Below are positions 1-64,000 of a DNA stretch of 64,000 nucleotides, piece after piece. Below the pieces are notes generated by a model. The model made no database searches and was not told the DNA's origin. It was given only the letters and a program-made list of their open reading frames with translations. The first letter of the stretch is position 1, and each line of letters starts with the position of its first letter. Source of the stretch: Prochlorococcus sp. MIT 1307. Lineage in GTDB: Bacteria > Cyanobacteriota > Cyanobacteriia > PCC-6307 > Cyanobiaceae. The DNA lies in assembly GCF_034092395.1 (NCBI RefSeq), contig NZ_CP139301.1, positions 1,860,001 through 1,924,000 of the forward strand, read 5' to 3'. The position numbers and the translations under genes are program-made.

Positions 1-38
1 ATTATCGCAGTAAATTGTTGTTTCTTCATTTTGTTCAT
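1..38 (-). CDS. Start of a gene cut by the window edge, possibly a CMP-nonulosonate cytidylyltransferase
   Basis: An ATG at 38 on the minus strand opens a frame that stays open to the window edge (12 codons, MNKMKKQQFTAI). It begins 18 bases after the stop of the aldo/keto reductase and continues the same operon. The ending FTAI resembles the N-terminus of NeuA/PseF cytidylyltransferases, where a similar strand precedes an IPARGGSKG motif. A NeuB-family gene lies upstream in the operon, so such a gene is expected. Too little is visible to be sure. Confidence 0.35.
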   Translation of the reverse strand, partial: MNKMKKQQFTAI

Positions 39-56
39 TAGTTTAGTTTACTATGA

Positions 57-977
57 TTAACTTCTCTTCGGCCATGCTCTGGGATCTAAAAATGTCGAAT
101 CCTCCCATGACCATTGAGAGTAACTCATAGTATTATCCAGTTTGCTTTGAACTTTTTTCCATATTAATAAAATATTTTCAAAATCTTCTTTACTTGAGAT
201 CCCCACAAGAATTGTCTTAATATGCTTTATTGATTTCACAAAATCTAGTGAAGCCTCTAGTAATGAAATATTCTTTCCTTTTAGATAATTAGCAAATCTT
301 CCGTGATGATCTCTAAAATCATTAGAGATAAATGAAGGCCAATCACTCATTGCTTGTAATAATAAACCTTGAAGAAAAATACTTCTTGCTTGAATTTCAA
401 TACCTTTTTTCTTCATTTTTGAGATAGTTCCATTCTTCAACAATCTTTGATCATATATTGAAATCGGTAATTGAACTATGTCGATATGACTAAGAGGTAC
501 AGATTCTAAATCTTTTTCACTATAAATTGAAACCCCTATTTTTTTCACTAAACCTTTTCTTTTAATACTCAATAGCCAATTAATTAAATCTTTACAACCT
601 GATTTTTTAAAAATTGAACAATCATGTATTAATAATCCTTCTATATTATCTCTTTTTAAATCTAACAAACTTTTTTTTAAGCTACTGTCCAACTCTAGAG
701 TGAAATTATTATTTTTAATGTTAAACCCATCAGTATTTATTTTTGTAATGATCTTTATTGGACTGCATTTAGGTACTAGCTCTCCTATGATTCCCTCAGC
801 TGATCCATATGATTGAGCAGTATCTATGTACTTTATATCGTTTTTAATAATTAATTGAACTATCTCAATTATTTCCTTTCTTCTGATAATTCCTTTTTTA
901 TTTGAAATCCCATAATTCATGCCAAACTGAGCTGTTCCTAAACATAAATTCGTAGAAGGTTCTTTTTCTTTTATCAT
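57..977 (-). CDS. Aldo/keto reductase family protein
   Basis: 306 residues, the usual length for an aldo/keto reductase TIM barrel. The N-terminal CLGTAQFGMNYG strand and the DTAQSYG motif are typical. The catalytic tetrad can be placed as D52, Y57, K79 and H118. The family reduces carbonyls with NADPH. This subgroup is often found in bacterial surface-sugar clusters, so a role in making or editing a nucleotide-activated or nonulosonic sugar is inferred. It follows the formyltransferase-like gene by two bases and is clearly in the same minus-strand operon. The substrate cannot be read from the sequence. Confidence 0.85.
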   Translation of the reverse strand: MIKEKEPSTNLCLGTAQFGMNYGISNKKGIIRRKEIIEIVQLIIKNDIKYIDTAQSYGSAEGIIGELVPKCSPIKIITKINTDGFNIKNNNFTLELDSSLKKSLLDLKRDNIEGLLIHDCSIFKKSGCKDLINWLLSIKRKGLVKKIGVSIYSEKDLESVPLSHIDIVQLPISIYDQRLLKNGTISKMKKKGIEIQARSIFLQGLLLQAMSDWPSFISNDFRDHHGRFANYLKGKNISLLEASLDFVKSIKHIKTILVGISSKEDFENILLIWKKVQSKLDNTMSYSQWSWEDSTFLDPRAWPKRS

Positions 978-979
978 GT

Positions 980-1651
980 TTATGAGTTATTCTTTTGCAA
1001 GTCATTAACTAACTCAACATCCTTAATAAGGAGGAACTTATTATCAATAGTTCTTATGTAAGCATTTGGATATGGATAGGTTAACATCCTTATTTTATTA
1101 TATAAGTATTTAGAGTCTTTTTTCTCTAATTCTTCAATAGTTAGCTCACCTTGTTCTATGGTTCTTCTTGTATAGTGAGTCGCATCACTATCTCTTTGCT
1201 TTCTTGGCTCTGGAAAGCTTTTTAGAATATTTAATGTCATTAATAGTCCTATCTTTTCCATCCTTAAAAATATATCTTGGATATTACCTTCAAGAGAAAG
1301 ATATTTCTGATCAACAATATCACCTGAATCTAATTTTTTATTCATTAAAAATATTGTAACCATGCTATGTTGCTCACCATTTATGATTTGGTTTTGTATT
1401 GGAGTTCCTCCACGGTACTTTGGCAGTGGAGATGGATGAAGCATTAAGCACTTATACTTCTCGATTATTTTTTCTGAAACTATCCAACTCCATCCATAGA
1501 ATAGAATTATGTCAGGGTCAAAATTGAGAATTGCTTCTTCTGAATATTGTGATTTAGAACGTATAATTAAAAAAGTATGATCTAAACTACCTGCTAACGC
1601 GTCATAAATATTTAAAGACCATTTACGATAACCTATGCATGCAATTCTCAA
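980..1651 (-). CDS. Formyltransferase-fold protein (sugar N-formyltransferase or relative)
   Basis: 223 residues. The formyltransferase core is recognisable from HPSPLPKYRGG (about residues 72-82) and LDSGDIVDQ (about 107-115). These match the catalytic region of methionyl-tRNA and sugar N-formyltransferases, which use N10-formyl-tetrahydrofolate. H72 and D108 occupy the usual catalytic positions, but the usual Asn two residues before the His is Met70. The protein is short and lacks the C-terminal domain of Fmt. It overlaps the PIG-L deacetylase by four bases. A deacetylase next to a formyltransferase suggests that an N-acetyl group is replaced by N-formyl (inference). A genuine Fmt is unlikely because of the length and setting. 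Confidence 0.75.
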   Translation of the reverse strand: MRIACIGYRKWSLNIYDALAGSLDHTFLIIRSKSQYSEEAILNFDPDIILFYGWSWIVSEKIIEKYKCLMLHPSPLPKYRGGTPIQNQIINGEQHSMVTIFLMNKKLDSGDIVDQKYLSLEGNIQDIFLRMEKIGLLMTLNILKSFPEPRKQRDSDATHYTRRTIEQGELTIEELEKKDSKYLYNKIRMLTYPYPNAYIRTIDNKFLLIKDVELVNDLQKNNS

Positions 1652-2331
1652 AATGAGATCTCCCTGATAAGTCTAAAAGCCTCTGCATACTCTACACCTA
1701 CTTGCATGCCTCTGATCATGGCATTAGCTTTAATACCTTCTCTTGACCTTGGGAATGGATAATCCTTTACTTCAGTATTATATATATTTAGGCTGTTGAA
1801 TTTATTTTCAACATCTGTTTCATTTAATTGGATAAAATAATTTGGCTTGAAGCACTTTTCGAACCCCCATTCACTAGATGATAGGACTTCAAAGGTATAT
1901 AAACGTAATACTTTACAGCTTGGAGTTGGCCTTGTTGCCATTATCACTGATGAATAAATGATCTTATGATCATTATTAGAGTCAGTTGATGAGTGAGTAA
2001 AGATGGTATCTGGTTGAAAGATCTTTATCCAATGTTCAATTCTTTTATTAATCTCTATTATTGGAACAGTATCTAACCTTCCACAAGGAAAATTTATAAA
2101 TTCGTACTTCATAATACCCATATACTTCATTGCAGACTTAGCAGCATTATTCCTTTTAATTATTGCTTCATTTGCGTCTTTACTTTGATAGTTCTCATAT
2201 CTACATGATGACCCTTCTGCCATGAAAATTACCATGAACTCGCAATCACTATTTTTGAGTTTAGAAATCAATCCTCCACAACCTAAAACTTCGTCATCTG
2301 GATGAGCTGCAATTATTAGTATCCTTTTCAT
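1648..2331 (-). CDS. PIG-L/LmbE family zinc-dependent N-deacetylase
   Basis: The N-terminal AAHPDDE motif is the hallmark of the PIG-L/MshB family, which removes N-acetyl groups from GlcNAc-type substrates. Zinc ligands are expected at the His and second Asp of that motif and at a later His in the NNDH segment. The frame extends to an ATG at 2352, but the ATG at 2331 avoids overlapping the upstream GT2 gene, has a weak GAG upstream and gives the family-typical start MKRILIIAAHPDD. It overlaps the next gene by four bases, so translation is probably coupled. Likely job: deacetylating a sugar before the formyl or another acyl group is added. Confidence 0.85.
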   Translation of the reverse strand: MKRILIIAAHPDDEVLGCGGLISKLKNSDCEFMVIFMAEGSSCRYENYQSKDANEAIIKRNNAAKSAMKYMGIMKYEFINFPCGRLDTVPIIEINKRIEHWIKIFQPDTIFTHSSTDSNNDHKIIYSSVIMATRPTPSCKVLRLYTFEVLSSSEWGFEKCFKPNYFIQLNETDVENKFNSLNIYNTEVKDYPFPRSREGIKANAMIRGMQVGVEYAEAFRLIREISF

Positions 2332-2341
2332 AGATTTCTCT

Positions 2342-3067
2342 TTATTTAGCATAGGGGTGGTATTTATTCATGTTGTACTCTCCCAAATTGTATCTATTGA
2401 ATAACTCTTGTCCATAAGACTTTATTCGGACTTTTTCTAAATGCGATAGATTTTTCTTATGCTTCCTATAATAAAAAAGGTCTTTTGGAATGAGAAAACC
2501 TTTATATCCTGAGTTTATTAGGCGTATGATTAATTCATAGTTCTCTAGGCCACAATTCTTTACTTTTGTATTATAACCAATCATCTCTTGAATTATTTTA
2601 GATTTAAATAATGTACCTGTAGCTAAGAAGTCTCCTCTTTTTTTGATTTCTTCAGGACAATATTCGGGTAATCTCATGGATCCAGTTATATTAGACTTGC
2701 TATCAATGACTTTGTAGTTAGAGTATATAAAATCAGCATCAACATTAATATTATCTTTGATGACTTTAAGATAATTCTTGTCCAGAAGATCGTCAGCATC
2801 GACTCTTACGAGGTATGTGCCATTAGCCTCATTAAAGCCATAATTAGAGGCTTTCTCAATACCTGAATTCTCAATATTATGTACAGTAACACCTTTGCAA
2901 TATTCACTTCTTAGAATCTCACGAGTTCTGTCAGTGCTGCCATCATTAATGACTATTATTTCTGATTCCAAACCTGAAAATTCTTGACATAGACAAGACT
3001 CAATACATTCAAGAATGTATTTTTCATAGTTATAAGTAACTATAATAATTGATATATCTATGTTCAT
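2342..3067 (-). CDS. Family 2 glycosyltransferase (GT-A fold)
   Basis: 241 residues. It opens with the GT2 strand SIIIVTYNYEKY, followed by VINDGSTDRT and VRVDADDLL, the nucleotide-sugar and metal-binding DxD region. There is no membrane segment, so it should act at the cytoplasmic face of the membrane on a lipid-linked glycan. It overlaps the upstream synthase gene by four bases and sits inside the nonulosonate-like operon. It probably adds a sugar to the surface polysaccharide repeat; donor and acceptor are unknown. Confidence 0.88.
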   Translation of the reverse strand: MNIDISIIIVTYNYEKYILECIESCLCQEFSGLESEIIVINDGSTDRTREILRSEYCKGVTVHNIENSGIEKASNYGFNEANGTYLVRVDADDLLDKNYLKVIKDNINVDADFIYSNYKVIDSKSNITGSMRLPEYCPEEIKKRGDFLATGTLFKSKIIQEMIGYNTKVKNCGLENYELIIRLINSGYKGFLIPKDLFYYRKHKKNLSHLEKVRIKSYGQELFNRYNLGEYNMNKYHPYAK

Positions 3068-4122
3068 AAAATATCTTCTTTCTTTATATAATCACCTTTA
3101 AGTATATTTCTTTTTACAGGCCTATTATAAATTTTTTCTATATTTATAGGAGATAAAGCATCGCTTGGACATGGTCTAAGTACCTCAACATTTTTTGAAG
3201 TAAGAAGATCTCCTTTGGCTATGTCATTTTTGAGACGAATTGATCTTCTTTGAACTATTACAGATTCTTTTTCATTATCTTCTATTCTCTTCGCTTCAGA
3301 ACCTAATGACAACTCTAACTCTCTACTTCTTCTTACCATTTCATACCATGACTTTGGATTCATAGAGAATAGATGATCAGGCCCTTCTCTATGATTATCA
3401 TCGGTAAAATGCTTTTCTATTAATTTCGCTCCTAGTGTAATGGCGCCAAGAACAGTAGAATGTCCTGGCGTATGATCGCTTAATCCCAGAAGTACACCTG
3501 GGAACTTATCTTTATATAAATTAAGTACATTGAGATTTATATATTTGAAGTTTTCAAGTGATGCAGTGTAATTTGTATTACATTGCATCAGACAAAAGTC
3601 CTTATTTATTTTAAGAGCATTCTCTACAGCTATTTCTACCTCCTCTATGTTTGAGGCGCCAGTTGCAAGTATGTATGGCTTACCTTTGCTAGCTACTTTC
3701 TTTATTATTTCTATCCATGTTATGTCACCAGACCCTATTTTAAACGCTGGAACAAACTTATCTATGTAGTCAACAACTTCTAATGAATAAGGTGTTGTAA
3801 AGAATGCAATACCTGCTTTTTGGCATGTTTCTACGAGGGTCTCTGTCCAGTCAAGATTAACACTTGCTTCTTGATAAACTTCAAATACAGATTTCTTCCA
3901 GCTCGCTTGATGCGATAGTTTGTTTGACATTGACTCAAAACCTTGTTTGCTGACAATTGTGCTTGCCTGAAAATGTTGGAATTTAGCAGCATTAGCACCT
4001 GCTTCAGCTGCTAAATAAATTAAATCCTTAGCTCTCTCGATATCTCCATCATGATTAGCTGCTACATCAGCAATAAAGTATGTTTGTGAATTACTATTTA
4101 TTTCTATGCCGTTAATGTTCAT
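3064..4122 (-). CDS. NeuB-family N-acylneuraminate/nonulosonate synthase with SAF domain
   Basis: 352 residues, the usual NeuB/PseI/LegI length. Residues 1 to about 270 form the NeuB barrel (IADVAANHDGD, KFQHFQA, LGLSDHTPGH, GAKLIEKHFTDD). The C-terminal 60 or so residues (RRSIRLKNDIAKGDLLT and following) form the SAF/antifreeze-like domain. The family condenses phosphoenolpyruvate with a six-carbon amino sugar to give a nine-carbon ulosonic acid. Sialic, legionaminic and pseudaminic acid synthases cannot be separated by eye. The PseB-type dehydratase upstream argues for a bacterial 5,7-diamino-type sugar rather than sialic acid (inference). Confidence 0.9.
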   Translation of the reverse strand: MNINGIEINSNSQTYFIADVAANHDGDIERAKDLIYLAAEAGANAAKFQHFQASTIVSKQGFESMSNKLSHQASWKKSVFEVYQEASVNLDWTETLVETCQKAGIAFFTTPYSLEVVDYIDKFVPAFKIGSGDITWIEIIKKVASKGKPYILATGASNIEEVEIAVENALKINKDFCLMQCNTNYTASLENFKYINLNVLNLYKDKFPGVLLGLSDHTPGHSTVLGAITLGAKLIEKHFTDDNHREGPDHLFSMNPKSWYEMVRRSRELELSLGSEAKRIEDNEKESVIVQRRSIRLKNDIAKGDLLTSKNVEVLRPCPSDALSPINIEKIYNRPVKRNILKGDYIKKEDIL

Positions 4123-4149
4123 TTTCTACAGAATCGATTATTTTACTTA

Positions 4150-5016
4150 TTATAATCTGTTTTCATAATCTTTAGCAACAGAGTCAATCGTTTCTTCAAT
4201 TGTAGGTGCTATAAAATTTAACCTTTGCTCTATTTTTTTTGGATTTAATCTCATATCCTTAGGTCTTTTTGCTGGTAGCTTTAAATTATCAATTGAGGCA
4301 TAGGTTGCATTAGGGTTTCTTATCCCCAATCGATTTGTTAAACTCTTTATGAAATCTGCTTTACTAATGCCACCGTTACTACTTAAATTGTACAGTCCAC
4401 AATATTTGCTATTTATTAATTCACTTATTACTTTAGATAAAAATGAAATGTGGATTGGGTTAAATAATACATCATTAAAAAGCAACATTGATTTCTGTTG
4501 AATATAAGAACTTATTGCCCAATCACTAAAGGACTGTCTTTGAGGTGAATCACTTTTACCTACAAAATTTGTTCGTATTATTATTGATCTAGATTTATCT
4601 GCAATTATTTCAGACATGTATTTTGATATACCATATATATTGATAGGGTTTGCATCTTCTTCTTGGTGTGGACCATTACCACAATAAACTTGATCTGTTG
4701 ACATATGAATTAATCTCGTCTCTCTATTAATTATGCAAGCATTAATATTTTCAACAATTTTATAATTCGTTTTAAAAGCTTCTCTATAATCTCTCTCACA
4801 ATTATCAACATTTGTATTTGCAATTAGATTTACAATACAATCAGGATTGATTTGGCCTATAAGCTCTTTTAATTGATTTTTAATGTTAGGGTCGCAACAA
4901 TAATCTGAAGTTCTTTTCCTGCCTTGTCTATGTACATTAAAACAATTTCTGTCTAAATAAAAACTTAAATTATGACCTAAAAGACCATAGGCTCCAAGTA
5001 TTAATACCTTTTTCAT
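4150..5016 (-). CDS. RmlD-like NAD(P)-dependent sugar reductase (SDR family)
   Basis: 288 residues, close to RmlD (dTDP-4-dehydrorhamnose reductase). The Rossmann motif GAYGLLG is at residues 8-14, STDQVY replaces the usual STDYVF, and the catalytic YGISK follows. No rmlA, rmlB or rmlC is present nearby. It lies between a PseB-type dehydratase and a NeuB-family synthase, where PseC aminotransferase would stand in a standard pseudaminate operon. It may therefore reduce the 4-keto product of the dehydratase rather than make rhamnose (inference). Confidence 0.82.
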   Translation of the reverse strand: MKKVLILGAYGLLGHNLSFYLDRNCFNVHRQGRKRTSDYCCDPNIKNQLKELIGQINPDCIVNLIANTNVDNCERDYREAFKTNYKIVENINACIINRETRLIHMSTDQVYCGNGPHQEEDANPINIYGISKYMSEIIADKSRSIIIRTNFVGKSDSPQRQSFSDWAISSYIQQKSMLLFNDVLFNPIHISFLSKVISELINSKYCGLYNLSSNGGISKADFIKSLTNRLGIRNPNATYASIDNLKLPAKRPKDMRLNPKKIEQRLNFIAPTIEETIDSVAKDYENRL

Positions 5017-5058
5017 GGAGATAAGAATTTCTTTTTTTAATTCTAATCTTAGATCTAG

Positions 5059-6069
5059 TTATATTGGTGTAAAACTTGGATCTAGATTTTGTTTTATTAA
5101 CTGTCGTATTTGTTCTACGCTTAATATATCCTTATTTGTGCCTGAGTTATAGCTAAAACCTATTGGAACATTGGAAAATTTTATTCCATTCTCTTTATAT
5201 TTATTGATGACTTTACTTCCAGATGGCAGTATGCAGAAGTTTCTTCCTAAATCAATACAAGAATAGCTATCTGCCTCAGTAATCATTTCTTCATTTATTT
5301 TTTCACCAGGTCTAATACCAATTTCCTTTTGTAGACAATTTGGCCCAACAGCATTAGCAACATCTGTTATCTTGTAAGTACTTAGCTTAGGAATGAGAAT
5401 TTCTCCACCTATATTATTTTTAATACCTTGTAAAACCAAATCAACTCCATCATCAAGGGTAATATTAAATCTCGTCATTTCTTTATGAGTTATTTCTAAT
5501 ACTCCTGAATGCCTTTGCTTGAGAAAGTGAGGGATCACTGAGCCCCTTGAACCCAATACATTTCCATATCGTACGACAGAAAATCTAATATCTTGTTTAC
5601 CTTTTATGTTGTTTGCAGCAACAAATAATTTATCTGAACAAAGCTTTGTTGCCCCATATAGGGTAGATGGAGCAGCCGCTTTGTCAGTACTTAAAGCTAC
5701 AACTCTTTTAACATTAGTCTCCAGTGCTGCTCTAATAATATTTTCCGCACCAATAATATTAGTTTTTATAAATTCCATAGGGTTATATTCAGCAGCTGGA
5801 ACCTGTTTTAGAGCAGCAGCATGAACAACAACATTGATATCTAGGAACGCACATTTCAGCCTATCGATGTCTCTAACATCTCCAAGAAAAAATCGCATTT
5901 GTGGAAATTTATTTTCTGGAAAATTATTCTGCATTTCCCATTGCTTTAACTCGTCGCGGCTAAAGACAACAACTCTTTTAATTTTTGGATATATGGTTAG
6001 GATTCTTTTTATGAATGCCTTACCAAAACTACCTGTTCCACCTGTGATTAGAATTGATTCGATATCCAT
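5059..6069 (-). CDS. UDP-N-acetylglucosamine 4,6-dehydratase, PseB-like
   Basis: 336 residues, matching the short soluble PseB group rather than membrane-bound CapD/PglF. The NAD-binding motif GGTGSFG is at residues 10-16. The active-site run LSTDKAA...YGATK gives D129, K130, Y138 and K142, the pattern of PseB-type inverting dehydratases. The reaction is UDP-GlcNAc to a UDP-4-keto-6-deoxy-HexNAc, the first step to pseudaminic-acid-like or 6-deoxy amino sugars. It is the first gene of the minus-strand operon, preceded by about 660 bp without genes, so the operon promoter should lie there. Confidence 0.87.
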   Translation of the reverse strand: MDIESILITGGTGSFGKAFIKRILTIYPKIKRVVVFSRDELKQWEMQNNFPENKFPQMRFFLGDVRDIDRLKCAFLDINVVVHAAALKQVPAAEYNPMEFIKTNIIGAENIIRAALETNVKRVVALSTDKAAAPSTLYGATKLCSDKLFVAANNIKGKQDIRFSVVRYGNVLGSRGSVIPHFLKQRHSGVLEITHKEMTRFNITLDDGVDLVLQGIKNNIGGEILIPKLSTYKITDVANAVGPNCLQKEIGIRPGEKINEEMITEADSYSCIDLGRNFCILPSGSKVINKYKENGIKFSNVPIGFSYNSGTNKDILSVEQIRQLIKQNLDPSFTPI

Positions 6070-6729
6070 ACGCTATTTTGAACGGTTTCCCATAAAATTT
6101 AGCACGTCTCTTATTTATTTTGTATCTCCTTGCTCATTAGCACCAAAACTAGACCAATTGACTATAAAATAAATTGTGAGATTGACGTAGCTTTTATCTC
6201 AGTAATCTCTAAGGCATTAAAAACCATACTCAGGTTCTAGTTTCCCCTCCACCACATAGAAAACATAAAATCTTCCTTGAGGAGATTATATATAGGCTTG
6301 TTCTGCATTATACTTCAAATTTCTTTTACTCTCCTATATATAGTTGCCTCATCAAGCTTATAATCTCTGAATCAGTTTCACCATCATAGTTACGCAAGCC
6401 TTTCTCTAGCTAAACAAGTTAGAACCAGCAATAAAAGAACTTAACTTTTCATTCGATTCAGAGATGATTTTTAATTGAGTATTGAAAAATTAAAGTCAGC
6501 TAATTCAACCTAATTCTGAACTAGGAGGATTGCTTTTTGCTTAAATCACGTAAAGTGTATATGTAGTTGCTGACGATTCTATTGCAAGCAGCACTTATCA
6601 GTGCAGAATAGTAATGAATTTTTTTAATACCATTAAGTCTTACAAAAAAATACTTTTATCTTGAACCTTGTAAGAATAAAATGAAAAAAACAATCAATTT
6701 TAAGCTAGGCTGATAACTAAAATTACTCA
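6070..6729. other. Gene-free divergent intergenic region
   Basis: About 660 bp of very AT-rich sequence between divergently transcribed genes, which should hold promoters for both. I see no tRNA or convincing short gene. A perfect 11-bp inverted repeat (6363-6373 and 6455-6465) is present, with 81 bases between the arms. Confidence 0.5.
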
Positions 6730-8184
6730 ATGACATCACCTCTTCTCCTATATATATACCCCTGGCCTTATCTTCTTGAGACACTTATTGATATGAATAG
6801 TGACTTTATTAGTATTGATCATGATGATAATATCCAACAATATAAGCAAGGCGACTTGATAAAGCAATTTAAACTTAATCAGTACTCAATGCCAAAATCA
6901 AATATAGAGCTCACAAGACAAGTAATGAATGGACTTGACTCTTATTCTCCAATCTTTTCAAGATGGTTGCATAATGGGCATTTTCACGAAAATAATAAGG
7001 AGTTATATTCATTCAAGGTCATAAGATTGATAAAGCTGATAGAAGATTTCAATATTCACAAAGGTTTCTTCCCTACTGGAGTGAGTCATCATTTAGATAC
7101 TTATACATTTGAATTGGCCTTGTCTCTTACAAATAAAAAAATGATATTTTTATACGCAGAAGCCATTGGCGGCAGATTGCTACCCTGCGTTCAAAATGGT
7201 GATATATCTACTAAAAAACGTTTGAATATTTGTGTTTCAAACTTCTCTTTTGACAGATTAATTGATAATCTAACTGCTAGAAATATGATTCAACCCCGAA
7301 GAACAATCTCACAGTATATTTACAACTACTTCAAAACAAATCTCTTATTTTCCATATTCTATTTAACATTTAGGAAAATTAAAAGAATTTTAGCAAGGTA
7401 TTATTCGAAGTTTTTTTTAAATAAACACCATTCGAGGCAATCTGACTACTTTTCAGAAAGTTCACTTTCAGACCTTCAACTCGTTTTAAACCAAAAAAAA
7501 TTTCTAGATAATTATAATCATAGGTCTATTAATCTTAATGAATTAGACGCATCCAAAAAATCTTTAATTGTTTACTCACATTACCAACCTGAAGCAACTT
7601 CTTTCCCTGAGAGTGGCCGGATTTATAGTCATTTACATATTATATCCCATCTAAGAAGTATAGGATTTCAGGATGTAATTTACTACAAAGAGCATCCAGG
7701 ATCTAAGTATTTTATCGAAGGAGGACCTGCTGACAGATTTGTGACAGCACCTACAAGAGTAGGGATGAATAGATCTTTGGAATACAATGAACAGTTAATT
7801 AATCTTAATTGTAAAATTCTACCAATTAATTCAAACTTGAAAGATTATCATAATTTCCTTCCCCTAACTTTGACTGGTTCAATTGCTTTAGAGAGAGCTT
7901 TAAGAGGATTGCATACTCTATATACTGGATATCCCTGGTGGCATGGATTACCTGGCACAATAAATTTATTTGACTTAGCGCATCCTTTTGTTTCTATTTC
8001 AGATGATTGGATAACACCTAGTCAAAAGCTAGCCAGTGAAGCTAGATCCTTCCTCCTTAAAACTCTAAATAATAAGACAATAGAAAATGGACTTGGAGTA
8101 GGCATTCAGATGAAACTAAATACATCTATACAATTTAGAACAGAGTTAGTTAATTTACTCAAATCACTTGAAGAATCAGATTAG
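6730..8184 (+). CDS. Uncharacterised protein resembling capsule/surface-polysaccharide glycosyltransferases
   Basis: 484 residues, no close family recognised by eye. The C-terminal half contains SLIVYSHYQPEATSFPE, then YYKEHPGS, and a TGSIALERALRG segment followed by YPWWHGLPG. This layout (Lys-Glu-His-Pro, then Thr-Gly-Ser with a conserved Glu) resembles the GT-B donor-binding half of capsule polysaccharide transferases. The N-terminal half begins with a strand and may hold an acceptor domain. No signal peptide or clear membrane span. It is flanked by the nonulosonate-like operon and a flippase, so a role in glycan assembly is likely but unproved. Low GC, like the rest of the island. Confidence 0.6.
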   Translation: MTSPLLLYIYPWPYLLETLIDMNSDFISIDHDDNIQQYKQGDLIKQFKLNQYSMPKSNIELTRQVMNGLDSYSPIFSRWLHNGHFHENNKELYSFKVIRLIKLIEDFNIHKGFFPTGVSHHLDTYTFELALSLTNKKMIFLYAEAIGGRLLPCVQNGDISTKKRLNICVSNFSFDRLIDNLTARNMIQPRRTISQYIYNYFKTNLLFSIFYLTFRKIKRILARYYSKFFLNKHHSRQSDYFSESSLSDLQLVLNQKKFLDNYNHRSINLNELDASKKSLIVYSHYQPEATSFPESGRIYSHLHIISHLRSIGFQDVIYYKEHPGSKYFIEGGPADRFVTAPTRVGMNRSLEYNEQLINLNCKILPINSNLKDYHNFLPLTLTGSIALERALRGLHTLYTGYPWWHGLPGTINLFDLAHPFVSISDDWITPSQKLASEARSFLLKTLNNKTIENGLGVGIQMKLNTSIQFRTELVNLLKSLEESD

Positions 8185-8464
8185 TTTTCTGTATCATTTT
8201 AGCTTCTTATGCTATAAATTCTTATGTCGATAATATTCCCTCAATTTTGAAGTATAGCTCTACTAATGTTCGACCTAATCGATCCATCTCTTAAATGAAA
8301 TCTTTATAATATTAGGATTTTGTTATTCTATTTTGATACAAGCTTTTCCAATGTTGCTAATTTCTAGTAATAATATTTGAAATTAAATTCTTGATTGTGA
8401 TAATGATAATCAATAACTATCCTTATTAGATAGAGGGTTTGATGTGCTAATTTCTCAAAATAAT

Positions 8465-10225
8465 CTATGGTTCCAGACTTATCAAACCATTACGTACTCT
8501 GTATACTTTATCGCAAAAATCAAGTGTGGATAGTCTGTGCGCAACCATTACAATAGTCATATTGCTATTAAGCTTCCTGATTGATTCCATAACCAATGAT
8601 TCTGTCTTGTTGTCCAGAGCACTAGTTGCTTCGTCCAGGATAAGTAATTTTGCTTTGGTATAAAGTGCACGCGCTATTCCAATTCTTTGCCTTTGACCTC
8701 CACTTATCTTTATGCCTTGTTCTCCAACTTTACTTTGGTATGAAGAGGGAAGTGATTCAATAAATTTATCAATACAGGCATTTTTCGCACATCTTTTTAT
8801 TAATTTTAAATCCATTTTCTCCTCAGGGATACCAAAGGCAATGTTTTGTGCAAATGTAGAGTCAGACAAATAGATCATTTGAGGTACATGTGCAACTGAA
8901 GGTAGTAAGGTCTGTTCATCTAAACCATTGGAATTATCATTTAACTTGATCCCATCAACTAATATCTCTCCTCTTGAAGGATCAACTAACCCAAGTAACA
9001 GATCTATAAAAGTACTTTTACCACAGCCACTTTCTCCAACAATTCCTATTCTCTCACCCTTTTTGACAATTAAATTAATAGAATTGAATAAATCCTCATT
9101 AGAGTTTTTATATCTAAAGGAAACATTTCTAAACTCTATGTTTTGAGTGAAATTTATTTTCTTGGTATGAGAATAAGCCAAATATCTTTGTTTTATTGGC
9201 AAATTGACTATCCTCATTAGGCTTTCCACCGAATTCCTGTCATGCCTTAAAGCAGTTAGAGCAGCATAGCTTTGTTGAAGAGAGGGTAATAATCTTTGGC
9301 AGCCAAGCGCCATTGCACCCAATAGTGGAAAGATGGATGTTGTTTCACTGTTGACTTCAGAATCTATTATTACAGAGAAAAGAGAAATACTAATTAAAAG
9401 TATTATTCCCATAGCTTCAATTAAAAATCTAGGTGAACTTGCCAGAAATTGACTTTCACCATCTATATACCTTCTTTTCCTGTCTGTAGTTTTAAATAAA
9501 CTTATAAAGTAATTTTGGTTATTCCCTATTATGATATCTCTAATAGAGCCAATACTTTCTTGTAAGATCTTAAGTTGCCTTTCTATAAGCAAGACAGCTT
9601 GCTTACTATTTGAAAGGAGTCTTTGCTTACTTGAATAAATTAAAGTTAAATATGAGATGCCAAGAAAGAACATAGCGTATATAGTGAATTTAGTATCTAC
9701 ATAAAGTAGGCCTGTTATCAGCCCTAGAGATGTAAAGAATGATGAGATTATACGAAGAGCATTGATAATAAAATTTACGGATATACTGGTATAATTTGCA
9801 ATTACAGCAATTAAGTTACTACTATTCGTATTGACATGATATGTATAGGTCTGGGATATTATGCTTGTATATGCTTTGGAACTTAAATCACTGCCAATAG
9901 ATTCTGCTAAGTATATATAAGATCTCAAATTTATAGTTTTCATACAACATGCAACTATTGCACATATCATGAATGCAATTGATAAAATTAGCTGTAGATC
10001 TTTTATTTCTTCTATCCCTAGCTGCTTGACAAGCTGAATAATAATTTCATTTTGACTTGTAAGCTCAGGGCTTGATATCACTAATAAAAATGGCATGACT
10101 AATGCCAAAGTGAAAAATTCTGTAAAGGAAGTTGAGATCATCAAAACGAGAATCCCAGCTAATTGATACTTTCTTTTTCTTTTAAGGGCTCGTATAACCT
10201 CTACGATTAATTTGAAGCTTTTCAA
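8465..10225 (-). CDS. ABC transporter, fused permease and ATPase (lipid/oligosaccharide flippase type)
   Basis: 586 residues. About residues 1-320 form an exporter transmembrane domain with several hydrophobic spans. The C-terminal ATPase has Walker A GESGCGKST, signature ISGGQRQRIGIARAL and Walker B LLILDEATSALD. This half-transporter layout matches MsbA and PglK, and the protein would work as a homodimer. Its place between glycosyltransferase and nucleotide-sugar genes suggests that it flips a lipid-linked glycan across the plasma membrane. The substrate is inferred from context only. Confidence 0.88.
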   Translation of the reverse strand: MKSFKLIVEVIRALKRKRKYQLAGILVLMISTSFTEFFTLALVMPFLLVISSPELTSQNEIIIQLVKQLGIEEIKDLQLILSIAFMICAIVACCMKTINLRSYIYLAESIGSDLSSKAYTSIISQTYTYHVNTNSSNLIAVIANYTSISVNFIINALRIISSFFTSLGLITGLLYVDTKFTIYAMFFLGISYLTLIYSSKQRLLSNSKQAVLLIERQLKILQESIGSIRDIIIGNNQNYFISLFKTTDRKRRYIDGESQFLASSPRFLIEAMGIILLISISLFSVIIDSEVNSETTSIFPLLGAMALGCQRLLPSLQQSYAALTALRHDRNSVESLMRIVNLPIKQRYLAYSHTKKINFTQNIEFRNVSFRYKNSNEDLFNSINLIVKKGERIGIVGESGCGKSTFIDLLLGLVDPSRGEILVDGIKLNDNSNGLDEQTLLPSVAHVPQMIYLSDSTFAQNIAFGIPEEKMDLKLIKRCAKNACIDKFIESLPSSYQSKVGEQGIKISGGQRQRIGIARALYTKAKLLILDEATSALDNKTESLVMESIRKLNSNMTIVMVAHRLSTLDFCDKVYRVRNGLISLEP

Positions 10226-10587
10226 ATCTAATACTTCATGTCTATTTATTATAATACAGTATTAAGAATGCTTTATAGTTAAATTTTTAACTTTATCTAA
10301 AAATGTCTTCAGATGATTTATTTCCACCCTAACTGCGCTGATTACATAATATCAAGACTTATTTGCGCTTTATGGTGAATTATCTCTTATCATTTAGTCC
10401 AATGAGAGAGAATTGACAATTATTTTTATACAGTCATCTTAATCCATTATGTAATTAAATTATTGGCGAATGGGAATTGTTTTAGGGACATAAGACTTGA
10501 ATTGTATATATATTTTTAAGATTATAACTTGTCTTTGAGAAGTGAATGCCTTATTTTTAATTGTCGTTCCAATACCTGCTCTTTTTA
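10226..10587. other. Gene-free divergent intergenic region
   Basis: About 360 bp of AT-rich sequence between the ABC flippase and the acetyltransferase gene. I see no RNA gene, repeat or terminator that I would defend. Confidence 0.45.
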
Positions 10588-11082
10588 ATGATTAAATTTA
10601 GACCCCTTCAAGTTAAGGATGTTTCACAGTCATATGTTCTATGGTTTTCCAACAAAGATGTTGTTAAATATTCTGATAATCAATATCGTATTTTTACTTT
10701 AGAGGGTCAGAAGCTATATGTCGAGCAATGTATTAAGGACAAAGATATTGACTTGTACGGAATATTTTATGATGATATTCACATAGGGAATATCTCTCTT
10801 AGTAACTTGACATCGCACCACAAACGCGCAGAACTCACCTATTGCATAGGTATTACAAGCTATTGGGGAAAAGGAATTGGTCGAAAGGCTATATCAGAAA
10901 TGATTACTGTTGCAAGAAACAAATATCAATTGAAAAAGCTATATGCTGGTGTTTCCAGTCTTAATTATGGTAGTAAGATTGCGTTAGAGCATAATAATTT
11001 TTTATTAGAAGGTGTTAGGAAGGATCATCTATTCTATAATAGCACTTGGTCCGATCAATTAGATTATGGATTGATTCTCTGA
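10588..11082 (+). CDS. GNAT family N-acetyltransferase
   Basis: The frame opens at a TTG at 10561, but the ATG at 10588 gives the family-typical start MIKFRPLQ and a 164-residue protein, so I use it. The acetyl-CoA pyrophosphate loop is visible as YWGKGIGRKA in the middle. The family includes PseH and other sugar N-acetyltransferases as well as RimJ-type enzymes. Inside a polysaccharide island an amino-sugar substrate is likely (inference). Convergent with the GT2 gene downstream. Confidence 0.82.
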   Translation: MIKFRPLQVKDVSQSYVLWFSNKDVVKYSDNQYRIFTLEGQKLYVEQCIKDKDIDLYGIFYDDIHIGNISLSNLTSHHKRAELTYCIGITSYWGKGIGRKAISEMITVARNKYQLKKLYAGVSSLNYGSKIALEHNNFLLEGVRKDHLFYNSTWSDQLDYGLIL

Positions 11083-11117
11083 GCTTGACTAAATCACTAA
11101 TATAGTTGTTTAAAGGT

Positions 11118-11909
11118 TTAATTCTTATAGCGTACTAACAGTCTTTTTAAAATGCCATATGTATGGAACATTAATGTCTTAACAGAAGAAACTATTGCAA
11201 GTATTAGACTTTGTGAAAATGTGTAGCCTCCCTCTTTAAATGCCTTGAACTGATAGCCAATTAATATCAATTTATTTGAGGTAAGAGAATCCTTTCTCCT
11301 TAATATTAAGACAGGATGAGTTGAGTTGCAATATAAACATTCTGTTGTTTGAAGAATCTTCATCCAAGTCGCATAATCATTTCTTTTTTTTAATTTAGAA
11401 TATCCGCCTGAATTAATTATTAGTTTACGTGAGATAATAACAGTCGAGTTTGATATAGGATTTTCAAATAATAAATCCCTTTTTTTTATGCTGTTAACCT
11501 TAAGCATCCTTTTATTTATGACTTCTAACCCCTGATTTACATATATATAAGGTGATGCACTAAATAAGGCATTTGTCTCTTTTATATGTCTTGTCCTATC
11601 CTTTAAATAGTTATTTGGCCATATATCATCACTATCGATAAATGCTATATATGCTGCTTTTGCAATCCTTATCCCGTAGTCTCGGGAAGAGCCTGCTCCA
11701 ATATTTTTAGACTCGTTTTCGATGATCTTATATTTTTTATTGACGGGCACCTTGTCTAGTAAATTTCTTATTTTTATTTTTAATTCCAATGAAGCTCCAT
11801 CACTTACTATTAAGAACTCTTCGAAAAATCCTAATTGACTAATAACAGAAGCTATGCTTTTAGATATGTATGGGTTATCGTATTTAATAGGCATTATTAT
11901 AGATATCAT
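11118..11909 (-). CDS. Family 2 glycosyltransferase
   Basis: 263 residues. Starts with the GT2 strand SIIMPIKYDNPYI, then FLIVSDGAS and the nucleotide-sugar motif AYIAFIDSDDIWP. The C-terminal end has a hydrophobic stretch followed by basic residues, which may attach the protein to the membrane. It follows fcl by three bases on the same strand, so it is probably cotranscribed with fcl and gmd. It could transfer fucose or another local sugar; this is a guess from position. Confidence 0.85.
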   Translation of the reverse strand: MISIIMPIKYDNPYISKSIASVISQLGFFEEFLIVSDGASLELKIKIRNLLDKVPVNKKYKIIENESKNIGAGSSRDYGIRIAKAAYIAFIDSDDIWPNNYLKDRTRHIKETNALFSASPYIYVNQGLEVINKRMLKVNSIKKRDLLFENPISNSTVIISRKLIINSGGYSKLKKRNDYATWMKILQTTECLYCNSTHPVLILRRKDSLTSNKLILIGYQFKAFKEGGYTFSQSLILAIVSSVKTLMFHTYGILKRLLVRYKN

Positions 11910-11912
11910 AAT

Positions 11913-12935
11913 CTATAATATTTTACTACTTATATTTCTAAGATTGTCGATTGAATAGTTTTCTTCAAAATCTACCAGACTCTTCTTGAGTCCCTCTTCT
12001 AGATTTATTGAAGCATTCCATCCTAAATTTCTCAATCTGCTTACATCAAGTAATTTTCTAAAAGTACCGTCAGGTTTGGTTGTATCCCATTCAATATTTC
12101 CATTAAAACCTGTAATATTAGCTAGCAAAACTGTTAGATCTTTTATACTAATATCTATGCCAGTTCCAACGTTGAGATGATTTAGAGGCTTGCCATCCTT
12201 ATCTAGAGGGGCATTTATTGCATCTGGATTCCATTGCTCTAAAGCAAAAACACATGCCTCTCCTAGATCTTCCACATGTAGAAATTCTCTTAGTGGGCTT
12301 CCTGTCCCCCAGCAAACCACACTCTTTTGATTTCCCTTAGCTCCCATATAGAATTTTCTAATTAGTGAAGGAAGGACGTGGCTATTTTTTGGATGATAAT
12401 TATCTCCAGGTCCATATAAATTTGTTGGCATGAGACTTATTGCATCGAATTTATATTGTTTTCTAAGAGCAGAGCATAACCTTAAGCCAGCAATTTTTGC
12501 AATGGCATAACTTTCATTGGTTTTTTCCAGTTCACCTTTTAGCAGTTCCTCTTCTGTGATTGGTTGATTAGCTTCTCTTGGATAGATGCAACTACTGCCT
12601 AAAAACAATAATCTTCTTACACCAAATTTCCAGGCGCTTTCTATAACACTTGTTTGAATTTTAAGATTCTCCAAAAGGTACTCAGTGGGATATGTTCTAT
12701 TTGCTTCAATTCCACCAACCTTTGCAGCTGCAAGTATTACTACTGAAGGCTTCTCTTTTAAAAAAAACAACTCAACAGCATTTTGGTCAGATAAATCAAG
12801 ATCTTTCCTATTAACTTTCAATTGATGATTATAGTTATACTTACTTAAAGCTCGACATATTGCAGCCCCAACCATGCCGTTATGACCGGCTACAAAGATC
12901 TTGTCAGATGAGGTTATTAATTTAGGGGAAGTCAA
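11913..12935 (-). CDS. fcl: GDP-L-fucose synthase
   Basis: 340 residues. N-terminal GHNGMVG Rossmann motif, LGSSCIYP and catalytic SYAIAK with the Tyr and Lys of the SDR triad; MPTNLYGPGDNY is typical of Fcl/WcaG. It epimerises and reduces GDP-4-keto-6-deoxymannose to GDP-L-fucose using NADPH. gmd lies directly upstream on the same strand and supplies the substrate. There is an N-terminal extension of about ten residues before the Rossmann strand. Confidence 0.93.
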   Translation of the reverse strand: MTSPKLITSSDKIFVAGHNGMVGAAICRALSKYNYNHQLKVNRKDLDLSDQNAVELFFLKEKPSVVILAAAKVGGIEANRTYPTEYLLENLKIQTSVIESAWKFGVRRLLFLGSSCIYPREANQPITEEELLKGELEKTNESYAIAKIAGLRLCSALRKQYKFDAISLMPTNLYGPGDNYHPKNSHVLPSLIRKFYMGAKGNQKSVVCWGTGSPLREFLHVEDLGEACVFALEQWNPDAINAPLDKDGKPLNHLNVGTGIDISIKDLTVLLANITGFNGNIEWDTTKPDGTFRKLLDVSRLRNLGWNASINLEEGLKKSLVDFEENYSIDNLRNISSKIL

Positions 12936-12989
12936 TAATTCAACCTCTCTTGCTGTAATTTAACACTATTTATACAATATCTTTTCGTT

Positions 12990-14123
12990 TTAGGACTGAC
13001 TCTCAAAACCTTTATGCTGCAATAGAGCGATTTCGCCAGCCTCTTTTCTATCGTTAAGAACCATTTCTGCTACTAATTCTTCTAGCGTTGTAGTAGCCGT
13101 CCAACCTAATTTCTCTCTGGCTTTACTAGCATCTCCAAGAAGTGTATCAACTTCGGTCGGGCGAAAGTACGCAGAATCAATACGTACAACAGCTTTTTGA
13201 TTGTCTGCACGAAATCCACACTCATTCAACCCTTTCCCTTTCCAATTAATTCCACCCCAGCCCAATTGAATAGCAGCAAGCTCTATGAATTGACGAACAC
13301 TTGCTTGCCGTCCTGTCGCAATTACAAAATCTTCTGGTTTCTCTTGTTGAAGCATGCGCCATTGCATTTCAACATAATCTCGTGCATGCCCCCAGTCGCG
13401 AAGTGATTCTAGGTTCCCTATGTATAGACATTTCTCCAATCCAGCGTCAATACGAGAAAGAGCGCGAGTTATTTTTCGGGTCACAAATGTTTCTCCTCTT
13501 CTTGGAGACTCATGATTAAACAGAATTCCATTGCAAGCGTACATTCCGTATGCTTCTCTGTAGTTAACTGTTATCCAGAATCCATATAACTTTGCTACTG
13601 CGTAAGGACTTCTAGGGTAAAAAGGAGTTTTCTCACTTTGAGGAATATCTTGAACCATTCCATATAGTTCACTTGTGCTTGCTTGGTATATTCTTGTGTG
13701 ACTGGATAAGCCAAGAATTCTTACAGCTTCTAAAATCCTGAGGGTTCCAATTGCATCTGAGTTTGCAGTATATTCAGGCGATTCAAAACTCACTGCCACA
13801 TGACTTTGAGCACCTAAATTGTAAATTTCATCAGGTTGTACTTGTTGAATAATTCTTATTAAATTTGTACTATCTGTTAGGTCTCCATAATGAAGAAACA
13901 TACGTTGATTCTTCTCGTGTGGATCTTGATATAGATGGTCAATTCGTTGTGTATTTAAGCTGCTTGCTCGTCTTTTTATACCATGAACTTCATAGCCTTT
14001 TTCCAAAAGTAATTCGGCAAGATAGCTTCCATCTTGGCCAGTTACACCTGTGATAATTGCCTTCTTTTGTTTTTTCTCTTTTTGACTTTTGGGGTTAATG
14101 CTCTCTGGTTTATTTTTATTCAT
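12990..14123 (-). CDS. gmd: GDP-mannose 4,6-dehydratase
   Basis: 377 residues. [14 protein letters not shown] is the NADP-binding motif of GMD, with STSELYG and SPYAVAK carrying the catalytic residues and [15 protein letters not shown] downstream. It converts GDP-D-mannose to GDP-4-keto-6-deoxy-D-mannose. The first 20 residues are a lysine-rich extension that the family usually lacks; the first ATG after it lies inside the fold, so the start seems right. Its base composition is closer to the core genome than its neighbours, suggesting an older island gene (visual impression). Confidence 0.95.
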
Positions 14124-14653
14124 GGAAGCTCATATCTTCTAAGGATGACAGTAGGTATGCTACATACTAATCATTATGATCAATTTTTATTTGTATTCAA
14201 GCTTATACTACCTATTGCGTCTATAAGAGATGAGGCTTCTAGGTTTTTAGTTAATTTTCATTGAAGCTGTAAGCCTTTATCTACATCATTGCAAATCTTA
14301 GTAAGGATTCACTAGTGAATCTATATGTAGTAATTCAAAATTTTAAGCATACTTAAATTCTAGGATTATGTCTAAGAATAAAGTGGATTTATATTCTTTA
14401 TACTATTATCACTTTTCATGTCATATGAAATGTTGCAATGAATGGCTGGCTTTTTGAAATATTTGAGCCTGTTTCGCAATAGACCATGAAATGGACCTTT
14501 CTATTAACTTAGCCTAATGAATTTTTAGTCATTTATTTCTACTTACTATACTACTAATTGTTTTCCTTGAAATTGTAATGACTAAAACCATTAAAGCAAT
14601 ATATGATTTGGATTAGAATATAGAATCTTCTTCTTCTATTTTAGTTCTAATTC
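14124..14653. other. Gene-free divergent intergenic region between gmd and the UDP-xylose synthase gene
   Basis: About 530 bp, AT-rich, no convincing gene. It must carry the promoters of both divergent units. It contains the palindrome listed separately. Confidence 0.5.
14281..14330. promoter_or_regulatory. Nested palindrome, possible operator
   Basis: GATTCACTAGTGAATC at 14306-14321 is a perfect 16-bp palindrome. Around it, CTACAT (14281-14286) and ATGTAG (14325-14330) form outer arms. It sits in a divergent intergenic region, where a dimeric regulator could bind. About one perfect 16-bp palindrome is expected by chance in a window this size, so this is weak evidence. Confidence 0.25.
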
Positions 14654-15595
14654 ATGTCAGCTTTGGTTCGCAATCTGGTCACTGGAGGCGCAGGCTTTTT
14701 AGGCTCTCACCTTGTTGATCGTTTAATGCAAGGCGGAGAAGAAGTTATTTGCCTCGATAATTATTTCACAGGTAGAAAAAGCAATGTTATGAACTGGATT
14801 TCAAACCCGCGTTTTGAGTTAATTCGTCATGACGTCACTGAACCAATACAGCTTGAGGTTGATAGAATTTGGCATTTGGCTTGCCCAGCCTCGCCTTTGA
14901 GTTATCAGTACAACCCTATCAAGACGTCCAAGACAAGTTTTTTAGGTACTTACAATATGCTGGGGTTAGCAAGGAGAGTGAAAGCTCGATTCCTAATGGC
15001 TTCAACAAGTGAAATATATGGCAATCCAGAAGTTCACCCTCAACCTGAATCATATAAAGGCTGTGTTAACACAATTGGAGTTAGAAGTTGCTATGACGAA
15101 GGGAAACGAATTGCAGAGACGTTATGTTTTGACTACTATCGTATGCATGAATTGGATATAAGAGTAGCTCGTATCTTTAATACTTATGGACCTCGAATGG
15201 TTGAGAATGATGGAAGAGTTGTAAGCAACTTTGTTGTTCAGGCTTTGAAGAATAAACCATTAACATTATATGGTAATGGAAATCAAACCAGATCATTTTG
15301 TTATGTAGATGACTTGGTAGAAGGTTTAATCAGGTTGATGAATTCTAATTGCTTAGGACCAATTAATCTTGGAAATCCTATGGAGTTTACTATTAGAGAG
15401 TTAGCTGAGTTAGTGCGAAAAAAGATTAATCCAAATCTAGATATAACTACTCATCAATTACCACAAGATGACCCTGTCCAACGTCAGCCAGTAATAGATT
15501 TAGCTAAAAAGGAATTAAACTGGGAGCCGAAGATCTCTCTTGAAAATGGTCTTACTAAGACAATCAAGTATTTCCAAGAAACAATAAAACTATAA
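14654..15595 (+). CDS. UDP-glucuronate decarboxylase (UDP-xylose synthase)
   Basis: 313 residues. The [10 protein letters not shown] Rossmann motif, [16 protein letters not shown] and the distinctive SCYDEGKR catalytic segment mark the UXS family; [10 protein letters not shown] follows. It oxidises and decarboxylates UDP-glucuronate to UDP-xylose with bound NAD. It is followed on the same strand by UDP-glucuronate 4-epimerase, so two enzymes acting on UDP-glucuronate are adjacent. Soluble cytoplasmic enzyme. Confidence 0.92.
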
Positions 15596-15677
15596 TATAA
15601 ATTCGTTTTAGCGCGCATTCCTTGATTGATAGATTATATTATCTTTGAGATGAACCACCTTTAGAAAATTTGTCATA

Positions 15678-16715
15678 ATGTTTTCCGACAGGTCCACTAT
15701 TCTTATTACAGGTGCTGCAGGCTTTATAGGGTCAGCATTAGTTCGTAAGTTATTGAAAAAAGGAGAGAAAATAATAGGTATTGATAATCTTAATTCTTAT
15801 TACGACCCAAATCTAAAAAAAGATCGCCTTATAGAGATAGAGAAGGAAGTTGTTGGTTGTTCGGGGGCATGGAATTTCTATGAGCTCTCAATAGAAGATG
15901 ATATTTCCCTGAGTAAGGTTTTCAAGATTGAAACTCCTAACATAGTTGTTAATCTTGCTGCCCAGGCAGGTGTTAGGTACTCATTAGAGAATCCTTCCGC
16001 TTATTTGAAAAGTAACTTATTAGGCTTTGGTAATGTCCTTGAAGCATGCCGTAATAATGATATAGATCACCTTGTATACGCATCTAGTAGCTCTGTTTAT
16101 GGAGGTAATCATAATTTGCCTTTTCAAGAGAGCCAAGGTGTGAACCATCCAGTAAGTCTTTATGCCGCGACAAAAAAAGCCAATGAATTAATGGCTCATA
16201 CTTATAGCCATCTTTATCAACTGCCTGCGACTGCTTTGCGCTTTTTTACTGTATATGGTCCTTGGGGGAGGCCTGATATGGCGCCGATGCTTTTTACGAA
16301 GTCAATTCTTTCTGGTGTACCAATTCGAGTTAATAATTACGGGCGCATGCAAAGAGACTTTACCTATATAGATGACATTGTAGAAGGCTTATCTCGTTGT
16401 TGTTATAAGCCAGCTACTCCCAACCCTAGCTTCGACTCTTTACACCCTGACCCAGCAACTTCTTCTGCCCCACATCGCATTTTTAATATTGGTAATAGTC
16501 AGCCAATTGATCTTTTGAGCTTTATAGAATTAATCGAAAAAACATTAGGGATTAAGGCAAAAAAGGATTTCCAGCCACTACCACCAGGTGATGTCATAGC
16601 CACAGCAGCTGATACGAAGGCGTTGGAATCCTGGATTGGCTTTAGGCCTATGACTACAATTGAAGAAGGAGTTAAAAGATTTTTAGATTGGTATCTAGAT
16701 TATTATCAGGCTTGA
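15678..16715 (+). CDS. UDP-glucuronate 4-epimerase
   Basis: 345 residues, typical of CapI/LspL-type epimerases. GAAGFIGSAL at the N-terminus binds NAD. NLAAQAGVRYSLENP, ASSSSVYGG and LYAATKKANE are family hallmarks, as is VYGPWGRPDMA. It interconverts UDP-glucuronate and UDP-galacturonate. It lies 82 bp after the UDP-xylose synthase gene on the same strand. A terminator-like hairpin with eight T lies downstream at 16952-17000. Confidence 0.9.
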   Translation: MFSDRSTILITGAAGFIGSALVRKLLKKGEKIIGIDNLNSYYDPNLKKDRLIEIEKEVVGCSGAWNFYELSIEDDISLSKVFKIETPNIVVNLAAQAGVRYSLENPSAYLKSNLLGFGNVLEACRNNDIDHLVYASSSSVYGGNHNLPFQESQGVNHPVSLYAATKKANELMAHTYSHLYQLPATALRFFTVYGPWGRPDMAPMLFTKSILSGVPIRVNNYGRMQRDFTYIDDIVEGLSRCCYKPATPNPSFDSLHPDPATSSAPHRIFNIGNSQPIDLLSFIELIEKTLGIKAKKDFQPLPPGDVIATAADTKALESWIGFRPMTTIEEGVKRFLDWYLDYYQA

Positions 16716-16822
16716 TATTTGAATATAGGCTTTAGGATATACCAATAGATTTATTGAAAGACTCTCGATTAATTAGAAGTACTTTAATCGCTATTCATCC
16801 GTTTGCTTAAGTATAAACTTGA

Positions 16823-16885
16823 GGAATGAATTATGACTAGATGATTTCTTCTACTGGTAAAAATGCTCTAGTCATAAATTATTCC
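16823..16885. repeat. Long inverted repeat (19-bp arms, 25-base loop)
   Basis: Arms 16823-16841 and 16867-16885. The inner 11 bp (TTATGACTAGA / TCTAGTCATAA) and the outer 5 bp (GGAAT / ATTCC) pair perfectly. The three positions between contain one mismatch and one possible G-U pair. No T-tract follows, so it is not a simple terminator. It may be part of a small RNA or a relic of a mobile repeat. Confidence 0.6.
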
Positions 16886-16951
16886 ATAGTATTTTAATTT
16901 AATACTATTAAGAAATAGGCTCAGCTTACTTCTTACTTAAAAGTAGAGCAA

Positions 16952-17000
16952 ACATCTTCTCCTTCAGTTTTAAGAATGAAGTGGAAGATGTATTTTTTTT
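16952..17000 (+). terminator. Rho-independent terminator-like hairpin with T8
   Basis: ACATCTTC...TTCA (from 16952) pairs with TGAAG...GAAGATGT (to 16991) with a two-base mismatch in the middle, and eight T follow at 16993-17000. It would end transcription from the UDP-glucuronate 4-epimerase gene, or from a small RNA carrying the inverted repeat at 16823-16885. Confidence 0.55.
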
Positions 17001-17245
17001 GTCTGGATGAGGCCTTGCAAATTTTTTAGTTTAATCAGCCAAAGAGAAAGCTTTCATCTATTGTTTTCTTGATCTATATGGATGCAAGAATAAGTTTTTG
17101 AAGCTTGACATGCGCCGCTTGCGTTTCAGCAGATTCAATGATGACAGTAAGAGAACCTGCAAGTTAGGTATTTGTTCTCAGTCTAAAAGGTATAGAGTTG
17201 GCTCCTATTTTTCCTGTTGGGCTCTATTAATAGGCTCTAAAGGCT

Positions 17246-17632
17246 ATGTCTAAGGTTATTCCTCTTATTTCAATAGGCTCTCAGGTAAAAATTGCCCCTG
17301 AAAAAGTTCGAGACCGAGTTCCGCGCAGATTGAGCGAATTGCTGTCTGAGCAACCGTTTGGAACAGTTGTTGACTACAAAATGACTGATGGTACAAGCAT
17401 TGGATTTATCTTAGAGTTAAGTGACGGCTCAATTAGTTGGTTCTTTCAAGAGGAATTGAAGATTTTAGAGGAGGGGGGGGCATCCTTAGCACTTATCAAT
17501 GAAAAAGCTAGAGAAGTTGCTAAGGGCAAGATAATAGAATACCCAATTATAAATACGAATAATATTATAGATATTTTGAATCCATTTAATTTCTTGAGAT
17601 GGCTTTTGTATTCTCTAAAAGATATCTACTGA
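17246..17632 (+). CDS. PetP-like SH3 protein (DUF2862/Tsr0524 family) with C-terminal extension
   Basis: 128 residues. Residues 7-75 match the DUF2862 pattern: a basic strand (GSQVKIAPEKVRDRVPRR), then GTVVDYKMTDGTSIGFILEL and SWFFQEEL. In cyanobacteria this family is PetP, a small SH3-fold subunit of the cytochrome b6f complex that affects electron flow. Classical PetP has only about 65-75 residues. Here about 50 more follow, ending in an aromatic segment that may touch the membrane. The function is inferred from the family, and a paralogue with another role is possible. Confidence 0.62.
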   Translation: MSKVIPLISIGSQVKIAPEKVRDRVPRRLSELLSEQPFGTVVDYKMTDGTSIGFILELSDGSISWFFQEELKILEEGGASLALINEKAREVAKGKIIEYPIINTNNIIDILNPFNFLRWLLYSLKDIY

Positions 17633-18077
17633 CGGCTTTGTTCCAGTTGTTAATTTCAAGTCTTCTGATTGCTTTTTAATTGGATTGCTAAAGAATAAAA
17701 CTTATTGATATTAATTAGCTAAATGCTTTATTTCATGCCTCCCTTTAAGGCTTAAATTTTTTAAGATTAGTCCCTGATGTTAATCTTGATGCTCTGATTA
17801 GCTTTATATATTTATAGTTAAAAATATCATACCTAAGCTATCCAAGTGATAGCTAATCATAATTAGCGCCTGTAGTTAAGTTGTAATTGGCTCCGGATTT
17901 AATTTTAGTTCTTAATCAGCCAAGCTTCTTATCTCTTGCCGCGCAGAGGCTTGACTCCATCCTTCCTTCAAAAGTAAATTTTGTATTTCATGCCACCATG
18001 GCCTATATAAATATATAGCAGCATTCACATATGAGACAAAATGAACTAAATGCTATTCCGCTAGTGATTGGACTTTA
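17633..18077. other. AT-rich region with a possible short ORF and a small hairpin
   Basis: About 445 bp before the first tRNA. AGCTATC-CAAGT-GATAGCT at 17836-17854 is a perfect 7-bp hairpin with no T-run. A possible 38-codon frame is listed separately. Nothing else is supported. Confidence 0.4.
17912..18028 (-). CDS. Possible short protein or C-terminal remnant (38 codons)
   Basis: A GTG at 18028 opens a 38-codon minus-strand frame ending at 17912. The translation contains RPWWHEIQNLLLKEGWSQ and ends RQEIRSLAD. The composition looks protein-like, but there is no clear ribosome binding site. It lies just beyond the 3' side of the first tRNA-Arg, so it could be the leftover end of an older inserted gene. 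Not recognised. Confidence 0.25.
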   Translation of the reverse strand: MNAAIYLYRPWWHEIQNLLLKEGWSQASARQEIRSLAD

Positions 18078-18081
18078 GCAA

Positions 18082-18155
18082 CGCTCCCTGCAAGATTCGA
18101 ACTTGCGACAAGCTGCTTAGAAGGCAGCTGCTCTATCCAGCTGAGCTAAGGGAGC
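18082..18155 (-). tRNA. tRNA-Arg (anticodon UCU), copy 1
   Basis: A complete cloverleaf reads on the minus strand: acceptor GCTCCCT/AGGGAGC, D-arm GCTC/GAGC, anticodon stem GCTGC/GCAGC with loop CTTCTAA, and T-arm GCAAG-TTCGAAT-CTTGC. The anticodon TCT decodes AGA. CCA is not encoded. It is identical to the copy at 20399-20472; identity also covers four bases past the discriminator, giving a 78-bp perfect direct repeat (18078-18155 and 20395-20472). Confidence 0.95.
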
Positions 18156-18266
18156 TGGCGGTTTTTGTAACCATTTGGTCACTGGGCTGGTCACTGAGAG
18201 AAAACAGTAACGAACCGTTTCTCAAATTACTAGTTAGCCCTGCCTGCATTCAAGAAGAAGTGGGTT

Positions 18267-18995
18267 TTAGGTATTAGTTACTTTTAACGAGCTTTTTTTA
18301 CCAGTATATTTCTTTGCTATTGATTTTGTAGTGCTTTGAGTAGCTCTATTCAATTTAAGTTCAATGATCTCTGCCTCTAAGACTTTGATTTTATGCTTGA
18401 GTTTGATGTTTTCAATTAAAATGGTTTCGAACCTCTCAATCTTTTCACTGTCCTTCATCTGGTTTGAAGTCGATATAGCTTGTTGAATTAATTCTGGAAG
18501 CCTTTTCTGCACTGAAGACTGTTTAATGATCATTGATAGATCACTTTCCTTAAAGCCATTGCCTTGCTTGATAATGCTTATAGCAAGATCTTGTTTTAAT
18601 TTCTCAACCTTGCCAATTTTTGCCAAAGTTCTAGCGGAGACATGGATTAAAGCGCTCTCTGGAATCTCAGCTTTGCATAACCAACTATCGAAGGCCGAGG
18701 CTAAATCTCTTGCAACTCTTCCATTGATCCTCAAAATATTTGAGTTAGTTAGCTGAACCCATTGTTTATTTTTTACCAACTTTTTTATCTCAGATAAAGA
18801 TTTAGCTGCTTTGTAAACAGATTGACCAGCAGCAGAGAGGGCATTATTGCTAACTATTATTTTGGCTTGAAGAGTATTTGTTTCGTCAGCTGAAAGCTTT
18901 TTCGTGATTTCAGGTGAAAGTTCAGCTAGCTGTAATGATTCATAAGAGTTGTCGCTTCTAGCTAATTCATCAGTAATGGCAGCAGAATGACTCAT
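18267..18995 (-). CDS. Uncharacterised helical protein between duplicated tRNA-Arg genes
   Basis: 242 residues, not recognised. Almost entirely helical by composition. The middle (SLSEIKKLVKNKQWVQL ... GRVARDLASAFDSWLC ... SARTLAKIGKV) loosely resembles the helix bundles of DUF3102-like plasmid and phage proteins. About residues 185-220 (heptads of I/L with K and E) look like a coiled coil, and a basic tail follows. No membrane segment. A DNA-binding or structural role in the element is possible but only inferred. It is the last gene of a minus-strand group that starts at 19723. Confidence 0.65.
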   Translation of the reverse strand: MSHSAAITDELARSDNSYESLQLAELSPEITKKLSADETNTLQAKIIVSNNALSAAGQSVYKAAKSLSEIKKLVKNKQWVQLTNSNILRINGRVARDLASAFDSWLCKAEIPESALIHVSARTLAKIGKVEKLKQDLAISIIKQGNGFKESDLSMIIKQSSVQKRLPELIQQAISTSNQMKDSEKIERFETILIENIKLKHKIKVLEAEIIELKLNRATQSTTKSIAKKYTGKKSSLKVTNT

Positions 18996-19131
18996 TGAGC
19001 AACCAAAAATAATAACACGACTCTAGGGTATCTAGGTTGCCTAGTTGCTTGAGCTTAGGCTCCAAGTTTTGGACGAGGCGACCAACCTCGAAACTAAAGG
19101 CACTTTTCTCGGATAACGCCTAAAGCTCTAT

Positions 19132-19278
19132 TTAGCTATCTTTACCCTCTTGGAACTTGGCCACAACCGCTTTTACGCCACCCCACAGTATTTTTAAAAT
19201 CAAGAATCCAAAAGCTACTGCGCCTGCTGCCATAGCAAGACTCAGTACTGTTGAAAAAGGACTGGCTACTGCATCCAT
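19132..19278 (-). CDS. 48-residue single-span membrane protein
   Basis: ATG at 19278, stop at 19132. The layout is a short polar N-terminus (MDAVASPFS), a hydrophobic span of about 22 residues (LSLAMAAGAVAFGFLILKIL) and an amphipathic basic tail (GGVKAVVAKFQEGKDS). The size and charge pattern resemble filamentous-phage major coat proteins and small holin-like peptides, but no family is recognised. It lies between the 80-residue membrane protein and the 242-residue protein on the same strand. Clean alternation of hydrophobic and polar segments supports a real gene. Confidence 0.5.
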   Translation of the reverse strand: MDAVASPFSTVLSLAMAAGAVAFGFLILKILWGGVKAVVAKFQEGKDS

Positions 19279-19319
19279 CTTGAGAAGTTGTCCAAATTAA
19301 GAACAACTTTAAGGCTCAA

Positions 19320-19562
19320 TTAGGAGGAGCTTTTAACCTCATATACCTTTGATCTGCCATTGCACTTCCTGACCCCCCATGAGATAGGAGCACCAGATTT
19401 TGCTTGCTCTTGCTCAACACAGATATTTTGATTATTCGCCCACTGAGCAACTGGACGCAAACTCACAGCAATAAATGCAAGACAAAAAGCGCACAACAGT
19501 AAAGCAACTCCATTGAGGATTTTGAAAACATCAAAATTGTTGCTCTCTGGAGTGTCAGCCAT
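19320..19562 (-). CDS. 80-residue membrane-anchored small protein
   Basis: A polar N-terminus is followed by one hydrophobic span (residues 15-35, LNGVALLLCAFCLAFIAVSL). The remaining 45 or so residues hold a Cys in QNICVEQ and one in RKCNGRS, which could form a disulfide if this side is outside the plasma membrane. No known family. Middle of the minus-strand small-protein group between the two tRNA-Arg copies. Confidence 0.6.
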   Translation of the reverse strand: MADTPESNNFDVFKILNGVALLLCAFCLAFIAVSLRPVAQWANNQNICVEQEQAKSGAPISWGVRKCNGRSKVYEVKSSS

Positions 19563-19600
19563 TGTTAAAACCTAAGTTGTCCCATTTTGGTACAACCTAT

Positions 19601-19723
19601 CTAACCACCTGACCATTGGGTCATCGCTGGATACCCAACGAAGAAAACGATCACTTTGCTCAATGCCCAGCCAATCGAAAGACAAATTACAACTGGAAGC
19701 ACAACACCTTTTAGGGTCTCCAT
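19601..19723 (-). CDS. 40-residue single-span membrane protein
   Basis: ATG at 19723, stop at 19601. METLKGVVLPVVICLSIGWAL begins a hydrophobic span that runs to about residue 31, then the short tail PAMTQWSGG. It is the first of three tiny membrane proteins on this strand. Too short for statistical support by eye. The case rests on its hydrophobic pattern and on its position 38 bases upstream of the 80-residue gene. Confidence 0.42.
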   Translation of the reverse strand: METLKGVVLPVVICLSIGWALSKVIVFFVGYPAMTQWSGG

Positions 19724-20398
19724 ACTGCAGTCTACTTAGATAAAAACGACCTTAAGACTAGTTTGCAGGTATAGGTAGTTTTAATTGTTAGTCTTAATGG
19801 ATCTTAGAGACTGCTTCTGCTGAATACTTCTTCTGTTTTGTATGCCAGCTATAAGCAGATCTGTACCCAATGTCTTCTAAGTCTGGTTAGGTATTGAACA
19901 GGAAGTATTTTTTCTTTTTTCCCTAGGCCCTCTAATACCTAAGCATTACATAATCCAGTTATTAGCTGATAGCTAATAACATGTAAACCTCAGCTATATG
20001 TAGTACTTCTCTAATTTCACGTTAATGTTTAGCCTTGCCTTTATTAATGACATCCTTTTGACCTTATTTCAACAACTTTCTAATGACAGATTTCAATTTT
20101 GAGAGCTATAGTTAAGAGATTAGGAATGATATGAGCCAAAGAAGTATAATTCAATAGGGATCACCTAGGGGGCAGGCAACAATAAGAAGTTCTTCCAGTC
20201 TTCTCCCTATTTAACTAATGCACAAAATAATGCACAAAACTAAATGTTGCTCAAGAAGTTGTGAAGAAACTAACTTGTATTTATAGTGCCCCGCAAACAT
20301 CTTTTTGATCAAGGTGAGATTCCAAAGGATCTAAACAGTCATAGTTGCTTTGGTAAGTTTTTCCTTGGGACCACTTGCAGAAACAGGTGTTTTGGCAA
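19724..20398. other. Gene-free region between the small-protein group and the second tRNA-Arg
   Basis: About 675 bp without a convincing gene. It should hold the promoter of the minus-strand group. It contains the perfect hairpin at 19958-19980 and a short direct repeat (AATGCACAAAA at about 20218 and 20230). A 30-codon open stretch on the minus strand around 19794-19886 has no start codon. Confidence 0.4.
19958..19980. repeat. Perfect 10-bp hairpin with 3-base loop
   Basis: GTTATTAGCT-GAT-AGCTAATAAC. No T-tract on either side, so it is not an obvious terminator. It shares GATAGCTAAT with a hairpin at 17836-17854, outside the first tRNA copy. Confidence 0.55.
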
Positions 20399-20472
20399 CG
20401 CTCCCTGCAAGATTCGAACTTGCGACAAGCTGCTTAGAAGGCAGCTGCTCTATCCAGCTGAGCTAAGGGAGC
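20399..20472 (-). tRNA. tRNA-Arg (anticodon UCU), copy 2
   Basis: Same complete cloverleaf as the copy at 18082-18155, with no base difference. The flanks differ immediately outside the 78-bp repeat. Both copies look functional. Which one is ancestral cannot be told from this window. Confidence 0.95.
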
Positions 20473-20540
20473 ACATTGATATTGTGTCAGTCAAAGTGTA
20501 ACCTCAACGACTATGGTTAGGTGTATGAAATGCACCTATT

Positions 20541-21401
20541 GTGGCAAGACGGCTTAAAGACAGCGAGAAGAAGAGTCTTGTGGAAGGTTACCGCTCAGGG
20601 GCGTCGACCACATCCCTTGCAAAGGAATATGGCTGTAGTCAAAATACAGTAATAAGGACTGTAAAGGCCTTTTTGACCTTGGCGGAATATAACGCGTTAA
20701 AAGCTGCCCGTTTTAAGGGTGAAGTATTACTTAAAGCTGGGGATGTAGAAGAAGTAGAAAGTTTGTTTGATAATAAAAACTCACTTTCAGTTCAGGAAAC
20801 AGTACGTAAGAATCAAGCGAAGGAGTTAGAAATTAGCAGTAATGAAGAGGAAGTTAGTTCACATACTAAAGAAAAGGAAGTTGATAAGGAAGTCAATCTT
20901 CCTGGCACTTTAGGGTTGGATGATACTGATGAGTGTATAGATAATTCATATGGAAATTCTTTTGATGGACAAGTCGCTGAATCCAATAAAGAAGAGTACT
21001 TGCCTTTAGATGTGTTTCAAGAAGTTGTTCCGCTTGTTTCTAATTTTGAAGTGACTGAACCTAAACAAGTTGCTTGTAGAAGTTTTGGACCTGGGGTTCT
21101 TCCTAGTGTTGTGTATATGTTGGTAGATAGGTCAGTTGAATTGGATGCTCGACCGCTTAAGGAATTTCCTGAACTTGGCTTGCTCCCCAAGGTTGATCAA
21201 GATAGGCATGCAATTTGCTTGTTTTCTAATCAAAGAGCTGCAAAACGCAATTGTGGCCGTAGTCAAAGAGTGATTAAAGTTCCTGATACTGATGTATTTG
21301 GAGTCTCTAAGCCTTTTTTGTTGGCACGTGGTATTACAAGGTTGGTTTTAGAAGGAGCATTAATAGCTTTAGATGAGGAGCCTTCGATTAGCAGGCTTTG
21401 A
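20541..21401 (+). CDS. Helix-turn-helix protein of unknown function
   Basis: 286 residues. Residues 1-45 form a Hin/transposase-like helix-turn-helix (EKKSLVEGYRSGASTTSLAKEYGCSQNTVIRTVK). About residues 75-160 are acidic and low-complexity, probably disordered. About 180-286 form a conserved-looking domain with RSFGPGVLPSVVYMLVDRSVELDARPL and GRSQRVIKVPDTDVF. There is no transposase or resolvase catalytic domain, so it is more likely a DNA-binding regulator or architectural protein. It diverges from the adjacent tRNA-Arg copy with 68 bp between. Confidence 0.68.
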   Translation: MARRLKDSEKKSLVEGYRSGASTTSLAKEYGCSQNTVIRTVKAFLTLAEYNALKAARFKGEVLLKAGDVEEVESLFDNKNSLSVQETVRKNQAKELEISSNEEEVSSHTKEKEVDKEVNLPGTLGLDDTDECIDNSYGNSFDGQVAESNKEEYLPLDVFQEVVPLVSNFEVTEPKQVACRSFGPGVLPSVVYMLVDRSVELDARPLKEFPELGLLPKVDQDRHAICLFSNQRAAKRNCGRSQRVIKVPDTDVFGVSKPFLLARGITRLVLEGALIALDEEPSISRL

Positions 21402-21413
21402 ATTTTGTCTTAA

Positions 21414-21647
21414 TTAGCGACGAGTGGGAATTAATACAGCCGCTGCACTTCCACCACTTATCACACCCGCAATTATTGATACTCCGACTATGAAACCAGA
21501 AGGAAGAGGGGCTGTTGTGGCCTTTCCAAGTTTTACAGTATGTCGACTATTTAGGTTTTGAGCTCCAAGACAAAGCATTAGAAGTAATACAAGTGCACTC
21601 GTAAAACTGATCGTTAGAATACGGACTTTTAAAAGCATTTTTAGCAA
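21414..21647 (-). CDS. Small membrane protein of unknown function
   Basis: 77 residues with two hydrophobic segments: an N-terminal one (about 8-28, which could be a signal anchor) and a glycine-rich one near the C-terminus (about 51-72, FIVGVSIIAGVISGGSAAAVLI). The linker is basic. No family recognised. It ends 13 bases from the convergent helix-turn-helix gene and lies downstream of rsmI on the same strand. Confidence 0.55.
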   Translation of the reverse strand: MLKMLLKVRILTISFTSALVLLLMLCLGAQNLNSRHTVKLGKATTAPLPSGFIVGVSIIAGVISGGSAAAVLIPTRR

Positions 21648-21684
21648 CTAATACTTCATTTATTATTGTCCTTTCCTCTAAGTG

Positions 21685-22578
21685 TCAATTCACATCCTTA
21701 AGATCTATTGCATGTAGAAGAGCATAAAGAGCTCTTTTTCTCTCCCCAGTTTTACGGGCTAGTGTTCTTGCTGCTTCATTGGCGCTGGCTCCAGCCTTTA
21801 TTAACTCTTTCATTTCTGCTAGCAATTTAGAGGAGCTTAATTGAATATTTAATTCAGCTGGTGCCCCACCTAATACAATTGTGCATTCACCAATTGGTTT
21901 TTTTTCTGAGAAATATTTAAGAGCTTCTCCAACGGTGGGCCCTATTTGTTGTTCATGAATCTTTGTTAGTTCTCTGGCCACTTTAAGTGGGCGGTTTTTT
22001 CCACATAATTCATTTAGCTCCTGAAGTAGTTTTAATAATCTATGCGGGGCTTCATATATAACTGTGGTTCGAGGTTCGTTCGCGATTATCTCGAGGAGTT
22101 TTTTTCTTGTTTTCCCTTTTGAAGGAAGAAAACCTTCAAAGCAAAACCTGTCGCAAGGTAAGCCGCTGCTAACTAGTGCTGTTGTGGCAGCACATGGCCC
22201 TGGTATGCAGATCACATCATGTCCGTTATCCCTGACTGCTGAAACAAGTTTTTCTCCTGGATCGCTGATCCCAGGAAGGCCTGCATCACTTATTAAGGCA
22301 AGGCTTTGGCCTGCTTTTAAAATCTCAAGTAGTTGAGGCAGACGACTGGCTGTGTTGTGTTCGTGAAAGCTAAAGAGAGTTGCTTGGGCTCCAATTTGTT
22401 TAAGCATCTGTCCGCTGTGGCGGGTATCCTCACATGCAATAGCAGATACTTTTTTGAGTAGGGATTTTGCGCGTGGAGAGAGGTCTCCAAGATTACCGAT
22501 TGGTGTTCCAACTACATAGAGCACTCCAGGCGCTGGTTCTTGACGCTGTCTCAAAATGTCCTTCTCTATGAAACCCAT
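21685..22578 (-). CDS. rsmI: 16S rRNA (cytidine-1402-2'-O)-methyltransferase
   Basis: 297 residues. Residues 19-30 hold VVGTPIGNLGD, the signature of the RsmI/YraL tetrapyrrole-methylase-like family, and EDTRHSGQML, SDAGLPGISDPG and IPGPCAATTAL follow in order. It 2'-O-methylates C1402 of 16S rRNA with SAM. The start codon overlaps that of the divergent cysQ gene. Confidence 0.94.
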   Translation of the reverse strand: MGFIEKDILRQRQEPAPGVLYVVGTPIGNLGDLSPRAKSLLKKVSAIACEDTRHSGQMLKQIGAQATLFSFHEHNTASRLPQLLEILKAGQSLALISDAGLPGISDPGEKLVSAVRDNGHDVICIPGPCAATTALVSSGLPCDRFCFEGFLPSKGKTRKKLLEIIANEPRTTVIYEAPHRLLKLLQELNELCGKNRPLKVARELTKIHEQQIGPTVGEALKYFSEKKPIGECTIVLGGAPAELNIQLSSSKLLAEMKELIKAGASANEAARTLARKTGERKRALYALLHAIDLKDVN

Positions 22579-23494
22579 GACTCCAATTGCACCAATACTT
22601 CCTGAAGGTGTGAATTTGGAAGAACTGTTGGCGAATCTAAGGAAACTTAGCTGGGGAGCTGCAGATATATTGATGGCCTATGCCAGAGATGAGACCCCCC
22701 CTTATGGATTCTCAAGGGAATTAAAGGTACAAGAATCTATAGATGGTCCTGTTTCGGCGGCAGATCTTGCTGTGAACGCTTGGTTGCTTGATGGCTTAGA
22801 AGCTCACTTCCCTTCGGCACCTTGGAAATTGTTAAGTGAAGAAACTGCAAAGGGGCAATTAATTGAACGGGAAACTTGTGATTCGGAATGGTTGTGGATT
22901 CTTGACCCTCTTGACGGAACTAAGGATTTCCTGGCAGGCAATGGTGAATATGCTGTTCATTTGGCGTTGGTTCGTGGTCATAGGCCAGTTTTAGGGGTGG
23001 TATTAATTCCTGAACTTGAAGAGCTTTGGTTAGGAGTTTTGGGTTTAGACGCTTGGTGCGAGGACAGGCTTGGTAACAGAAAAACTTTTTGTTTTAGTAA
23101 ACGTAGTTATTTAAATGATTTAATTCTTGTTGCTAGCAGGAATCATCGTGATGAAAGGCTAGAGCATTTGATAAGTCAACTTTCAATTTGTGAGGCAAAG
23201 GCAGTTGGAAGTGTTGGATGCAAGGTTGCAACGATTTTGCGTGGTGAAACAGACTTATACATTTCTCTATCTGGGAAAACGGCTCCTAAAGATTGGGATT
23301 TGGCTGCGCCAGAGATACTTCTATGTTCGGCAGGAGGGGCATTTACACATGCTGATGGTAGAGAACTTACCTACAACACTGGAGACCTCCTTCAAAAAGG
23401 ATGTTTAATTGCAAGCCATGGATTAAACCATTCTTTGATATGTCAAATGACATTGAAAGAAATTGGGTTAATTGATCCTAGCTTTATTGTTTAA
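22556..23494 (+). CDS. cysQ: 3'(2'),5'-bisphosphate nucleotidase (inositol monophosphatase family)
   Basis: 312 residues. Metal-binding motifs of the IMPase/CysQ family are present: LLSEETA, WILDPLDGTKDF and the C-terminal DWDLAAPEILLCSAGG. CysQ removes the 3'-phosphate of PAP produced in sulfate assimilation; an inositol phosphatase role cannot be excluded. In-frame ATGs at 22556, 22568 and 22577 are possible. The last would leave only a two-base overlap with the rsmI start. Confidence 0.88.
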   Translation: MSFSMKPMTPIAPILPEGVNLEELLANLRKLSWGAADILMAYARDETPPYGFSRELKVQESIDGPVSAADLAVNAWLLDGLEAHFPSAPWKLLSEETAKGQLIERETCDSEWLWILDPLDGTKDFLAGNGEYAVHLALVRGHRPVLGVVLIPELEELWLGVLGLDAWCEDRLGNRKTFCFSKRSYLNDLILVASRNHRDERLEHLISQLSICEAKAVGSVGCKVATILRGETDLYISLSGKTAPKDWDLAAPEILLCSAGGAFTHADGRELTYNTGDLLQKGCLIASHGLNHSLICQMTLKEIGLIDPSFIV

Positions 23495-23511
23495 TTTACT
23501 TGACTTTGACT

Positions 23512-25677
23512 TCAGGTTAATGGGGCTACTGGTGTTGGTGTTGGCTCAACATGAGCTTGTTCCCCATTTTGGGGAACGCCTCTAAGAGTGAGATTGATTC
23601 GACCACGGTTGTCGATTTCTCTTACTCGTACTGTTACGACATCGCCCACTTTGACTACATCATCAACTTTCTCAACTCTTGCGTCTGAAAGTTGGGAGAT
23701 GTGAATCATGCCTTCCTTGCCTGGAAGTATCTCGACGAAAGCACCAATTGGGATGATTCTTGTTATGGGTCCAGTGAAGATTTCACCCTCATGAACTTTT
23801 CTGGTTAGACCTTCGATTATTCGTTGGGCTTCTTCCGCTGCGGTTCCGTCATGAGAAGCAATCGTAACAATACCTCCATCTTCAATATCGATTTTAGTAT
23901 TGGTCCTCTCTGTAATTCCTTTGATAGTTCTGCCTCCAGGACCAATTACTGTACCTATTAGTTCTGGGTCTATTCGGAAGCTAAGTAGCCTTGGTGCATG
24001 GGGAGACAGATTTTCTCTAGGTTGAGAAATCGCTTCCAACATTTTTTCAAGAATGTGCAATCGTGCCGGTCTTGCTTGATTAATCGCTTCAGCAATAGTG
24101 GAGACGGCTAAACCAGTTATCTTCATGTCCATTTGAAGTGCTGTTATACCCTTCTCAGTGCCAGCGACTTTGAAGTCCATGTCTCCAAGAAAGTCTTCAA
24201 TACCTTGAATATCGGTAAGAATTCTGACTTCTTTACCTTCTTTGATCAGCCCCATAGCTGCTCCGCTAACCGGTGCCTTTAGAGGAACACCTGCATCCAT
24301 AAGAGCAAGTGTGCTTCCACAAACAGAACCCATAGATGTTGAGCCATTAGAGCTTAAAACTTCGCTGACTACTCGCAGCACATATGGGAAGGTGTCTTTA
24401 GCTGGCAAAACAGGAATAATGGCACGTTCGGCTAGAGCGCCATGCCCCACTTCTCGTCGTCCTGGTGTACGCATTGGTCGAGTTTCCCCTACTGAATATG
24501 GGGGGAAATTGTAATGATGAATATATGTTTTTTCTGTATTTGGGTTCAGATCATCCATTTCTTGAGCATCACTTGGAGTTCCTAGAGTTGCAGTAGAAAG
24601 AACTTGAGTGAGACCTCTTTGGAAAAGCCCTGAGCCATGAACACGTTTTGGTAGTACTCCTGCGGCAGATTCAATCTTTCTTACCTCATCAAGAGCTCTC
24701 CCATCAACTCGTTTTCCTTGCTTAATTATTTGCTCCCGCATTAACTTTTTGGTTAATGCTTTGAAACTTGCTCCTAGTAATTTGTTATTTGAAGACATTG
24801 CTTTTCGCACAGAATTATCTTCTTTTAATCCGTCAATTGTTTCGGCCGCTCCTGTTTTGATCTCGTCAAGCTTTTTGTCTCTCTCATCTTTTGTTTGGTC
24901 AAATTGTTTAAGAACCTCACCAATTGATTTGGTGTAATTTTTTTCTAAGTAGTTAGGAATTGTGCTATCAATTGCAGGCTGTTCAGGTTTCACTTGCTCT
25001 ATACCGGCCTCTTTAAGAACTCCTTCTTGAGCTTTGATCAATTCACAGACTGCTTCGTATCCAAAATCAATTGCTTCGATTACATCTTGTTCGGTGAGTT
25101 GGTTTGCTCCCGCTTCGACCATTACAACTCCATCAGGGGTCCCAGCTACGACCAGATCAAGATCGCCTCGCTCCATTTCTCTAAAGCTTGGGTTTAAAAC
25201 AAAGTCATCCCCTAGCAGACCTACTCTCACTGCAGCCATAGGGCCATTGAAAGGGATTCCGGCAATTAAAGTCGCCATTGAAGCCCCTGTAACCGCCAGA
25301 ACATCTGCAGGAACTCTTTCGTCTAAAGATAGGCAACTAGCAACTATCTGAATGTCGTCTCTCATCCATGATGGAAACAACGGCCTCATAGGGCGGTCAA
25401 TAAGACGGCAAATAAGAGTTGCGCGTTCTGGAGGACGACCTTCTCGTCGCATAAAGCTGCCTGGTATTCGCCCTGCTGCATACAGACGTTCTTCGTAGTC
25501 ACATATCAATGGAAGGAAGTCGATGCCTTCACGACCCGAAGACCTGGTAGCGGTAACTAGGACTGCGGTGTCTCCGCATTCCACCATCACTGATCCACCG
25601 GCCTGGGGCGCATATCGCCCTGTAGTCAGTCGTATCTCCCGACCATCAAAGGAGATCGACTTAGTCTGACCTTGCAC
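23512..25677 (-). CDS. pnp: Polyribonucleotide nucleotidyltransferase (PNPase)
   Basis: 721 residues, full length. It has two RNase PH domains (first about 1-230, catalytic second about 320-540 with [17 protein letters not shown]), then a KH domain ([15 protein letters not shown]) and an S1 domain ending [10 protein letters not shown]. PNPase degrades RNA from the 3' end using phosphate and can also add tails. rpsN lies upstream on the same strand, separated by about 180 bp. Confidence 0.97.
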
Positions 25678-25857
25678 TTTTGCTTATGTCTTTTTGTCTT
25701 TCGTTATTCTTGCATCTGATAGGGACCCTTCAGGAGAAAATATGTTTTAGCAATGATTAATTCGTTCAAATACAAAAACTTAGATTTGATTTACCACTTT
25801 AATTTCTTGAATATCTCTAGATGTGTTTAGTTTGGCTTTGCTTCTAAGGCTTTCAAA

Positions 25858-26160
25858 TTACCAGCTGGACTTAACTACACCTGGTAGCTCCCCCTTGTGT
25901 GCACGTTGACGAAGTTGGTTGCGACAAAGGCCAAAATCTCTATAAACACCGCGTGGTTTACCAGTGGCCCAACAACGGTTTCTCATTCGACTTGGCGCAC
26001 TGTTTCTTGGTAGAGCCTGAATTTTGCGATGTATTTCTAGGCGCTCCATAGGGCTTTTGGCTGAATGGAAAGCTTTCAACAAGGCCATGCGCTTGTCCGC
26101 ATATCTTTCTACAAGCTTCTTGCGCTTAACATCGCGCGCAATCATTGACTTTTTGGCCAT
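25858..26160 (-). CDS. rpsN: 30S ribosomal protein S14
   Basis: 100 residues from the ATG at 26160 ([17 protein letters not shown]), the normal S14 start; the frame extends 24 codons further upstream without homology. [25 protein letters not shown] is the conserved S14 core. This is the zinc-free long form, as only two Cys appear in that region. It binds 16S rRNA in the small-subunit head. Confidence 0.96.
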
Positions 26161-26335
26161 GCAGCGGATTGCAATAGATAAAACCCAGAAGGATATTAAC
26201 TGTTCACATGACTTGAAAAGTTTCTCGGGCAATGGGACCGTCTCTCAAAGCCTTTGATTGGAATGTTTATTTAATTTGTTCAAGGGGTGGTTGTTCCAAT
26301 AGGGAGAAGGACATTGGCCTTGTTTTGTGATTGCC

Positions 26336-27418
26336 TTAACGGTTGATCAATGCTTGAACAATTGAAAGTTGAGCGGTATCTCGGATTATAAGTACAACAC
26401 TCAGTCCAACCAGAAGAAGAAAACCTGATTGGATGAAGGCCATTTGTATCTTTTGAGGAACTGGTTTACCACGGACCCCTTCGATTAAAAGAAGTGCCAT
26501 TTGTCCTCCATCAAGAAGTGGCAGGGGTAACGAATTGAGTACAGCTAAATTTATTGAGACCAATGCGGCGAAAAGGACTAGACCAGAAGAACCTTTTTCA
26601 GAAAGTTGTGCTCCTATTTCTACAATTTTTACTGGGCCGCTTAATTGTTTTGAAGTAGATCCGAAGTCTGTTATTAGCCCTTGATATCCAGTTATTGTTC
26701 TAGTTAGTAGATCGCTGAATTGACCATCAGCATTCTTTAGAATTTCATTTGGCCCCTTGGCAGGTTGGATTCTTTCACTAATGTTTGGTTGCAATTGAGC
26801 GCCAATTTTCCCACTTCCTAATTGATCCCTAGGCTTAATGCTTACGATTTTGCTGTCAGTTCCTCGTAAGCGTTCGAGTTTGATAGTTCTCCCTGGCGCA
26901 TTTTGGATTTGTTCTACAAATAGTTGAACTGCTTCTTGACCTTTGCCCAATTTCAAACCATCAATACTGAGAATTTGATCTCCTGAGACAAGGTCGGAGC
27001 TTTCGGCAGGTTGCCCTGGCTGAACAGACATAATTAGAACTCCAGGCTCAGGCGCGCTTGGTATTCCAACTAATGCCGCTTGGCCAATAAGTACTAACCA
27101 GGCAAGTAAAAGGTTCGCTAGAACACCTGCAGAGATTACGAAGGCTCTTTGAATTAAGGGGCGGTTGCGCAGTAGGTTTGGATCATCCTTAGGGATTTTG
27201 CTATCAATATCATCGTCTGGGAATGAAACAAATCCTCCAAGTGGAAGTGCTCTAATTGAGTAGGTGATTCCTGCGAATTCCTTCTTGAAAATTGCAGGAC
27301 CAAAACCAATTGAGAAGCCATTAACATGTATTCCTTGCAACCTTGCAGCAAGAAAATGTCCTAATTCGTGAAAGAAGATCAGTAGACCTAGAACTAATAA
27401 GGATGCAAGAACGTTCAT
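26336..27418 (-). CDS. rseP: Site-2 protease, RseP family (M50)
   Basis: 360 residues. HELGH at 17-21 in the first membrane span is the zinc site. PDZ-like sequence lies at about 120-200, and LPLPLLDGGQ in a late span supplies the third zinc ligand. The family cleaves anti-sigma factors and other membrane substrates within the bilayer. It ends a minus-strand run after serS with a ten-base gap, so cotranscription is likely. Confidence 0.92.
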   Translation of the reverse strand: MNVLASLLVLGLLIFFHELGHFLAARLQGIHVNGFSIGFGPAIFKKEFAGITYSIRALPLGGFVSFPDDDIDSKIPKDDPNLLRNRPLIQRAFVISAGVLANLLLAWLVLIGQAALVGIPSAPEPGVLIMSVQPGQPAESSDLVSGDQILSIDGLKLGKGQEAVQLFVEQIQNAPGRTIKLERLRGTDSKIVSIKPRDQLGSGKIGAQLQPNISERIQPAKGPNEILKNADGQFSDLLTRTITGYQGLITDFGSTSKQLSGPVKIVEIGAQLSEKGSSGLVLFAALVSINLAVLNSLPLPLLDGGQMALLLIEGVRGKPVPQKIQMAFIQSGFLLLVGLSVVLIIRDTAQLSIVQALINR

Positions 27419-27428
27419 TAATTAATAA

Positions 27429-28736
<1,308 letters not shown>

Positions 28737-28881
28737 TTAGCCTAAGACTTGCTGCTCCATATCCTTGAGATTTTGTGATCAAGTAAGTTTTGATTGTTTT
28801 GGAAGTCCCTATGAGCAGCAGTTGAAACACTTTCTCTATGGGTTATTCAATAAAGGGTTTAAAGTATTAATCATCATTTAA

Positions 28882-30363
28882 TTAGGTGTTAAGTATTACA
28901 GATGCTGGCCTTGCTCTTCCAGTGGAAGCCCATTCTTTTAAGGAGGTGAGTTGCTCCTTTGCTGTTCTTGATAGTGGGATTAATTGACTTGCAGCAAGAA
29001 TTAGATCTGTTTCTTCTAGTTCTCGCCTTTCTGCAAATGCAAGATGCATAGCCTCTATCACAGTCTGTTCTAGTTCTGCACCAGAGAACTCACTCGTACG
29101 TCCAAGGACAGTGTTTAAAGAGAGGTTTAAGTTTGGCCTCCTTTGTTGGATATGTAATTCCAGTATCCTTAATCTTTCTTGGATGCTAGGTAGGTCAAGC
29201 ATAAAAATCTCATCGAAGCGGCCTTTGCGTAGAAGTTCGCTAGGTAATCTTTCAACACCATTCGCTGTCGCAACTACAAAAACTGCTGAGGTTTTCTCTG
29301 CCATCCAAGTTAGGACGTTTGCTAGGACCCGTTGACTTGTTCCGCCATCACTTCTGGCATCGCCACCAAATCCTTTGTCGATTTCATCTATCCATAGAAC
29401 ACAAGGAGCCATAGCTTCTGCTCGTTGAATAGTCTCTCTAGTGCGTGCTTCACTTGCACCAACCAATCCTGCAAAAAGACGTCCTACATCCAGCCTTAAC
29501 AATGGCATCGACCAACTATGCGCAATAGCTTTAGCTGTTAAGGATTTACCTGTACCTTGCGGGCCAACTAGTAAAACTCCTCTTGGGAGTGGTAATCCAA
29601 AGTTGCGTGCTTCATCTGAAAATGCTTGGTGGCGTTGGCCCAACCATCCTTTGAGTGCATCTAGACCTCCGATATCTGCTGTAGTGGCTTTTGTTTCGCA
29701 ATATTCGAGAACCTCACTTCTTGCGATGTTTTGGCGCTTTTCTTCAAGGATTTCGGTCAAGTCTTCACGACCTATTTGGCCTCTTTGTGCAAGAGCCCTT
29801 GCTGCTACTTGACGGACTCTTATTTCACTAAGTCCACTGCATGCATGAGTTAATTCTTCTAGAACGTCATTTTTAAGTGATTGACCAGTTGCTTTAGCAA
29901 TATTAGTAATTAGATTTCTAAGCTCCAGCTCTTCTGGTAGGGGTAGATCTAAAATAGTTAAAGCTTCATCAAGATCTTTAGGAGGGTCCCACGAACCTGA
30001 GCAAAGAACAATTGTGTGAGGCTTTTTTCTGAGTACGCAACTAAGGTTTCTAAGCATGCGTGCTATGCCTGCGTCTTCACAAAAACGATGGAAATCTTTT
30101 AAAAGAAGAATTGTTGGGTTGTTTGTGTCGATCTTTTGAAGCCATTGAAGAACAGCCATTGGTTGCCTAGCACCAAGTCCTTTTTCATTAACTACACCTT
30201 GGAGACCTTCTATGAAGTCCCAGCAGGCGAGACGCCTGGGCTTCAACCTTGCCGCTGCTTGAGTTAATAGTTCCTCGAGCCGTTCTTCTTCATTGCTACG
30301 TATCCAAATAAGAGGTGTTCTGGCTCTAATTAAAAGATCTAAATGGGCATCCCAACTTTTCAT
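28882..30363 (-). CDS. ycf46: AAA ATPase Ycf46
   Basis: 493 residues, matching the Ycf46 family of cyanobacteria and plastids. The N-terminal domain (about 1-230) begins SWDAHLDLLIRARTPLIWI. The AAA module has Walker A GPQGTGKSLTAKA, Walker B VLWIDEIDKGF and an arginine-rich second region LRKGRFDEIF. The family has been linked to carbon uptake and CO2 response in a cyanobacterium, but its substrate is not established. It overlaps the DUF177 gene upstream by four bases. Confidence 0.9.
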   Translation of the reverse strand: MKSWDAHLDLLIRARTPLIWIRSNEEERLEELLTQAAARLKPRRLACWDFIEGLQGVVNEKGLGARQPMAVLQWLQKIDTNNPTILLLKDFHRFCEDAGIARMLRNLSCVLRKKPHTIVLCSGSWDPPKDLDEALTILDLPLPEELELRNLITNIAKATGQSLKNDVLEELTHACSGLSEIRVRQVAARALAQRGQIGREDLTEILEEKRQNIARSEVLEYCETKATTADIGGLDALKGWLGQRHQAFSDEARNFGLPLPRGVLLVGPQGTGKSLTAKAIAHSWSMPLLRLDVGRLFAGLVGASEARTRETIQRAEAMAPCVLWIDEIDKGFGGDARSDGGTSQRVLANVLTWMAEKTSAVFVVATANGVERLPSELLRKGRFDEIFMLDLPSIQERLRILELHIQQRRPNLNLSLNTVLGRTSEFSGAELEQTVIEAMHLAFAERRELEETDLILAASQLIPLSRTAKEQLTSLKEWASTGRARPASVILNT

Positions 30364-30878
30364 GGCTTTAGTAACTTTTTAAGCTCAGACCATCGAGGAT
30401 CAATTGATTTTGGATCATTGTATTGAAAGTCAGTAGACAATAATTTATCTTCCTTTTTCAGATTTATTGCTCCTTTGCAATCGAGGCTACAAATTTTTAA
30501 TAAGGGCATTTGCAGGCTCAATTGCTCATAAACCCACCTTTCAAGATCAAATTCACTATAAGGATCGATATGATCTACAATTTCATCTTGGTAGAAATCT
30601 TCTTTTAATTGGTCCATTTGCTCAATTAAAAGCATTTCATATGAGTCATATTTAAGTATTTGATTGAAATCTAATAGACATCTATCACATTTAAGGTTAA
30701 TGATTGTATTTATATCGCCTTTGATTTTCAGGATTTGTCCTTGAATCTCAGCAGTTATTACTCCACGAATAGGAGTTAAAGAAGGCAGCTCATCTAGATA
30801 TCCTTCGAATCTAAAAACCTTTGGAGCTGATAGGACTTTTAATTCCTTTAGTGGAATCGGTTGGAGCCCAAGACTCAT
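30360..30878 (-). CDS. DUF177 (YceD family) protein
   Basis: 172 residues. A Cys-x-x-Cys in [10 protein letters not shown] and a second Cys pair further on ([13 protein letters not shown]) fit the DUF177 fold, and the acidic middle is typical. In other organisms DUF177 proteins are linked to 23S rRNA accumulation and lie beside rpmF. In this genome it lies between yidC and ycf46, overlapping both by four bases, so it is probably translated in one coupled unit. Confidence 0.82.
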
Positions 30879-32017
30879 TTGCCACTTTTGGGCTCGAAGG
30901 GTAAACGCTCTCCTAAAGCTTGCGCTGATCCAGCAACTGCAGTGGTTGTAGGTTTTGAAAGTTGATCATCAAGTATCTTTTGAAGGTTATCTGGTAGCGC
31001 TTCACGACTTAGCAGGAAAGTTTGTACTGCTTGGAAGATGTTTGCAATCACCATGTAAAGCAATACACCAGCTGGCAGCGGGAAGAAGAGAAACATGCCA
31101 GTGATCATTATTGGAGTGATCTTGTTGGCTGTTGATTGTTGTGGGTTTACAGGCATTCCCCTTCCTGAAAGTGCCTGAGAAATAACAAGTGTTAGGCCAA
31201 AGCCCCCGACAAGAATCGCGATGTCCCAATTAATTGCTCCATCAACATAGAAACCAACTTGACCTAGAGCTTTTATGAAAAGAAAGCCACTTTTGGCTGC
31301 TAATCCTGGGATTTTCCCTTCAACAGTTGCATCTCCTGGAGAAATACCTTTGACGCTCCCATCAGAGGAAACTTCTACAAATTCCTCACCTTTTGTGACC
31401 TTCCAATTCGGAGTGAATTGTGAGCCATTGTCAAATCGAGATAGGACTTTGCTATATGGTTCTCCTCTAAGTGTTTGGAGGTTGATCTGTACTTTTTCAC
31501 CTGTTCCAATTTTTGTTCCTCCTGGTAGAGAGGCAACAATCGGGAAATGGTCTTTTTCTGTTACAAATATCGAATGTCTTCCACTCGTAAAGGGCTTTGG
31601 TTCAACTGTGGCAATTTGCTCTGAAGGCAGGACTTTCATATTGACCAAATATGGAACATCAGCGAAGGGTGATCCTCTTAAGGTCGCAAATAGAGCAAAG
31701 AGTATTGGCATCTGCACTAAAAGGGGTAAACAACCCGCAAGAGGGCTGCCGAACTCACCCATAAGTTTCCCTAGCTCCTCTTGTTGCTTTTGAGGGTTGT
31801 TTGCATAACGACTTTTGATTTCTGCTTGTCGTTTCTGCATTACTGGCTGGGCAATACGCATGCGTCTAGCACTTCGAATTGATCCAGCGCTTAAAGGGAA
31901 TAGTGCAAGTCTTATGACAATTGTTAGTGCAACAATCGCTAGCCCGTAGCTGGGTACTAATCCATAGAAGAAATCCAGGATCGGTATCAGGAGATTGTCA
32001 GAGAGGTACCCGATCAC
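30875..32017 (-). CDS. yidC: Membrane protein insertase YidC/Oxa1 with inserted Ig-like domain
   Basis: 380 residues. The conserved core has the first span ([20 protein letters not shown]), the cytoplasmic hairpin with [26 protein letters not shown] and two C-terminal spans. Between them, about residues 130-250 form a soluble insert facing away from the cytoplasm. Its later half ([17 protein letters not shown]...GDATVEGK) looks like a bacterial Ig-like (Big2-type) domain. YidC inserts membrane proteins into plasma and thylakoid membranes. Gene order rpmH-rnpA-PH-yidC is conserved in bacteria. Confidence 0.94.
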
Positions 32018-32100
32018 GATTGTTTTATCAGGGTGGAGGGAAATGTCATGCCAGTTTGCAATATCAGATGTCCAGTTGTCTTATTCGTTGGACGCTTCCC

Positions 32101-32508
32101 TTAGGCAGCGAAACCTTGCACATCCTTAGCAGAAGTACTGGAAACATTACTATTCATTTGCTTCAGGATGAAATTTTCTGTCTCTCGAAAGCTAGGAACT
32201 GAACGCATTTCTAGTTTGGCTCCATCTTTTAAAAAAAGAACCATGTCTCCATAAAAACCAAAACCCCTTGGAATAGAACGAATTTCCTTGATCTGGTTAT
32301 AAACAACTTGACTTTGATCTCTTCCGAACCACCCCCCTGTAATTGAAACCCTTTTCTGGGTGATTTTGTAACGAAGCCATAATGCACGAACTACCGCACC
32401 AAAGGCGAAGGGAAGCCCCACAAGTGTTAGTCCTGCTATTAGGTTGATAATTAGGTCGACTTTTGCAGGGCCGCCCTCATAATAAATTTCTTCTTGAATG
32501 TTTTTCAT
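32101..32508 (-). CDS. PH-domain (bPH2-like) membrane protein
   Basis: 135 residues from the ATG at 32508; the frame extends 12 codons further up, inside rnpA. Start MKNIQEEIYYEGGPAK, a hydrophobic hairpin (VDLIINLIAGLTLVGLPFAFGAVVRAL), then a strand-rich segment with ITQKRVSITGGWFGRDQSQVVYNQIKEI, typical of bacterial PH domains. It overlaps the stop of rnpA. Function unknown; the position between rnpA and yidC suggests a role tied to membrane protein insertion. Confidence 0.72.
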   Translation of the reverse strand: MKNIQEEIYYEGGPAKVDLIINLIAGLTLVGLPFAFGAVVRALWLRYKITQKRVSITGGWFGRDQSQVVYNQIKEIRSIPRGFGFYGDMVLFLKDGAKLEMRSVPSFRETENFILKQMNSNVSSTSAKDVQGFAA

Positions 32509-32891
32509 GGAAGGAAACCTGCTTTCAGAAGCAATCTGTCGCATTCTTTAAGCAATTGCTTAGGCTCTTTGGAAGAAGATTGAGGTTTGAGACTGAAAAG
32601 TGCCCATTTATTAGAAAGTCCACTTACACCATATAATTTTTCTCTTAGATGTTGATGAATAAGGCGCCTTAGGCGGTTTCTGATCACTGCCTTTTTGCTC
32701 ACTTTGCTGCTAATAGCAATTGCGCACCTGCAAGTTTTTGATTCAAATTTTAGATCTTTGCGTTTATAAAATTTACTTTCTGCCTTGACAACTCTTAGCA
32801 AGATTGAGGGCTCGTGATACCGAAGGCCTTCTTTATATAGATGATCAAAACATCTGTGCCCTTGTAATCGCATTGATTTAGGCAAAACCAT
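32505..32891 (-). CDS. rnpA: Ribonuclease P protein component
   Basis: 128 residues. MRLQGHRCFDHLYKEG begins the RnpA fold, and the basic RNRLRRLIHQHLRE is the conserved RNR motif that binds the P RNA. Other parts are also rich in Lys and Arg. It supports RNase P in maturing tRNA 5' ends. It lies immediately downstream of rpmH, the usual order. Confidence 0.95.
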   Translation of the reverse strand: MVLPKSMRLQGHRCFDHLYKEGLRYHEPSILLRVVKAESKFYKRKDLKFESKTCRCAIAISSKVSKKAVIRNRLRRLIHQHLREKLYGVSGLSNKWALFSLKPQSSSKEPKQLLKECDRLLLKAGFLP

Positions 32892-32947
32892 TTGCTATTT
32901 CCTTATCCTTGATTGGAAGGGGCAATGAATATTGGAATGGCTTCAAA

Positions 32948-33085
32948 TTAAACTGCGATTCGCACTCTGCCTCTTTTGCGACGACTTCGAATGACTCTGC
33001 GGCCAGTATGAGTTCTCATACGAACGCGAAATCCTGATACCCGCTTCCTTTTTCGGCTTGTGCCTCCAAGGGTTCTTTTAGTCAT
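32948..33085 (-). CDS. rpmH: 50S ribosomal protein L34
   Basis: 45 residues from ATG 33085 to stop 32948. [32 protein letters not shown] and the basic end [13 protein letters not shown] match L34 almost fully. It starts the minus-strand run rpmH-rnpA-PH-yidC-DUF177-ycf46-serS-rseP. Confidence 0.96.
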
Positions 33086-33133
33086 TGATCTTTTTCGCGG
33101 TAAGTGCTTTGTCCTAGTAAGTAATTTATCAGT

Positions 33134-33721
33134 TCAACGAATATCTAGATTCCAACTACCTATGTAACGGGAAATAGGCATGTCTCCAGGGGATTGTGTC
33201 AAAGCATTCACTTGAAACATTCCAACTTTGCTTGGGTTGAAGATTTTCATCACAACCGCATACCCTTCCTTACTAACAGGAATGGGTTGATTTGGGAAAA
33301 CATCGATAGAGGTTTTCTCACCTTTGGTTACTTCAAAGACAGCAGGTATTTTTTCCTCACATCTTGTTTTTTCAAGCATTCCACCAACACTAATGCGACA
33401 TAAACTTAATTTTTTCGGCTTGATATTTGAATCAAAATGCTCAGGGAAATTTATGGTTAGTTTGAGTATTGCTGTCTTCCTAGTCTTTGGTTTCATTACT
33501 AGGTAATAAGTCGACCTAGCTCTTTTTTGGTCTGAACTTTGATAGTAATAAAGCTTTTTATAGTTTGCATCCTGCTCCCAACGAAATTCAAGCATTGCTG
33601 GTGTGCTTAAACCTTTAGGAGGATTGATTCCTTCTAAAGCTAGACATGCACCAACAATCCCTATCTTTATGCCAGTTGCCACAATCATTTGTAGGCGAAC
33701 ACTTGATTGAATTAGGGCCAT
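33134..33721 (-). CDS. DUF2808 family exported protein
   Basis: 195 residues. An N-terminal hydrophobic segment (about 12-30, IVATGIKIGIVGACLALEG) looks like a signal peptide. The rest is strand-rich: AMLEFRWEQDANYKKLYYY, LKLTINFPEHFD, and GYAVVMKIFNPSKVGMFQV near the end. That pattern, including the final ISRYIGSWNLDI, is typical of the cyanobacterial DUF2808 family, found in periplasm or envelope and of unknown role. Confidence 0.75.
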   Translation of the reverse strand: MALIQSSVRLQMIVATGIKIGIVGACLALEGINPPKGLSTPAMLEFRWEQDANYKKLYYYQSSDQKRARSTYYLVMKPKTRKTAILKLTINFPEHFDSNIKPKKLSLCRISVGGMLEKTRCEEKIPAVFEVTKGEKTSIDVFPNQPIPVSKEGYAVVMKIFNPSKVGMFQVNALTQSPGDMPISRYIGSWNLDIR

Positions 33722-33833
33722 CTGTTGAAGTTCAGCGTTTGGATGGAAACTTGAAATTTTTAGGAGGATGTTGATATTCTCCTTTGCTCTCTTGATCCAT
33801 AGACAAAGATTGGGCCGGCCAAATATCTGGCAG

Positions 33834-34220
33834 TTATGGTTTTGATCTATCTGGCCGCAATGAAATCGCCTCTCCTAGATAGGGGTGCTGAGGTTTTTGA
33901 TTGATTGGCAGAAATACGTGTGCAAGTATTCGAATGCAATTCTTTAAATCTCCCGGTACTGACATTTGCTGGCAATCTAGTAACGCCACGTTGTCCCAAC
34001 CTGGCTGTCGCCTGGCTATGGCAGCTGGGAAACAAGCATTTAAATCAGTTGTTACAGAAAATGTGATGGATACAATCTGCTCAGGTTTGAGTTTGTTCCG
34101 CTCGACTAGTGCCTCGACCAGTTCAGTCACCGATGAGTCGATTGCTTCGACTTCATTGCTTTGACTAGTAGTTGCGCCTCTTATTCCTTTTAATTGAAGG
34201 CTTTCTTTTTGTAAGGCCAT
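33834..34220 (-). CDS. aroH: Chorismate mutase, AroH class
   Basis: 128 residues. IRGATTSQSNEVEAIDSSVTEL and ITFSVTTDLNACFPA are hallmarks of the monofunctional AroH trimer of the Bacillus type. It converts chorismate to prephenate for Phe and Tyr synthesis. sppA lies upstream, three bases away on the same strand. Confidence 0.92.
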   Translation of the reverse strand: MALQKESLQLKGIRGATTSQSNEVEAIDSSVTELVEALVERNKLKPEQIVSITFSVTTDLNACFPAAIARRQPGWDNVALLDCQQMSVPGDLKNCIRILAHVFLPINQKPQHPYLGEAISLRPDRSKP

Positions 34221-34223
34221 AGG

Positions 34224-35036
34224 TCAGGGCTTAAAAAGCCACAAGATTTGGCCACTATTGGATAGCTCAAAATTAATTAAGGTAATCATGTTGGAAAAGA
34301 AAGAGCTCCCAGGAAGTAAGCCCATTAATCGTTTTTTGGGACTGCCAAGAGTAATTGTGCGGGTTTTTTCCTCATCTAGACCCGCAAGTTTTGCTGCTAG
34401 CCGTCGAGCATGATCTTCATCACCCAACTCATCGATTAATCCAAGCTCCAGTGCTTGTGAGCCTGTGAATACCCTTCCATCAGCAAACTCGCGGACCTCT
34501 TTATTGGTTAGTTGTCGACCATTTGCAACAGCCTCAACAAATTGGTCATAACTACTATCAATGAGTGATTGAAGAAGATCCCGCTCCTCATTTGAAAGGG
34601 CACGATCTGGTGAGAGAATATCTTTAAAAACTCCACTTTTCACTGTCTCAAAACGTATACCTATTCGTTCTAACAACTTGGAGAGATTGTTTCCTCGCAG
34701 GATCACACCAATTGAACCAGTGATTGTCCCTGAATTAGCAACAATTTTTTCCGCAGCGACTCCCACATACACTCCTCCAGAGGCTGAGATGTTCCCAAAG
34801 CTGGCAACAACATGACAACCCTTTGCTCTGAGTCTGAGAAGGGCTCCATGTATTTCCTGACTATCCCCAACAGTGCCGCCTGGGGTGTCTATGCGAAGTA
34901 ATAGGGCGGGATATTCCCTTTCCTCAATTTGCTTTAGAGCTTTGAGGACGAGTTTGCGAGTAGAACCATTAATTGGTCCTTCAATAAGGATGCGTGCAAT
35001 TCTCTTTCTGGATTTGCGACGCAAGGGCCAGATCAT
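34224..35036 (-). CDS. sppA: Signal peptide peptidase SppA (short form)
   Basis: 270 residues, the short SppA with a single S49 domain. The conserved segments are LLRIDTPGGTVGDSQEIHGAL, FGNISASGGVYVGVAA with the nucleophile Ser and GVFKDILSPDRALSNEER, with a Lys in the first expected for the catalytic dyad. There is no clear N-terminal membrane span, only a basic start. It degrades cleaved signal peptides at the membrane. Confidence 0.9.
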   Translation of the reverse strand: MIWPLRRKSRKRIARILIEGPINGSTRKLVLKALKQIEEREYPALLLRIDTPGGTVGDSQEIHGALLRLRAKGCHVVASFGNISASGGVYVGVAAEKIVANSGTITGSIGVILRGNNLSKLLERIGIRFETVKSGVFKDILSPDRALSNEERDLLQSLIDSSYDQFVEAVANGRQLTNKEVREFADGRVFTGSQALELGLIDELGDEDHARRLAAKLAGLDEEKTRTITLGSPKKRLMGLLPGSSFFSNMITLINFELSNSGQILWLFKP

Positions 35037-35089
35037 TTTAGTTTTGCGTTGTTCCTTAGATCTTAAAAAGGAGATTGCTTGCTGACCTT

Positions 35090-36052
35090 ATGTCTTTAAT
35101 TCGGCACTGGTTGCTGATGGTTTTGCCATTTGCTTTATGGGGCACTGCAATGGCAGCGATGGCTCCATTAGTTGACTCTGCTGGTCCATTGGTAGTTGCT
35201 TCTTTGCGGCTTTTGCCTGCTGGGTTAGTACTTCTTATTGCCGTTCCTTTTTTGGGGCGTAGTTGGGTTATCGCTCCGAAAGATTTGTTGTGGTTTTTGA
35301 TGTTTACTTTTATTGATGCGAGTCTTTTTCAGCTGTTTCTAGCAAAAGGTCTTTCGGAAACAGGTGCTGGCTTGGGTTCGGTAATAATTGATTCGCAACC
35401 ATTGATGGTCGCTCTTCTTGCACGCAGTCTTTTTGGCGATGCAATAAATCCAATTGGCTGGGTTGGGTTGATGGTCGGATTACTGGGCATACTTTGCCTT
35501 GGGGCTCCACCTGAGCTTCTTAGTCAGTGGTTCTTAATGGGCCAGGCTGCATCCATATCAAGTCTTTGGAGTCATGGAGAAGGTTGGATGTTTTCAGCTG
35601 CAATTGCCATGGCTTTGGGCACAGTATTAATACGCTTCACCTGTCGGAATAGTGACCCTGTAGCCGTTACTGGCTGGCACATGATTATTGGTAGTGCTCC
35701 TCTGATTGCTTGCCATTTTTTTGATAGTAAATGGTCATTTTTACCTGACTGGTCAATTTTTGAATGGGGGTTAATGGCATATGCAAGTTTGTTTGGAAGT
35801 GCCTTGGCTTATGGGTTGTTTTTTTGGTTCGCCAATAAAGAAGAACTAACAACTTTTAGTACGCTTGCATTTTTGACTCCTGTTTTTGCCCTCGCCAGCG
35901 GAGGGATCTGGCTGGGCGAGAGGCTTCAACTCTTGCAATGGGTTGGAGTCTCTTTAGTACTGCTATCAGTGGTTTTGGTAAGTCAACGTCGTCGGTTTTG
36001 GCATCCAAGTACATCTGACGCAAATGTTTTGCAAGGAGGAGCGCGGGGTTGA
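35090..36052 (+). CDS. EamA/DMT family membrane transporter
   Basis: About 320 residues with ten hydrophobic spans in two repeats, the EamA drug/metabolite transporter layout. The frame starts at TTG 35075, but that lies directly against the AAGGAG, so ATG 35090 (MSLIRHWLLMVLPFALWG) seems better though its spacing is long. In each repeat ALWGTAMAA and LGTVLIRF stand at the first span. It probably exports a small metabolite. It overlaps the GT4 gene by four bases. Confidence 0.85.
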   Translation: MSLIRHWLLMVLPFALWGTAMAAMAPLVDSAGPLVVASLRLLPAGLVLLIAVPFLGRSWVIAPKDLLWFLMFTFIDASLFQLFLAKGLSETGAGLGSVIIDSQPLMVALLARSLFGDAINPIGWVGLMVGLLGILCLGAPPELLSQWFLMGQAASISSLWSHGEGWMFSAAIAMALGTVLIRFTCRNSDPVAVTGWHMIIGSAPLIACHFFDSKWSFLPDWSIFEWGLMAYASLFGSALAYGLFFWFANKEELTTFSTLAFLTPVFALASGGIWLGERLQLLQWVGVSLVLLSVVLVSQRRRFWHPSTSDANVLQGGARG

Positions 36053-37152
36053 AAACTACATCTCTGAAGCTCGTTTTAGTTAGCACTCCTATTGGTTATT
36101 TAGGGAGTGGGAAAGGAGGTGGAGTTGAGCTAACTATGCGCTCATTGATAAAGGGACTTTTGTCTTTAGGACACAAGATTACTTTGCTAGCACCACAGGG
36201 ATCGGTTCTCCCTTCTGATTGCTCTGCCGCGGAGATAAGACACGTTCCTGGCATAGATCAACCAAGTTGGCAGCATCAGGAAGTTAGTGCTCCAGTAGTT
36301 ATTCCTCCTGATGGGGTTTTGCTTGGCCTGTGGGAACAAGCACTGGAACTTGGGAAAGAATCTGATGCAGTGCTTAATTTCAGTTACGACTGGCTGCCTA
36401 TTTGGCTGACCCCTCGAGTGGAGCCAGATTTGTTTCATCTGATCAGCATGGGAGCCGTCTCTCAAGTTATGAAAACGCTTATTAGTGAATTGTCTAAATC
36501 TGATCCTTCTCGACTTGCTTTTCATACATACCGCCAAGCTTCTGACTATGAACTTTTTGGAGAGCCTGTCGTTTTAGGTAATGGTTTTGATCTGAATCAT
36601 TATGATTTTCAGCCTCTAGGTGGGGGGCCACTTGGCTGGGCAGGAAGGGTTGCTCCTGAGAAAGGCTTAGAAGATGCAGTTGCTGTTGCAGCCGCATTGG
36701 GAGATCGATTATTGGTTTGGGGTGTAATGGAAGACCCGGAGTATGCAAAAAAAATCGAATCAAATTTCCCCCCTGGAACAATTGATTGGAGAGGCTTTCT
36801 TTCGACAGCTGAATTACAGAGTCAACTTCGCACCTGTAGAGCTTTATTGAATACACCAAAATGGAATGAAGCCTATGGAAATGTTGTTGTAGAAGCAATG
36901 GCTTGCGGAGTCCCTGTAGTTGCTTATGACCGTGGTGGTCCTGGTGAACTTATTAATTCTGGTTTTACTGGCTGGTTAGTTCCTCCTGACGATGTTGTTG
37001 CTATGACTGAAGCTGCATCACAGGTAGGAATGATTGACCGAAAAGAATGTCGGAACTGGGTCGAGAATTCAGCATCTCATGATGGATTTGCGCGACGAGT
37101 TGAGTCTTGGATAAAGAAAGGTATTTCTACAACAAAGTTTCCCAAGGGCTAA
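36049..37152 (+). CDS. GT4 glycosyltransferase, pteridine glucosyltransferase-like (BGluT type)
   Basis: 367 residues from TTG 36049, preceded by AAGGAGGA. Opening LVLVSTPIGYLGSGKGGGVELT and the later LNFSYDWLPIWLTP resemble the cyanobacterial UDP-glucose:tetrahydrobiopterin glucosyltransferase. The GT-B donor site is GWAGRVAPEKGLEDA, TPKWNEAYGNVVVEAMACGVPVVAYDRGGP. The likely product is a glucosylated pterin, but only the family resemblance supports this. The TTG overlaps the stop of the transporter gene, so the two are probably coupled. Confidence 0.72.
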   Translation: MKTTSLKLVLVSTPIGYLGSGKGGGVELTMRSLIKGLLSLGHKITLLAPQGSVLPSDCSAAEIRHVPGIDQPSWQHQEVSAPVVIPPDGVLLGLWEQALELGKESDAVLNFSYDWLPIWLTPRVEPDLFHLISMGAVSQVMKTLISELSKSDPSRLAFHTYRQASDYELFGEPVVLGNGFDLNHYDFQPLGGGPLGWAGRVAPEKGLEDAVAVAAALGDRLLVWGVMEDPEYAKKIESNFPPGTIDWRGFLSTAELQSQLRTCRALLNTPKWNEAYGNVVVEAMACGVPVVAYDRGGPGELINSGFTGWLVPPDDVVAMTEAASQVGMIDRKECRNWVENSASHDGFARRVESWIKKGISTTKFPKG

Positions 37153-37157
37153 TTGAT

Positions 37158-39017
37158 TTGGACTCCTCTGACGAGAAAGTGATTTTGCTGCGCCGTCAAC
37201 GTCAAAGGGGACTTTGCCTGATTCTTTTTTTGGGATTGGTGCTTTGTTTTTGGCAACTTGGCTCGACAGGATTAGTTGACGAGACGCCTCCGAAATTTGC
37301 AGCGGCTGGCCGTGCAATGAGCATAACTGGAGATTGGCTTACCCCTAGAGCAAATGGGATTCCTCGATTTGATAAACCTCCTTTGCTTTATTGGCTAATG
37401 GGTATGGTTTATTCCAGTCCAGGTCAGGAGCTTTGGGACCCTCTTGGATCTTGGGCAGCGCGATTCCCTTCAGCACTTTCATCTGTTTTGGTCATGCTGT
37501 TTTTAGGGGACACAGTAATGCGGTGGCCCCAGAAAGCTGAGACTTTTCCACGCCGAACAGGAGTAATAGCTGCACTAGCTTTCTCTCTTTCTCCATTAGT
37601 TCTGATTTGGAGCCGTATTGCTGTTAGTGATGCATTGCTTTGTTGCACATTTGGGGTGAGCATGCTTCTTCAATGGAGACGTTATGTAAATCCAACAAGG
37701 TTTTCTTGGGTTTATGCATGGATTGCTTTGGCATTGGCGGTACTTACAAAGGGGCCAGTAGCAATTGTGTTAATGGGGATGACTCTTGTTTTGTTTGCTT
37801 GGACTCAAGAGGACTTTGCACTGCTATGGAATCGATTACGACCTATACCTGGATTATTAATTACTGCTTGCATAAGTTTGCCTTGGTATTTGATGGAATT
37901 ATTGAAAGAAGGGCAACCTTTTTGGGATAGTTTCTTCGGTTATCACAATTTCCAGCGGTTTACTTCAGTCGTTAATTCACATCAGCAACCATGGTGGTTT
38001 TTTGGGTTGATTTTTATTATTGCTTCTCTTCCTTTTACACCTTTGCTAATCCTTGGGATGGGGAAAGCATTTAAAATAATTGGCCAGAAAGTTAAAAGTG
38101 CCGAAAAACAACCTGAGAACTCTCTTTTGGTTTTTGCGGCTTGTTGGTTACTTTGTATTTTGGTATTTTTCACATGTGCAGGAACAAAGCTCCCTAGTTA
38201 TTGGCTTCCGGCAACACCCGCAGCAGCAATCTTAATTGCTTTCTCCGAAAGTTACACTAGGAAGCATAAAAGAAGACAAGTATTTTTATTTGCTTGGTGG
38301 GTTTCTATAATTTTGGTTTTGTTGATTGCATTTTTTATGTGGTCTTCAATTTTTTGGGATCAATTTGGACTTACTCAATATATAAATGACCCTGAGATTC
38401 CTGGCTTCGCAGAAAGTCTAATTTCCAGTGGGATTCTTATTAGAGCTGCAACTTGTTTTAGCCTTAGTGCTTGCCTTGGAATTGTTTTGATTTTCAGGCC
38501 AAGGCCTGGAGGATTGCTTGCCTTGCAGGCTCCATTGGCCGTGTTTCATTTAGTTGTGCTTTTGCCATTATTTGGATTAGTAGATGAACTAAGGCAATTG
38601 CCTTTGCGTCAAGTTTCTAATTTATTGCTGGCATCTCAGAAGCCAGATGAATCAATTTTAATGGTCGGAGTTTCTAAACCATCTATTCATTTCTATACTA
38701 AGCAAGTGATTTTATATGAAGGAAATACTGCCCGTAACTTAGTTAATCTTACCGATAGATTAGGTATCGAGAAACGATTAGGGTGGTCTGGTAAATTAAT
38801 AGATAGAACCAAAAGAAACAATACTGCCTTAGTTGTTATTGATAATAAAACTAGCCAACTACCTCATTGGAGAGGATTGGATCCAGTTTTACTTGGCCAG
38901 TTTGGTATATATAAAGTATGGAGATTAAATAGGCGAATTCTTGAAAGGAGGGCTATTGAATTAATTGTTGGTGGAGTTAAACCAAACTGGCGATTACCTA
39001 AGCCAGAGTGGTTTTAA
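37158..39017 (+). CDS. ArnT/PMT-like membrane glycosyltransferase (GT-C fold)
   Basis: 619 residues from TTG 37158 (AAGGG lies ten bases before); the longer frame starts at TTG 37107 inside the upstream gene, without support. Many membrane spans fill the first 470 residues. LVDETPPKFAAAGRAM with the Asp-Glu pair, and PRFDKPPLLYWLMG, are the ArnT-type motifs. A soluble domain closes the protein. The family moves a sugar from a polyprenyl-phosphate carrier to lipid or protein outside the cytoplasm. Confidence 0.85.
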   Translation: MDSSDEKVILLRRQRQRGLCLILFLGLVLCFWQLGSTGLVDETPPKFAAAGRAMSITGDWLTPRANGIPRFDKPPLLYWLMGMVYSSPGQELWDPLGSWAARFPSALSSVLVMLFLGDTVMRWPQKAETFPRRTGVIAALAFSLSPLVLIWSRIAVSDALLCCTFGVSMLLQWRRYVNPTRFSWVYAWIALALAVLTKGPVAIVLMGMTLVLFAWTQEDFALLWNRLRPIPGLLITACISLPWYLMELLKEGQPFWDSFFGYHNFQRFTSVVNSHQQPWWFFGLIFIIASLPFTPLLILGMGKAFKIIGQKVKSAEKQPENSLLVFAACWLLCILVFFTCAGTKLPSYWLPATPAAAILIAFSESYTRKHKRRQVFLFAWWVSIILVLLIAFFMWSSIFWDQFGLTQYINDPEIPGFAESLISSGILIRAATCFSLSACLGIVLIFRPRPGGLLALQAPLAVFHLVVLLPLFGLVDELRQLPLRQVSNLLLASQKPDESILMVGVSKPSIHFYTKQVILYEGNTARNLVNLTDRLGIEKRLGWSGKLIDRTKRNNTALVVIDNKTSQLPHWRGLDPVLLGQFGIYKVWRLNRRILERRAIELIVGGVKPNWRLPKPEWF

Positions 39018-39160
39018 TTCTCAAGGTTAAAAATAGATCTCTATTGACAATTATTGGATTTATTAAATTGGATATTAATACGGCTTATTATGTTATTATC
39101 TCTTGAGTAATTGGTTCTGAGGGTTTTCTTCCTGTTTGATTTATTTGTGTAGATCTTTCA

Positions 39161-39691
39161 TTATTCATTAGACAAAATTATTGCTCTTCTGCAGAAGCCG
39201 CACATGCCCCAGAGGGCCATTTCTCCAGCAGGAGCTGGGCTACTGCATTGGCTGCATTTTGCGATGCCATGAACATCAATTCTGCTTGGGTGTCTTCCCC
39301 AGATACTGTCTTCGCTTTCTAGTTGGTTTTTTTTTGCTCGGGGATGGTATTGCTGAATACGTAAGTCGCGCACTTCATAGCCTTGAGTTCGAATTCTCGC
39401 TAAAAGTTGTGTGCGGTTATATTGCAAAGCCTGCAGCCATTGGGGGTGTTTTGCCCCAATTACCAACATTCCCCTTCGGAGGCTTAGAGGCTTGCAATTG
39501 GATGCAAGAGGCTCTCCTGCAATTTTTGACCAGTCTTGCCATAGTCCTGCAATATTATTTCTTTTTTTTTGCCAAGAAATTTTTATATCATCTAAGCAAC
39601 TGGAAAGTCTTGAAGCCATTGCAGGAGGAGCTTCTTGGAGAATTTCTCCTTTGCCAAATTTTTTACGCTTTTGATTGCTAGGTAATGCCAT
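39161..39691 (-). CDS. DUF721 (DciA-like) protein with C-terminal zinc ribbon
   Basis: 176 residues. About 35-115 form a DUF721 domain (WQDWSKIAGEPLASNCKPLSLRRGMLVIGAKHPQWLQALQYN). Near the C-terminus, KCSQCSSPAPAG and GMCGFCRRA give two Cys-x-x-Cys pairs, a zinc ribbon. DciA is a loader for the replicative helicase in bacteria without DnaC or DnaI, which includes cyanobacteria. The zinc ribbon is not part of DciA elsewhere that I know of. Confidence 0.8.
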   Translation of the reverse strand: MALPSNQKRKKFGKGEILQEAPPAMASRLSSCLDDIKISWQKKRNNIAGLWQDWSKIAGEPLASNCKPLSLRRGMLVIGAKHPQWLQALQYNRTQLLARIRTQGYEVRDLRIQQYHPRAKKNQLESEDSIWGRHPSRIDVHGIAKCSQCSSPAPAGEMALWGMCGFCRRAIILSNE

Positions 39692-39758
39692 CCCATCACT
39701 CTAGGTGGAGTATTTTCCTGGCCTCGCTAGCCTCCTATAGGTCTTATTCAAAGTCTTT

Positions 39759-40556
39759 ATGGGATTCTTTGACAGGTTGAGCCGATTGCTGCGCGCCAAT
39801 CTCAATGATCTTGTGAGCAAGGCAGAGGATCCTGTCAAGATCCTGGATCAATCTGTAGCTGATATGCAGGCGGACTTGGTTAAGTTGCGCCAGGCAGTTG
39901 CAATGGCAATTGCTAGTCAAAAGAGGCTTAAAAGTCAGGCAAATCAAGCAAAAGTGCAATCATCAACATGGTATGAGCGGGCCGAGCTAGCGCTTAAAAA
40001 GGGTCAGGAAGATTTGGCAAGGGAAGCACTTACAAGACGTAAAACTTTCCAGGAATCATTTGATGGTCTAACTAGTCAACTCCAGGCACAGGAAGGACAG
40101 GTCGAGATGTTGACGCGCAGTCTTGTAAAACTTGAAGGGAAGATTGCAGAGGCTAAGACCAAGAAGGACATGCTTAAAGCCAGGGCTCAGGCTGCTGAAG
40201 CACAGCAACAATTGCAGAGTGCCGTTGGGGGTATGGGTACAAATTCAGCAATGGCGGCCTTTGAGCGTATGGAAGATAAGGTCGAAGCTCTTGAGGCTTC
40301 GGGGCAGGCAGCTGCAGAGTTGGCGGGAGCAGATTTGGAGAGTAAGTTTGCAGCCCTTGAAGGCAGTGATGATTTAGATGATGAATTGAATGCCCTTCGG
40401 CAAAAACTTCAAGATGGTGCGGAGGCGGTAGCACTTCCTGAGGGTGATGTTGATGATTTAGAGAGACAGAAACCTAATGATGAAATTGAAGTAGTAAAAG
40501 TTAGAGAGGTAGATGCAGATCTTGAGGCGCTTAAGCGATCTATTGACAAGACTTGA
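39759..40556 (+). CDS. PspA/IM30 family protein, Vipp1-like
   Basis: 265 residues. Starts MGFFDRLSRLLRANLNDLVSKAEDP, the amphipathic membrane-binding helix of PspA/IM30. Long coiled coils fill about 25-200. An acidic C-terminal extension beyond the PspA core (EGDVDDLERQKPNDEIEVV) is present, as in Vipp1. The family forms ESCRT-III-like rings and keeps thylakoid and plasma membranes intact in cyanobacteria. Divergent from the DciA-like gene. Confidence 0.9.
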   Translation: MGFFDRLSRLLRANLNDLVSKAEDPVKILDQSVADMQADLVKLRQAVAMAIASQKRLKSQANQAKVQSSTWYERAELALKKGQEDLAREALTRRKTFQESFDGLTSQLQAQEGQVEMLTRSLVKLEGKIAEAKTKKDMLKARAQAAEAQQQLQSAVGGMGTNSAMAAFERMEDKVEALEASGQAAAELAGADLESKFAALEGSDDLDDELNALRQKLQDGAEAVALPEGDVDDLERQKPNDEIEVVKVREVDADLEALKRSIDKT

Positions 40557-40702
40557 TGTTATATTTATGAAAAAAAGTAATTGCGTTTTTAAGTATTTCT
40601 TGTTTGCTTTAAGGTCTCCCCTTTGCCATGAGAACGTAAAAAAAAGATATTTTGAACTAGTAAGTTCTTAACTAGAATAATGCATTAAATAGGCCATTAT
40701 AA

Positions 40703-41899
40703 ATGACAATATCCAGGCGAGTGGAAAGATTGGGTTCAGGTATTTTTCATCGAAATGATGTGAGAAAAGAATCCTATAGGAATAAGAGTATTACTAATAG
40801 CCTTTCTCCTTTACTGGACTTGTCATTAGGGTCTACTGACCTTTTGCCCCCGGCAATTGTCTTAGAAGCTATCAAAAAAAGTATATATGAGCCAGAGAGC
40901 TCTTCATACTGCCTGCATGCCGCGACAAAACCTTTCAGAGAGGTTGTAGCAGATTGGGCTGAAAAACGTTTTGGGGTTGATGTTGATCCAAATAGCGAGG
41001 TTTTGTTGTTAGTGGGCTCTCAAGAAGGGACTGCTCATCTTCCACTTGCTGTCATGAACCCTGGTGAGGCTGGTTTAATTTTGGACCCTTCTTACCCTTC
41101 TCATCGGGGAGGTTTAGTTCTGGCTGATGCACAGATAGAACGTTTGTTGTTAACGGCTAATGAGGGATGGAAACCTGATTTTGGTTCGCTTTCAAATAGT
41201 CAATTGGATCAATTGAAAATCATTGTTTTTGGTTTCCCTCATAACCCAACCGCTCAGGTTGGTGAGCAGAGTTGGTTAGATGATGCCATGGCCTGTGGAG
41301 TGAACCATCATATCGTTATTGCTCATGACAATCCTTATTTGGACCTTTCTCTTGAAGGTGATTCACCTTCTTTATTGAGGTGTGAAGGGTGGAAGGAATG
41401 GGGAATTGAGTTTTATTCTTTATCAAAAGCTTGGTGCCTGGGAGGATTCAGAATTGCCTTTGCGATAGGGGCAAAAAAACTTATTTCAGGTTTAGTGCGA
41501 TTAAAAAGTGTTGTGGACTTTAATCAGTCTTTGGCATTGCAGAAGGGTGCAATAGTGGCACTTACTTCTTGTTTAGACTGTCCTGGCAAGGTAGTTGAAA
41601 TTTATAGGGAACGTCGAGATAGAACTCTTAGGGCACTTAGCCATTTGGGATGGCATGTTCCGTCCCCATCCATGGCAATGTACCTTTGGCTGCCATTACC
41701 TACTTGGGCCGTTGACAAGGGTTGGGACGATGAGCATTTAGCAGCAGACCTTTTGGAAAAGACAGGGATCGCTATAACACCCGGCTCAGGCTTTGGTGCT
41801 GGGGGAGCCAATTGGTTGAGATTGGCATTGGTTCGTCCTGCGGATGAAGTGGAAAAAGCTATTTCACGAATTGGACCATGGTGGAATGCGAACAGCTAA
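40703..41899 (+). CDS. PLP-dependent class I/II aminotransferase
   Basis: 398 residues. Fold-type I motifs: GSQEGTAHLPLAVMNPGE, IVFGFPHNPTAQVGE, HDNPYLDLS, and the PLP-binding Lys in SLSKAWCLGGFRIAFA. It is closest by pattern to LL-diaminopimelate and N-succinyl-diaminopimelate aminotransferases, but alanine or aromatic donors are also possible. birA follows on the same strand with a 22-base gap. Confidence 0.85.
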   Translation: MTISRRVERLGSGIFHRNDVRKESYRNKSITNSLSPLLDLSLGSTDLLPPAIVLEAIKKSIYEPESSSYCLHAATKPFREVVADWAEKRFGVDVDPNSEVLLLVGSQEGTAHLPLAVMNPGEAGLILDPSYPSHRGGLVLADAQIERLLLTANEGWKPDFGSLSNSQLDQLKIIVFGFPHNPTAQVGEQSWLDDAMACGVNHHIVIAHDNPYLDLSLEGDSPSLLRCEGWKEWGIEFYSLSKAWCLGGFRIAFAIGAKKLISGLVRLKSVVDFNQSLALQKGAIVALTSCLDCPGKVVEIYRERRDRTLRALSHLGWHVPSPSMAMYLWLPLPTWAVDKGWDDEHLAADLLEKTGIAITPGSGFGAGGANWLRLALVRPADEVEKAISRIGPWWNANS

Positions 41900-41921
41900 T
41901 TCCTTTACAGGAGGAGCGGCT

Positions 41922-42647
41922 GTGGCGCAATTTTTGCGTTCTCAGTATTTAGGGAAAAAGGTTTGGCAATTGCGTTGGAAGCCAGTATGCGCGAGTACTG
42001 AGTTTGACCTTTCGGATTGGCTTAAAGAAAAACCTTTTAAAGGGCAAATTCCTCGCGCATTGATTGCTGCACGACAGACTCATGGCATGGGTCAGCGAGG
42101 TCGTATATGGAAAGCTCCGGCTGGCGGGGTTTGGATAAGTGCAGCTTTTCCTCTAATTGGAGATCAAAAATCAGCTGGATTGCTTGGATTGGCGGTAGCA
42201 GTTGCAATGGTTCATAGATTGGAGAAATACTGTGTATCTGCTCAAATCAAGTGGCCTAATGACTTACTTGTCGGTGATAGAAAGTTGGCTGGTTTGTTGC
42301 CCAGACTTGTTTATCGAGGAGACAGATTGCGATTAGGACGAATTGGTCTAGGTTTGAATGTTTGTAATCATGTTCCAGATGGTGGCATTTCGCTTGTCGA
42401 GCTTCTGCGACCAATTAATTGTCAACCATTTCTATGGGCTGCAGAAGTCCTTTTTGCTTTGGATTGTGCTATGGAGATGATTGAAGATGCAGAGGCTGTT
42501 CGTTATGAAGCTGAAAACCTGCTTTGGGCTCAGGAGGTTAAAGACCCAGAAACAGAAATGGTTTGGGAAATTGATGGATTAGATATTAATGGGGCTTTGA
42601 GGCTCAGGAAAGGCTCTTATAAAACAGTTTGGAATCGTTGGGCATGA
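41922..42647 (+). CDS. birA: Biotin-[acetyl-CoA carboxylase] ligase
   Basis: 241 residues from GTG 41922. AGGAGG at 41909-41914 stands seven bases before it, and this start lies after the aminotransferase stop; the frame would otherwise begin inside that gene. GMGQRGRIWKAPAGGVWIS is the biotinyl-AMP loop and IKWPNDLLVGDRKLAGLL the active site. It has no N-terminal helix-turn-helix, so it is a class I ligase without repressor function. Confidence 0.93.
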   Translation: MAQFLRSQYLGKKVWQLRWKPVCASTEFDLSDWLKEKPFKGQIPRALIAARQTHGMGQRGRIWKAPAGGVWISAAFPLIGDQKSAGLLGLAVAVAMVHRLEKYCVSAQIKWPNDLLVGDRKLAGLLPRLVYRGDRLRLGRIGLGLNVCNHVPDGGISLVELLRPINCQPFLWAAEVLFALDCAMEMIEDAEAVRYEAENLLWAQEVKDPETEMVWEIDGLDINGALRLRKGSYKTVWNRWA

Positions 42648-42657
42648 ATTTGATCAT

Positions 42658-43368
42658 TTAATTTCTTTTTTGAATTTCAATCACTTTTCCATCGTTGAAA
42701 TAAGCTACTTTTTTAGCCCTGGCGGCAACGTTATCTTCGTGTGTTACTAAAACAAGGGTGATGCCTTGCTTATGTAGCTCATCAAAGAGGTTAAGAACAT
42801 CTTCAGTGGTTTTGGAATCGAGTGCTCCAGTTGGTTCATCTGCTAATAATAATGCAGGCTGATTAATAATTGCTCTTGCAATTGCGACTCGTTGTTGTTG
42901 ACCACCGGACAGTTGATTGGGACGATTTCGCATTCTTTCTTTAAGGCCTACTTTGATTAGTGCTTCTTCCGCTCTTTGAATTCGCATTGATATAGGAATT
43001 CCTGCATAAATCATTGGAAGCATTACATTTTCCAAAGCAGTTGCTTCAGGCAATAAATGAAATTGTTGAAAAACAAAGCCAAGCTCCTGATTCCGTAGAT
43101 TTGCAAGGGAATCGTCATCTAGTTCTTCAACTGCTGTTCCATTTAGCTTATAACTTCCGCTGGTTGGACGATCTAAGCAACCTAAAATATTCATAGCAGT
43201 ACTTTTCCCTGAACCACTTGCACCCATGACTGCAAGATAGTCTCCTTTAATTACTTCTAAATTCAGTTTATCTAATGCTTTGACTATTAGTGAGCCACTC
43301 CCATAATGCTTGCTTACATTTGAGAGCATTGCAACATTTTTTGTATAAGATTGCGCCTCTTTATCCAA
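42658..43368 (-). CDS. ABC transporter ATP-binding protein, LolD/MacB/DevA type
   Basis: 236 residues. Walker [24 protein letters not shown], the Q-loop [18 protein letters not shown], signature [14 protein letters not shown] and Walker [13 protein letters not shown] are typical of the LolD/MacB group. The permease and membrane-fusion partner are not in this window. Neighbour ndhB starts upstream on the same strand with an eight-base overlap. Confidence 0.9.
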
Positions 43369-44932
43369 GTGCTCTTTGACCTCCTAGTGCAATTGCATCT
43401 TGAAGAAGAGGGGTTCCAGCAACGGTGCTATTTGCCCATTGGAATAGAGGGTTTGAGAAGATACCACCTATAGCAGTCACAAAAATGCATGCAATTAAAG
43501 CCACCCTTAAAGGAGGTAATCCTATTACCTCCCATTGTATTCTCGGATAAGATTTAACTACTTCTGAGGCTTCTTGAGGTTCTTTGACTACCATCATCTT
43601 AATGACAGAAATGTAGTAATAAATTGAGATTACTGATGTGACTAAACCTACAACTACAAGCAAATATTGCTCGTCGGCCCAACCAGCAAAAAAGAGATAA
43701 ATCTTGCCAAAAAATCCAAGCATGGGCGGTATCCCGCCTAGCGAAAGAAGGCAAAGACTTAAACCAAGAGTTATTAATGGATCTTTTTGATAAAGACCGG
43801 CATAGTCTTCTATTCGATCACTCCCAGTTCTGATGGAGAAAAGGATGATGCATGCGAATGCACCAAGATTCATAAATAGATATGCCGCCATATAAAGAAC
43901 CATTGAAGCGAAACCATCTTCTGTGCCACAAACAAGACCAATCATTACAAAACCTGCCTGCCCAATGGAGCTATAAGCAAGCATTCTCTTCATTGAAGTT
44001 TGTGCTAATGCAACAACATTGCCTAGTGTCATGCTGAGAATTGCCAGAACAGTGAAAAGTAATTTCCACTGGTTATCAAAAGCACTAAAGCAACCAACTA
44101 GAAGTCTTACGGCGAGACAAAACCCTGCTGCTTTTGACCCAACAGAGAGGAAAGCAACCACAGGAGTTGGTGAGCCTTCATAGACATCTGGAGTCCATTG
44201 ATGAAAAGGCACTGCTGCGATTTTGAAAGCAACCGTTGCAAGAACAAAAACCAGAGCTAATGCAGCCAAGGGGGTTGGACTTTCTAGAAGTGCAATTCCA
44301 ATTGTTTGAAGACTTGTACTGCCACTAATTCCATAAAGAAGCGAAGATCCATAGAGAAATACAGCAGCAGCAGCAGAACCAACTAGCAAGTACTTAAGAG
44401 CAGCCTCTGAACTCCGAGCATCTCGCTTCATATAACCCGCAAGAAGATAACTTGCTACAGAAAGGGTTTCTAGTGAGACAAAAACACTTACTAGATCAGT
44501 AGATCCGCATAGAAGCATTGCTCCTAGAGTCGCTGCTAGAAGGATGGCTGCATATTCCCCAACAGGACTTCCACTTTGTTCCGCATAACGCCAGCTAATC
44601 AGAAGAGAAATCAGCGTCGAAAGAGCTACAACTGCTCTAAAAGCAATTGCAAGGTTGTCGGGTAGAAAAGCACCTAGAAAAGATGGCTCAAGTGGGCCAT
44701 TCCATTGCAATGCAAGTAGCACTAGTGCTGTACTTAACCCTGCATAACAAATTGGTGGTGACCATTTAGCCGCACTTTGTTCTCCTGCTAGGTCAACGAC
44801 CAAAGTGCCCAACATTGTTAGAAGTACAACTCCTTCAGGTGCTACAGCACCTGCATTTAATGCAAGGTTCAGAAGCTCTTCTGGTGGGGCCACAGTCTGA
44901 ATCGACAAAAGCAGTGCACCTATTTCGTGCAT
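43361..44932 (-). CDS. ndhB: NAD(P)H-quinone oxidoreductase subunit 2 (NdhB)
   Basis: 523 residues with about 14 membrane spans. [43 protein letters not shown] and [19 protein letters not shown] are the conserved proton-pumping antiporter-like segments. It is a core membrane subunit of NDH-1, used for respiration, cyclic electron flow and CO2 uptake. It diverges from topA across 136 bp. Start [12 protein letters not shown] matches cyanobacterial NdhB. Confidence 0.93.
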
Positions 44933-45068
44933 ATTTATCCAGTTTCAACCAGTTGATTAAGACTCTAGCTGCGTTACTAATTTGGAACTAGATGTTAGGG
45001 AACCCTATGCAGCTCGCTAGCTGGTGCGATAGATAGTAATAACGGATATACAGATAAGCTCGTCGCCT

Positions 45069-47870
45069 ATGGCGCACACACTAGTAATCGTTGAGAGTCC
45101 AACAAAGGCAAGAACTATTAGAAGTTTCTTGCCAAAGGACTTCCAAGTACAAGCCTCTATGGGGCATGTCAGGGATCTCCCTAACAATGCAAGTGAGATT
45201 CCAGCTGCCCAGAAGGGGCAGAAATGGGCAAATCTTGGTGTTAATACAACCGCTGATTTCGAGCCTTTATATGTAGTTCCAAAAGATAAAAAGAAGGTTG
45301 TGAAAGAGTTGAAGTCTGCTTTAAAGGGAGCTACTCAGTTACTTTTGGCGACTGATGAAGATCGTGAGGGTGAAAGCATAAGTTGGCATTTGTTGCAGTT
45401 GCTAGCTCCAAAAGTGCCTGTTAAAAGGATGGTTTTTCACGAAATCACTAAGGAGGCGATTGCTAAGGCGTTAGTTGAAACTCGAGATCTTGATCTTGAG
45501 TTGGTTCATGCTCAAGAGACAAGAAGAATTCTTGACCGCCTTGTGGGTTATACACTTTCCCCTCTCCTTTGGAAGAAGGTGGCTTGGGGCTTGTCAGCTG
45601 GGCGCGTTCAGTCCGTAGCAGTAAGACTTTTGGTCCAACGCGAGCGTGCGAGGAGAGCTTTTAGAAGCGGGAGTTACTGGGATCTAAAGGCTAGCCTTGA
45701 ACAAAATGGCAGTAGATTTGAAGCAAGGCTTATAAAGATCGCAGGAGAAAAGATTGCTAATGGGAATGATTTTGATGAGGCGACAGGCAAATTAAAAGCG
45801 AAAACAAGTGTTCGCCTAGTAAATGAAGTTGAGGCTTTGAGCCTGGCCGAAAGGTTTCGAATGGGGCAATGGAATGTAAAGGCTGTTGAAGAAAAACCCA
45901 CTGTTAGGAAACCTGTTCCTCCTTTTACGACAAGTACTCTTCAGCAAGAAGCAAATCGCAAGCTAAGGCTTTCAGCTAGGGAGACGATGAGATGCGCACA
46001 AGGTTTATACGAGCGGGGTTTTATAACTTATATGCGAACTGATTCAGTTCATTTATCTGCCCAAGCGATTGAGGCCTCTCGTAAATGTGTTCTTTCTCGA
46101 TATGGAAAGGATTACTTAAGTAAAACCCCTAGACAGTTCAACACCAAGTCTAGGAATGCCCAGGAAGCCCATGAAGCTATTAGACCTGCTGGAGAGCATT
46201 TTAGGGCCCCTAATGAAGCAGGTCTTGAGGGTAGGGATCTTGCTTTGTATGAGCTGATATGGAAACGCACAGTGGCAAGTCAGATGGCAGAGGCTCGCTT
46301 GACAATGCTTTCAATTGACCTTGCTGTTCAGGAAGCTTCTTTTCGTGCTACTGGAAAGCGCATTGACTTTCCAGGATTTTTTCGCGCTTATGTAGAAGGT
46401 AGTGATGACCCCGAAGCAGCATTAGAAGGCCAAGAGGTTTTGCTTCCTAACTTGGTGGTTGGTGATTCTCCTAACCCAAAGGCAGTAGAAGCTCTTGGGC
46501 ATCAGACTCAGCCTCCAGCACGTTTTAGTGAAGCTTCTTTGGTCAAAATGCTTGAGAAAGAAGGGATTGGTAGACCCTCTACATACGCCAGCATTATTGG
46601 AACGATTGTTGACCGTGGATATTCCACTCTTCAGGGAAATGCATTAATTCCAAGCTTTACAGCATTTGCAGTGACAGCTCTTTTGGAGGAACATTTTCCA
46701 GATTTAGTAGATACAAGTTTTACAGCCAGGATGGAGACGACTTTAGATGAGATCTCTACTGGAAAGGTTAAATGGGTTCCTTATTTGGAGAGTTTCTATA
46801 AGGGCAATGAGGGGCTAGAAACACAGGTGCATCAGCGAGAGGGTGATATTGACCCAGGGTCATCAAGAACTATTGACTTAGAAGGACTTCCTTGTGTTGT
46901 TCGTATTGGTCGTTTTGGGGCTTATCTCGAATCAAAGCGAGTAGGTGAAGATGGTGAAGAAGAATTGATTAAGGCAACACTCCCTCAGGATTTAACCCCT
47001 GGAGAGCTAGATGAAGAGAAAGTAGAGCTTATTCTCAAGCAAAAAACTGAAGGACCTGAAGCTCTTGGCTTGGATCCAGAAACAGAAGAAGAAATATATC
47101 TGCTTTTTGGACAGTACGGCCCTTATGTTCAAAGGGGCCAAGTTAGTGAGGAGAAACCCAAGCCAAAACGCGCTTCTTTGCCTAAGGGGTTAAAACCTGA
47201 GGACCTTAAGCTTGAAGATGCACTTGGTCTTCTAAAACTACCTCGTTTATTAGGTGAGCATGCAGAGGGTGGAAGGGTTCAAGCAGGATTAGGTCGTTTT
47301 GGGCCATATGTTGTTTGGGATAAGGGGAAGGGAGAGAAGGACTATCGCTCTTTAAAGGGAGAAGATGATGTTCTTCTTGTTGATTTGAGTAGAGCACTTG
47401 AGTTGTTGGCAATGCCGAAACGAGGTAGAGGAGGGAGAACTGCATTGAAGGATCTTGGGAGTCCAAAAGGAAGTGATGAAAAAATTCAAGTTTTTGACGG
47501 CCCTTATGGTCTTTATGTAAAACAAGGCAAAGTAAATGCTTCACTTCCAGAAGGTAAAGCTGCAGATGAGATAACTCTTGAGGAAGCGGTTGAGTTGTTA
47601 ATTGCTAAGAAAGCTAGTAAGAAATCTGGCAAAAGATCTACTAAGGCAAAAACTTCTACTAAATCAAAATCAGTTGCAAAAACTTCTACTAAATCAAAAT
47701 CAGTTGCAAAAACTTCTACTAAATCAAAATCAGTTGCAAAAACTTCTACTAAATCAAACTCAGTGGCAAAGACTTCTACTAAATCAAAACCTACTCAAAC
47801 TCGCGCAACAACCAAATCAGGTAGGTTACGTGCTAGTGCAGTAAAGGTAATCAAACCAGGGAAATTTTGA
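45069..47870 (+). CDS. topA: DNA topoisomerase I (type IA)
   Basis: 933 residues. TOPRIM domain at the N-terminus ([16 protein letters not shown] ... [17 protein letters not shown]), then the active-site Tyr in [14 protein letters not shown]. In place of the classical C-terminal zinc fingers there are topo C repeats with [34 protein letters not shown] and [13 protein letters not shown] Lys/Ser/Thr tail follows with ten-residue repeats. It relaxes negative supercoils. Its stop overlaps the possible upstream start of the next gene. Confidence 0.96.
47646..47795 (+). repeat. 30-bp in-frame tandem repeat in the topA tail
   Basis: Five 30-bp units, each encoding [10 protein letters not shown] or a close variant (the fourth has N for K, the fifth diverges at its end). 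The nucleotide sequence is nearly identical in the first three units, so expansion is recent. It gives the enzyme a basic flexible tail. Confidence 0.9.
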
Positions 47871-47878
47871 GGTCGATT

Positions 47879-48373
47879 TTGAAATTCACACCTTCATTTC
47901 TAAGAGCCTCGAGATTATTCTTTACGCCGATCCTTTTGGTGATAATTCAGTCTTGTTCAACTAGTCCAATAGGAGAAGAGCTTTCTAATAGTTTTGATTC
48001 TCCATTAGAGAAAAAATCCGTTGAAAATTTAAACTCCAATAATCAGAATTCCTTTTCTCCATTGGCTGCTTCAAATACAATCAAAAAAAGTTCTAATCGT
48101 CCTGCAAACAGTCTTGCTCAAGAAGCTAGGAATACTGGAGCTTTAAATATTCAGATTAAAAAGCAACTTCGGAATGAAGATAAACCTGCAGTTTTTAACC
48201 CTCAGCCTTATCGCATAACTATTAAGCTTTCTGCTGCCAACCCTTCTGCACCAGCAGAAACAGTTACTAAGGCTCTTAGAAAAGCAGGAGTGAGTTTTGA
48301 AGTGGAGATGATTGAACGCATTGATCAGCAATCTTTGATTCGACAGTCGCGACCTGGGAGGTCTAAGCGTTGA
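47879..48373 (+). CDS. Putative lipoprotein of unknown function
   Basis: About 164 residues from TTG 47879, which has GAGG six bases upstream; TTG 47867 (overlapping the topA stop) is also possible. A hydrophobic signal peptide ends in IQSCSTS, a lipobox with the Cys as likely lipid anchor. The middle is Asn/Ser-rich and disordered. About residues 95-150 (PYRITIKLSAANPSAPAETVTKALRKAGVSFEVEMIERI) form an alpha/beta-like domain. It overlaps the next gene by four bases. Confidence 0.65.
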   Translation: MKFTPSFLRASRLFFTPILLVIIQSCSTSPIGEELSNSFDSPLEKKSVENLNSNNQNSFSPLAASNTIKKSSNRPANSLAQEARNTGALNIQIKKQLRNEDKPAVFNPQPYRITIKLSAANPSAPAETVTKALRKAGVSFEVEMIERIDQQSLIRQSRPGRSKR

Positions 48374-49056
48374 TTAAATTTTGGAGGTTTAGAAAAGAGA
48401 GGATATCTAGACCTTTAAGGCCAATTAGTCGTCCTCAAGCACTGCGGATAATGGAAGGCTCATATTTGGCAGCAACTTCAGCTTTGATATGGGTGGCTTT
48501 GTATTACCTCCCAATAGGAGGCGCTTTATTTAGGCTTGCATTGCCATTGCCTTTAGCTCTACTTCAAGTCCGAAGAGGTTCTTTTTCTGGTCTTGAGGGT
48601 GTATGCCTTTCAGTCTTACTTTTAGTGGTTCTTATGGGCCCAGTACGAGGACCTTTGTTTCTCTTCCCATATGGCTTGCTTGCTTTGTGGCTTGGTTGGA
48701 GTTGGGCGTATGGCTTGAGTTGGTGGTTTAGTTGGGGTTGTGGGGTTTGTATAGGGACAATTGGCTTTTTTGTGAGGGTTTTCGTGCTATCTCTTTTGGT
48801 AGGCGAAAACCTTTGGGTAGTTATTACCCGTGCTGGTGCTGCTTTGCTAGAACGTTTTGTGGAATTACTTAATCTTCAATTCGTTCCTGAACTTAATCAG
48901 GTTCACTTGGTTGCTTTCTCTCTGGTTGTTGTCCAGGAGATGGTCTATGTATTGACCCTGCATGCATTGGCTTTCTGGATTTTTCCTCGATTAAAAGCAC
49001 CCATACCAGAACCGCCAAATTTGTTGAATGGCCTTGTAGCCCTTGACCCCCTTTGA
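48370..49056 (+). CDS. DUF2232 family membrane protein
   Basis: 228 residues from TTG 48370, with GGAGG at a normal distance upstream. About six hydrophobic spans, rich in Trp and Gly (LLALWLGWSWAYGLSWWFSWGCG). The fold resembles S components of ECF transporters and DUF2232 membrane proteins. Substrate unknown. It overlaps the CobT-like gene by 14 bases, so it may act with it (inference only). Confidence 0.7.
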   Translation: MIKFWRFRKERISRPLRPISRPQALRIMEGSYLAATSALIWVALYYLPIGGALFRLALPLPLALLQVRRGSFSGLEGVCLSVLLLVVLMGPVRGPLFLFPYGLLALWLGWSWAYGLSWWFSWGCGVCIGTIGFFVRVFVLSLLVGENLWVVITRAGAALLERFVELLNLQFVPELNQVHLVAFSLVVVQEMVYVLTLHALAFWIFPRLKAPIPEPPNLLNGLVALDPL

Positions 49057-50239
49057 GATAAATACAATTAGTGATCCCTTCTTAGGGTTGCCTCCAGGGT
49101 GTAGGGCATTTGGAGCTGGAGCTTCCTCAATTAATAGGCATAGCTGGATTGAGAGTTGGTTAAAAAACCTGAATAATTTTTCTGCATTATTGATTTTGGC
49201 TGGGACTAATACCGCTGAAGTTGAGGGTATTTCAGCTGCTGGTTCTACTTCAGCGGCTCGACGATATACAGCTGTAGCAGATGCTGAACTTTTATTGAAT
49301 GGACCGGTGAGATCTAACCGCTGGCCTTTACCTCCACTACCTGCTGGGGTTTCGCCAGCACTGATTAGTTACGTTGCTTCAAGATTTATTGATGTAAAGC
49401 CGTTGGTATTGGTAGCTGGATTGCAACAGATGCCTCCTTTTCCGCACCTGCGCCTTGAAAGGCCTTCCTTTGGACCTGCTGCTTGTTTGAGCACAGGCAG
49501 TGCAATGCCATTCAAAAGAGTGCAATCTCTTTGTGATAAAGGCTTTGCGATGGGTGTGAAGTTGCGCAAGCCATTGCTAATTGCTGAATGTGTCCCTGGT
49601 GGGACCTCTACGGCGCAGGCAGTCCTTACGGGATTGGGACTATCAATATCAGACTTGGTTAGTGGAAGTGTTCGCAATCCTCCTCTCAAAATAAAAACGC
49701 AACTTGTTGAGCGTGGCTTGCAAGCTGCGCAATTGGGGACATCTCCACCCCCTAAAAGATTGCTTGCGGCGGTGGGAGATCCTTTTCAATGTGTTGCTGT
49801 TGGTCTGTTGTTAGGGGCTAGACAAGCTGGTCAACCAGTTTTATTAGGGGGAGGTTCTCAAATGCTTGCCGTATTGGCTTTAGCTCTTGCAGAACTCAAT
49901 GAATCTTTGCGGTCACATTTTGTTAAAGGTGTTGTCTTGGGGACAACTGCTTGGCTGACTGAGGAAGTGTCTTTTGAAGATCAGAGAGTGAGTTCTTTTG
50001 TTCGATTGTTAGATATTGTTGGCCATCATTATGGTGTAGGGCTTATGGGCGTGTCCGCAGGTTTGCATTTTGATCGAAGTCGATATCAAGCTCTTAGAGA
50101 TTATGAAAGAGGCTTTGTAAAAGAAGGGGTTGGTGCTGGTGCTTTTGCCTTGCTCGCTCAACTTCAGGGTGTGAGCCGTAAAGACCTTCTTGATAGTTGC
50201 GAGGCATCTCTAGAGGAGTTGAATAGGAGGTCTAGCTAA
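49043..50239 (+). CDS. CobT-like phosphoribosyltransferase (TIGR00303 family)
   Basis: 398 residues from TTG 49043. FLGLPPGCRAFGAGASS at the start and AECVPGGTSTAQAVLTGLG, LLLGARQAGQPVLLGGGSQM in the middle match the TIGR00303 group of nicotinate-nucleotide dimethylbenzimidazole phosphoribosyltransferase relatives. Such enzymes activate the lower ligand of cobamides. Prochlorococcus makes pseudocobalamin with adenine as lower ligand, so the real base may be adenine (inference). Confidence 0.78.
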   Translation: MTPFEINTISDPFLGLPPGCRAFGAGASSINRHSWIESWLKNLNNFSALLILAGTNTAEVEGISAAGSTSAARRYTAVADAELLLNGPVRSNRWPLPPLPAGVSPALISYVASRFIDVKPLVLVAGLQQMPPFPHLRLERPSFGPAACLSTGSAMPFKRVQSLCDKGFAMGVKLRKPLLIAECVPGGTSTAQAVLTGLGLSISDLVSGSVRNPPLKIKTQLVERGLQAAQLGTSPPPKRLLAAVGDPFQCVAVGLLLGARQAGQPVLLGGGSQMLAVLALALAELNESLRSHFVKGVVLGTTAWLTEEVSFEDQRVSSFVRLLDIVGHHYGVGLMGVSAGLHFDRSRYQALRDYERGFVKEGVGAGAFALLAQLQGVSRKDLLDSCEASLEELNRRSS

Positions 50240-50268
50240 TGCAATTTTTCTTTTTTTGGATTTAAAGG

Positions 50269-51279
50269 ATGAGGATGCAAATGCTCGGAAGGAGAGAGTT
50301 TTTGCAATTAGGTGTTTTGGCTGGCATTACTGGCTTAGCCGGTTGTGGGAGAACATTTTCACAGCCAACTCTTAGAGCTGCTGCAGAGACGTTGCCGAAA
50401 GAGTTGTTGGAGACGTTGCCTAAACCCTGGATCTTTAAAAAATTGACGGCTAAGAAAGAGTTAGGCCCTTCCAAGTTGGTAATCGATTCAACTACTGATT
50501 TAGTGGCTATTGGTGATGGTTGGATTTCTGAATTGTCCGACAATGCGTTTACAGCAATTGGCTCAGAACAAATCTTTTCTCGCCTTGATAAGCATTCCCA
50601 ATTCTTTTTACAGGGATTTGGGCAGGACTTTTTGTCAAAAATACTGCCAGTAGCCTTTAGTCCTTGGGTAATGCTTTTCAGAAATGGGAAGAATTGGATA
50701 TCCAGGGCTTCAGGTAAAGATGGTTGGAGTGTTTTGTTAGAACCCGAACTTGCTGGGAGTGTTGTTCTCCCTAGCAGTCCTCGCCTTGTTATCTCGCTCG
50801 CTGAAAGGATTAATCAAGCTGATTCATTGAGGAAATTGAGAACTCAGGCATTAACCTTTGATGATAGAAACAGTTTGAATTGGGTTCTTTCTGGTAGAGC
50901 ACGTGTTGCTGTTTTGCCTCTTAATAGATGTTTTCGAAGTTTAACTAGAGATCCTCGATTGAATATTGCATTGCCTCAAAGTGGAGCTCCTTTAAATTGG
51001 ACTGTTTTAATGCGCCCTGCACAAACAACAGAGCCTTTTCCTGAAGATTGGTTAGAGGCTGCTTGGGAAATGCCTTTACTTGGCAAACTTTTTGCAAGGG
51101 GATGGATCCCTCCTATTACTCATTCTGAACGTCTTAAGGCAACTAACCGTATACCAATTAACTATCAACAAATTCTTTTCCCAGCCGAATCTTTTTGGGA
51201 AAAATGTTGGTCGCTCCCTCTTTTGTCAATTCCAGAGAGGAATCGTCTTGAAAGTCTTTGGGCTCAATCAACCCCATAA
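50269..51279 (+). CDS. Tat-exported lipoprotein, possible solute-binding fold
   Basis: 336 residues. The start has RREFLQLGVLAGITGLAGCG: a twin-arginine motif, a hydrophobic stretch and a lipobox Cys. The mature part (KLVIDSTTDLVAIGDGWISELSD, then WVMLFRNGKNW and SGRARVAVLPLN) loosely resembles polyamine-type periplasmic binding proteins. No permease or ATPase lies alongside. The last 12 bases overlap the convergent aldo/keto reductase gene. Confidence 0.62.
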   Translation: MRMQMLGRREFLQLGVLAGITGLAGCGRTFSQPTLRAAAETLPKELLETLPKPWIFKKLTAKKELGPSKLVIDSTTDLVAIGDGWISELSDNAFTAIGSEQIFSRLDKHSQFFLQGFGQDFLSKILPVAFSPWVMLFRNGKNWISRASGKDGWSVLLEPELAGSVVLPSSPRLVISLAERINQADSLRKLRTQALTFDDRNSLNWVLSGRARVAVLPLNRCFRSLTRDPRLNIALPQSGAPLNWTVLMRPAQTTEPFPEDWLEAAWEMPLLGKLFARGWIPPITHSERLKATNRIPINYQQILFPAESFWEKCWSLPLLSIPERNRLESLWAQSTP

Positions 51280-52431
51280 TCTTTTTCTAGGTTTAGCCGC
51301 TAATCGTTCATGTGTTTCCTCTAGAAGTTTTGGAATATTTAAGTTGTTTGGACAACGGGGGACACACTCCCCACAGCTTTTGCAAGCACTCGCGTCAAGC
51401 TCTTCCCACCAATGACCAGCTTTACCAATGAGGTTATATCTCTCCTCTGTAAAAGCTGTTAAGTCATGTCCGATTAGCAAATTACGAAGACGAAGAATTT
51501 CAGGAATTGGAACTGAATTTGGGCACGGTAGGCATTTTTCGCATTGACCACATAAATCTTTCCCTAGTCTCCGATTTCCCTCATCCCTGAGATTTTTTAT
51601 TGTATTTTTTTCGAGCATAGTTAACGGCCCAGAGGTGATAATTTTTCTTGCAAGGTTTATGTCTTTGGGCTCATAAGCTCCAAGCGTTAATGTGCTAATT
51701 CCCTTCTCTAAGAGAAATTTATAAGCCAATTCAAGAGGGGCAAATGGGTAGCAATCCCTTACGAGAGTTGAACTAGGACTTTGCAACCTTCCACCTTTAT
51801 CAGCTGGTGAGATTGCCATGACTCCCATACCTTTTCTTAAGGCAATCTTTGCAAGAGGAATTTTTCTTGGATCAAGGAGGTGGAGATGGAGGCTGCAAAA
51901 TTGAAATCGGTTGCTTTCGATAGCTTTTTGAATAAGAGAAAAAGAACCATGCGAACTAAAACCAACCTGCCCAACAAGATTTTCTTCTTTTGCCCATTGA
52001 AGAAGTTTTGATCCTTCTCCTTCTAAAACCCACTCGAGGTGATTATTCAAATTCAGGCCATGAATGGCAAGATTGTCAAGCCTTTTTAGGTCTAGTCGCT
52101 TCAAAATTCTTTTGAGTTCTTTCTTACCTTCTTCTAGTGAAAGTCCTGGGAAGATTTTGCTTGTGATGACCCAGCCATGTTTTGGCTCAATTTTTTCTTG
52201 TTTGAGCTTATTGATGGCTTTCCCAAGAAAGCTTTCAGCAGGTCCATAGGCTGGTGCTGTTTCGATGTGATTTATTCCAGCAATGGAGGCTGCCTTTAGT
52301 ACTGAATACATTTGATCAACCGAGCCAATCGCTCGCATTGTCCCAAGCGTGAAAATACTTACAGCTGGTCCACGGCCAAATTGGCGAAGCTTTCCTTTAA
52401 TTTTGTTTTGGGGACTCAGAGTCGGAGTCAT
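51268..52431 (-). CDS. Aldo/keto reductase with C-terminal 4Fe-4S ferredoxin domain
   Basis: About 387 residues from ATG 52431; an ATG at 52452 overlaps the upstream gene further. The first 270 or so residues form the TIM barrel (FTLGTMRAIG, HIETAPAYGPAESFLG, NLAIHGLN). The C-terminal part has CGQCEKCLPCPN and CKSCGECVPRCPNN, Cys-rich motifs for iron-sulfur clusters. This fused family is widespread but substrates are unknown. It could draw electrons from ferredoxin. Confidence 0.85.
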   Translation of the reverse strand: MTPTLSPQNKIKGKLRQFGRGPAVSIFTLGTMRAIGSVDQMYSVLKAASIAGINHIETAPAYGPAESFLGKAINKLKQEKIEPKHGWVITSKIFPGLSLEEGKKELKRILKRLDLKRLDNLAIHGLNLNNHLEWVLEGEGSKLLQWAKEENLVGQVGFSSHGSFSLIQKAIESNRFQFCSLHLHLLDPRKIPLAKIALRKGMGVMAISPADKGGRLQSPSSTLVRDCYPFAPLELAYKFLLEKGISTLTLGAYEPKDINLARKIITSGPLTMLEKNTIKNLRDEGNRRLGKDLCGQCEKCLPCPNSVPIPEILRLRNLLIGHDLTAFTEERYNLIGKAGHWWEELDASACKSCGECVPRCPNNLNIPKLLEETHERLAAKPRKRLWG

Positions 52432-52981
52432 TTTTGTCGAAGGGCTGCTCATTGATTTGGTCGCTTTTTTTTAGATGTCTAATGAGATCTGCAGGGCTGA
52501 CATCGTCCAAGAAGCGTCTGAACTCATCTTGATCTTCTTCATCGGCTTCTTCATCAACTGGTATGGATGCTTCTGCAACAACTTTCTCCATCATCCAGAT
52601 GCTGCATTTTGTGCGGACTGCTAGAGCAAGCGCATCACTGGAACGAGCTTCGATTTCAATTAGGTCACTGGACTTTTCTTTTGTCCCTTCATCAGAGTGG
52701 TTAAAACGTAATTTGAGAACTGCTTGGAAGCTATTGTCTTGTATTCCATGAATAATTATTCGTTCTAAGAGAAGGTTTCCTGCATTTAATAGTGAGATAA
52801 TCAAATCATGTGTGAGGGGTTTGCTTGGATGTGGCTGTTTGAAACCAGCCATAATATTGTGCGCTTGCGCATGATCAATCCATATTGGGACTTGACGGTG
52901 CCCAGAAGGATCTCGAAGCAAAACTATCGGGGAGCGATTGGATGCGTCGAGGGCTAGACCCGCTACGGTCATTTCGACCAC
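52397..52981 (-). CDS. Bifunctional nuclease family protein (DUF151)
   Basis: 194 residues. MVEMTVAGLALDASNRSPIVLLRDPSGHRQVPIWI and the following Gln-Ala-His segment match the BFN domain, and LEARSSDALALAVRTKCSIWM-like sequence (EIEARSSDALALAVRTKCSI) completes it. The C-terminal 50 residues are strongly acidic. The family has reported DNase and RNase activity in plants; its bacterial role is not established. Its C-terminal end overlaps the start of the aldo/keto reductase. Confidence 0.88.
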   Translation of the reverse strand: MVEMTVAGLALDASNRSPIVLLRDPSGHRQVPIWIDHAQAHNIMAGFKQPHPSKPLTHDLIISLLNAGNLLLERIIIHGIQDNSFQAVLKLRFNHSDEGTKEKSSDLIEIEARSSDALALAVRTKCSIWMMEKVVAEASIPVDEEADEEDQDEFRRFLDDVSPADLIRHLKKSDQINEQPFDKNDSDSESPKQN

Positions 52982-53041
52982 TTTTCCTCCAACACCCTTT
53001 GTCCGATTATGGCTTAATAAATTAGAGGCAGCCTAAATGTC

Positions 53042-53707
53042 ATGTTTACAGGTTTGATTCAGTCTGTCGGTCAAGTTGAAAAACGAGGAGGGGGCTTAGT
53101 TGTTAAAGGGTGTAAGCCTTTTTCTCCCTTAATACTTGGTGCAAGTGTTGCCGTAGATGGAGTTTGTTTAACTGTTGCTGATATTTGTATGGATGGTTTT
53201 TTTGCTGATGTGAGCGAGGAAACACTAAGTCGTACAACTCTTGGGTTTAAAGCGAAACGAGGAAAATTCGTGAATCTTGAGCCTGCACTTCGGTTAAGTG
53301 ATCGCTTAGGAGGACACTTGGTAAGTGGTCATGTGGATGGCTTAGGTGAAGTCCTTTCTTTAGAGGATCTAAGGAAGTCCTGGCGCTTGGAGGTGAGATG
53401 GCAAAACCCAAAATTTGGGAAATATATATGTGAGAAAGGAAGTATTTCTATAGATGGAATAAGTTTGACAGTGGGAGGATGTAGTGAAAATGGAAGTGTT
53501 TTTTGGATAGCTGTCATCCCTCATACGTGGGAGATGACCTCTCTTAAATACTTAACTATTGGTTCTTTAGTAAACCTGGAAGCTGATTTAATGGCAAAAT
53601 ATGCTGAATCTTTGTTGGATCATAGGGATGGTTTGTCTTGTCCCTCTCAACTAAATTCATCTGATGAAATCTCTGAAGATTGGCTAATCAGAAATGGTTG
53701 GAATTGA
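53042..53707 (+). CDS. ribE: Riboflavin synthase, alpha chain
   Basis: 221 residues, two repeated lumazine-binding domains. MFTGLIQSVGQVEKRGGG starts the first; VAVDGVCLTV and LGGHLVSGHVDGLGEV follow; the second copy has SISIDGISLTVGG and AVIPHTWEMTSL. It makes riboflavin from two molecules of 6,7-dimethyl-8-ribityllumazine. It diverges from the bifunctional nuclease gene across 60 bp. Confidence 0.95.
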   Translation: MFTGLIQSVGQVEKRGGGLVVKGCKPFSPLILGASVAVDGVCLTVADICMDGFFADVSEETLSRTTLGFKAKRGKFVNLEPALRLSDRLGGHLVSGHVDGLGEVLSLEDLRKSWRLEVRWQNPKFGKYICEKGSISIDGISLTVGGCSENGSVFWIAVIPHTWEMTSLKYLTIGSLVNLEADLMAKYAESLLDHRDGLSCPSQLNSSDEISEDWLIRNGWN

Positions 53708-53820
53708 ATTGGAGGTAATTGTTTCTTTTTACTGAGGGTATTTAGCTTTGATTCAAATGAAAACTTTTAAAATTCTTTTTGAATATGAAAAAACAAGTTA
53801 ACTGTTCCTCCGCTTTGGGG

Positions 53821-53837
53821 CAATTGATATTCAATTG
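53821..53837. terminator. Weak hairpin between convergent ribE and cyAbrB genes
   Basis: CAATTGA-TAT-TCAATTG, a perfect 7-bp stem followed on the plus strand by TAAAAATTTT. AT-rich and short, so terminator function is uncertain. Confidence 0.3.
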
Positions 53838-53865
53838 TAAAAATTTTACCCGGAGGACTTAGTGT

Positions 53866-54222
53866 TTAAGTCTTCTCTGCCAGCGGCACTAGCCAGATAG
53901 CTCCACTGTCTCGTCGAATTTCTATTCGGAACTCTTGTCCAGGTTCAAGACCAAGCTTCTTGGTGTAGGCATGTCCAATTAGAAGGTTTCCATTTCCATG
54001 GACACGTGTTCTGAATTCTGCTTGGCGTCCACGAGAAGATCTGCTTCCAGGACGATTGGTTGAGCGAAGCTTGTAGCCCTTTGCTTCTACTAAAGCTTTG
54101 TAGAAGCTTTTTCGTAGAACCCGTCCACTTGGGCCTACATACCCGCATCCTCTAGCAATCTCATCCTCAGGACGGTTGCTTAGGGATCTGGCTTTGTCAA
54201 GTAGTTCTTTTCCGACCAGCAT
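53866..54222 (-). CDS. cyAbrB-type transcriptional regulator
   Basis: 118 residues. The N-terminal part (LSNRPEDEIARGCGYVG...YKALVEAKG) and C-terminal AbrB-like segment (GNLLIGHAYTKKLGLEPGQEFRIEI) match the cyanobacterial AbrB family, in which the DNA-binding domain is C-terminal. These proteins regulate carbon and nitrogen genes in model cyanobacteria. It lies downstream of the cytochrome oxidase cluster on the same strand. Confidence 0.88.
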   Translation of the reverse strand: MLVGKELLDKARSLSNRPEDEIARGCGYVGPSGRVLRKSFYKALVEAKGYKLRSTNRPGSRSSRGRQAEFRTRVHGNGNLLIGHAYTKKLGLEPGQEFRIEIRRDSGAIWLVPLAEKT

Positions 54223-54316
54223 TTGCCAGAATTAATTACATTAATTCTGACGAGGAAGTTCAATTGTGGCAAGGAGTTGTTCGAAACTTTTCTTGCAGGT
54301 ATCAAGATTTACCAGA

Positions 54317-54919
54317 TCAAAGGAGGTAGAGGATGATAAATAGAATCACCCAAATACCGTCAACGAAGTGCCAATAGAGCTCTGCTGCCTCTAAGGGGAA
54401 GCTGTTTTTACTGGTTATACGTCCATTCGGTGATCTGGCTTGCCACCAGACAATTAAAATCATTATTGCTCCAAGGGTTACATGGAGCCCATGGAACCCT
54501 GTCAGGGCATAGAAAGTACTTGCATATACATTATCCGTAAGCCCAAAGGGCAGAGTGAAGTATTCGACCATTTGGCTGGCCAGAAATGCCAGCCCTAGGC
54601 TTGCTGTTATAAGAAGCCATCTTTGGCATCGCTTTGCATCTTCCTTTCGTAGGGCTGTTCCTGCTTGATGAAAAGTTGCACTACTAGCTAGAAGTAAAAA
54701 TGTATTAAGTGTAGGAAGGGGAAGCTCAAGTTCATAAATCGCATCAGGTAATAGAGGATTAACTGCTTTGTAGGTGAGATAAGCGGCAAAAAAACCGGCG
54801 AATGTCATTCCATCTGCTACAAGAAAAGTTGCAAGACCAAACATTCGATGGTCTGCATGTGTTTCTTCTTGCTCCTCATTAATTGTGGGCGTTTGGTCAG
54901 GTTGTATTAGTGTTTCCAT
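54317..54919 (-). CDS. ctaE: Cytochrome c oxidase subunit III
   Basis: 200 residues with five membrane spans. FLVADGMTFAGFFAAYLTYK, YALTGFHGLHVTLGAIM and AAELYWHFVDGIWVILFIILYLL are the usual CtaE segments. It shares one base with the ctaD stop, so it is translated in one operon ctaC-ctaD-ctaE. It helps stabilise the aa3 oxidase core. Confidence 0.94.
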   Translation of the reverse strand: METLIQPDQTPTINEEQEETHADHRMFGLATFLVADGMTFAGFFAAYLTYKAVNPLLPDAIYELELPLPTLNTFLLLASSATFHQAGTALRKEDAKRCQRWLLITASLGLAFLASQMVEYFTLPFGLTDNVYASTFYALTGFHGLHVTLGAIMILIVWWQARSPNGRITSKNSFPLEAAELYWHFVDGIWVILFIILYLL

Positions 54920-56586
54920 TAGAGGCTCTCCTTTGGTTCGGTGATGCTGGTGGAATCATTAGTTGCCTTTTCTTTGTCCATTCCATAGCCGTAAGGCTTT
55001 TTGACTAGCGGAGCAGCACCATCCCAGTTCTCTACTGGAGGAGGTGAGCTAGTAAGCCATTCGGGGGTTAGTGCTTGCCAAGGGTTGTCCCCAGCTATAG
55101 CTCCTTTGAATGCACTATGGAAAATATTCCATAGGAATGGCAATGTACTTAGAGCCATTATCAAAGCACCAGCACTGCTGATTTGATTTACTAATTCGAA
55201 TTGTGAGTCGTATTCTGCAACTCGACGAGGCATCCCATTAAGCCCTAGCCAATGTTGAGGCGCAAAACAAAGGTTGAATCCTATGAAGGTAAGAATAAAG
55301 TGAAGTATTCCTAGCTTTTCATTGAGCATTTTTCCTGTAAATTTTGGATACCAATGATAAATAGAGGAAAATATAACAAAAACCGAGCCTCCATAGACGA
55401 TATAATGAAAATGGGCAACTACAAAGTAGGTGTCATGTACATGAATGTCGAATGGGACTTGGGCCAGGGCTACTCCTGTGATTCCCCCAAGCACAAAATT
55501 TATAATGAAGCCACAAGAAAAAAGCAATGCAGAATTAATAGATAGTTTCCCTCCCCACAGTGTTGCCACCCAATTAAAGAACTTTATTCCTGTTGGGACT
55601 GCAATAAATGATGTAGCGATTGTAAAAAAGAGTCTCATCCAAGGGGGTGTGCCACTAGTAAACATGTGATGTGCCCAGACCACAAAACCAAGAACCACAA
55701 TTGCCATTATTGAATAAACCATCGTTGTATAGCCAAAGAGTGGCTTCCGGCTATGAACTGGCAGAATTTCACTTACCAAGCCAAAAGCTGGTAAGACCAT
55801 GATGTAAACAGCAGGGTGGGAATAGAACCAAAATAGATGTTGATATACGACTACATTTCCACCAAGTGTTGGATTGAAAAATCCGGTATGGGCGACGATG
55901 TCGAAACTCAAAAGAACAAGTGTTCCAGCAAGTACAGGAGTAGATAAAACTACGAGGATGCTAGTGCCCAGCATTGCCCAACAGTACATTGGTAGTTGCA
56001 TGAGCTTTAATCCAGGTCTTCTTAGTTTCAGGATCGTTGCGATGAAATTGATCCCTCCAAAGATCGAACTACCTCCCAAAAGAAGGACACTGAGAATCCA
56101 AATGAGTTGCCCTGCGGCAGGAGTTGTAATGCTGAGAGGTGGATATGCTGTCCACCCAGATTGAGCCGCACCATTTATGAAATAACTACTTATTAATAGG
56201 AGTCCTGCTGGGGGGATTAGCCAAAATGCCACAGCATTCAGCCGTGGAAATGCCATGTCCCGGGCTCCAACATAGAAAGGTATTAGGTAATTCCCAAATG
56301 CGCCATTTACAACAGGCACAATCCATAAAAAGATCATTATTGTTCCATGAAGAGTTAAAACTTGGTTGTAGATATCACGCGGCATAAAATCAGACAAAGG
56401 ACTTAATAATTCAATTCTTATCGCACTAGCTAATGCACCACCTATCAGATAGAAAATAAATCCACATACTAAATATTGAAGTCCAATGACTTTGTGATCC
56501 AAACTGAAACTTATATAGCGCAACCAACCTTTTGGTTGAAGACTCTCTATGGAGTTATTATCCTGAGGTGGAATTGAAAGTGTCAT
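54919..56586 (-). CDS. ctaD: Cytochrome c oxidase subunit I
   Basis: 555 residues with twelve spans. YQHLFWFYSHPAVYIMVLP carries the CuB and crosslinked Tyr ligands, VWAHHMFTSG supplies two further CuB His, and VVAHFHYIVYGG holds heme ligands. It is the catalytic subunit of an aa3-type oxidase that reduces O2 to water. It overlaps ctaC by four bases. Confidence 0.97.
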   Translation of the reverse strand: MTLSIPPQDNNSIESLQPKGWLRYISFSLDHKVIGLQYLVCGFIFYLIGGALASAIRIELLSPLSDFMPRDIYNQVLTLHGTIMIFLWIVPVVNGAFGNYLIPFYVGARDMAFPRLNAVAFWLIPPAGLLLISSYFINGAAQSGWTAYPPLSITTPAAGQLIWILSVLLLGGSSIFGGINFIATILKLRRPGLKLMQLPMYCWAMLGTSILVVLSTPVLAGTLVLLSFDIVAHTGFFNPTLGGNVVVYQHLFWFYSHPAVYIMVLPAFGLVSEILPVHSRKPLFGYTTMVYSIMAIVVLGFVVWAHHMFTSGTPPWMRLFFTIATSFIAVPTGIKFFNWVATLWGGKLSINSALLFSCGFIINFVLGGITGVALAQVPFDIHVHDTYFVVAHFHYIVYGGSVFVIFSSIYHWYPKFTGKMLNEKLGILHFILTFIGFNLCFAPQHWLGLNGMPRRVAEYDSQFELVNQISSAGALIMALSTLPFLWNIFHSAFKGAIAGDNPWQALTPEWLTSSPPPVENWDGAAPLVKKPYGYGMDKEKATNDSTSITEPKESL

Positions 56587-57458
56587 AAGTTTGAAATAGA
56601 TTCTTTTGAGTTATTGTTAAACCATTCTTGATAAGTGCTTGGCTCTTCCACTACTACTGTTGAGCGCATACCCCCATGGTATGGCCCACAAAGTTCAGCA
56701 CAGATAATTGGATATCTTCCAGGTTTAGTAGGGGTGAAGTTTAATATTGTTGGTTGGCCTGGTATCACATCTTGTTTAATCCGGAATTCAGGGACCCAGA
56801 AAGCATGAATTACATCTTTTGATTCCAACCGCATGCTTACTTGCTTACCCACAGGCACATGAAGTTCACCTGAAATGATATCTCCTTTAGGGTAATGAAA
56901 TAGAAAAGCAAACTGAAGTGCAGTTACTTCGACTGGTAAAACGCCATTTGAACTTTTTAATGATGTTTCAATTGATCCAGCTCCAATTCCTCCCCATATC
57001 CTTTCATCTTTGATCATGCTTTGTTCTTCATTAACACCATGCTGCATTGTTTGCATCCCCCCCATGCGGTCGTAAATGTCATAGCTATATAGACCCACAA
57101 ATAAAATGATTATGGTTGGAATGGCTGTCCAGAAAATTTCTAGAGGTAAATTTTCTTCTATTGGAATGCCATCTCCTAGTTCACCAGGCTTTCGCCGAAA
57201 GCGAATTAGGCTGTAAATGACAAGTCCAACCATCCCGACAAAAAGTATTGTTCCAATACTGAATAGAACTTTGAATAGCTCGTCATAGACGCTTGCATTA
57301 GTGCTTGCATCTACAGGGAGAAGATTTACATTCTGGCCAACCCATATGCCACCAAGTAATAGGGCGATGACTAATACAATTATCAAAATGGCCGATTTTT
57401 TCGGCACAAGACTCTCCATTTGTTTTTTTAGGCTATTGAGAACAACCTTTTTCTGCAT
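56583..57458 (-). CDS. ctaC: Cytochrome c oxidase subunit II
   Basis: 291 residues. Two N-terminal membrane spans (about 19-40 and 62-86), then the cupredoxin domain with CuA ligands in CAELCGPYHGGM and HAFWVPEF. The start at 57458 is uncertain; the ATG at 57419 (MESLVPKKS) is possible. It takes electrons from cytochrome c or plastocyanin. First gene of the operon. Confidence 0.94.
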   Translation of the reverse strand: MQKKVVLNSLKKQMESLVPKKSAILIIVLVIALLLGGIWVGQNVNLLPVDASTNASVYDELFKVLFSIGTILFVGMVGLVIYSLIRFRRKPGELGDGIPIEENLPLEIFWTAIPTIIILFVGLYSYDIYDRMGGMQTMQHGVNEEQSMIKDERIWGGIGAGSIETSLKSSNGVLPVEVTALQFAFLFHYPKGDIISGELHVPVGKQVSMRLESKDVIHAFWVPEFRIKQDVIPGQPTILNFTPTKPGRYPIICAELCGPYHGGMRSTVVVEEPSTYQEWFNNNSKESISNL

Positions 57459-57670
57459 CTGAAAATTATTAAGTAGAAGTGAAGTTAAATTGTGGGCCTC
57501 TCATTGCAAGGCTTCTGGTTGGATTAATGGCTTTTTGTTTGGACTTTTGTCAGGGATGAGAGATCTAGGAGCTTCTTTTGATGTTGCAGTCGTCCATAGA
57601 AGGTGACGTGATTGATTTCATCGCTACCTTGCACTAACAACTATTTTCTGCTTGAGAGTTAGCTAATTAT

Positions 57671-58597
57671 TTGAACTCTTCGTCTTCAAATCTGATTCAG
57701 TGGCGTATGGGTCAGCTGGCAGCTCATATTGTTGTTGCCCTTGTTTCTCTGATCGTTCTTGGCGGTGCGACTCGAGTGATGGAAGCTGGCTTGGCTTGTC
57801 CTGACTGGCCTCTTTGTTTTGGAACTTTTCTTCCTGGACGTCAAATGAATATCCAGGTGTTTCTTGAATGGTGTCACCGGTTAGATGCTTTTTTGGTTGG
57901 GATAGCGTTAGTTGTTCAACTTGTTTTGACTTTTATATGGCGAGCTCACTTACCCCGATGGCTTCCATGGGCATCTTCTCTCTTGTTGTTTTTAGTTGTA
58001 TTGCAGGCAGGTCTTGGTGCTTTAACAGTTCTGAATCTATTGCCATCGGGAGTGGTTACTGCCCATTTGGTTTTAGCTCTAATCCTTATTGCAGCCATGA
58101 GCGGGGTCACACAGAGCTTGCTTTTCCCTAGTAGCTTGCAATCTCCATTGTGGTGGCGCCTTATGGCTGGTGGTGGCTTGATTGCTCTTATTAGTCAGTC
58201 TCTTCTTGGTGCCCGCATGGCAACAACTTGGGCTGCACAAAGATGCTTGGCTCAAGCTCAAGGCTGTCTTTGGCTGGAATTACATCGGTTTTTTGCAATC
58301 ACTGTTGCTGCTTGGTTACTGTTTTTTGTGATTATTTCATTGTTGGCGGGTGGGTGGACTCGTAGTCAGTGGCCCTCCCTGTTGGCAGTTTTTGTATTGG
58401 TTATTACGCAGGTAAGCCTTGGGCTTCTTACCCTGGAGTTTGGTCTTAAACAACCTGCTTTGACTGTGAGTCATCAACTTCTGGCCGCTTTACTTGTTGC
58501 TTTGTTGTCTGCCCTAAGTTTTCGAAGGCCACAAGAGAAAGAAGTAATTTTGCCTGCAATGACTAAAGAAACTTTTTTAGAACCCTGTCATGGTTAG
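57671..58597 (+). CDS. ctaA: Heme A synthase (COX15/CtaA)
   Basis: 308 residues, eight spans in two four-helix repeats. [21 protein letters not shown] near the start is characteristic, and paired His ([25 protein letters not shown]) bind heme. It oxidises heme O to heme A for the oxidase encoded divergently. Start is TTG 57671 or ATG 57707; no clear ribosome site separates them. It overlaps ctaB by eight bases. Confidence 0.92.
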
Positions 58598-59591
58598 TTC
58601 AACACCTGAGGCTATTAAGACTGAGCTTCGACGTGAGCATTTAGTTCCCTCCCGTAAACGTGTAAAGCTTCCTCCTTGGCTGGAAGTTGCGAAACCACGA
58701 TTAATTCCATTGCTCTTAGCTACAACTCTTGGAGGAATGGCTTTAAGCGAAGGTTGGCCTGTCCCCTCACCCAGGTTGGCTTGCACTCTTGGTGGTGGGG
58801 CTCTTGCCGCTGCAGCAGCAGGCGCTTTGAATTGTCTTTGGGAGCAGGATCTTGATGGACGAATGCAACGTACCAGTGGCAGAGCTTTGCCTTCTGGACG
58901 GTTATCGCCAATAGCTGTTTTTACTGGTGCTATTTCTTGTACTTTGGCTGCTGCGGCTTTATTAGTTAGTGGTGTTAACTGCCTGGCGGCAGGACTTTCT
59001 CTGCTTGGTCTATGTAGTTATGTACTTCTTTATACCGCCTTCTTAAAACCTCGAACTCCGCAAAACATTGTGTTTGGAGGAGTCGCTGGAGCTATCCCTC
59101 CTTTGGTTGGTGCTGCCGCTGCAACAGGTCATGTTGGCCTTAGTGGTTGGTGGTTGTTTGTGCTTGTGATGGTTTGGACTCCAGCTCATTTTTGGGCCTT
59201 GGCACTTTTATTGAAGGATGACTACAAATCTGTAGGTATTCCGATGCTTCCTGTTGTAAAGGGACCTGCTTTCACGGCCCAAGCTATAGCTAAGTATGGA
59301 TGGGCAACTGTTCTGATTAGTGTCTTTGGTTTTTGGGCATTACCGGAGGGAGGCTTGTTATATGGCATTCTTTTGCTTCCATTTAATGGGCGACTTTTGC
59401 AAATGATAAACAGATTAGGGGATTCGCCAGAGGACTTGGATAGTGCAAAGGGACTATTTCGTTGGTCAATTCTTTACATGTTCGGTATTTGTCTCTTACT
59501 TGTAATTAGCCGACAACCAATGGCAGTACAGCTGGATGTACAAGGTATGGCTTTGCTTAGTCAAGTAACAAATGCTTTGCCTGTCCTATGA
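58590..59591 (+). CDS. ctaB: Protoheme IX farnesyltransferase (heme O synthase)
   Basis: 333 residues, UbiA superfamily. [23 protein letters not shown] holds the first Asp-rich prenyl-diphosphate site and [19 protein letters not shown] the second. Nine hydrophobic spans. It makes heme O from heme B, the substrate for CtaA. Overlap with ctaA means coupled translation. Confidence 0.95.
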
Positions 59592-59682
59592 GAAAAAAGA
59601 ACTTAAGCAAATTAGCTTGTTCCTGCAAGATAGCTTTGCTTACTAGATTTCAAATTATTTGCGGAGTTAAACCGTTCTATTG

Positions 59683-60696
59683 ATGAATCTGATTGAAATT
59701 CAGAATTTAATTAAGTTCTATGGGGACATTCAAGCCCTTAAGGGACTAAGCCTTTGCGTTCCTAAAGGCTCTCTTTATGGCCTTCTTGGACCGAATGGCT
59801 CTGGTAAGAGTACGACTTTAAGGATTCTTTGTACGCTTTTGGCTCCTGACTCAGGAGAAGTCAAAGTGGCTGGATTTGATGCTTTGAAGGAGCCTCAGTC
59901 AGTCAGGTGTGAAATTGGATATGTTGCTCAGGAGGTTGCCATTGACAAGATTCTTACAGGCCTTGAGTTGCTTCAGTTACAGGGTGACTTGTATCACCTG
60001 CAGCCCACTGAAAGGGACGCTCGAATTGCATTATTGGTTGAAAAGCTTGATATGAAGAGTTGGCTTAGTCGCCGCTGTGGAAGTTATTCAGGTGGGATGA
60101 AGAGAAGGCTTGACCTTGCAGCAGGTTTATTACATCAACCTCAATTACTTGTATTAGATGAGCCTACTGTCGGACTGGATATTGAAAGCCGCTTTGCAAT
60201 CTGGCAGTTATTGCGAGAGCTAAAAGAACAAGGCACAACAGTTTTGCTAAGTAGTCATTACCTTGAAGAAGTTGAGGCTCTAGCTGACCAGATGGCGATT
60301 GTTGATGAAGGGCGTGTGATTGCTCAAGGTACGCCTGAGAGCCTTAAGAAGCAACTCGGAGGTGATCGCGTAACTCTCAGAGTGCGTGAATTTAGTGATG
60401 ACAATGAATCTGAAAAAGTCAGGAAATTACTTGTAGATCTTGAGGGGGTGCGTCAAGTAGTTGTTAATCGGGCTCAAGGATTTTCTTTGAACCTTGTTGT
60501 GGATGACGAAAATGTTCTTCCTCGTTTGAGAGAAAAACTAGATAAATCTGATCTTCCGGTGTTTGCTCTTTCGCATAGTCGCCCAAGCTTGGACGATGTT
60601 TATTTGCAAGCCACTGGGAGAACACTTATGGATGCAGAGCTTGCTATTGCTGGTCAAAGAGACATTAAACTTGAAAGCAAAAAGGCTATGAGATGA
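59683..60696 (+). CDS. ABC-2 type transporter ATP-binding protein (DrrA-like)
   Basis: 337 residues from ATG 59683; the frame opens one codon earlier at a TTG. Walker A GPNGSGKSTTLRIL, signature YSGGMKRRLDLAAGLLHQPQLLVLDEP, and a C-terminal extension of about 100 residues ending RPSLDDVYLQATGRT, as in DrrA. It follows ctaB and precedes the permease in one plus-strand group, which is common in cyanobacteria. Substrate unknown. Confidence 0.9.
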   Translation: MNLIEIQNLIKFYGDIQALKGLSLCVPKGSLYGLLGPNGSGKSTTLRILCTLLAPDSGEVKVAGFDALKEPQSVRCEIGYVAQEVAIDKILTGLELLQLQGDLYHLQPTERDARIALLVEKLDMKSWLSRRCGSYSGGMKRRLDLAAGLLHQPQLLVLDEPTVGLDIESRFAIWQLLRELKEQGTTVLLSSHYLEEVEALADQMAIVDEGRVIAQGTPESLKKQLGGDRVTLRVREFSDDNESEKVRKLLVDLEGVRQVVVNRAQGFSLNLVVDDENVLPRLREKLDKSDLPVFALSHSRPSLDDVYLQATGRTLMDAELAIAGQRDIKLESKKAMR

Positions 60697-60761
60697 TTAC
60701 TTAGGGTCTGGTCTAAGAAATATCCTCTGCTCTTTTGATTTTTTTTTGCTTCTAAGAACTC

Positions 60762-61616
60762 ATGACAAGTGACACTAGTTCTATCCAAAAAAGTTTCAAG
60801 AGAGGGATTAATGTTTCTTATTTACTTCAAGAAACAATTGCTTTAACAAGGCGACTTTTTATTCAATTAGTCAGACGTCCTTCTACCTTGATAGCTGGGA
60901 TCCTACAGCCATTGATTTGGCTTATTTTGTTTGGGGCCTTGTTCTCTAATGCACCTGATGGTCTTCTCCCTGGGGGTATGAGTTATGGACGATTTCTTGG
61001 GGCTGGACTAATTGTTTTTACAGCTTTTAGTGGAGCGCTTAATGCAGGCTTGCCAGTTATGTTTGATCGTGAATTTGGATTTCTTAACCGCCTTTTAGTT
61101 GCACCTTTAACTACTCGGAGTTCAATTGTTTTTGCTTCGGTGATTTATATAACTTCTATAAGTCTTTTTCAGAGTATTGCAATAATGGGGACTGCTTTTC
61201 TTCTTGGTTATGGTTGGCCAGGTATTTCAGGACTACTTCTTGTTTTATTGACTCTTTTATTGTTGGTTTTTGCTGTAACCGCATTAAGCCTTGGATTGGC
61301 TTTTGCTTTGCCAGGTCATATTGAACTTATTGCAGTGATATTTGTGGCCAATCTTCCACTTTTGTTTGCAAGTACTGCTTTGGCTCCAATTTCTTTCATG
61401 CCTGCTTGGTTGGGCTGGCTTGCTGCGATAAATCCCCTTACCTTTGCAATAGAACCTATTCGTGCGGCATATCAAGGCCCACTCAATCTTGATGTGGTAA
61501 TCCTTCAAGCTCCTTATGGTGACGTGACGGGTTATGGATGCCTTGGCATTTTGTTGGCGCTCACTATCGGCTTGTTCCTATTGGTTCGTCCATTGTTAAA
61601 TCGTAAACTTGTTTAA
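60762..61616 (+). CDS. ABC-2 type transporter permease
   Basis: 284 residues, six hydrophobic spans. QPLIWLILFGALFSN, MFDREFGFLNRLLVAPLTTRSSI and the final AINPLTFAIEPIRAAYQGP are typical of ABC-2/DrrB permeases. It pairs with the ATPase encoded 65 bases upstream. Likely exporter of a lipid or small compound; substrate unknown. Confidence 0.9.
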   Translation: MTSDTSSIQKSFKRGINVSYLLQETIALTRRLFIQLVRRPSTLIAGILQPLIWLILFGALFSNAPDGLLPGGMSYGRFLGAGLIVFTAFSGALNAGLPVMFDREFGFLNRLLVAPLTTRSSIVFASVIYITSISLFQSIAIMGTAFLLGYGWPGISGLLLVLLTLLLLVFAVTALSLGLAFALPGHIELIAVIFVANLPLLFASTALAPISFMPAWLGWLAAINPLTFAIEPIRAAYQGPLNLDVVILQAPYGDVTGYGCLGILLALTIGLFLLVRPLLNRKLV

Positions 61617-61620
61617 TCCC

Positions 61621-62148
61621 GTGACAGAAGCCCTTCCCTCTCAATTGCTTACCTTTAGAAAGGATGAGCTTTTGCGGCAAATCTTCAGAGCATCTCAATT
61701 AGAAGATGGGGACAAGCTTTCTCTTTTAAAGTTTCAATGGGCGCATCGTTATGGACTTCAAACGATGCCTAAGATTTTGCAGAGTGAAAAATATTCATAT
61801 GTGGAGGTTGACTCTTTAAAAGAATCTCTAGATGACCAGCAAGTGTTTGAAGATCTAGGCCCTGCAGATTCTGAATCTTTGGGTTTCAATTTAAATGCGG
61901 AGCCTTCTTCTGGAATTTCCAAGAACCCTTCGCAATTAGATATTGCTGAACAAACTGAGAGGCTTCCTTGTGATGGCTTGGCTGCCTTGAATAAGGTTGA
62001 AGATGATGAAAAGAAAAAAATCTTTAATGCTGAAGTTGACTTTCGCTCTAATGATTCAAGATTTATTTCACCGCCTCCTAGACCATCTTTAAATCATCTA
62101 AGACGATGGTTGCCAGATATTAAAGAGGAATTACCAAAAGCTTCTTAG
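61621..62148 (+). CDS. Uncharacterised soluble protein
   Basis: About 175 residues from GTG 61621 (TTG 61609 is possible and would overlap the permease). Residues 10-50 are helical with LRQIFRASQLEDGDKLSLLKFQWAHRYGL; the middle is acidic and low-complexity; the C-terminal FISPPPRPSLNHLRRWLP is a basic motif that looks conserved. No family recognised. Confidence 0.55.
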   Translation: MTEALPSQLLTFRKDELLRQIFRASQLEDGDKLSLLKFQWAHRYGLQTMPKILQSEKYSYVEVDSLKESLDDQQVFEDLGPADSESLGFNLNAEPSSGISKNPSQLDIAEQTERLPCDGLAALNKVEDDEKKKIFNAEVDFRSNDSRFISPPPRPSLNHLRRWLPDIKEELPKAS

Positions 62149-62182
62149 AGTAGAGCTTTATCTCATTTATAAATAAATTTAG

Positions 62183-62206
62183 AGCTTTCTCAGCGGAGAG
62201 AAAGCT
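62183..62206 (-). terminator. Hairpin between convergent genes, likely groEL terminator
   Basis: AGCTTTCTC-AGCGGA-GAGAAAGCT: a perfect 9-bp stem with a 6-base loop. On the minus strand it is followed by a T-rich stretch, so it probably ends groEL transcription. Confidence 0.55.
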
Positions 62207-62249
62207 ACTTAGCAGTTTGAGTTTGATAGGCAGTATTAATGATGTGTAA

Positions 62250-63998
<1,749 letters not shown>

Positions 63999-64000
63999 GG

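Follow-up and report, generated by a model that had tools for sequence, protein, structure and literature searches.

The region analysed here lies in a 64-kb window (bases 1860001-1924000) of the Prochlorococcus sp. MIT 1307 genome (G000), which is complete in a single contig of 2.03 Mb and in which the whole region has a single colinear match. ARAGORN finds two tRNA-Arg(UCU) genes in the window, both on the minus strand (18082-18155 and 20398-20473), and no third tRNA besides this pair; above the Rfam threshold there is likewise nothing except these two genes, which score equally, as intact tRNAs (68.7 bits). Each is contained complete in one copy of a direct repeat of 82 bp (18074-18155 and 20391-20472), which has one mismatch (18077 A versus 20394 G) and cannot have arisen by chance. 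Its core of 78 bp, without differences between the copies (18078-18155 and 20395-20472), is the perfect repeat with the whole tRNA that a previous sequence-only reading had reported. Towards 5′ the identity stops with the first nucleotide of the tRNA and towards 3′ past GCGTTGC, and the flanks outside the repeats differ, again in agreement with that reading. The repeats stand 2.2 kb apart and, as the gene list confirms, enclose only minus-strand genes, for proteins of 40, 80, 48 and 242 residues. On the left the conserved flank is marked by petP, encoding a cytochrome b6f subunit (17246-17632, plus strand; PF11061, E 4.7e-23; NF050003), and on the right by a gene for a helix-turn-helix (HTH) protein (20541-21401, plus strand).

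Three of the enclosed genes encode small membrane proteins of 40 (19601-19723), 80 (19320-19562) and 48 residues (19132-19278). Compared with their closest relatives, they show dN values of 0.03-0.05 and dS values of 0.24-0.52 (0.047 and 0.24, respectively, for the 48-residue gene); since dN is far below dS, the three genes are real and evidently under purifying selection. In the congener G006 the trio is found in the same order, 40-80-48, within a polysaccharide island to which tRNA-Ala(GGC) is as near as about 1.2 kb; the 40-residue protein is 92.5% identical there, and a copy of the 48-residue protein with 94% identity is encoded at a second locus of G003 (Prochlorococcus sp. AG-363-P01; contig C3). 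In a test that uses short genes (48 and 120 codons), identity at third codon positions is 76% for the 80- and 40-residue genes against G006, where core windows average 50% and 0 of 461 are as similar, none exceeding 57.5%; comparison of the 48-residue gene with its copy at the second G003 locus gives 85%, a value that none of 3293 core windows reaches (mean, 51%; best, 81%). This excess, together with dS values well under those of core genes (1.2-2.0), argues that the module moved horizontally, later than the species splits. The 80-residue gene found at the tRNA-Arg site of G003 has a third-position identity of 57%, near the core level, which indicates that part of the module has long been here, and an older version of it has, as far as the sequences tell, decayed in place in G003.

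The earlier description of a cassette of small membrane proteins is right about these genes but hides that the 80-residue one is a widespread Prochlorococcus gene that has been relocated. Of the 300 genomes, 88 have a member of its family, as do 34 of the 59 genera, and in several other genera the gene is divergent to that of an AbrB-like membrane protein. The AbrB-like gene is elsewhere, not beside it, in G000 (about 154 kb away), G003 and G004, and therefore the 80-residue gene has moved in the genus of G000; it is near a tRNA hot spot in G000, G003, G004 and G006. Neither the 80- nor the 48-residue protein has a significant family in Pfam, PHROGs or NCBIfam, and no relatives of the former are found in IMG/VR. 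Separately, several other Prochlorococcus genera (loci L200-L216) carry a 48-residue-like gene a few hundred bases from petP, which suggests an old link between the two.

The fourth gene (18267-18995, minus strand) encodes a 242-residue protein with a predicted ParB/Spo0J-like HTH domain and a C-terminal coiled coil. Its AlphaFold2 model (pLDDT 77, pTM 0.56) is helical, with a long coiled coil at the C-terminus, and the top VIA-align rows for residues 33-161 belong to the ParB family (Spo0J, ParB, SopB and Noc; Z 8.1-5.0 over 93-132 residues). For a helical model such a likeness to ParB/Spo0J is no more than suggestive, and the protein may bind DNA; it differs from ParB, Spo0J and SopB in lacking the ParB N-terminal domain, in an identity of about 10% and in having no significant Pfam match. 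Foldseek gives E values above 1, with a weak likeness to DUF3102 phage proteins. No significant family was found in PHROGs or NCBIfam either, nor was there any significant hit in a profile search against PDB sequences. Close relatives are patchily distributed, in seven other genomes among the 300, and in three of these the gene lies downstream of tRNA-Ala(GGC), at a distance of about 300 bp; none is found in IMG/VR viral contigs or in phage records. Behind two genes of the family (L033 9940-11052 and L036 497-1609) there is in each case a small gene, with the ending SHWANRTYEEYKDAA and GHWANRGFEEYKRAA, respectively, so that the pair is recurrent. A stretch of the draft G006 genome (L035, G006:C21:1-16009) holds a gene of this family alongside a tyrosine integrase gene that adjoins a host-like sulfotransferase gene, as well as the gene of a T7-like RNA polymerase, which shares about 27% identity with those of cyanopodoviruses; the stretch is possibly an integrated podovirus-like element.

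The two tRNA copies can be told apart by what precedes them. About 40 bp upstream of the right copy, which forms the host-side junction (20391-20473), are shared with G003, G004 and G005, three congeners with only one intact tRNA-Arg each; beyond it follow the HTH gene, which adjoins tRNA-Arg in these congeners and in other genera, and then rsmI, cysQ and pnp, as in the congeners. The left copy (18074-18155), a complete second tRNA at the distal junction, has an unrelated upstream sequence, here called x. The right copy is, on this comparison, the one with native upstream bases, and those before the left copy are foreign. The one-tRNA empty sites that the sequence-only reading had proposed to look for do exist in related strains. 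G004 has a single tRNA-Arg with petP 250 bp off and no tRNA trace in the spacer, that is, an empty site; in G005, again with a single tRNA-Arg, other cargo (a DUF2811 gene) lies between the tRNA and petP; and at the G003 site an intact tRNA, the 80-residue gene and x are followed by a decayed tRNA-Arg, the counterpart of the left copy, which scores above all of 1000 shuffled sequences (0/1000). With G003, G004 and G005 each differing in this way, the related genomes do not all carry both tRNAs and the same genes at core-like divergence. On the separate contig that holds the second G003 locus, a partial tRNA-Arg and x are directly followed by the 48-residue gene; taken together, the two loci of this genome indicate that x plus tRNA-Arg is the end of a unit with variable gene content.

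Arm x (18156-18262, about 105 bases) lies directly 5′ of the left tRNA and contains a direct repeat of the form AGTGACCA-N4/5-AGTGACCA. Its exact motif TTTGSTCACTNNGCTGGTCACTGAG occurs three times in 300 Cyanobiaceae genomes (G000, G091 and G214), in all 3/3 cases directly 5′ of a complete tRNA-Arg(UCU), and x is also present at the decayed tRNAs of both G003 loci. G006 has a variant of x after its 48-residue gene, with no tRNA-Arg trace beside it (644 of 1000 shuffles score as high). A widened motif brought, beyond the three exact occurrences, only matches with three mismatches, which we treat as chance because the two inspected (G089 and G193) have no tRNA-Arg nearby; a control pattern in the same search also matched twice, in G103. 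IMG/VR contains no match to the motif. Given its position, its repeats and its site specificity, we read x as a recombination arm, which may be bound by the integrase or by an accessory factor.

Other Prochlorococcus genera carry tyrosine integrases, intact or decayed, at this very site. In G214, x and tRNA-Arg are followed 137 bp later by an intact tyrosine integrase of 419 residues. G040 also has an intact integrase, directly after a tRNA-Arg(UCU) (L145 8216-8291) with a normal 5′ half and a foreign 3′ half, an apparent remodelling of the tRNA by an element, and decayed integrase fragments lie directly downstream of tRNA-Arg(UCU) in G162, G295, G283 and G153. The HTH gene is near the tRNA-Arg and integrase in five of these loci (G040, G162, G295, G283 and G153), the G214 contig not showing it. 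In G091, x and tRNA-Arg are followed by a gene for an FkbM-type methyltransferase and then by a partial 3′ copy of the tRNA; the HTH gene of this genome has no adjacent tRNA, so that the x-borne tRNA appears to have replaced the native one. The partial 3′ copies in G091 and G214, which begin in the anticodon stem, and the foreign 3′ half in G040 are what tyrosine recombinases usually leave behind in a tRNA gene. Further members of the G214 integrase family are found directly after tRNA-Ala(GGC) or tRNA-Val, the former being a gene that relatives of the 242-residue protein adjoin as well; in IMG/VR and phage records, no relatives of the tRNA-Arg integrase were found.

In the window, the position of the integrase in these relatives is taken by a gene-free stretch of 667 bp (19724-20390). 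The earlier statement that no integrase lies inside holds for 18156-20390, which contains neither an integrase reading frame nor a recognisable remnant: tblastn with the tRNA-Arg integrase of G214 gave a best E value of 0.46, and a decayed integrase sought in 19560-20400 was not there. A look-alike of integrase-side repeats (TGCAC..AAAA) between the window and G214 was dropped, being AT-rich and in opposite orientation.

We therefore consider it likely that the segment 18074-20473 is a remnant, comparable to a cis-mobilizable element (CIME), of a tycheposon-type element of tRNA-Arg(UCU) that retains its two ends and is now without an integrase. The stripped element suspected from the sequence alone gains support from the empty site in G004, the decayed tRNA in G003, the other cargo in G005 and arm x. 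Several points count against it: no intact element uniting x, an integrase and the 40-80-48-242 cargo was found, the cassette shows no integrase remnant, the integrase-side arm shows no conservation with G214, the x-like arm of G006 has no tRNA-Arg trace, the 80-residue gene at the G003 site diverges like core genes, the test for horizontal transfer uses short genes, and several of the relatives compared are draft single-cell genomes. The best of the other explanations, and still an improbable one, is ordinary homologous recombination through the shared tRNA and its flanks, on DNA delivered by phages, vesicles or uptake, with no integrase ever needed. Repeats of 82 bp that are nearly identical, a cassette without integrase, the G006 module sitting in an island away from tRNA-Arg and neighbouring polysaccharide genes of the kind swapped by flank recombination all agree with it; yet it explains neither the exact, tRNA-specific x in another genus nor the integrases, whether intact or decayed, that six genomes have next to this tRNA.

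It is less probable still that the cassette is a live non-autonomous element, moved in trans by an integrase encoded elsewhere in the genome. Both junctions are intact, although selection also preserves tRNA identity, and the similarity of the cargo dates its movement after the species splits. G000 does carry an intact, full-length tyrosine integrase of the broad family (428 residues; C1:87479-88765, that is, L103 12480-13766 on the minus strand), which makes action in trans possible, though unsupported: this enzyme is 26% identical to that of tRNA-Arg, the 19 kb surrounding its gene show no tRNA, and the viral contigs and phage records mentioned above hold none of the cargo relatives sought there. 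Shorter integrase fragments also lie near this gene. Finally, the idea that the tRNA gene was simply duplicated and that chance placed the small genes between the copies has very little left in its favour, since, common as changes in tRNA copy number are and nearly identical as the two copies may be, their upstream flanks are unrelated and the foreign arm before the left copy recurs at tRNA-Arg sites of another genus, which largely refutes this second option of the sequence-only reading.

For the integrase-stripped remnant, the following course can be proposed. An element whose attachment site comprised the whole tRNA gene plus the adjoining x would have inserted at tRNA-Arg(UCU) through a tycheposon-type tyrosine recombinase, by crossover between its own x-tRNA-(integrase) segment and the chromosomal tRNA, to give the order host upstream-tRNA-integrase-40-80-48-242-x-tRNA-petP. 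As the element's site carries the whole tRNA, a complete tRNA would result at both ends, and neither would have to be restored from the other. Loss of the integrase, presumably an enzyme of the G214/G040 type, would then lead to the state in the window, loss of the distal tRNA to that of G003, loss of the proximal tRNA to that of G091, and loss or absence of the cassette to that of G004. The remnant would be fixed when alone, but could leave or spread if an element with a suitable integrase landed in either tRNA, and could also be removed by recombination between the repeats. The cassette may thus still be able to move, and its present mobility is unproven.

These loci would represent a series of states of a single insertion into a tRNA gene, in a phototroph of major importance in the ocean: an empty site, an element with a complete tRNA at either end, a decayed second tRNA, a site that has lost its first tRNA and where that of the element seems to have taken its place, and fragments that were relocated. 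They suggest a route by which streamlined genomes can acquire and shed tRNA genes, and by which a small conserved gene can be drawn from its usual context onto mobile DNA; in addition, x offers a short, specific motif for finding remnants that integrase-based searches miss. A broader proposal, which we put forward as speculative and rather unlikely, is a whole class of small integrase-less elements with an entire tRNA plus x as attachment site, each insertion donating a working tRNA. Such elements would ferry small conserved host genes, including the widespread Prochlorococcus gene, between tRNA hot spots, drive the birth and death of tRNA-Arg copies and be moved by co-resident tycheposon integrases, perhaps aided by the ParB-like 242-residue protein binding x.

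Among known systems, phage satellites (PICI, PICMI and satellite tycheposons) resemble the cassette in being small islands at tRNA genes that rely on functions encoded elsewhere. The cassette differs from them in that no packaging, capsid or terminase gene was found in it and no relatives in phage or viral-contig collections, and the satellite-like character once considered for it is not borne out. In the search for packaging or capsid-hijack genes, the 242-, 80- and 48-residue proteins had no significant PHROG or Pfam match. As a side observation, just upstream of x and tRNA-Arg in G214 (L093 9233-9584) there are frames that by eye resemble a terminase small subunit with a frameshift, such as a decayed satellite might have.

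The tycheposons and 'cryptic elements' of Prochlorococcus, here compared through second-hand descriptions (PMC10872708, PMC10187409), are closer. Shared features are the border tRNA, followed in relatives by a tyrosine recombinase, the position at a genomic-island boundary and cargo that differs among strains. Tycheposons are given a length of 4-200 kb (PMC10872708), whereas the cassette, at 2.2 kb, is below 4 kb, has no recombinase, and its cargo consists of small membrane proteins together with one protein that may bind DNA; it falls outside the definition as given there, although its parent was likely of the tycheposon kind. The nearest counterpart is the CIME described for streptococcal ICEs and IMEs (PMC5704250), which likewise is without integration genes, keeps attL and attR, and sits at a tRNA. 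Its flanking repeats have their equivalent in the 82-bp repeat with one mismatch, whose flanks are distinct both on the outside and on the inside; in G214 and G091, elements are arranged in tandem around this tRNA, and parent-type integrase elements occupy the same site, intact in G214 and G040 and decayed in the other four genomes. In our case the parent would be a cyanobacterial tRNA element without known conjugation, cis-mobilization would be putative, and both att copies are whole tRNA genes. Set against tycheposons as described second-hand, a Prochlorococcus element at tRNA-Arg that has no integrase and is bounded on both sides by a whole tRNA would be a novel variant.
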